Origin: a virus | DNA: 27,699 nucleotides | Strand: one strand, 5' to 3' | Virus record (IMG/VR): IMGVR_UViG_3300037264_008178 | Coordinates: 1 to 27,699 of that record | In this document: positions 1-27,699 of the stretch, one piece after another | Layout: each line of letters starts with the position of its first letter | Position numbering within the stretch: the stretch's first letter is position 1 | Made by a program: the position numbers and the translations under genes | The notes under the pieces: model-generated | Databases searched by the model: none | Seen by the model: only the letters and a program-made list of their open reading frames with translations | What the model was told of the DNA's origin: nothing

Positions 1-22
1 AACCCGGCGCCTATAGTTATAA

Positions 23-65
23 CGGGAAATCCAATTTGAGAAACCGGGAAATCCAATTTGAGAAA
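23..65. repeat. Two 21-nt direct repeats, period 22
   Basis: Both copies begin CGGGAAATCCAATTTGAGAA and are identical over 21 nt, separated by one base. Short adjacent repeats of this kind are typical of transposase-binding sites at the ends of some mobile elements (for example IS21-type ends). No transposase gene is visible, so the role is unknown. Confidence 0.6.
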
Positions 66-84
66 TTTACAATGAGGGAAAACG

Positions 85-172
85 GATCGAATTGTGTTTA
101 AAAAAAACAGTAGGTTTTTGAAAAAACAGATCGTTTTGTGTTGATAAAAACAATCGGTTTTTGATAAAAAAG
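85..172. repeat. Imperfect 44-nt direct repeat (two copies)
   Basis: Copies at 85-128 and 129-172 share GATCG near the start, a TTGTGTT block, an A-rich run, and a GGTTTTTGA block followed by A-rich sequence. The pattern is compatible with repeated protein-binding sites, but no function can be assigned from sequence alone. Confidence 0.45.
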
Positions 173-299
173 ATGTGATGCCGCTCTCTACTTGTACTGT
201 ATATAACACGAAAAATTGCGATGGATGTATGCATTACGTTGATTTTAGAGCACTTACAAGGACAAGGGCGCTTGCTTTAGCCAGGTACTAAAATAACAA

Positions 300-1121
300 T
301 CAAGCCGAATAACATGGATATGTTATAACGCAAGGTTCGAATCCCTTGTAGTCTGTCACAACATCTGAGAATCCAACAGAAGTAAAACCATCAACAGTAT
401 TAATTGCAAAATATACATTACCGGTTGAATAAATATACATTGCTCCTGGAAATTTCTCCCCTTGATTAATAACAATTAAAGGCACCCATAATGAATAGCC
501 CGGTCTTATACTCGCGGGTAGATTACCACTAAGGTCACTAATAGTTGCGCTTTTTGATAACCCTATAACACCAGCCATCACCAATCTAATTATATCAGGC
601 ACACCGGAAGATGATGATACTTCCTTTCTATATCTGCAAGTGCAGTTTTGAGTTGTAGCAAATTGAGTGTCTGGAAACACCAATTGAAAAACATCTTCAG
701 AAATTCCCAAAACATGATTAACTGGATGAATTCTTGATCTTTCGTTCCCGTCATGTACGTGACTAACCTGATTAGCAAGTGGTAATGCCCCAGTAACATG
801 TGCTGCATTGGCTAAGTTTATCAGCCCCCTCTCTGTGCCGTCATGTACGTGGCTAACCTGATTAGCAAGTGGTAATGCCCCAGTAACGTGTGCTGCATTG
901 GCTAAGTTTATCAGCCCCCTCTCTGTGCCGTCATGTACGTGGCTAACCTGATTAGCAAGTGGTAATGCCCCAGTAACATGTGCGGCACTAGCTAAATCAA
1001 TTTTGCTAACATGGCCATCATCACTACCGCCGTCATGAACATGGCCATTTGTGGTATTATAGATGCTATTTAAAAAACTTGCCGTTACAATCGTCCCATT
1101 TATGAAATTTGTTTTTGCCAT
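300..1121 (-). CDS. Short His-rich tail fibre-like protein with 30-residue repeats
   Basis: The 273-residue protein is probably a distal tail fibre or fibre tip. Residues from about 25 to 130 carry a 30-residue repeat present nearly three times, each ending in a HVHDG motif; an earlier HVHDG gives a fourth histidine cluster. HxH motifs of this sort bind metal ions in trimeric phage fibres such as T4 gp37 (family knowledge). The DNA copies have a 90-bp period (751, 841 and 931) and are almost identical, so the duplication is recent. The C-terminal 130 residues are a beta-rich, unrecognised domain and may contact the receptor. A GAAGGGA ribosome site precedes the ATG. It is the last gene of the tail operon, where Mu has its fibre gene S, but there is no detectable similarity to S and no fibre-assembly gene follows. 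Confidence 0.7.
   Translation of the reverse strand: MAKTNFINGTIVTASFLNSIYNTTNGHVHDGGSDDGHVSKIDLASAAHVTGALPLANQVSHVHDGTERGLINLANAAHVTGALPLANQVSHVHDGTERGLINLANAAHVTGALPLANQVSHVHDGNERSRIHPVNHVLGISEDVFQLVFPDTQFATTQNCTCRYRKEVSSSSGVPDIIRLVMAGVIGLSKSATISDLSGNLPASIRPGYSLWVPLIVINQGEKFPGAMYIYSTGNVYFAINTVDGFTSVGFSDVVTDYKGFEPCVITYPCYSA
751..1010 (-). repeat. Near-identical 90-bp tandem repeats in fibre gene
   Basis: Units start at 751, 841 and 931 and differ at only a few bases (for example cGtgtgctg against cAtgtgctg); the unit nearest the N-terminus is incomplete and more diverged. Ninety bases equal 30 codons, so gain or loss of units lengthens or shortens the fibre without a frameshift. Confidence 0.85.
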
Positions 1122-1196
1122 ATTTTTTCCCTTCTTATGTAAAAGTCGAGTTTTTAAAACCTAATTAATTATTGTTTAAACCACATTTACACTTTG

Positions 1197-2348
1197 TTAA
1201 ACCTCTAAAAACCAATAACGAAAATCAACACCTACAGGTTTTAATTTGTTAAATGTTCTCTCAAGCTCTCCTTGAGCTATAACCGGATCGGTATAAATTT
1301 TTACCAGGTGATCTTGTTGGTCACCGTTTGGATCCCATACCTGATCGCCAGCCACTGAATAGTCTGCTCTAAACGGCACGCAAAGCACACCCTCTTCAAA
1401 CACAATCCTTGGGGGAGTTGCACCCAATCCATAATTGTATCCCAAAGCATACGCCAGGTTTTTAAAATAGGCTACCGACAACCCTCCCCTTGCCCTCAAT
1501 GCCGCTACGATAGCATCTCTACGCTGTGCCAATGTTAGGGTATTGTCTGTAACAATTCCTGTAAGAACCTCCCAGCTTGCAAGCAACCCTGTAATCGTCG
1601 CTGTGTTCGGAAACATTTCATTAAATAGGTTGATCGCGTCGTTGTCAACAGTATCTAATTGCAGCCCCAATATTTTTAGTCTTAAATGTGCGTTTGATTC
1701 CAACCCGTATAATATTGGAAACAATTTGTCATACTGACCCAATTGAACGAGTCTCGGATAATGTTGTCCCATTTCAAATACCGCCGTTACTGTTATATCG
1801 TATGTAATATTGGTGTCTCTACGCAGTTGTGTAGTAACACCGTCATCCCATTTTTTAAATATATACCCTGCTTCAGGTATTGCAACCACCTCAGAGCCAG
1901 AACCATATTTATCTACCTTCTGTACTGTTTCTCCAATTACAAAACCACCAACGGTATGATAATACATTAACGTAAATTCTATAGTTCCAATCGCTCCTAA
2001 CAATATTTCTCCCATATCATCAGTAGGAGAATATTTTAAAGCATAAATGTCAATTCCGACATTTTTATTATCGTTGGCTATTATATCATCTAATAATACT
2101 ACACCAATGCCACCGCACCTATCCAACGTTATAGAATACCATTCGGTCATAGACCCAATATTAATAACCCCTGATTCATTCACTCCTGCTATGTTTGACA
2201 TCAAGATAATAGAATCAGTATAATAATCTATTTCTAGTTCTTGTGCCGTACCCACATTAACAGTATCAGCAAATAACGCTGTAATGTCACCACAAAAATC
2301 AGGCAAAAAATCTTCTAAAAAAATTTCGGTTGCTGGTGAGTCAGCCAT
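1197..2348 (-). CDS. Mu gp48-like baseplate protein (DUF2313) with InlB-B-like N-terminal extension
   Basis: The C-terminal half (about residues 196-383) matches the Mu gp48/DUF2313 tail family: an early LLYGL-like segment, the block FPNTATITGLLASWE, then RRDAIVAALRARGG and a YFKNLAYALGY segment. This protein normally joins the baseplate to the fibres. Unlike Mu gp48 (roughly 200 residues), it has about 195 extra N-terminal residues. Within these, residues 130-192 look like a divergent InlB B-repeat (GYIFKKWDDG, then ITYDITVTAVFE), a small beta-grasp module found in surface and adhesion proteins. The first 125 residues are unrecognised. In Mu, gene 48 directly follows gene 47; here seven genes lie between. 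The preceding gene's stop codon is 3 bases upstream of its start, which suggests co-translation. Confidence 0.75.
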   Translation of the reverse strand: MADSPATEIFLEDFLPDFCGDITALFADTVNVGTAQELEIDYYTDSIILMSNIAGVNESGVINIGSMTEWYSITLDRCGGIGVVLLDDIIANDNKNVGIDIYALKYSPTDDMGEILLGAIGTIEFTLMYYHTVGGFVIGETVQKVDKYGSGSEVVAIPEAGYIFKKWDDGVTTQLRRDTNITYDITVTAVFEMGQHYPRLVQLGQYDKLFPILYGLESNAHLRLKILGLQLDTVDNDAINLFNEMFPNTATITGLLASWEVLTGIVTDNTLTLAQRRDAIVAALRARGGLSVAYFKNLAYALGYNYGLGATPPRIVFEEGVLCVPFRADYSVAGDQVWDPNGDQQDHLVKIYTDPVIAQGELERTFNKLKPVGVDFRYWFLEV

Positions 2349-2351
2349 ATT

Positions 2352-3710
2352 TTACGTCAATTCTTCTGAATATCTAAAAAGAGTACTTGGATTATTTGCA
2401 CTATTTATTTTTATATATTGAATACCATTTTGTAGTGTTCGAGTATCCAGCATTTGTGCCATTGTACTATAAATTAATACATAATTATTATATCGTCCAT
2501 AAGCACGATTTTGCCCCAACTCCGAATCAGAATAGTAATCGTCCAAGTTTGGCCTTTTATATTCCATTATAATAGGTCTCATGCAGAGATAGTCACCGTC
2601 ATCTGTTACCGTAATCCGATCCAATGATTCTAATGTTCTATTTAATATTGATCCCAAATAACCATTAAAACCACTACTCTCCCTATAAAATGGATGTGGA
2701 CTGTATGACACATATGGTATTCTGCCCCAAACAAATCTATGGGGATATGCTCCTATTCTAGCCCCACTTCCCATGTCGTTGTTTAACGTTTGCAGTGTTA
2801 TTGTATGATTGACTATATCGTGTGCTGTACATTTTACATAGTTCACCCTGTTTTTTCCATTGAAGTCATATATATAATACCATTTATTAACCGTGAAAAG
2901 TGCCGCTTCATCGACATCTAACTGGATAACTACATTAGAACCGGCTGTTGCGGCAGATTGCAATGTCCCTATAACTGTATCTGCCTCACAAAAACCTGTA
3001 ACTGACGTCCATGTATCAATTCCCAAATATGTCCACGTGGTTGTGACTCTTGAAGCAAATAAAGCGCACTCATCTCCCGCTGAAAAGTAATATGCAAAAT
3101 TACCAGAATCAACAGTTGTAATTGAGCCATAATTCCAGGCTCCATTTAAAATTTTATTTGTTGTATCAAAAGATAACCAATACCCCAAATTAACGGTTGC
3201 AGAAATTAGTGTTGTATACCCAACAGATAAAATTATTGTTGTATTATCATTTATTCCCGATGGCACTTTGTTTGATACAACAATATAGGGGCCTTGAAGA
3301 ACAAACGTATGTGTACCACTTCCTGATGACGTTAGATTAATCGGTGTTACGCTCTCTATACATGTATCCTTGTTCAAATATAATTCGAAGGTATCATTAT
3401 CAATTTTACGCAGTCTATAGGTTGCATTATTTGTCAATCCACCAATGACAGTACCTGTAGTTGAGTATATAACAACCTCATTCGTATAAAATCCATGCCC
3501 CGTTATAGTTATACGTTCCGTCGATGTATTAACAGCCTCTACTGTTTTAGGTACAGGATTTGCAGACTTATCCAACAATATTTGCCATCCCGGCCCGCCA
3601 TTCGCCGGAGTTTTTACTATCCACGCTTTAAACTTAGCCAAATACCCTTCTACGTCAACATCACCAAATCCCCGCCCAGTGCATGCTCCTGATTCATTTT
3701 GAAATATCAT
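2352..3710 (-). CDS. Phage tail/baseplate-associated structural protein, unrecognised
   Basis: This 452-residue protein has no catalytic motif I can identify. Near residues 70-115 it has a beta-rich block containing TGHGFYTNEVVIYSTTG and GGLTNNATYRLRKIDNDTFEL, a pattern that recurs in phage tail and virion-associated proteins. The rest is beta-rich with many Tyr, Trp and Thr residues and no membrane segment. It lies between the fibre-adaptor-like gene and the gp48-like gene, so a structural role in the baseplate periphery or side fibre is inferred. Its base composition, like that of its neighbours from 300 to about 4000, is more AT-rich than the head and packaging genes, which suggests a separate origin for this cassette. 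Confidence 0.6.
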   Translation of the reverse strand: MIFQNESGACTGRGFGDVDVEGYLAKFKAWIVKTPANGGPGWQILLDKSANPVPKTVEAVNTSTERITITGHGFYTNEVVIYSTTGTVIGGLTNNATYRLRKIDNDTFELYLNKDTCIESVTPINLTSSGSGTHTFVLQGPYIVVSNKVPSGINDNTTIILSVGYTTLISATVNLGYWLSFDTTNKILNGAWNYGSITTVDSGNFAYYFSAGDECALFASRVTTTWTYLGIDTWTSVTGFCEADTVIGTLQSAATAGSNVVIQLDVDEAALFTVNKWYYIYDFNGKNRVNYVKCTAHDIVNHTITLQTLNNDMGSGARIGAYPHRFVWGRIPYVSYSPHPFYRESSGFNGYLGSILNRTLESLDRITVTDDGDYLCMRPIIMEYKRPNLDDYYSDSELGQNRAYGRYNNYVLIYSTMAQMLDTRTLQNGIQYIKINSANNPSTLFRYSEELT

Positions 3711-3739
3711 ATTTTTGTCTTTTCAGATTAAGCTTGTTT

Positions 3740-4033
3740 TCACTTCGCCGTTATCTTCAGCCAAAACGACCTGTCGTAGTGCCGTCCCGCAGCAGTAACA
3801 ATTCGATTTGTCACCATATATCTACTACCCGCAACTCCCCCAGACAACCATACAGTTACTCTTTTCGAGGTGTTTATAGTTGTGCCAACCGTTAATCCAG
3901 GACTCACTACTATTTGGCTGGTTACTATCGTATCCAATAAACTGTCCATCTCTTTAGACCAGTCAAAGTAATAGTCGAGATTTTCAGTCTGTCCCTTTTC
4001 TTTAGTTATCATATTTAATAGTTTGCCTGACAT
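3740..4033 (-). CDS. Phage fiber-tail adaptor-like protein
   Basis: This 97-residue protein has the layout of the small phage fiber-tail adaptor family: LDYYFDWSKEMDSLLDTI, then a SQIVVSPGL strand, TVWLSGGVAGSRYMVTNRIVTAAGR, and a C-terminal DRSFWLKI strand. It is expected to be a small beta-sandwich that docks fibres to the tail or head. Its start codon lies in the loop of a hairpin (stem 4021-4029 with 4040-4048), and the nearest purine-rich ribosome site (AAAGGG) lies upstream of that hairpin, so spacing from site to start is unusually long. An internal ATG at codon 8 is possible but has no better ribosome site. Confidence 0.7.
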   Translation of the reverse strand: MSGKLLNMITKEKGQTENLDYYFDWSKEMDSLLDTIVTSQIVVSPGLTVGTTINTSKRVTVWLSGGVAGSRYMVTNRIVTAAGRHYDRSFWLKITAK

Positions 4034-4048
4034 AACAGCCAGGCAAAC
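4021..4048 (-). promoter_or_regulatory. Hairpin holding a start codon in its loop
   Basis: GTTTGCCTG (4021-4029) pairs perfectly with CAGGCAAAC (4040-4048). In the minus-strand transcript the start codon of the adaptor-like gene (4031-4033) sits in the 10-nt loop and the likely ribosome site lies just 5' of the stem. No U-run follows, so it is more like a translational element than a terminator. Confidence 0.5.
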
Positions 4049-4073
4049 CCTTTCATCGTTCGAAATTCAAAAA

Positions 4074-4592
4074 TTACGACGCGCTTGCTGAACAGACAAC
4101 CGTTACACTCAGCGTATCGCCGTCATCAATAGTCTTATTACCTGCGGTAAACGCTCCCCCGCCGTATAATATTCCCGTCGTTCCACTCTTTGCATTACCA
4201 GTCGTAACAAACAGCCCGCCAATGGTAGTGCTATTTGTTGATATCGTAAAAACGGCTTTGCTAGCACTATTGTCAACAGATTTGCCCGACACCGTACCGA
4301 GTACGAGCGTCTGTCGAACACTCTCGTCATACGCTACGACTTCCGTCCATCCGGCATGTGACGCCATTGTGTCTGCCGCTGCCACCACAGGCGTAGCAGC
4401 AGTTAAGCCAACATAAAATGCCGCAGTATACGAACTGCCCTTGAGATGTTTGTCCAACGAGTCGTTCAGACCTACATCTACAACCAGGTTGTGAATAACA
4501 TCAATCCATTTCAGTTTTCCGTTTTTATCACGGCATTCAACTGTATAAAGATTTTCTAATGCCTTTTGAAAAGAAACTCCTATCGGTTTCAT
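4074..4592 (-). CDS. Phage structural protein, unknown function
   Basis: The start is placed at 4592 because GGAGGTGAT sits directly upstream of that ATG; an in-frame ATG at 4640 lies inside the preceding gene and has no such site. The resulting 172-residue protein includes LVVDVGLNDSLDKHL, then FYVGLTAATPVVAAADTM and HAGWTEVVAYDESVRQ, blocks I associate with small phage virion proteins found beside tail-fibre adaptors; the exact role is not known to me. The C-terminal part is Gly/Ser/Thr-rich and looks like beta strands (GLFVTTGNAKSGTTGILYGGGAF). It belongs to the accessory cassette between gp47 and gp48. Confidence 0.6.
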   Translation of the reverse strand: MKPIGVSFQKALENLYTVECRDKNGKLKWIDVIHNLVVDVGLNDSLDKHLKGSSYTAAFYVGLTAATPVVAAADTMASHAGWTEVVAYDESVRQTLVLGTVSGKSVDNSASKAVFTISTNSTTIGGLFVTTGNAKSGTTGILYGGGAFTAGNKTIDDGDTLSVTVVCSASAS

Positions 4593-4611
4593 ATCACCTC
4601 CGATTATAATG

Positions 4612-5799
4612 TTAGTAAATAGTTCTGTTTTCTTTATCAATTAATACTATTCTGTTATCAATTTCAATTGTGATTGTTCTTCCTGCAGGCGTTATAATTG
4701 TCACCAATATTATCTGGCCGTCGTATATAATATCCCGAATGGTTGTAAGGCTCAATCCGGCCATGACCACGGCATTAGCAATTGCGGTCACTGATAGCTG
4801 TTTTATCAATGTGGCAGATGCCTCGGCTGTACTTGCGGAGCTAGCCCCAAGAGAGGCTTGTCTGTTTATTATAACGGAGCCGTGTAAATCAGCGTTAAAA
4901 TTACATGTAATATTTTTTGTTACAGCGAGAGATAAAGCTTCCTGAAGCAGCAAGGACCTGTTAGAAACAAGGGCTTTTTGAATAGCCAGGCTTGCCGATG
5001 CGCCGGATGATGCGGTTGCCGACGAAACTATTGCCCGAAGATTGGAAATTGATACCGATCCTGACGCCTGCGCATATCCTATTGAAATGATCGATTTCAC
5101 AATCCCAAGGCTTGCCTGTGAAATAGTCGAAGCAGACGCGCTGGCGCCAGCGCCTAACGTCTTTCCCAGTGACGCTTCGAGTTGATAGAGATTTCCCGTG
5201 GTTGCCGCCAGCCCCAGCATATATGCAATGGTAGCCTCCGCCAGAGCCAGCGCCAATACAGTCGATACGACCGATCGGCTGTTTGATAAAACAGAAAAGC
5301 CCAGACCTGCAACTATTGCGTCAATTGTGGCTTGTGCTATACGGGATAATGCTACTGATGAAAAAGATTGCCCCTGAACAAGACTTTCTATGGAGAGCTT
5401 ATTTCCCAACGATGTAATGCCGAGAGTTGTACATGCAGCCTGAGCAGAAACAACAATTTCTTTTATTAATTCTTCTGTAGATAACGTCTGAGCAGATTCT
5501 ACCGTATTTATGTTATTATATTTAGAAAGTTCGTGCTGACCGTTTGCTGATGCAATAGATGATGCAGAGGCCAGGCAGATATGCGACAGAGTCAACAGGC
5601 CGAACGCATTTGAAGGCGCTGAGTTGGAAACCGCATTTATTTTCGTTAGGCTTGTTTGAGCCAATGTTTCCACACGACCAGTCCCATTGACCGACGAAAT
5701 TTTTGAAATCGTTGCATCAACGTCATAGTTAGTCGGCCCTGCGATAGTCAGAGCGCCGAACCTGTACGGAAATAATACATTAGATAATCGTATAGCCAT
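4612..5799 (-). CDS. Ala/Ser-rich repetitive tail protein
   Basis: The 395-residue protein is dominated by alanine, serine, leucine and isoleucine, with loosely repeated segments of about 35-45 residues of the kind SQASLGIVKSIISIGYAQASG. It is not a membrane protein: hydrophobic runs are short and broken by Ser, Asn and Gln. The C-terminus is different (IVLVTIITPAGRTITIEIDNRIV, shown here only in part), resembling a small beta domain. A repetitive fibrous or helical rod in the tail periphery is the best inference. Translation is coupled to the upstream gene through a TAATG overlap at 5797-5801, and its end overlaps the unlikely longer version of the following gene. Confidence 0.55.
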   Translation of the reverse strand: MAIRLSNVLFPYRFGALTIAGPTNYDVDATISKISSVNGTGRVETLAQTSLTKINAVSNSAPSNAFGLLTLSHICLASASSIASANGQHELSKYNNINTVESAQTLSTEELIKEIVVSAQAACTTLGITSLGNKLSIESLVQGQSFSSVALSRIAQATIDAIVAGLGFSVLSNSRSVVSTVLALALAEATIAYMLGLAATTGNLYQLEASLGKTLGAGASASASTISQASLGIVKSIISIGYAQASGSVSISNLRAIVSSATASSGASASLAIQKALVSNRSLLLQEALSLAVTKNITCNFNADLHGSVIINRQASLGASSASTAEASATLIKQLSVTAIANAVVMAGLSLTTIRDIIYDGQIILVTIITPAGRTITIEIDNRIVLIDKENRTIY

Positions 5800-6494
5800 T
5801 AGAAAACCATGACCGTGTCCCCGTCAGCAAGGGCGGCAGAAAGTGTGTCTACAGTCAATCTGACATGAGTGGTTACGACACTGGATGCCGTTATTCTCTT
5901 CACCTCATATTTATTGTTCCCGCCCGATACCTTAATCCACATATCCTTATATGCATTGGTTGTCGCATCTGCCAAACCAGTGCCGGTAACCTCGAATTGA
6001 GTGGTCGTTGGAGTAAAATCCGCATCCTCAACAACCCCCTCCAAAACCAGATCTGAAGAGCGTTTAAATTTTCCAATAGCTCCGGTGTCCGATAGTTGTG
6101 AATCTCCTATTGACGCAGCAGCAAGCGGCACTCCTGTTAGTTGAAATTGTAAATTGCATGGTGCCGCACCCGTCGCTCTTAACTGTATTGTCACTCCTGT
6201 AGACCCTGCCGCAAAAATGTTGTCGGGAAGATGTATTTCGTATACACCCGGGGCGGTAGTATCGTTTAATTTTTTAAATCCGAGTTTGTCATTGGTAACG
6301 TCAGTATCCCAGGTGCCGAGTGTGGTAATGTCAACCATTGTCAACTGAGTCAGCGCCCCGCCTGCGCGTACATAATACGCAGTAATATCACTGTATATCA
6401 GTGCAGTTTTACCGCCTCCGACTGCCGATGCATTGTCAGAGATGAATACATGGTCAATAAAACTTGTTATTCCTGAAGGAATTGCTTTTTTCAT
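5799..6494 (-). CDS. Tail fibre/appendage-like structural protein
   Basis: The 231-residue protein starts with a beta-sandwich-like region containing LIYSDITAYYVRAGGAL, then PGVYEIHLPDNIF and VTIQLRATGAAPCNLQFQL. This order (free-standing Y-x-R strand, then PGxYxxxLPD, then a hydrophobic strand) is common in phage appendage proteins and often lies next to fibre-adaptor genes. Residues from about 150 form a second beta domain (TQFEVTGTGLADATTNAYKDMWIK). No catalytic residues stand out. Its stop overlaps the start of the next gene (TAATG), so the two products are probably made together. Confidence 0.6.
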   Translation of the reverse strand: MKKAIPSGITSFIDHVFISDNASAVGGGKTALIYSDITAYYVRAGGALTQLTMVDITTLGTWDTDVTNDKLGFKKLNDTTAPGVYEIHLPDNIFAAGSTGVTIQLRATGAAPCNLQFQLTGVPLAAASIGDSQLSDTGAIGKFKRSSDLVLEGVVEDADFTPTTTQFEVTGTGLADATTNAYKDMWIKVSGGNNKYEVKRITASSVVTTHVRLTVDTLSAALADGDTVMVF

Positions 6495-6500
6495 AGGCTT

Positions 6501-7553
6501 CTATCCATTCATTCCACCAGCCATATCCGGCTGAATTAAAAGGGGAATATTGATATTGCTGATTACCGGCATGACGCCACAAACCTTTGTTGCGTCGTCA
6601 GTCCAGGTTCCACCGGACTTTCTGGTCGTTTTGTTTATTATGACGTCTGATCCAAACAGATTGGCTTTTACTGCGGCCTCATAGCCGGTTGGATAGGTGT
6701 AGTCGCGGTAGGTTCCAGTCGTTGTACTGGTTGGTAAAACTGACACCCTATATGACTCTCCCGCCGTTGCATTATAAGCGGAACTGAAATATTTCCGGGT
6801 GATTCCCACGTTAGCGTTTATTCTCCGATTTACAACAACAGATGCCGTTAGCGTTGACAATCCATAAAATTTAACGTCAACCGCGCCATCTACATCACCG
6901 ACAAATTCAACTCCGATAACTGTATGGTCACGTTGTGCTGTACAAACATTTCCGATTTCGTCCGGGGTTGTGCTGGTATCCACGGATAAAGAAGTAATGT
7001 AGCATGGATTTTTAATTGAATAATTTAGGAAGGTCCCGTCTGTCGATTCCAGGGCAAACGCAATTAACTGATTTCCTGCGGAGTAGGTGCTGCCCAGATA
7101 TGTATTGCGATATAGATTACTCACAGTCTGACGTACACTCGCACTGCCGACAGTAAGAGAATCGCCGCTTTGAAAATTTGTATTCCCCGCAACAAAAAAA
7201 CATTCCTCTCCCATGGCGGGAGTATAATCACTTGACAATTGTATTCTGTACCACCCACTTGTACTTATTGAAGCAGTTCCGTATGCACTGTTTCCGGATC
7301 CCAAAATTGCATCTGGATATGAGGGCAGCGATCCGTCGTTTATACTTTTCAGGGACACCATTACATCCCCGGTATTTCCAACTGTCGAGAAATAAATGTG
7401 AATATACCGGATAGGTTTTGATTCCCAGAAAGCGATTATTTGTGATCCAAATTCCCCGTTTGCATCAATAAGAAAATCGTTTGTAGTAAACAAGCAAGTG
7501 TTGATTTCGCTGATTGGTCTGCCTAATAGAGTTGTTAACATCAAAACTCCCAT
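6501..7553 (-). CDS. Putative tail-associated beta-sandwich protein
   Basis: A 350-residue, beta-rich, unrecognised protein. Residues 40-135 (for example IRYIHIYFSTVGNTGDVMVSL, quoted in part, and GWYRIQLSSDYTPAMGEECFFV) have the look of a carbohydrate-binding or jelly-roll-like sandwich; a second similar block starts near residue 210 (HTVIGVEFVGDVDGAVDVKFYG) and ends with ATAGESYRVSVL. The duplicated layout suggests two related sandwiches. It is part of the accessory cassette between gp47 and gp48. A role in host-surface contact is inferred from position and fold impression only. It overlaps the 3' end of the upstream small gene by 13 bp. Confidence 0.5.
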   Translation of the reverse strand: MGVLMLTTLLGRPISEINTCLFTTNDFLIDANGEFGSQIIAFWESKPIRYIHIYFSTVGNTGDVMVSLKSINDGSLPSYPDAILGSGNSAYGTASISTSGWYRIQLSSDYTPAMGEECFFVAGNTNFQSGDSLTVGSASVRQTVSNLYRNTYLGSTYSAGNQLIAFALESTDGTFLNYSIKNPCYITSLSVDTSTTPDEIGNVCTAQRDHTVIGVEFVGDVDGAVDVKFYGLSTLTASVVVNRRINANVGITRKYFSSAYNATAGESYRVSVLPTSTTTGTYRDYTYPTGYEAAVKANLFGSDVIINKTTRKSGGTWTDDATKVCGVMPVISNINIPLLIQPDMAGGMNG

Positions 7554-7780
7554 TCCTGATTGACAAGCGCTGCCTTTATTTGTGCCAAGGTTTGCGCTCC
7601 GGCTTTTTTTATGGTTGAATACATCAGCACAAACACGATTTCTTTTCGTTCTAAAGAGTCAACAAACGATACAATGTTTTTTAGTTCTTCTGAATAATAA
7701 CGAGTTGTTGTATCGTCTATTAACATTTTGAAAACAGTGTGACCGCATGGTTTTGTGACATCCAGACATTTTACTTTCAT
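7541..7780 (-). CDS. Small hypothetical phage protein
   Basis: A 79-residue protein of unknown function with two cysteines near the N-terminus (CLDVTKPCGH). The remainder is helical and charged, ending in a segment rich in Ala, Gln and Lys. It starts 57 bp after the baseplate J gene and its end overlaps the next gene by 13 bp, so it belongs to the same operon. Nothing in it points to an enzyme or a membrane role. Confidence 0.5.
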   Translation of the reverse strand: MKVKCLDVTKPCGHTVFKMLIDDTTTRYYSEELKNIVSFVDSLERKEIVFVLMYSTIKKAGAQTLAQIKAALVNQEWEF

Positions 7781-7837
7781 ATTTACAACTCATCATTTTG
7801 GATTGATTATTTTATTTAGTTAATTTAAAAAGATATT

Positions 7838-8818
7838 TTATACAATGTAAACCCACACAAGTCCTGGAATCACCTTTTCTCCGTCGCCGGTATCATAGTT
7901 TACCTCGGGATTGAGTATCACAACAGTTTCAGCTCCAGCCTCGTCCATAAGCGCAGTTAATCGCGACAAGGAAATCGTCTGTCCTATTTTGCTGGCGTCA
8001 ATATATGATTTTATAATATCCTCTAGCGCAAACTCTGATATAGCGAAATTTCCCGTTACTTCTATATGAACGTCCATCGGCGTTAATGTCACAGCCTTGT
8101 ATTCATTATCCCATATTCCCAGCGGCCGCTTCTCGTTCTCGATTTTGGTTTTGGCATCGTCTGCTATTACATCCGTACAGCCGCCGAGCATCTTCCAGTA
8201 TATGGTATCGTCGAAGGGCACATGGCCGTAGTGATCCAATCGTGCAACATAAATATTTTCAGCAGTATCGTATGTGTGTTTAACGTGATCGCCTATCTGA
8301 TACATAGTGACGACGTCCCATTGTGGAAACTCAGACCAATCAGAGAGCAAGTACAGATCGACGCTTCCGGGGCGTCTGTAATTTTCTACGACATTTGCAT
8401 CAACAATCCTTTCTGTAAAATTCGCAAGCGCCAAATTGTGGTGTGTTCGCACCGTTTCCTTTGCCCAGTTTATCCAATCGTTTTTATTTCCTCCTGCAGG
8501 AGGTTGTTGTATTCGTGTCAGTGTTTTTTCTATGACGTCTGAGTCGGTATCCGTCGATAATCTGGTTATCCCAAATATTGCTGCCCATTTGTTAATAGAT
8601 GGTGTCTTGGCACCAGATAAATTTGGCAGCGCCTGCTGTTCGGTATATTTCAGCCTGTAATATATGCCCTGAAGAGCAGACGCCAGTACCGACGAGTCAA
8701 TAAAAGTCATACTGCCCTTGCTTATATCAATAGCATTGTTATCTCTGTCCACTTGCCCCGAATAATCCGTAAGTAGGCTTTGTAACAAGTCATCTATTGT
8801 CGGTACTATAAAAGACAT
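7838..8818 (-). CDS. Baseplate J-like protein (Mu gp47) with an inserted carbohydrate-binding-like module
   Basis: Baseplate J proteins form the wedge of contractile tails and connect hub to fibres. The 326-residue product has the J-like N-terminal helix (PTIDDLLQSLLTDYSG) and an ALPNLSGAKTPSINKWAAIFGI segment, and the family's C-terminal half with PLGIWDNEYKAVTLTPMDVHIEV followed by a helix and a final strand. Between residues about 160 and 213, after VDLYLLSD, there is an insertion with the pattern W-x(n)-MYQIGDHV, Y-VARLDHYGHVPFDD, IYWKMLGG. That pattern (Y-x-x-GD-x-V, then an aromatic strand, then P and a closing YW) is that of small CBM5/12-like carbohydrate-binding modules. Its placement inside the wedge protein is unusual. 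Palindromic repeats lie directly upstream. Confidence 0.8.
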   Translation of the reverse strand: MSFIVPTIDDLLQSLLTDYSGQVDRDNNAIDISKGSMTFIDSSVLASALQGIYYRLKYTEQQALPNLSGAKTPSINKWAAIFGITRLSTDTDSDVIEKTLTRIQQPPAGGNKNDWINWAKETVRTHHNLALANFTERIVDANVVENYRRPGSVDLYLLSDWSEFPQWDVVTMYQIGDHVKHTYDTAENIYVARLDHYGHVPFDDTIYWKMLGGCTDVIADDAKTKIENEKRPLGIWDNEYKAVTLTPMDVHIEVTGNFAISEFALEDIIKSYIDASKIGQTISLSRLTALMDEAGAETVVILNPEVNYDTGDGEKVIPGLVWVYIV

Positions 8819-8839
8819 CGCTTCCTCTCCCTGTTAGGG

Positions 8840-8929
8840 TTGGGGCACGTTTCAAACGTGCCCTTACTGGTTGGGGCACGTTTCGATCGTGCCCTTACTG
8901 GTTGGGGCACGTTTCAAACGTGCCCTTAC
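8840..8929 (+). repeat. Three palindromic units, GGGCACG arms, 31-bp period
   Basis: Units at 8840-8867, 8871-8898 and 8902-8929 each consist of TTGGGGCACG, a TTTCAAA-type loop and CGTGCCCTTA. The middle one has TTTCGAT in place of TTTCAAA. They fill the gap between gp46 and baseplate J. No T-run follows the stem on either strand, so they are not ordinary terminators. Confidence 0.9.
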
Positions 8930-8932
8930 CTT

Positions 8933-9313
8933 TTATACTACGTCATACCATAGTGCGTATGTTATCTGTTGTTTGTTGCTTTTAGTCACTTCGATATCCA
9001 GATTTATCCGCGTTTTTATTTCGTCATTGAATGTCGCAGTAACTTTTGCCGCAATTATCAATCCTGTTTCAACAATCCATTTTAAAGATTCTTCAACCCA
9101 CATTTTAGCATAATTCAATGATCGTTCGTTCCTTTTGTAATTTGCCTTCAGTTCGTACATCCGGGACCCGAAGGTTGGATCATTGAAACGAAAACCTTTG
9201 GGCGTCATAATTGATATCCATATATTGTTATAGAGGCTGTCGGCATATACAAATTCAATATCCGCACTGGCATCTGATTCCGTTACAAAGCCAATCTTTC
9301 TGTCTACCGACAT
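8933..9313 (-). CDS. Mu gp46-like baseplate protein
   Basis: A 126-residue protein of the phage GP46 family, a small baseplate wedge component related in role to P2 gpW/T4 gp25. It shows the family's DIEFVYADSLYNNIWISIMT opening, a FGSRMYEL block after FRFNDPTF, then an AKMWVEESLKWIVETGLI helix and an amphipathic C-terminal strand pair. Its start overlaps the gp45 stop by one base (TAATG), so production of the two is coupled. It is followed immediately by the GGGCACG palindrome array. Confidence 0.85.
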   Translation of the reverse strand: MSVDRKIGFVTESDASADIEFVYADSLYNNIWISIMTPKGFRFNDPTFGSRMYELKANYKRNERSLNYAKMWVEESLKWIVETGLIIAAKVTATFNDEIKTRINLDIEVTKSNKQQITYALWYDVV

Positions 9314-9852
9314 TATTTTGCCTCCACAACGGACGTCGCATGCAATTCAGCGCTAAAACCGGTGCTAGGGCCTGTTACCCCTGTACCTGCCGTGACGCCG
9401 CTATGCGAATGGCTGTTTAGTAATGATATGACGTCTTCGGTAATTAATTTTTTAAGATCGCTGCTGCCGCCGAGCTTGAGAGCGTTCGCATATACAACTA
9501 CAGGATCGCTCGCATGGATTTCAATTCCTCCATTTGCATGGATTTCAATACCTCCATCACTTTTCATTTTAATATAATTGTCGGTTTTGCTATATAATAC
9601 CGCATCACCCTTATCCAGAGCCAACCTGTACCGGGTGTCGTCGCTACATACGATAGTAATATCATTTCCCTGGCGAAGAGCAAGTACGTCCGTATCTACC
9701 CGAGGAGCGCTTTGCAGACCATACTGCTGCATCACCCGCACGGTGTCCATTGTCTCGTCCGGACGCGCGGATATTCCCGCAGTCATCAAACTGCTGACGC
9801 CGGCAGTGATATTTTTTATCTTCCCACGCACCATGGATACCACAGATTTCAT
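9313..9852 (-). CDS. Mu gp45-like tail spike (central spike)
   Basis: The 179-residue protein is the central membrane-piercing spike at the tip of the tail tube. As in gp45/gpV spikes, the N-terminal part is an OB-like region and the central part is made of short repetitive strands for a trimeric beta-helix (GGIEIHANGGIEIHA, residues about 100-114). The segment SHSH at 147-150 gives HxH, the metal-binding motif at the apex of such spikes. The GGIEIHA block is an exact 24-bp-period duplication (9512-9535 and 9536-9559). The gene is flanked by hub gene P and gp46, as in Mu, with TAATG overlaps at both junctions. Confidence 0.85.
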   Translation of the reverse strand: MKSVVSMVRGKIKNITAGVSSLMTAGISARPDETMDTVRVMQQYGLQSAPRVDTDVLALRQGNDITIVCSDDTRYRLALDKGDAVLYSKTDNYIKMKSDGGIEIHANGGIEIHASDPVVVYANALKLGGSSDLKKLITEDVISLLNSHSHSGVTAGTGVTGPSTGFSAELHATSVVEAK

Positions 9853-10853
9853 TACACAACTCCCGGATAGCTGAGTGTTATCTCTGTTAATATACCGCTA
9901 TTCTTGTCAAGTTTTTTTCTAACCGAGTATAGTAGCAAGTCGCCCGTAAAATTGATTTTTTTGTCTTTCACCGACGCAATGGTATTGACCTCGAAAACAA
10001 CACCGTTCTGACTGTGGCCTGACACAGTATAGACTATTTCAAAAGAGCCGCGCCTCTGCTGAGAGATCAGGCTATCGCCAAACGTCTCAAGCGCCGTGTT
10101 ATCGTTGCGCGATACTACCAGCCGTTTGTCGAGAGGTGCAGTATCGTCCGTAAAGACTTTTTTAAAATTGTCGCCGTCGGAGGTCTGGCCGGTGACGATT
10201 ATATTTCTGTAGTGCTTAGTGCTATTATAGTAGGAGTCGGAGCTAATTATATGCGAGTGATTTACATATTTTCCGCCGACATTTTCAACGGTAAAAGAAT
10301 ACTTTGGTGCGGCGTTTTTTAGCGGCTTACGAAACAAAAATTCACCTTTTGGCGAGGCGTAGAAAACCAGGCCGCGGGATGTAGCTGCGTCCCGGAGTAT
10401 GTCGAAAACGGTTTGTCCCGGCTCAGTCTGTAATGTACCCACGACGTTCAGTTGTTCGCAGCCAGGCTCGAAAACAATTGGCTTGCGCCCCACTACTGGT
10501 ACGTCGGCCAACAACGTTTCGGCCAGATACCGAATTGTCTTACCGGTAAATGTTTGCCATTTGTCTGTATAATGATCTGTACATTGGCCTACAATATCCC
10601 GACCGGTAACATAACAGTACTCACCTTCTTTGGTATATGAATTTCCGACAATATCAACAATACCAGTCATCGCAAGAACGTCATTAATATACAGGCAGCA
10701 TTCATCGCCCGGTTGCGCCGAGAAGTCCGGTCTTGAGGACGAAAACGAAAACGACGAATCCGCAGCGTGAAGATCAGAGCTAATAGAGTATTGAAGGAAC
10801 CGGCTGAATTTTCCATTCGGCAATTGCAGAGATATTTCGTCATGGTCTCTCAT
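9852..10853 (-). CDS. P: Mu gpP (gp44)-like baseplate hub protein
   Basis: The 333-residue protein belongs to the gpP/gp44 hub family (equivalent of T4 gp27 and P2 gpD), whose trimer forms the tube end that carries the spike. Matching blocks are the N-terminal LQLPNGKFSRFLQYSISSDL, the FSAQPGDECCLYINDVLAMTG segment, GRDIVGQCTDHY, GQTVFDILRDAATSRGLVFY and the central YNSTKHYRNIIVTGQ. Its start overlaps the 3' end of the gpN-like gene by 14 bp, and its stop overlaps the gp45 start (TAATG). Confidence 0.85.
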   Translation of the reverse strand: MRDHDEISLQLPNGKFSRFLQYSISSDLHAADSSFSFSSSRPDFSAQPGDECCLYINDVLAMTGIVDIVGNSYTKEGEYCYVTGRDIVGQCTDHYTDKWQTFTGKTIRYLAETLLADVPVVGRKPIVFEPGCEQLNVVGTLQTEPGQTVFDILRDAATSRGLVFYASPKGEFLFRKPLKNAAPKYSFTVENVGGKYVNHSHIISSDSYYNSTKHYRNIIVTGQTSDGDNFKKVFTDDTAPLDKRLVVSRNDNTALETFGDSLISQQRRGSFEIVYTVSGHSQNGVVFEVNTIASVKDKKINFTGDLLLYSVRKKLDKNSGILTEITLSYPGVV

Positions 10854-12147
10854 ATATTTTTACCTCTCCACAGGCGAACGTCGGATTCTGAATATCGTTG
10901 ATTGCTACTATCTTTTCCAAATACCTGTAGGGAAGACCGTACCTGCGACACAGCACATGCACGGGGGTTATGACTCCCGATGTATCAACAGTTATTATCC
11001 TATCCCGCTGTAACTTTATATTCGTTACATGGTTTTCGAGGGCGGCTGCCATAGTTTTCATCGCGATCATATTTTCACGATTGACATTTAATCCTTCCAG
11101 AAGCATGATACGCGCCATGTACAGGCTATTTTCCAATTCGTTTGAACAGTAGAGGCCGACAGCATCGGCCGTTGCTGTGAGGCGTCCCATATTATCAAAC
11201 GAATTAATTTCAATGTTTTTTTCAAACGCAGCCTGCAGTTGCTCGTCGCTATTATACAAATAGCCGACACACACGCCACAACTCAGGGCTGCACATATAC
11301 TTGTTGAATTTACAATAATCGCTTTGACCGATTCATCTTCCGACTCATTGCTGAATAGTTTTTTAAGATCGTTTACAGCGCTTTTGAATGACGCTACAAA
11401 AGAAGATGGTGATGACTCGACGCTATTCTTTGCGGCAGCGATACGCTCTACAGCTTGGGCGATTGATCCGACAACTCTTCCCGGCAGCCGGGTGCCAAAA
11501 TCAATTGCGCCAATTATTGCGTCTGCCGGCAAAGCTATCTCTTCCATATAATAATCAATTACCCCTAGCATTCTATCCATATCCGCAACCATATTTCTCA
11601 CCGTACTGGCAAAGCTTCCGCACTGTGACAATAATGGTATGCCAACGTCAAAATTTATGGTTTTGCTCAGCAGTCCTTTTGAATTCAATCCGAGTTCATT
11701 CTCTACGTCAGCCTCGAACGCTCCCATAGCCTGTGTTATACCGCTTGTATAGGCAGAATTAACCTGTGATACAATGTTTACAACTGTGGGAACCTCTTCG
11801 CCTAGTTTTTGCTCGATAAATGTAATCGTTATTGTCACGAAATTTTTCCGCTCGTCATGACGGACTCGCGGGTTCGAAATACGGCCCATGATGGAGCCGT
11901 ACCGGGGATGAACCAGCTCATAGAGTAAGCCGGAGCGGATATGTTCTAAAAATTCATAATGATTGTTGTACTTACTCTTGTTAAAAATGCAATCAAACGT
12001 TATTCTCCTGGCCTTCTCGCCCATATAATCCAATGCAGCTCCGTCGGCAAACGGATACGTATATTCGGCAATCGAGTTCTCGAACGTGTCTTCGATTTCC
12101 AGCATTTCCAAGACAAATGAATCAATCCTGGCTACAAAACTCGGCAT
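10840..12147 (-). CDS. N: Mu gpN (gp43)-like protein with C-terminal LysM domain
   Basis: The 435-residue protein is the gpN-like 'DNA circularisation protein' family member, in practice a baseplate hub or tail-tube terminator component. The N-terminal region (about 1-110) has FVLEMLEIEDTFENSIAEY and LDYMGEKARRITFDCIF, typical of the family, followed by a long helical middle section. The last 50 residues (ITPVHVLCRRYGLPYRYLEKIVAIND, quoted in part) are a LysM-like peptidoglycan-binding module, as in related baseplate proteins. The start overlaps the tape-measure stop (TAATG at 12145-12149). Confidence 0.8.
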   Translation of the reverse strand: MPSFVARIDSFVLEMLEIEDTFENSIAEYTYPFADGAALDYMGEKARRITFDCIFNKSKYNNHYEFLEHIRSGLLYELVHPRYGSIMGRISNPRVRHDERKNFVTITITFIEQKLGEEVPTVVNIVSQVNSAYTSGITQAMGAFEADVENELGLNSKGLLSKTINFDVGIPLLSQCGSFASTVRNMVADMDRMLGVIDYYMEEIALPADAIIGAIDFGTRLPGRVVGSIAQAVERIAAAKNSVESSPSSFVASFKSAVNDLKKLFSNESEDESVKAIIVNSTSICAALSCGVCVGYLYNSDEQLQAAFEKNIEINSFDNMGRLTATADAVGLYCSNELENSLYMARIMLLEGLNVNRENMIAMKTMAAALENHVTNIKLQRDRIITVDTSGVITPVHVLCRRYGLPYRYLEKIVAINDIQNPTFACGEVKIYERP

Positions 12148-13946
12148 TAGCGGGCCTCCGGATGCTGGAAATAATCCTCGATAAACGTTTCGCTGTGTAC
12201 GATACTGTCATCCGGCAAATCCCTGACAGCAGCCCCGTACATCTTTCCCTCTTTATCAAATTTCAAATCCATCCTGATATTGTTTCTCAGCGATACCGAC
12301 GGCATAGCAGACGCCGACGTTTTTCTGCCAGTATCCAGAACTCTTGAAAAACCTGCCTGCCCGGCAAAGTTTCGATCTGCCTTTTCCTGCTTCATCAATC
12401 GGGCTTCATTTTGTATTACTTTTGCTGCCGCGACCACAGCAACGCCGATCAGCGCAATATTGCCCATAGTCTGTATTAAATTACCCATTCCCATTTTCGT
12501 TTTTGCCGCGTCTTCCAATTTAGTAAATTCCTGGAAGCTCCCCCCTGAAGCTGATCCCATGCCAGCCATACCATTAACGACCCACACCGGAGTCGCTCCG
12601 CCATACTTGCCTAGCGCCCCACCCATAGCGCCGCCCAGTCCACCTTTGCCTTTCAATAATCCTGCCATGCCCAAACCGATCTTACCAATCTTATATACCG
12701 CAAAAATCCCAAGCAGTACCTTCCAATGCTCAATCGCCTTGCCCAGCCAGCCCACCATTTCACCGATAGCTTTGCCGAGTGATTGAAACCTGGCGTCGAG
12801 TTGCTTGAGTTTTTCGGGATTTGCAAGCAGTGTCTGCATCGCGGCGTTTATTTTTTGTAAAGACGGGAACATCGACGATTCACCCAGCTTTTCTCCTAAG
12901 GCTACCATCCTGCCCAACTGGGCAGATATGCTCTGCATGGACGTCTCAAAGTATCGTGCAATCGTGCCGTCGTAACTACCAAGCACAAATTCGTCGAGCC
13001 GTTCAAACTTCCCGGTCTTACGGAATGCTGATGACAGTTGCGATACCGCGCGTATACCCATCTCACCAAAAATATCCTGGAGCTTCGCCTCATCACCTTT
13101 TGCCGCCTTAACAACACCTTTGAGCATTTCATCAAGAGGTTTGAACTTGCCCTTATCGTCACGAATATCAAATCCAATTTTAATCTTTATCTGTTTTTCT
13201 TTTTCGATCAGCGCTGATAGTGTCCGCTCGACTGCTGTCGTTGCTTCCTCCGCAGTTCCAGTCCCGGCCATAGCAATCTGAGAAAATGCTCCGATTCTTC
13301 TTAAATCATTTTCGCCTGTCATATTCAACCTGGCAGCCGTTGAAAATAATCGCGGGGCAAGACCTGCGAGATTTTTGAGAGTGTATGCGCCCGCCTCCCC
13401 CTGCCCTGTTAGAATGTCAAGCGCAGCCATTAATCCTTCCGGCTTTATATTGAATTTTTCGTCAAGTTGCGATGCTAATCCGCCAAGGTCAACCATCTCT
13501 GCCCCGGTTGCACGTGAGGCTATTGCCAAATCATTAAATGTCGCAACTGCAAATTTGACATTTCCAGTACGCTCAATGATTTGGTTCATGCCTGTAACAA
13601 TATCGGACCTCGACAGTCCAGTCTGCAGGGCAACCTGAAACGTCTCTTCCCGAAGCCCCATCAGAGCCTTCCTGGTCATATTTCCCTGGTTACCCAGCCT
13701 AATGAGTTGTTCGTCAAATTTGATTATATTTCGCCCCAGGGCAAATAGACCCGCAGTTCCTCCTACAAGGCCAAGCTGTCCGGGAATTGATCCGAGCGAC
13801 CGCTTAATTCCTGCGGTCATGCCCATCATCATTGTTCGGGTGCGTGTCGTAAATGATTGTACTTCGCGGGAGCCTGCATTCAGGCCAGAGCGGAGGCGGG
13901 ATACATTGGCGCCTAATACCAGTTCAGCATTAAAATCACGCGCCAT
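12147..13946 (-). CDS. Tail tape measure protein
   Basis: The 599-residue protein sets tail length and probably threads through the tube. It has the TP901-type core: GLREETFQVALQTGLS followed by ATGAEMVDLGGLASQLDEKF, then GEMGIRAVSQL near residue 290. A central hydrophobic region (about residues 410-440, HWKVLLGIFAVYKIGKIGLG) and a Gly-rich segment are compatible with membrane insertion at injection. A second hydrophobic run (LIGVAVVAAAKVI) follows. It is preceded by the frameshifted chaperone gene, as is usual in long-tailed phages, and an AGGGG ribosome site precedes the start. It is short for a tape measure, which would predict a modest tail length. Confidence 0.85.
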   Translation of the reverse strand: MARDFNAELVLGANVSRLRSGLNAGSREVQSFTTRTRTMMMGMTAGIKRSLGSIPGQLGLVGGTAGLFALGRNIIKFDEQLIRLGNQGNMTRKALMGLREETFQVALQTGLSRSDIVTGMNQIIERTGNVKFAVATFNDLAIASRATGAEMVDLGGLASQLDEKFNIKPEGLMAALDILTGQGEAGAYTLKNLAGLAPRLFSTAARLNMTGENDLRRIGAFSQIAMAGTGTAEEATTAVERTLSALIEKEKQIKIKIGFDIRDDKGKFKPLDEMLKGVVKAAKGDEAKLQDIFGEMGIRAVSQLSSAFRKTGKFERLDEFVLGSYDGTIARYFETSMQSISAQLGRMVALGEKLGESSMFPSLQKINAAMQTLLANPEKLKQLDARFQSLGKAIGEMVGWLGKAIEHWKVLLGIFAVYKIGKIGLGMAGLLKGKGGLGGAMGGALGKYGGATPVWVVNGMAGMGSASGGSFQEFTKLEDAAKTKMGMGNLIQTMGNIALIGVAVVAAAKVIQNEARLMKQEKADRNFAGQAGFSRVLDTGRKTSASAMPSVSLRNNIRMDLKFDKEGKMYGAAVRDLPDDSIVHSETFIEDYFQHPEAR

Positions 13947-13962
13947 ATATTCCCCTTTTTCG

Positions 13963-14095
13963 TTGGGGCGGGTTTCAAACCCGCCCTTACCTCGTTGTTG
14001 GGGCTGGTTTCAAACCCGCCCTTACCTCGTTGTTGGGGCTGGTTTCAAACCCGCCCTTACCTCGTTGTTGGGGCTGGTTTCAAACCAGCCCTTAC
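13963..14095 (+). repeat. Four palindromic units, 35-bp period, with compensatory arm change
   Basis: Units at 13963-13990, 13998-14025, 14033-14060 and 14068-14095. Unit 1 has arms GGGCGGG/CCCGCCC, unit 4 has GGGCTGG/CCAGCCC, both fully paired. Units 2 and 3 have GGGCTGG/CCCGCCC with one mismatch, and so are intermediates. The array lies directly behind the stop of the frameshifted chaperone product. Confidence 0.9.
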
Positions 14096-14100
14096 CTCGT

Positions 14101-14684
14101 TTATGGTTTTTCTATATGATAGGTTTCCGCATCGTTGCCGGTATCCGTTCCCGGCTCTTTATGTTCAAGCTGGTTGAATGCAACCAGCATCATCAGTTGC
14201 GCTTCGGTAATCTCTGCAGACGGCCTGCCAAAGTAATAATAAGCCTTCTCAGCACATACATATCTGAGATATTCAATACTATTTGAGAATTTTTTTTTAT
14301 GTCCTCGATCAACGCATCAACCTCTTTATCGGACATTTCAGCAATTTTGGGCGAGCACTCGGCCTGAAACGAATTTTGCTGATCGATCAGCGACTTACGA
14401 ATCTCGGAACTAATACATGAACAGAATACGTCAAAATCATCAAAAACCCGCCTTCCATCCCCGTCCACAATAGCAAGATACAGGCAGTACGAGTCCTTAA
14501 GAGCATTGCGTTCATCGATATTGCCCAGGGATAGCGACCGCTCTCTATACGCTCCGTCACAGTACTGCTCTGCCCGCAGAGAATCCATTTCTGACAGTAT
14601 TCTTAGATATATGTCCTGATCCGAGCCCGGCCACGTGGTGAGTTTACAGTTAGTAATCCCGTTTTTTATCTTTGTTATATCCAT
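14101..14684 (-). CDS. Tail assembly chaperone, -1 frameshifted long product (gp41'-like)
   Basis: A second frame overlaps the end of the gp41-like gene. At the run of nine A residues (14290-14298 on the plus strand, as T) the zero frame reads ATA AAA AAA AAT, giving the slippery heptamer A AAA AAA. A -1 slip there leads to 63 codons with no stop, ending at a TAA at 14101-14103, for a 194-residue protein (131 shared residues plus FSNSIEYLRYVCAEKAYYYF, FGRPSAEITEAQLMMLVAFN and a charged tail). Lambda gpG/GT and Mu gp41/41' use the same device just upstream of the tape measure. This reading frame has no plausible start of its own. I see no database check for this, only the sequence and the position. 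Confidence 0.8.
14193..14684 (-). CDS. Mu gp41-like tail assembly chaperone (zero-frame product)
   Basis: The 163-residue protein lies between the tail tube and tape measure genes, the place of Mu gp41 and lambda G. It is helical and acidic in the middle (DDFDVFCSCISSEIRKSL, SDKEVDALIEDIKK). Its role is inferred to be wrapping the tape measure during assembly. The zero-frame tail after the slippery run (residues 132-163) is basic and without features, as expected if the -1 product is the functional partner. Rare Cys residues are clustered in CSC. Two repeat-rich gaps flank the gene. Confidence 0.75.
   Translation of the reverse strand: MDITKIKNGITNCKLTTWPGSDQDIYLRILSEMDSLRAEQYCDGAYRERSLSLGNIDERNALKDSYCLYLAIVDGDGRRVFDDFDVFCSCISSEIRKSLIDQQNSFQAECSPKIAEMSDKEVDALIEDIKKNSQIVLNISDMYVLRRLIITLAGRLQRLPKRN
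14290..14298 (-). promoter_or_regulatory. Slippery A-run for programmed -1 frameshift
   Basis: Nine consecutive A residues in the minus-strand transcript, read ATA AAA AAA AAT in the zero frame. The heptamer A AAA AAA is the classical bacterial -1 slippery sequence. I did not find an obvious strong downstream stem-loop by eye. Confidence 0.8.
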
Positions 14685-14707
14685 TTACAGATTCTTTCCC
14701 AATTTTG

Positions 14708-14834
14708 TTGGGGCGGGTTTTAAACCCGCCCTTACTACTGCTATATACGGGCTAGTCTGAATCCAGCACCCATTGTACGGGCGGACTTCCAACCCGCCAC
14801 CTAATGTACGGGCGGGTTTCTAACCCGCCCCTTA
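14708..14834 (+). repeat. Palindromic units (three intact, one degenerate), last one overlaps a stop codon
   Basis: Units at 14708-14735 (loop TTTTAAA), about 14745-14774 (degenerate, GGGCTAG ... CCAGCACCC), 14776-14803 and 14807-14834. The last unit ends CCGCCCCTTA; its TTA (14832-14834) is the reverse complement of the TAA stop of the tail tube gene. Confidence 0.85.
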
Positions 14835-15194
14835 TTTATCGCTCCGGCTACCCGCAAATACCGTAATTGTTTTAACCAGCTCATTTTCTCCGTCGATTGT
14901 TTCACCGCCGATATTCAGACATTTGCAGTCTCCAAACTGATATGAGCCTCCGCCAAACTTGGTAACCTTCACGACTGCGGTACCGTCCAGCGTAGCCTCG
15001 AAATCAAACTCGGTCTGACCTTTGGGAGGTACATAGTCGATTGTAAATGAATTTTCAGGCGTGACGTCCGCGTAATCGGTAAAATTCATCAGCTTCACGA
15101 TCTTGGAGATTTCGCGATCGTTCGTTTTAAAATTCTTGAAATCCCGCATTTCCGATCCGTTAATGAATATTCTACAGCGTGATACTCTGGGCAT
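14832..15194 (-). CDS. M: Tail tube protein (Mu gpM-like)
   Basis: The 120-residue protein is the tube subunit over which the sheath slides. It has the gpM family order: an N-terminal RIFINGSEM strand, IVKLMNFTDYADVTPENSFTIDYV, FDFEATLDGTAVVKVTKFGG, and a final GENELVKTITVFAG strand. It follows the sheath gene in the usual order. A TTAAGGAG ribosome site stands at the right distance from the ATG. Its TAA stop is formed by the terminal bases of an adjoining palindrome unit. Confidence 0.85.
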   Translation of the reverse strand: MPRVSRCRIFINGSEMRDFKNFKTNDREISKIVKLMNFTDYADVTPENSFTIDYVPPKGQTEFDFEATLDGTAVVKVTKFGGGSYQFGDCKCLNIGGETIDGENELVKTITVFAGSRSDK

Positions 15195-15209
15195 AAATGC
15201 TCCTTAAAG

Positions 15210-15242
15210 TTGGGGCATGCGCCAACCGCTGCCATGCCCTTA
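15210..15242 (+). repeat. Degenerate palindromic element
   Basis: TTGGGGCATG and CATGCCCTTA arms are separated by a longer, altered loop. It has the left and right ends of the other units but a decayed centre, so it is probably an old copy. Confidence 0.6.
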
Positions 15243-15278
15243 TATTATTTAAACCGGCTTCTGCCGTTTGTTTTCGCG

Positions 15279-15309
15279 GGAGCTGCGGCAAATAAATAAC
15301 CGCAGCTCC
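15279..15309 (-). other. 10-bp perfect stem-loop between sheath and tube genes
   Basis: GGAGCTGCGG (15279-15288) pairs with CCGCAGCTCC (15300-15309), loop 11 nt, A-rich. No U-run follows in the direction of transcription, so termination is uncertain; it may limit read-through or protect the 3' end of the sheath message. The rest of 15195-15332 has no gene. Confidence 0.5.
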
Positions 15310-15332
15310 TAATCATTATGGTGCTGTCTCTT

Positions 15333-16760
15333 TTAAATTAATCTTATCGTATTCACAATCTGATGCAATCCCGGCACGATATCCGCCGGTATGTCTACAT
15401 TACACCGTCCGGCTACTGATGAACTGGGTGTGGCTACAATGCCGTCCCGGTTTGCATCGACATTCTGAGTTACTTCAAACTCTTCGGTTTCCGCCTTCTT
15501 TAAAACCGCATAGACACTGTCCTGTAGATTTTCCCGCGTAGTTGCTGAGTTTTTGGCGTTTTTGTAATTGTTTCGCTCCATGTTGTTTATCTGTATTCGC
15601 AGCCAGTCAAGCGCACGCGGCACGGTCAGGTCGGTGAGCTTGTCTACATACCCACCCCCCGCATTGGAGATATATGTTGAACGAGCCATGACAATAGCGG
15701 CTTGTTCATTCAGAGAATGAAGCGGTGAGCCTCCGTTAAGTATAATCGCGTTCTTTTGTGTTTCGAGGAGTCTGTCCACTACTTCGGGAACGTCGATACC
15801 GGGAACGATATAATCGTCTATAGTATCGCCGGGACGAGGTTGTGTGCAGATAACCGCTGCGCATGCCGCACCGAGTTCGTAGTACGTGCTTCGTATGCCG
15901 GACAAATAAAATCCGAAAGTACGATAGTGATTGTAGGTGCTGGTCAGGCTGTTAAATGCCGCCAGATTATCCACCTTGTCCGTATAACCAAAAACCTGTA
16001 TACACCCGCGCTGCTCATCGCCATCGGACAGATCGTCAATATGGGTTTTCATAGCGACCATATTTGAACTTGCTCCGACGTCAAGATATGGATTGACATA
16101 AATTGTATAATCCGCCGGATATAGTATCGCGAGTATCCCGCTGACCGCATCCAGATCGGCGGCTCCTGAACCCGGAGTCGTGGTCGCGATAACCGTGGTT
16201 ACCCCGCTGGGAAATACAGTGTTTTCAATCCGTACGTATGTGCTATGCAGTCCTTTGTTTACACAAGTAATAGTTACGACACCGATGGCCGAGGTCGCGG
16301 TAAACGGCTGTTCAAGATTCGCATTTATCGCAGCAGCCAATCGTGTCGCGATTGTCGTCGGAGTGTCAGCCGCAACTATCGCAATCTCTATCTTCTCTGC
16401 GCCTATATATAATGTATAGGCTCCATCGACTACTGTACCTACAGTTATTGTGATAGTTTTTATGCTGGCGACTCCGGCTCCGGGATCCGCAATCGGCATG
16501 ACCCATACATTCGCCTTTGGATTCGCACGAAGAAACGCCCTGGCTACCTGGTACGCCATTGAGTGGCTTCCAAATCGTGTGCGGCATGTCGGTATATCAA
16601 ATATTTGTTCTGGCACATTCGATGTACAGAGACCGGCCGACGTATGCTGCGCCAGTAAAATTACCTTATCACCTACCGGCACAAAACCGGCAGCTTGGGA
16701 TACAAGATCGAAAAAGGAGTATACCCCGGGAACCTTATACTGTACTGACAACGTGTTCAT
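15333..16760 (-). CDS. L: Tail sheath protein (Mu gpL-like)
   Basis: The 475-residue sheath subunit contracts to drive the tube into the host envelope. The start YKVPGVYSFFDLVSQAAGFVP and the VILLAQHTSAG segment are typical, followed by MAYQVARAFLRANPKANVWVMPI. A middle beta region (about residues 110-205, GVASIKTITITVGTVVDGAYT) is probably an outward-facing domain. The C-terminal half has the sheath family's TQPRPGDTIDDYIVPGIDVPE block, LTDLTVPRALDWLRIQINNME and the C-terminal strand NVDIPADIVPGLHQIVNTIRL. Size fits gpL (about 495 residues). A GGAAAG site precedes the start. Confidence 0.9.
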   Translation of the reverse strand: MNTLSVQYKVPGVYSFFDLVSQAAGFVPVGDKVILLAQHTSAGLCTSNVPEQIFDIPTCRTRFGSHSMAYQVARAFLRANPKANVWVMPIADPGAGVASIKTITITVGTVVDGAYTLYIGAEKIEIAIVAADTPTTIATRLAAAINANLEQPFTATSAIGVVTITCVNKGLHSTYVRIENTVFPSGVTTVIATTTPGSGAADLDAVSGILAILYPADYTIYVNPYLDVGASSNMVAMKTHIDDLSDGDEQRGCIQVFGYTDKVDNLAAFNSLTSTYNHYRTFGFYLSGIRSTYYELGAACAAVICTQPRPGDTIDDYIVPGIDVPEVVDRLLETQKNAIILNGGSPLHSLNEQAAIVMARSTYISNAGGGYVDKLTDLTVPRALDWLRIQINNMERNNYKNAKNSATTRENLQDSVYAVLKKAETEEFEVTQNVDANRDGIVATPSSSVAGRCNVDIPADIVPGLHQIVNTIRLI

Positions 16761-16777
16761 ATATATCTTTCCTCCAA

Positions 16778-16975
16778 TTGTTGGGACGTCCTTACTTTAT
16801 CATTTTCGGCTGTACGGGCGGGTTTCTAACCCGCCCCTACTTTATCATTTTCGGCTGTACGGGCGGGTTTCTAACCCGCCCTTACTTTATTATTTCCGGC
16901 TGTACGGGCGGGTTTCAAACCCGCCCTTACTTTATCATTTCCAGATGTACGGGCGGGTTTCTAACCCGCCCTTAC
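16778..16975 (+). repeat. Tandem array of 45-bp units: gene tail plus palindrome
   Basis: Four complete palindromes begin at 16812, 16857, 16902 and 16947, period 45. A remnant at 16778-16796 (TTGGGACGTCCTTAC) keeps only the two ends. The bases between palindromes repeat TTACTTTATCATTTCCGGC with small changes. The same 19 bases form the end of the gp38-like gene (codons for KPEMIK and the TAA stop, 16972-16990). The array therefore contains four extra copies of the 3' end of that gene. Confidence 0.9.
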
Positions 16976-17163
16976 TTTATCATTTCCGGCTTTACCGGTT
17001 TAACAACTTTTTTCTCTTTGAATATTCTCAGACTCCCGTCCGCAAGCATGGACATGCACAACTCGTCGAGCGGGACTTGTACAGGCAGAGTCCCGATGGT
17101 ACTGTGTCTGTCCCATGGATTGATAAACGGAGTATCTGTAATGACCATTATATATTCTTTCAT
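16972..17163 (-). CDS. Mu gp38-like small protein (DUF2635-like)
   Basis: A 63-residue protein located just before the sheath gene, the position of Mu gp38. It has the short plan of that family: PVQVPLDELCMSMLADGSLRIF (quoted in part), that is, an extended N-terminal strand region, a conserved LPV, and a DGSL turn. The function is not known in Mu either. It starts with an ATGA overlap with the upstream membrane protein gene. Its final residues KPEMIK and stop codon are the source of the repeated 3' segment in the tandem array. Confidence 0.65.
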   Translation of the reverse strand: MKEYIMVITDTPFINPWDRHSTIGTLPVQVPLDELCMSMLADGSLRIFKEKKVVKPVKPEMIK

Positions 17164-17606
17164 AGCTTCATACCTATCTGCCTCTGCAGTGCCCTTCCAA
17201 GTTTTGTTTTCATATTACGACCGGCTACCGCCGATCGCAATTTGCTTCTCAGCAAATATACTGCCGGATTAGAAAAATTATCCGGGAGATTATTAGAGGC
17301 CCCATCAACCAGGGACACGCATCGTTTGGTGGCGTTTTCAACGACAGCTTTAAACAAATTTTCCTTACCATTCGCTGTCATGGTGGCATTCAAATCATTC
17401 AGAGCTATCTTCTGAGCCAAGTCCAACGTTTTATTCAGTTCGGCGTTCCTGATTCTCGATCCCTGAATCACAATGCTTAGAAACCGCCAAAGCCATGATA
17501 CAATTTCGTCATCACGGGGGGTGGGCGTCAGACGAACCACAATCGTGATAATCTGCCATACGGCCAGGACTATCGCGGCATAGAGAACAATTTGCTGCTC
17601 ATTCAT
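17160..17606 (-). CDS. Membrane-anchored phage protein, possible holin-like
   Basis: The 148-residue protein has one N-terminal membrane helix (about residues 7-26, QIVLYAAIVLAVWQIITIVV) followed by RLTPTPRDDEIVSWLWRFLSIVI, a TPTPxDD pattern common in small phage membrane proteins. The rest is soluble, charged and helical. It takes the slot between gp37 and gp38, where Mu has no such gene. A holin or holin-associated role is possible but unproven; a membrane-associated assembly factor is the alternative. It overlaps the next gene by ATGA. Confidence 0.5.
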   Translation of the reverse strand: MNEQQIVLYAAIVLAVWQIITIVVRLTPTPRDDEIVSWLWRFLSIVIQGSRIRNAELNKTLDLAQKIALNDLNATMTANGKENLFKAVVENATKRCVSLVDGASNNLPDNFSNPAVYLLRSKLRSAVAGRNMKTKLGRALQRQIGMKL

Positions 17607-17616
17607 GGTATTACTC

Positions 17617-18186
17617 CTAATTTACATTTACTATATCGGTTACTAGTTCATTGGCGGCCAGACCATCTAGCAGCCACTTGTTTGCAATCGTCAATAGATC
17701 AGCCGCATCGTCCTCATCAAACTCACTCTGCTCGATCTCAAATCCCCATCGAAGCCGCAAATCAAACATAATAATCCCGGCCTCTGCCAGTTCTGGGTTG
17801 ACAACCTCCACTGCGACGTCCGGCTCAAACGGATCCATATCGATTTCTTCGCCATCTTTTTCTATTATCTGTCCTTTGAGTACCTGGGCAACACCCAGCA
17901 CGATAGGATAAACTCCATGTCGCTTGAACTCCTCTTTATTGACAGATGCTACACATTTAAACATAATGTATATATGTGTAATAGCACGCACAGAACTGGT
18001 TCTAACCGTGTTCTGGGAAAACCGAAACTCGTCGGATGCAACCATTGCCATTGGCCAGCGGAGTGTCTTCGACGGATTGACTTCCACCGTAAAATCCATG
18101 ATATTGAGCAATCCCTTGAGCTTATCCTGCAATAGAGATATCACTCCCATCTCAACGTCGTTTACAATTTCTTTATATGATGACAT
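17617..18186 (-). CDS. Mu gp37-like protein (DUF1834)
   Basis: A 189-residue protein of the DUF1834/gp37 family, thought to be a tail terminator or neck component. It starts with an EMGVISLLQDKLKG helix and a long strand region (FRWPMAMVASDEF-like LRWPMAMVASDEFRF), then IYIMFKCVASVNKEEFKRHGVYPIVLGV and a helical C-terminus rich in acidic residues (DEDDAADLL). Gene order gp36-gp37 is as in Mu. It precedes the membrane protein gene with an 10-bp gap. Confidence 0.75.
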   Translation of the reverse strand: MSSYKEIVNDVEMGVISLLQDKLKGLLNIMDFTVEVNPSKTLRWPMAMVASDEFRFSQNTVRTSSVRAITHIYIMFKCVASVNKEEFKRHGVYPIVLGVAQVLKGQIIEKDGEEIDMDPFEPDVAVEVVNPELAEAGIIMFDLRLRWGFEIEQSEFDEDDAADLLTIANKWLLDGLAANELVTDIVNVN

Positions 18187-18235
18187 AAATCTATTTGCCC
18201 TATTCCGTACGGACAGATCACTGATCTGTCCCTCT

Positions 18236-18673
18236 CTACATTAACGACAACAAATCATCTGTAAACACACGATCATCTTCCGTTTTGCTCGATACGCTGT
18301 CGAGACGCCGCTGTTTCCCGGGAATCCGCAGCTTACCTTCTTTGATCTGTGTCATAATTTTCGTCACATATTCCCGCTTTTTGACAAGACCCTCCGGCAT
18401 ATCCGTGTCATGAGCCCGATCAAAAAGCATATATACAGTCAAATGCCCCGATAAGTACCTGATTATATCAGGCGTCGGTGACACCGGTACTGTGTAGTGA
18501 TCCGACAAATGCGCATCAATCAACGCATCCGCATCGGAGATTCGTGCAATCAATACCGTATAGGGATCATTGGCTGGATTTGCCACAAATTCCCCGACAT
18601 TGGAATCGTCGCATAATTCCAGCAGCCGCTTTTCCGGTATAATCGTTTTTATATATGGTAAATCGCTGTACAT
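18236..18673 (-). CDS. Mu gp36-like head completion protein (DUF1320)
   Basis: The 145-residue protein belongs to the DUF1320/gp36 family, a head-tail connector candidate. The order of motifs matches: an N-terminal PYIKTIIPEKRLLELCDD, then an ISDADALIDAHLSDHYTVPV block, IRYLSGHLTVYMLFDRAHD and a basic-acidic C-terminal helix. It lies first in the operon segment after the terminator at 18689-18732, so it may be expressed at a lower level than the capsid gene. Confidence 0.8.
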   Translation of the reverse strand: MYSDLPYIKTIIPEKRLLELCDDSNVGEFVANPANDPYTVLIARISDADALIDAHLSDHYTVPVSPTPDIIRYLSGHLTVYMLFDRAHDTDMPEGLVKKREYVTKIMTQIKEGKLRIPGKQRRLDSVSSKTEDDRVFTDDLLSLM

Positions 18674-18688
18674 ATATCTCGTTTATTT

Positions 18689-18732
18689 AAAAAAGAGAGG
18701 GCCAGCCAAAGGAGTAAAAGCCAACCCTCTCC
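18689..18732 (-). terminator. Rho-independent terminator after the capsid gene
   Basis: In the minus-strand transcript GAGAGGG and then UUGGC pair with the downstream GGCUGG and CCCUCUC (seven Watson-Crick pairs, then a few G-U pairs and G-C pairs, 12-13 in all), with a 12-nt loop. Six U residues follow directly. It lies between capsid and gp36 and would reduce downstream expression while leaving capsid expression high. Confidence 0.8.
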
Positions 18733-18737
18733 TTGCT

Positions 18738-18755
18738 GGTGAAAAATTTTTCACC
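18738..18755. promoter_or_regulatory. Perfect 18-bp palindrome
   Basis: GGTGAAAAATTTTTCACC is a perfect inverted repeat with no spacer, placed between the terminator and the structured spacer. It could be a protein-binding site (dimeric operator type) or a hairpin that helps termination. There is nothing that decides. Confidence 0.4.
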
Positions 18756-18842
18756 TTCATGTCAAAAAAACCACATTTTTCGTATTTTACGCAAAAACAC
18801 ACTCAACCTACCTCATACATGCGTTCTAACTGCGTTTAAATT

Positions 18843-18898
18843 GGGGGTATCACCGTTTAAGAAATCGACTTCGCAAAAAAGTGGTGTCTAGCTACCCC
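18843..18898 (-). ncRNA. Long imperfect stem-loop, candidate structured RNA element
   Basis: On the minus strand GGGGTA pairs with TACCCC (outer stem), a bulge follows, then CACC pairs with GGTG, and an inner GAAG/TTTC stem has a TCGA loop. This nested arrangement over 56 bases is better than expected by chance for such an AT-rich spacer. It may be part of the capsid 3' untranslated region or an independent small RNA; nothing shows a promoter. Confidence 0.35.
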
Positions 18899-18977
18899 TT
18901 AAAATTTATCCTCGGTTCTATGCCCGTCTAATCGCTTCCTAGAGGTTCCGGCAAAAACTGCCGTTTTTCACCATTTT

Positions 18978-20105
18978 TTAGGCAATGCAATCGCTGAACA
19001 AATATCCGTAATCCGCCTCGGCAATAACCTCTTTTGTCGATTCTCCTGCTCTGATAATTACCCCGCCCCGTAATCCAATATTAGGGTCAGGAATCTGTCC
19101 GGATAGCCGGGTACCCCATCGTGCGGTAAAACCAAAGGTATCGGCACTGAGTTCGTTGATGTTCTGTGGAATGTATAACAGGGCAAGGAAGTCACCCCAG
19201 AGTCCAACCAGCGCCGGAGTTAATCCCTTTTTCGCACTGGAATACCGACCCATGCCAACCAGAACCTTATCAACTTCAAACAATTCGGCGACCGCCTGAC
19301 GAGCGGCTGCACCGGCGTCTCCTGAGTTTCGGTTCGTTGCTTTGACGATTGATGCGTGCTGACGGAACGTTGACCAGGTTGCGGAACCAAACACCATTAC
19401 ATTCGGTCTTAGAAGCGGTACATCCATCGCATCAAGTATCTTCTTTATCGGGACACTGGATGCATGAGAAAACTGATCGGTGCCCGCTAGCGTCGCTTTA
19501 TTGGCCGCCGCATAATTGCCTGCTCCAAATACCAATGTCGCTACCCGGTTTTCGCGACCAAGTAGAATATCCGCCAGGATAGTTTCTGTTGCATTCCTCA
19601 TGAGTCTACCCTGATCCTCGGCCTTCACATTATCCATGTCTGCCTTGGTAATCGGGAAATCCTCTCCATCATCCTCGGTAATTCCAGCCACCTCAGTCCA
19701 ACCCGTGGTAACACGGTTCGGCGCCGAAGTCCTTCCCACCTTAGTGTCTTTTATTCTGTACGATTCCGCCTTGTCGCCTTTTCTGTACTTAAATGTCTGC
19801 TTGGAAACCTGTACGTATGGAAGCACTTCGTCGGCGATAAACTTTCCGTTTTTATAACTGATAGCTACCGCTGTCAGATCGTCATCTACTGGTACATCTG
19901 CAAGGAGCACCGTACCGAAACTAAAAAACAACATGGTGACGTCGATCGACGTAGGATCGACATTCACAGTCTGTGCAAATAGAAATGACAGGAGTTTAGA
20001 CAAATGATCTACATCGACAATGCCACTGGAAAACGATACCCCCACTGCCGCAATCACGAACATTATTGATAGCGTGATAAAGCTAAAAACAGACTTTTTT
20101 TTCAT
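18978..20105 (-). CDS. T: Major capsid protein (Mu gpT-like / major capsid E type), with N-terminal hydrophobic extension
   Basis: The 375-residue head subunit. The body begins at about residue 68 (ADVPVDDDLTAVAISYKNG), followed by FIADEVLPYVQVSKQTFKYRKGD and a VFGAGNYAAANKATLAGTDQF segment, and ends with PNIGLRGGVIIRAGESTKEV; all of this is typical of capsid proteins in Mu-like phages. The first 28 residues (MKKKSVFSFITLSIMFVIAA, VGVSFSSG) form a lysine stretch and a hydrophobic segment like a signal peptide, and residues 28-67 contain further hydrophobic stretches. Mature capsids do not need this; it may be a scaffold-like delta segment removed by the gpI protease, or a membrane-targeting segment. 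The ATG has an AAAGGA site ten bases upstream. Confidence 0.85.
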   Translation of the reverse strand: MKKKSVFSFITLSIMFVIAAVGVSFSSGIVDVDHLSKLLSFLFAQTVNVDPTSIDVTMLFFSFGTVLLADVPVDDDLTAVAISYKNGKFIADEVLPYVQVSKQTFKYRKGDKAESYRIKDTKVGRTSAPNRVTTGWTEVAGITEDDGEDFPITKADMDNVKAEDQGRLMRNATETILADILLGRENRVATLVFGAGNYAAANKATLAGTDQFSHASSVPIKKILDAMDVPLLRPNVMVFGSATWSTFRQHASIVKATNRNSGDAGAAARQAVAELFEVDKVLVGMGRYSSAKKGLTPALVGLWGDFLALLYIPQNINELSADTFGFTARWGTRLSGQIPDPNIGLRGGVIIRAGESTKEVIAEADYGYLFSDCIA

Positions 20106-20161
20106 ACCTCTTTATTCCTTTCAGAATGTGTTTTATTTAAAAAAATGTTATTTACAAATCC

Positions 20162-20251
20162 GTACGGGCGGGCTTCAGACCCGCCCCCTGACGTACGGGC
20201 GGGTTTCTAACCCGCCCCCTGATGTACGGGCGGGTTTCTAACCCGCCCCCT
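20162..20251 (+). repeat. Three palindromic units, 31-bp period
   Basis: Units start at 20162, 20193 and 20224, each GTACGGGCGGG, loop, CCCGCCCCCT. The first has a GGGCTTCAGACCC centre with a changed loop and paired arms, the second and third TTTCTAA. They fill the space between capsid and the decoration-like gene. Confidence 0.9.
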
Positions 20252-20258
20252 CTCTCAT

Positions 20259-21068
20259 TTACCACGCCGTGTTGATAATCCGATATGCCATTCTCAGCTT
20301 AAGCGGACTGTTACCTGTCGCGATATTGCCCGTAAGCATATGCACTACCACCGCAGCATTTACAACCGGTATCGCATCAACGGCGATCGCCTGGCTCGGA
20401 CGAGCATAGCGGATCGTATCTGCAGCCTGGTCGATAAAACCGGTGCACTCGATATTGAACAGCGCCAGACCTGCAGCGTTCGTATAGCTGACCACAATAT
20501 CCTCACCGCCGGCAACACCGTCGTATGCCGCGGAATTATAATCAAGAAATGCTGTCAGACTCACCGGCACGATCGCTTTCAGTAATCCCGGTGCTGCGAG
20601 TAATGTGATCGGCGTCGTGAACAGCGCGAGCACTTGCGCGGTAGTCAATGTCAGGTCCGCAATGCGAATATCGGACTCTAATGCAGGGACTCTCGATCCG
20701 AGCGGCTGCATCGTGAACTTGATAATTGCGCCTGCTGTTCCTGCTTCCTCCGCAGTCCCGATATGCGTAATCGGTACGTCCGCTGTAGCGTCGGCAACCT
20801 TTACCGCAGCTCCGTTTGCGTCTGATACGAGGATATCGCCATACGCAACCGTCCCGCCAAGAATCACTTCCGAGATTCCGGCCTTTATCACGTCCAGCCG
20901 CTGCCCGACGTCCGGAGCGCCCAGCTTGTCCGATACTCCCGCAAACGCGAACGACAACGCTGTGTTTTGTTTAACGGTTCCTTCTACGGTTCCGTACGTT
21001 AGAATTCTGTGTTTGAGAATTGCAGCTTCTGCTTTATAGTTTTTGATGAGTAGTGTGTTTCCGTCCAC
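20259..21068 (-). CDS. Head decoration/cement-like protein with C-terminal extension
   Basis: The 269-residue protein sits between the protease/scaffold gene and the capsid gene, where Mu-like phages often have a capsid cement gene. Residues 30-125 have a cement-type arrangement: TVKQNTALSFAFAGVSDKLG, a RLDVIKAGISEVILGGTVAYGDILVSDANGAAVKVAD block (GD-x-L-x-SD-xxG), then GTAGAIIKFTMQPLG. A separate C-terminal beta domain of about 130 residues (from ADLTLTTAQVLALFTTPITL) is unrecognised and has GGEDIVVSYTNAAG. So this may be a decoration protein with a domain displayed on the capsid exterior. The start has a GGAGGT ribosome site. Confidence 0.65.
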   Translation of the reverse strand: MDGNTLLIKNYKAEAAILKHRILTYGTVEGTVKQNTALSFAFAGVSDKLGAPDVGQRLDVIKAGISEVILGGTVAYGDILVSDANGAAVKVADATADVPITHIGTAEEAGTAGAIIKFTMQPLGSRVPALESDIRIADLTLTTAQVLALFTTPITLLAAPGLLKAIVPVSLTAFLDYNSAAYDGVAGGEDIVVSYTNAAGLALFNIECTGFIDQAADTIRYARPSQAIAVDAIPVVNAAVVVHMLTGNIATGNSPLKLRMAYRIINTAW

Positions 21069-21134
21069 CGTTTACCTCCTGGTAAATTTTTTGTATTTAT
21101 GAATTGTTGATACCCTTATCATTTATTTCCACCT

Positions 21135-21195
21135 GTTGGGGCACGTTTCTGTTGGGGCACGTTTCTGTTGGGGCACGTTTCAAACGTGCCCCTAC
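21135..21195 (+). repeat. Two half-units and one full palindrome (GGGCACG type)
   Basis: GTTGGGGCACGTTTCT appears at 21135-21150 and 21151-21166, without right arms. The third copy (21167-21195) is complete and ends CGTGCCCCTAC. The half copies have the same left end and break within the loop. Confidence 0.9.
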
Positions 21196-21204
21196 CGTTT
21201 ATAT

Positions 21205-22368
21205 CTATTTTTTGAATCTCTCAGGATTTGCTCTGACAAATCCCACCGCATCCGCGTAACTGATTTTTGTTCCCTTTTCAGCCATTTCAGCTACATAATC
21301 CTGCGCGCATGACGCCAGCTCCAAAACAGTAATCGTTCTATCGGTTGCGCCATCGGTGGCTACCTCTCGTAGCAGATTATGTACCGGCCGCATGTCAATC
21401 TGCCGCTTGTACGCGATAACCTCCGGAGTATTAATGTCAGCGCCTGCAGAAGCCATCTCAGCCCTTGATAGAGCAACCAGATTATTGACCAGTATATCTC
21501 TTTCCGCTGGATATACCTTATCAGCCTTAGAATCCACAAACCCGGCAAACTCAGCACGCGCCCTGCTAAGGAATTCCGCTTTTGCGGCAATCTCAAGTTG
21601 AGCGATCCGGGTATGTGCTGTGGCAAGCGCCTCTGATATTTTTGTTATCTCGGTTTGTGCTCCGGCAAACAATGCCTGGTAATCAACTGACTGCATAGCT
21701 GAATCCCCGGACGCCGCTGAATCTCCGGAAGCCAATGATGTTGTGATGGCTTCGTCAACATTTGCAGGCGCAGGCGAGCCTATATATTCCAAATCGTAGT
21801 TGTTAAGAATCTTGTCCGCAGTCTCAATGTCATATTTGGAAATAATAAACTCGCGCAATCCGGTCAGTATACGCGACAGCGTATCGAACCGCCCTTCGAT
21901 CCAGCCTGTTACGCTTCCCTGCGCGAACTCCGCATTACCGGGTCGCCAGTCATCGCAGTCCGATTCTATTGTCCCGGTACCGTCTGCCGCAAATTCCACC
22001 ATGCCCAACCCATCGACCGCCGGAACCCAGGCGCCCAAAAAGGCTATATGGTTCAACTGCCACTTATCATTGATCTTGTGTAATCCGGCGGACACCCGTG
22101 GGAATTTTCCCTCATTTACCGCAGCCGCAAATTCCGCGACCAGCTTACCCGGCGTGAACTGTACCATATCCCCAACCCTGCGAAGGGCTGCGGCAAAGCC
22201 GTAACTCGGCTCCTTTTGACCTTTAGGATGGCCGATAGTAAACGACGCCGCCAACTTTTTCGAATCGTATGACCGTGCAATATTGTCAAGATCATTCGCC
22301 GTAATAGTTATATCGTTACCATTCGCGTCCTTGAATGTGCCCGGTTTGAGCAGGTTAAACCATTTCAT
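21205..22368 (-). CDS. I: Mu gpI-like prohead protease and scaffold
   Basis: The 387-residue product is the protease that matures the prohead, with its C-terminal half serving as a scaffold. The N-terminal 125 residues match the Mu-I family: FKDANGNDITITANDLDNIA, FTIGHPKGQKEPSYGFAAALRRVGD, LVAEFAAAVNEGKFPRVSAGLHKI. His47 (IGHPK) and Ser93 (RVSAG) are the likely catalytic pair, from comparison with the family. The region from about residue 200 is helical, charged and Ala-rich (ALATAHTRIAQLEIAAKAEF), a scaffold plan. A GGGGA ribosome-like site stands before an internal ATG (21694-21696), so a separate scaffold may be made from 21205-21696, as Mu makes gpZ from within gene I. AAAGGAT precedes the main start. 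Confidence 0.8.
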   Translation of the reverse strand: MKWFNLLKPGTFKDANGNDITITANDLDNIARSYDSKKLAASFTIGHPKGQKEPSYGFAAALRRVGDMVQFTPGKLVAEFAAAVNEGKFPRVSAGLHKINDKWQLNHIAFLGAWVPAVDGLGMVEFAADGTGTIESDCDDWRPGNAEFAQGSVTGWIEGRFDTLSRILTGLREFIISKYDIETADKILNNYDLEYIGSPAPANVDEAITTSLASGDSAASGDSAMQSVDYQALFAGAQTEITKISEALATAHTRIAQLEIAAKAEFLSRARAEFAGFVDSKADKVYPAERDILVNNLVALSRAEMASAGADINTPEVIAYKRQIDMRPVHNLLREVATDGATDRTITVLELASCAQDYVAEMAEKGTKISYADAVGFVRANPERFKK

Positions 22369-22566
22369 TTTAAATCCTTTCGATTGACAATAATTTTTTC
22401 ATACTTAAAACATAACAAATTGTATGCCGAATAACTTTCTAACCCAGTTTAGAAATTTATTTCTGCGTTTTGATAGTAATTTATTCAGTAGCTATATAGC
22501 TACTGATATTATCAGTAGCTATATAGCTACTGACGGATTTTCTGTAGATTTTAATATGGAGAATAT
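22369..22566. promoter_or_regulatory. Divergent intergenic control region
   Basis: This AT-rich gap separates the start of the minus-strand structural operon (22368) from the start of the plus-strand packaging operon (22567). It contains two identical 22-bp palindromes. On the minus strand TACAAT (22419-22424 on the plus strand) could serve as a -10 element, but the -35 position is poor, which would fit an activator-dependent late promoter. No clear -10/-35 pair is seen for the plus strand, although TTGACA occurs at 22384-22389 without a fitting -10. Confidence 0.55.
22485..22533. promoter_or_regulatory. Two copies of a perfect 22-bp palindrome, candidate operators
   Basis: Each copy is a perfect inverted repeat with half-site TCAGTAGCTAT, at 22485-22506 and 22512-22533, with TATTA between. 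Centre to centre is 27 bp. Both are in the divergent promoter region, so binding by a dimeric regulator (the phage's late activator or a repressor) is the natural reading. The sequence alone does not show which. Confidence 0.7.
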
Positions 22567-22962
22567 ATGCATTTTGACGCCACTTTGTTTACAACTGTAT
22601 ACCAGGTGATTGGATTGCCTGCGGCCTTGATGTTGATCTACTGGATAGCCATGAAATGGATGCATGACCAGGGTACTAAAATCAACGCAGATCGGATTGA
22701 GCATATCAGGAAGTGGGATAGTATGGTTCAGTCCTATGAAAAGCAGAACAAGCTACAGATACAGTCTCATCAGGATGAAATCGAGCGTATGTTCAAGTTG
22801 CATGAGCGCCAGACATGCGTATCCGAAATGAATGCTGCTGAGCTAATTAAGATAACTGAGGGAGTTCGGCAGATTCATGATTGTATACAGAAACTGTCGC
22901 CCAAAGTTATCGGCACCAGCCCGGCTCCAAATAACCAGCACGGATATTCAAATTCATTTTAA
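22567..22962 (+). CDS. Membrane-anchored coiled-coil protein (Mu gp25-like position)
   Basis: The 131-residue protein has an N-terminal membrane helix (about residues 5-25, LFTTVYQVIGLPAALMLIYW) followed by a long charged helix (about 35-95) rich in Glu, Lys and Gln. It is the first gene of the packaging operon, in the position of the Mu gp24/gp25 genes, of which gp25-like DUF2730 proteins have the same membrane-plus-coiled-coil layout. The function is not known; it might take part in lysis (holin or spanin-like) or in anchoring the prohead. GGAGA at 22558-22562 is the ribosome site. Confidence 0.6.
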   Translation: MHFDATLFTTVYQVIGLPAALMLIYWIAMKWMHDQGTKINADRIEHIRKWDSMVQSYEKQNKLQIQSHQDEIERMFKLHERQTCVSEMNAAELIKITEGVRQIHDCIQKLSPKVIGTSPAPNNQHGYSNSF

Positions 22963-22979
22963 CAATAGGGAGGATGTTA

Positions 22980-23225
22980 ATGCGTGAAGAGCTACTCAAA
23001 TATCGAGGCATGCTTGTCGAAACCGAACGAAAAATCGCTGAACTCGATGTTATCATCGCCGCAGACGTATCAAATGCCCGCTCACTGCTCAATCCGTTCC
23101 AGGAAGACCATACGCGGCTAGACACCGCCAAGGTAGTCGCCGTTGCAAACCGGATTCATGAGAATGTCGAGCTGCTACGTAAGGCTATGGAGAAAGCCGT
23201 TGAGCTGCGGGAGGCTATCGCATGA
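22980..23225 (+). CDS. Mu gp26-like small protein
   Basis: The start is set at 22980 because GGGAGG (22968-22973) is six bases upstream; the ATG at 22974 follows the site with no gap and is unlikely. The 81-residue product is helical: LLKYRGMLVETERKIAELDVII, then a polar turn, and ENVELLRKAMEKAVELREAI. It resembles the gp26 slot between gp25 and the terminase small subunit in Mu. Role unknown. Its stop overlaps the next start (ATGA). Confidence 0.6.
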   Translation: MREELLKYRGMLVETERKIAELDVIIAADVSNARSLLNPFQEDHTRLDTAKVVAVANRIHENVELLRKAMEKAVELREAIA

Positions 23226-23662
23226 AACGACAGATACTCGAACCCATTGCGGAGCGTATGTATGTCGTTGACCAGATGACTCTGAACACCATTTCAACTG
23301 ACCTTAAACTCGCAGAGAAAACTGTTTGGACTTGGAAACAGGATGGCAACTGGGATGTAAAACGCGACCAATATCTGAAAACAAAAACCGACTTCCATGC
23401 CGACCTTTATAATTTTGCACGCAAACTGATGAAACTGATCGACATGGACATGGAGCGCATGATCGAGTCGCCGCTTGTTGGCGATGAAGAACGCGATAAG
23501 CGCCTGGAGTCCCGTATCAACTCCATGAGCCGGCTACTCGACAAATTACCCAAAACCAAAGATTACGAAAGCAAAATCAAAAACGAAGCCGAAGCCGAGA
23601 ACCGAGCCGACGTCTCCGGCGACGCCATTGCGCAAAAAGTCAAGGAGATACTAGGCGGATAA
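23222..23662 (+). CDS. Terminase small subunit (DUF1804-like, Mu gp27 position)
   Basis: The 146-residue protein has an N-terminal helix-turn-helix: ERMYVVDQMTLNTISTDLKLAEKTVWTWKQDGNWDVKRDQY, that is the A-x-x-Y-V pattern, a turn, a recognition helix with T-V-W-x-W-K, and the W-D-x-x-R closing motif of phage small terminase proteins. The rest is helical. It should bind DNA and load the large subunit. It is next to the large subunit gene and translated from an ATGA overlap with the upstream gene. Confidence 0.8.
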   Translation: MKRQILEPIAERMYVVDQMTLNTISTDLKLAEKTVWTWKQDGNWDVKRDQYLKTKTDFHADLYNFARKLMKLIDMDMERMIESPLVGDEERDKRLESRINSMSRLLDKLPKTKDYESKIKNEAEAENRADVSGDAIAQKVKEILGG

Positions 23663-23670
23663 CAATAACC

Positions 23671-23787
23671 GTACGGGCGGGTTTTCCTTAACCCGCCCCG
23701 TACACCATAACCGTACCGGCGGGTTTTCCTTAACCCGCCCCGTACACCATAACCGTACCGGCGGGTTTTCCTTAACCCGCCCTGTAC
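23671..23787 (+). repeat. Three palindromic units, 42-bp period
   Basis: Units start at 23671, 23713 and 23755 with GTACGGG or GTACCGG, loop TTTTCCTTAA, and arms GGCGGG/CCCGCC. The right ends read CCCCGTAC or CCCTGTAC. The second and third left ends carry GTACCGG where the first has GTACGGG, so one pair in the arm is lost. They lie between the terminase subunit genes, with spacers of about ten bases that also repeat (CACCATAACC). Confidence 0.9.
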
Positions 23788-23804
23788 ACAATGACAACGA
23801 CATT

Positions 23805-25208
23805 ATGATAAAAGCACTCGAATCCTACTTCTTCAAATACCAACTCGACTACCTGGCCGACCGCTCCCGTATTAAGCTCCTGGAGAAATCCCGCCGTATC
23901 GGCGGCTCATACATGCAAGCCTTCGAGGATGTCGAAGACATCGTCACCCGTCGCGAGTATACCCCCGGACGTCCGGTCGAACGTATCTACTTTGCCTCAA
24001 AGGATGAACTCGCCGGTAGAGAATATATCGAATATTGCTACAAATGGGCAAAGATTTTCAACATAGCTGCAAAGGAACTCGGCACCGAAATCGTCGATGA
24101 AAAGACCGGAGCAAAGGCGTCTGTCATAGAATTTTCCAACGGTGGCAAGATATACGCCCTCTCGTCAAGCCCTACCGCCTTCAACTCCAAGGGCGGCAAA
24201 ATAGTCTGGGATGAAGCTGCTCTGCATAAGGACCAGCGCCAGATGTGGGCGGGCGCAAAACCTGCGTCGCTCTGGGGATATCCTATCCGGATACTCTCAA
24301 CGCACAAAGGCAAGAAAACCCTGTTTTATAAATTCTGCGAGGATGTTAAAAAGGGTAAGCTCAACTGGTCGCATCATATCGTTACCCTGCCGCGCGCTGT
24401 CAATGACGGACTCGCTGATAAAATCCTCGGACGCAAACTCACCGCTCAAGAACGCCTCGACTGGGTCGAGCAGCAACGAAAAGACTGTAACGACGACGAC
24501 ATCTTCAACGAGGATTTCCTGTGCCTGCCCGTAGACTCAACCACGGCTTACTTTTCCTATGAACTCATCGAGTCCTGTACTCGCGATAAAATATTGCTTC
24601 CCTTTGAGGAACTCAAAAACTGCAAAGGCCCGCTCTATGCAGGTTGGGACATTGCGCGGTACCGGGACATGTCCGTTGTAATTGTCCTGGAGAAATCCGC
24701 TGTGCAGTATATCGTGCGGCATATACGTATTATGGATAAAACTCCGACCCCGCTGCAGAAAAACATTGCCGATGAATTTCTCCGGCTGCCGAATCTCATG
24801 CGTATGTGTCTGGATCAGACAGGCATGGGTATTCCCATCACCGAAGACATGCAGAAATCTCACGGAGTCTACCGTGCTGAGGGCGTTACCTTTACGAATC
24901 AGGTAAAAGAGGTGCTGGCGACGTCTCTCAAAAACGCATTTGAGGACATCGCCGTCATTGTTCCCGACGATTATGTGCTCAAAGAATCTATGCACTCAAT
25001 CCAGAAAATTGTCACCGCTGCCGGCAATACCCGATATGATGCTGATCGTACGGATCAGACCGGGCATGCGGATATGTTCTGGGCGCTGGCGCTTGCCTAT
25101 CATGCCGCTGTTGATCCGTCAACCGGCCCTGCATGGGCATGCTCCACCAGTCCAATATTCACGTCTACCTATTCCGATTATAACAGTTCTATGTTGAAAC
25201 GATACTAA
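23805..25208 (+). CDS. terL: Terminase large subunit (Mu gp28-like)
   Basis: The 467-residue motor-nuclease packages DNA into the prohead. The N-terminal ATPase has a Walker A variant at EKSRRIGGS (residues 27-35) and a Walker B at GGKIVWDEAALH (near 130). The C-terminal nuclease shows LYAGWDIARYRDMSVVIVLE (first acidic strand), MRMCLDQTGMGIPITEDM, and QTGHADMFWALALAYHAA; this is the RNase H-like nuclease layout of Mu-type large terminases. Length fits the family. It follows a repeat-filled gap after the small subunit. Confidence 0.9.
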   Translation: MIKALESYFFKYQLDYLADRSRIKLLEKSRRIGGSYMQAFEDVEDIVTRREYTPGRPVERIYFASKDELAGREYIEYCYKWAKIFNIAAKELGTEIVDEKTGAKASVIEFSNGGKIYALSSSPTAFNSKGGKIVWDEAALHKDQRQMWAGAKPASLWGYPIRILSTHKGKKTLFYKFCEDVKKGKLNWSHHIVTLPRAVNDGLADKILGRKLTAQERLDWVEQQRKDCNDDDIFNEDFLCLPVDSTTAYFSYELIESCTRDKILLPFEELKNCKGPLYAGWDIARYRDMSVVIVLEKSAVQYIVRHIRIMDKTPTPLQKNIADEFLRLPNLMRMCLDQTGMGIPITEDMQKSHGVYRAEGVTFTNQVKEVLATSLKNAFEDIAVIVPDDYVLKESMHSIQKIVTAAGNTRYDADRTDQTGHADMFWALALAYHAAVDPSTGPAWACSTSPIFTSTYSDYNSSMLKRY

Positions 25209-25214
25209 TTATTT

Positions 25215-25240
25215 GTACGGGCTGGTTTCTAACCAGCCCA
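25215..25240 (+). repeat. Single palindromic unit (GGGCTGG type)
   Basis: GTACGGGCTGG, loop TTTCTAA, CCAGCCC. Perfectly paired variant of the family, lying in the 43-bp gap between terminase and portal, just before the AAAGGA ribosome site of the portal gene. Confidence 0.85.
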
Positions 25241-25251
25241 AAGGATAAACT

Positions 25252-26784
25252 ATGGCAGAAAATTTTATACAAAACGAGTCCAAACCCAAACTATCCCTTC
25301 TTCGCTCAGAGCTTGCTACGCGGGAAACTGCGTCATTTATCAGGGAGTTCTATGAAACGCTGCCCAACCCCGATCCTATCCTGCGCAAGGCCGGTATTTA
25401 TATCCAAACCCTGCGGGAAATCCGCCGCTACCCCCGTGTATCAAGCGCTATACGGAGTCGCAAGTCAGGATTCTTCAAGCGTAATACCCAGGTACTAGCC
25501 AACGACGCATCTCCCCAAACCGTCACCTTCATTGAAGACTGCCTGAAAAAAATCAATATGCGCACAGTCATTTCCGAGATACTGGATTATTTCGGATTCG
25601 GCTATCAGGTTAGCGAAATCGTCTGGCAGCAGGATGGACAGGACATTGTCCCCGTTAAAATCCAGGCTAAGCCGCAGGAGTGGTTTAAGTTCAATTCCCA
25701 GAACCATCTTCTATTCTGTCCGGAACTCGGACTTCCCACAGTCGTTGACAACTACAAATTTCTGCTCACACAGAACGAGGCCGACTATCTCAACCCCTAC
25801 GGCGTTGGCGCATACTCAGACTGCTTCTGGCCCGTAACATTTATCAAAGGCGGAATTAAATTCTGGGCGAGGTTTATTGAAAAATTCGGTATGCCGCACA
25901 TTGTCGGGAAAACCCCTCGTTCTACCGAAGACGCTGAGCGTAACAAGTTCTTAGCCGATCTTGTTGTCGCCATACAGAACAGTGCTACCGTTATTTCGGA
26001 TGACAAGGCCGTCGAATTTCACGAATCTGAACGGTCCTCGTCTACCGAAGCATACAAAGAATTTACCGCATATCACAATGCCGAAATAGCAATTGCAATC
26101 CTTGGGCACGAGGGCACGCTCACAGCCACGCCCGGAAAGCTGGGAAGCAGCGCTGACGCCATGCAAGCCCGCGACGATCTTATTGACTCGGATTGCATCG
26201 CCGTCGCCGCTACTATCAATATGCTTATCCGCTGGATTCTCGAACTTAATCCTCACCATGCGTCCGGCGGTATCCCGACCTATGACATTTACGAAGATGA
26301 ATTTGTTGACAAAACACTTGCCGAGCGTGATGAAATCCTCTCCCGCACCGGAATAAAATTCAAATCGCCCTATTATCAGAATGCCTATAATCTATCCGAA
26401 GATGATTTCGAGATTGCCACTCAATCACCTCAATCCGCCACATTCGCCGCCACTCCTACATCCCCCGTACGGGCGATATCCCCCGTACGGGCGGGTTTCA
26501 AACCCGCCCCGACCGCTCCCCAGCAAATCATCGCCAAAGCCGAATCGGAAATCTCCCACGACGAAATTATTGACACCGTGCGAAACATGGCTGAAAAGGC
26601 CGGTAGCTTGGAAGAATTTCAGGCCACACTCCTGGATTCCTATAAAGATTTTTCTGAATCCAAAACCGCCGCCCATATCCAGCAAGCCCTGACTACCGCC
26701 GATCTCGCCGGCCGCCTCGACATCGCCAATCTCGTACGGGCGGGTTTCAAACCCGCCCCCTCCACAGAGGCCCCGAATGCCTAA
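25252..26784 (+). CDS. Portal protein (Mu gp29-like, DUF935) carrying in-frame palindrome insertions
   Basis: The 510-residue portal forms the DNA entry ring. The N-terminal two thirds fit the DUF935 family: LRKAGIYIQTLREIRRYPRVSSAIRSRKSG, FGYQVSEIVW, INMLIRWILELN near residue 330, and GGIPTYDIYEDEFVD. From about residue 395 the sequence is different: two copies of the palindromic element are inserted in frame and add VRAGFKPAP (residues 412-420 and 495-503), with a partial copy at 406-408 (VRA). Between them is a helical charged segment of about 70 residues. So the portal carries an unusual tail that contains translated repeats, while the core fold is intact. An AAAGGA site precedes the start. 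Confidence 0.9.
   Translation: MAENFIQNESKPKLSLLRSELATRETASFIREFYETLPNPDPILRKAGIYIQTLREIRRYPRVSSAIRSRKSGFFKRNTQVLANDASPQTVTFIEDCLKKINMRTVISEILDYFGFGYQVSEIVWQQDGQDIVPVKIQAKPQEWFKFNSQNHLLFCPELGLPTVVDNYKFLLTQNEADYLNPYGVGAYSDCFWPVTFIKGGIKFWARFIEKFGMPHIVGKTPRSTEDAERNKFLADLVVAIQNSATVISDDKAVEFHESERSSSTEAYKEFTAYHNAEIAIAILGHEGTLTATPGKLGSSADAMQARDDLIDSDCIAVAATINMLIRWILELNPHHASGGIPTYDIYEDEFVDKTLAERDEILSRTGIKFKSPYYQNAYNLSEDDFEIATQSPQSATFAATPTSPVRAISPVRAGFKPAPTAPQQIIAKAESEISHDEIIDTVRNMAEKAGSLEEFQATLLDSYKDFSESKTAAHIQQALTTADLAGRLDIANLVRAGFKPAPSTEAPNA
26460..26513 (+). repeat. In-frame palindrome with a partial 18-bp duplication
   Basis: ATCCCCCGTACGGGCG occurs at 26460-26475 and 26478-26493 (period 18, six codons). 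The second copy continues into a full palindrome to 26511. Both keep the portal reading frame. Confidence 0.9.
26734..26760 (+). repeat. In-frame palindrome near the portal C-terminus
   Basis: GTACGGGCGGG, loop TTTCAAA, CCCGCCC. It encodes VRAGFKPAP near the end of the protein and is in the same reading phase as the copy at 26485. Confidence 0.9.
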
Positions 26785-27699
26785 CATAAATTACGGCACT
26801 CTCCCCTTCGACGAGGCCATCGATTTTATCCGCAATAAAATCGACCTGCCCACAAAAACCTGGTCCGATATCACCAACGATATGCACGGCCGTGCCTTTG
26901 TGGTGGCAGGAGCTATGAAACAAGAAATCGTTTCCGACTTTCATTCGGCAATTCTCAAGGCCGTCACCGATGGTACAGACATCGCTCAATTCAGAAAAGA
27001 TTTTGATTCCATCGTTGCAAATCACGGATGGACATACAACGGGAAACGCGGCTGGCGCAGTTCGGTAATACTCGACACAAATCTCTCGACCGCCTACTCA
27101 GCCGGTAGAGAAAAGCAGAGAAGAGCCGAATCTGTCATTGCCGCTTTCCCAAACAATACCTATCGCACGATGGATGATTCCCGGGTGCGGCCGCTACACC
27201 AGTCCTGGAACGGCGTTACCCTGCCCTGGAACGATCCCTGGTGGGCGACACATCAGCCCCCGCGAGGTTATGGTTGTCGATGCTGGACAGAGCCTACAGC
27301 GGGCGTTCCAGACCGATCAGCCCCCGACAATGGCTTTACCGAATGGAAAAATCCCGCAACCGGGCAGGTCGAAAGTATCCCGGCGGGCATTGATCCCGGA
27401 TTTGCGTATAATCCCGCTGATGCCGCCTGGGGACGGGAGATGAACTGTAAGGTTGCCGACGAGGATGAGCGCGACACATGGACGCCCATACAACAACGAC
27501 ATCTGGAAAATTACAACCGCCCTGCGAAAGTCCCCCTGGATGCCGTCAACACAGTGCCCTATGCGAACCACGCTACCACTGAAGACGTACTCCGGAAGCA
27601 TTTACAAATCGCGATTGGAGGCGAATCGAAGACCTATAATAACCCGATTGGAGAAATGGTATTGATAAGCCAGGGACTGTGCGATCACATAATGAAAGA
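26777..27699 (+). CDS. F: F-like head morphogenesis protein (Mu gp30), partial at the window edge, with a possible nuclease-like C-terminal domain
   Basis: The frame runs from ATG 26777, which overlaps the portal stop region by eight bases, to the window end with no stop (307 residues seen). The core is the Mu F / SPP1 gp7 minor head protein fold: LPFDEAIDFIRNKIDLPT near the start, VILDTNLSTAYSAGREKQ near residue 100, and the cysteine-rich PPRGYGCRCW (161-170) after HQSWNGVTLPWNDPWW; HxxW and the CRC motif fit the F family. After residue about 255 there is a new segment (VLRKHLQIAIGGESKTYNNP, IGEMVLISQGLCDHIMK) that resembles the start of the phage-associated PBECR-type toxin-nuclease domains often fused to F proteins. 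The domain is cut off here, so this is a tentative call. Confidence 0.75.
   Translation, partial: MPNINYGTLPFDEAIDFIRNKIDLPTKTWSDITNDMHGRAFVVAGAMKQEIVSDFHSAILKAVTDGTDIAQFRKDFDSIVANHGWTYNGKRGWRSSVILDTNLSTAYSAGREKQRRAESVIAAFPNNTYRTMDDSRVRPLHQSWNGVTLPWNDPWWATHQPPRGYGCRCWTEPTAGVPDRSAPDNGFTEWKNPATGQVESIPAGIDPGFAYNPADAAWGREMNCKVADEDERDTWTPIQQRHLENYNRPAKVPLDAVNTVPYANHATTEDVLRKHLQIAIGGESKTYNNPIGEMVLISQGLCDHIMK

Follow-up and report, generated by a model that had tools for sequence, protein, structure and literature searches.

A Conserved Slip Site and a Dual-Coded Overlap Suggest Programmed -1 Frameshifting in a Tail Assembly Chaperone Gene of an Uncultured Mu-Like Phage

Results

Gene neighborhood and features of the chaperone locus

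The stretch of DNA analyzed here, referred to as the window, is a 27,699-base record of an uncultured virus. It encodes a Mu-like portal (Portal_Mu, E = 1e-73) and a terminase, together with a contractile-tail sheath, a tape measure, and Mu-type baseplate proteins, and the phage is Mu-like and contractile-tailed. The terminase and portal genes lie on the plus strand (22567 to 26784) and the remaining head and tail genes on the minus strand (300 to 22368), which seems an unusual, divergent arrangement among Mu-like phages. The features that bear on the chaperone gene are the following.

12147-13946, minus strand: tape-measure protein, directly downstream of the chaperone (PhageMin_Tail Pfam, E = 8.8e-17; phrog_973, E = 1.3e-23)
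13962-14101, no strand: 35-bp palindromic tandem repeat array (TRF, 4 copies, 98% matches)
14101-14292, minus strand: putative -1 extension, 63 codons plus TAA at 14103-14101 (translation; homologous extension in 35 distinct loci)
14196-14292, minus strand: probable dual-coded overlap of the 0-frame tail (NSQIVLNISDMYVLRRLIITLAGRLQRLPKRN) and the -1 frame (..AEKAYYYFGRP..), from third-position divergence
14290-14298, minus strand: A9 run, with the candidate slip site A AAA AAA at 14298-14292 (sequence)
14193-14684, minus strand: predicted tail assembly chaperone, short 0-frame product of 163 aa (ORF; stop TGA at 14195-14193)
14832-15194, minus strand: tail tube protein, directly upstream of the chaperone (place conserved between sheath and chaperone)
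15333-16760, minus strand: tail sheath (phrog_165, E = 3.6e-73; matches Mu-like sheaths)

The order sheath, tube, chaperone, tape measure, and hub is common to those relatives whose flanks match, and the chaperone gene lies between the tube and tape-measure genes, which is the position of the lambda G/GT type. The tube protein is without a family match of its own; its counterpart at this position shares 62.5% identity with it in the related contig L017 and 31 to 39% in eight other relatives. Between the end of the extension and the start of the tape-measure gene sits the repeat array. The arrangement differs in another relative, L009, where the last part of the extension, which ends at 1622, overlaps with the ATG of the tape-measure gene at 1609. 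A plus-strand ORF of 194 aa (13702-14286), which runs antisense across the array, was treated as spurious.

Many intergenic gaps of the window contain GC-rich palindromes of the GGGCGGGTTTGAAACCCGCCC type, related to one another and arranged in short tandem arrays with units of 16 to 45 bp.

8838-8929, 13962-14101, 14767-14829, 16790-16995, 20161-20251, 21133-21181, and 23665-23789: palindrome arrays (tandem repeats)

Similar copies of the palindrome occur within the frame of the portal gene near 26490 and 26740, where they are translated as VRAGFKPAP, and the repeat looks to have spread through the phage. Elsewhere, a 90-bp coding repeat (748-995; 2.8 copies, 96% matches) lies in the gene at 300-1121, which possibly encodes a tail-fiber-like protein.

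Identity of the 0-frame product

By sequence alone, assignment of the 0-frame product as a chaperone is weak. The window's protein matches the PHROG 344 tail assembly chaperones weakly (E = 0.0024) and the L017 protein does so at E = 0.015, while the other ten family members scanned gave no match to PHROG 344 at the limit of 0.01. Pfam and PDB sequence searches with the chaperone produced no match, and tblastn at E values up to 1 found no homologue of the fusion in isolated phages. The chaperone family is new to the databases searched; Pfam lacks it and PHROGs give barely a match.

Structure is more telling. An AlphaFold model of the 0-frame product has a mean pLDDT of 84, and its top PDB match is the HK97 tail assembly chaperone 2OB9 (probability 1.00, E = 0.006, TMt 0.64). 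This is the best match among solved structures, yet the identity is 16% and the E value is moderate. Several named tail assembly chaperones are also among the top BFVD matches of the model, again with moderate E values. Position between tube and tape measure, taken with the fold match to 2OB9, makes a convincing though not overwhelming case for a tail assembly chaperone, and in this the earlier note, which had proposed such an identity, is supported.

Slip site and -1 extension

From 14300, the 0-frame codons of the gene (ATG at 14684) read ATA AAA AAA AAT, which puts the heptamer in X XXY YYZ phase. Translation of the -1 frame from 14292 gives KFSNSIEYLRYVCAEKAYYYFGRPSAEITEAQLMMLVAFNQLEHKEPGTDTGNDAETYHIEKP, a stretch of 63 codons, and the fusion would amount to 131 + 63 = 194 residues. 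The earlier note had described nine A's at 14290-14298 with A AAA AAA in phase, 63 codons of open -1 frame, and a TAA at 14101, and all of these coordinates proved correct; the 194-residue product that it predicted does end just before the repeat array, which starts at the stop codon. Peptides specific to the fusion would be those spanning the trans-frame junction around KKK-FSNSIEYLR and also FGRPSAEITEAQLMMLVAFNQLEHK. Structure prediction for the extension alone gave three helices and a low-confidence end.

Within the window this configuration is rare. The A9 at 14298-14290 is the sole run of at least nine A's on either strand. In-frame A AAA AA[A/G] occurs three times in the listed minus-strand genes, with the other two instances leading into 1 and 3 open -1 codons, and at least 63 open -1 codons are found at only 3.6% of minus-strand codon positions. 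Past the 0-frame stop, the codon-usage log-odds per codon are +0.21 for the -1 frame and -0.41 and -0.46 for the other frames, a suggestive result in that coding-like usage is confined there to the -1 frame. Rarity within the window and codon usage are thus suggestive, and it is conservation in relatives that we regard as the decisive evidence.

Conservation among relatives

Relatives were sought through IMG/VR scans, in one genome collection, and by profile searches of about 950 genomes. The first of the genome-contig scans gave no relatives and the second gave one Sideroxydans MAG, and a viral scan for close kin of the window's own clade returned nothing beyond the known L017 contig. We counted 41 loci, window included, of which 35 are distinct in the extension (the window and 34 distinct relatives). 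Most come from uncultured phages, with some prophage-like loci in bacterial genomes, and identity of their 0-frame products to that of the window runs from 44% (L017) down to 16% (L046).

All 41 loci carry A AAA AAA or A AAA AAG in phase, and in all 41 the -1 frame is open and encodes a homologue of the window's extension. Loss of the A run and stops in the -1 frame, the two things that the earlier note had suggested looking for in relatives, were therefore seen in none. A fusion encoded in one single frame was likewise found in 0 of 41 loci, and the profile searches of genomes returned the two parts of the chaperone as two adjacent, frame-shifted matches. Across the loci, the 0-frame tail spans 30 to 39 codons and the -1 extension 54 to 87. 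Two loci, L064 and L065, were considered as cases without the site, a reading that was rejected, as their ATT/GTT AAA AAA AAG contains A AAA AAG one codon later.

The length of the run varies among the 35 distinct loci, with A9 in 18 (window included), A8 in 14, and six A's followed by G in 3 (L045, L046, and L051). Because these last three have only A6G, the feature common to the family is the heptamer and not the length of the run. The extension itself bears the signature AEKA[YF]xYFGxPA..LTDGQW, which the A6G group keeps only in part (AE..., ITxGQ). This group is a distant one, with an N-terminal addition of ~45 residues and the minimal site A AAA AAG.

Selection on both frames

Twelve independent pairs of relatives were compared. 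Upstream of the slip site, their 0-frame third positions diverge by 0.47 (0.42 to 0.54 in each 15-codon bin), and in the overlap by only 0.14. Fisher tests of the overlap give P values of about 2e-31 when the upstream region is the reference and 4e-22 when the reference is restricted to the nearest 45 codons; the counts take sites as independent, so these values are indicative, and it is the size of the drop that matters. Just past the 0-frame stop, at codons 30 to 39 of the extension, divergence at positions 1/2/3 is 0.17/0.07/0.41, an ordinary coding-frame pattern with the periodicity of the -1 frame. The short product's own tail is conserved across loci as well (L[KR][RK]L..). Since third-position divergence falls in the overlap, both frames are under selection, and both frames of 14196-14292 are probably translated. 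The anatomy of the site and selection on both frames hold across the relatives.

Discussion

The reading that we favor, with a probability of about 0.82, is a programmed -1 ribosomal frameshift of the lambda G/GT type, with two products arising by slippage at A AAA AAA. The majority of ribosomes would remain in the 0 frame as far as its stop codon at 14195-14193, yielding the 163-residue chaperone (G-type). A minority would move back one base, with two lysine tRNAs on A AAA AAA (14298-14292), and would read the -1 frame to 14101, yielding the GT-type product, which is 194 residues long and differs in its C-terminal segment. If the analogy with lambda applies, the part shared by both products would coat the tape-measure protein, tail-tube subunits would be recruited by the -1 segment, and the frequency of slippage would set the ratio of short and long product. 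What we infer is the slip itself, its ribosomal nature, how often it takes place, and what each product does. Low-level -1 shifting of this gene is conserved among long-tailed phages, and in lambda gpG binds the tape measure whereas the -1 encoded T part binds the tail-tube protein (PMC5009743). In two HK97-like chaperone genes, frameshifting was measured at 6 and 7% (PMC3711429).

We looked for an RNA element that might stimulate the shift. A conserved stimulator downstream of the site was not found, which tells against the ribosomal reading: single-sequence z-scores were -1.2 to +1.0, and the consensus fold downstream was not clearly better than that of codon-column shuffles. Individual hairpins just 3' of the site (such as UUCUCA/UGAGAA in the window) seemed promising but were rejected as candidates, being of no greater stability than shuffles and showing no consensus. 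A pseudoknot or a nonconserved stimulatory element may be involved. For frameshift chaperones in general, downstream stimulatory RNA structure is accessory and not obligatory.

Comparison with known systems places the window closest in kind to lambda, the slip site of which is G GGA AAG. The two differ in that the window phage is a contractile-tailed, Mu-like phage with the site A AAA AAA and shows no homology by sequence to an isolated phage. They are alike in having a chaperone between tube and tape measure, a low-level -1 slip near the 3' end (in the window, a predicted one), a slippery heptamer, and two products with different C-terminal domains (PMC5009743). The earlier note had likened the locus to both lambda G/GT and Mu 41/41'; the first likeness stands and the second is inexact. 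Mu gp41 shares the genomic position and role, but Mu chaperone gene 41 shifts by -2 (PMC5009743; PMC2628397), whereas the open, conserved frame of the window is -1, and sequence homology between the two is not detectable. Profile-profile comparison (hhalign) gave no homology to the Mu and SuMu chaperones (probability 0.1%), and neither the window nor its relatives match PHROG 508, although Mu, SuMu, and ST405 do.

Better parallels than Mu are the Mu-like isolates SuMu and ST405-OXA48phi1.1, which have the same sheath-tube-chaperone-tape measure order and an open -1 frame, with LKKK codons and A8 followed by G (A AAA AAG). The difference is that their chaperones belong to another sequence family, phrog_508 (E = 1e-30 to 1e-32). 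Both chaperones are annotated without a frameshift join, and in ST405-OXA48phi1.1 (L028, 5262-5770) and SuMu (L029, 5261-5841) the -1 extension is annotated in part, as a separate hypothetical gene. A long A/T run and two products from one gene are also features of Thermus thermophilus dnaX and Shigella type III genes (PMC5009743), but the window's family differs from these in keeping the ribosomal heptamer phase and in having some relatives with six A's only.

The second frame might be thought an artifact, either a homopolymer miscount in metagenome assembly or a frameshift mutation, with a real ORF of about 194 codons. Such an error would be typical of a homopolymer like A9, and the window comes from an uncultured virus record. 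Yet 34 further distinct loci, drawn from different samples and genomes, show the same phase and the same two-frame layout, their runs being 6, 8, or 9 long and their flanking bases varied, and the 0-frame tail is itself conserved and constrained. As both frames are constrained in the overlap, a sequencing error or a decayed gene is ruled out; this reading is refuted for the family, and we give it next to no credence. Nor is it at all probable that, in place of a fusion, an internal start in the -1 frame yields a small protein of its own. The frame is open and has late ATG codons in the extension (MM in QLMMLV), but the conserved part starts shortly past the slip site and ahead of any start codon, a conserved -1 frame Met is absent near the site in the aligned loci, and the extension continues directly from the slip codon in all of them.

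A weightier rival is transcriptional slippage, in which RNA polymerase adds an A (A10) and standard translation then enters the -1 frame. It is a live alternative because A9 is longer than a ribosome needs. The same two proteins would result, and ribosome and polymerase could both contribute. In vivo, slippage of bacterial polymerase is highly efficient where nine A or T stand in a row, and E. coli ribosomes slip less well at A AAA AAA than at A AAA AAG (PMC5009743). Two points consequently tell against the ribosomal reading: the poorer A AAA AAA is the first-position heptamer in 30 of the 35 distinct loci, and 8 or 9 A's are present in 32 of them, many GC-rich, where seven would suffice for the ribosome, a length that polymerase slippage would favor too. 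Only 16 other coding-strand runs of at least eight A's occur in the 257 kb of these loci. Several points speak against polymerase slippage. A long run seems dispensable to the arrangement, given the A6G of L045, L046, and L051, which is too short for slippage of the typical form, and the TT-A8-G of L064 and L065, which is in the classical A AAA AAG phase. The ribosomal X XXY YYZ phase is kept in 41 of 41 loci, and the tail-chaperone cases known so far are ribosomal. We consider transcriptional slippage improbable as the main mechanism. In the A8 and A9 members, window included, it is unlikely that the forms of the chaperone are set largely by polymerase slippage, or by polymerase and ribosome together; if they are, this tail-chaperone family would have changed mechanism while keeping its two-frame layout.

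The programmed ribosomal shift that we favor would be a mechanism of a well-known kind, in a chaperone family that was previously unannotated and for which the comparative evidence of -1 recoding is unusually clear. A hidden extension is now annotated in this family, the product of which ordinary gene callers would truncate. With 35 distinct instances, the conserved -1 recoding site and its strongly dual-coded overlap provide a test set for recoding predictors, and the occurrence of A6, A8, and A9 at one site offers a natural series bearing on where slippage by the ribosome yields to slippage by the polymerase.
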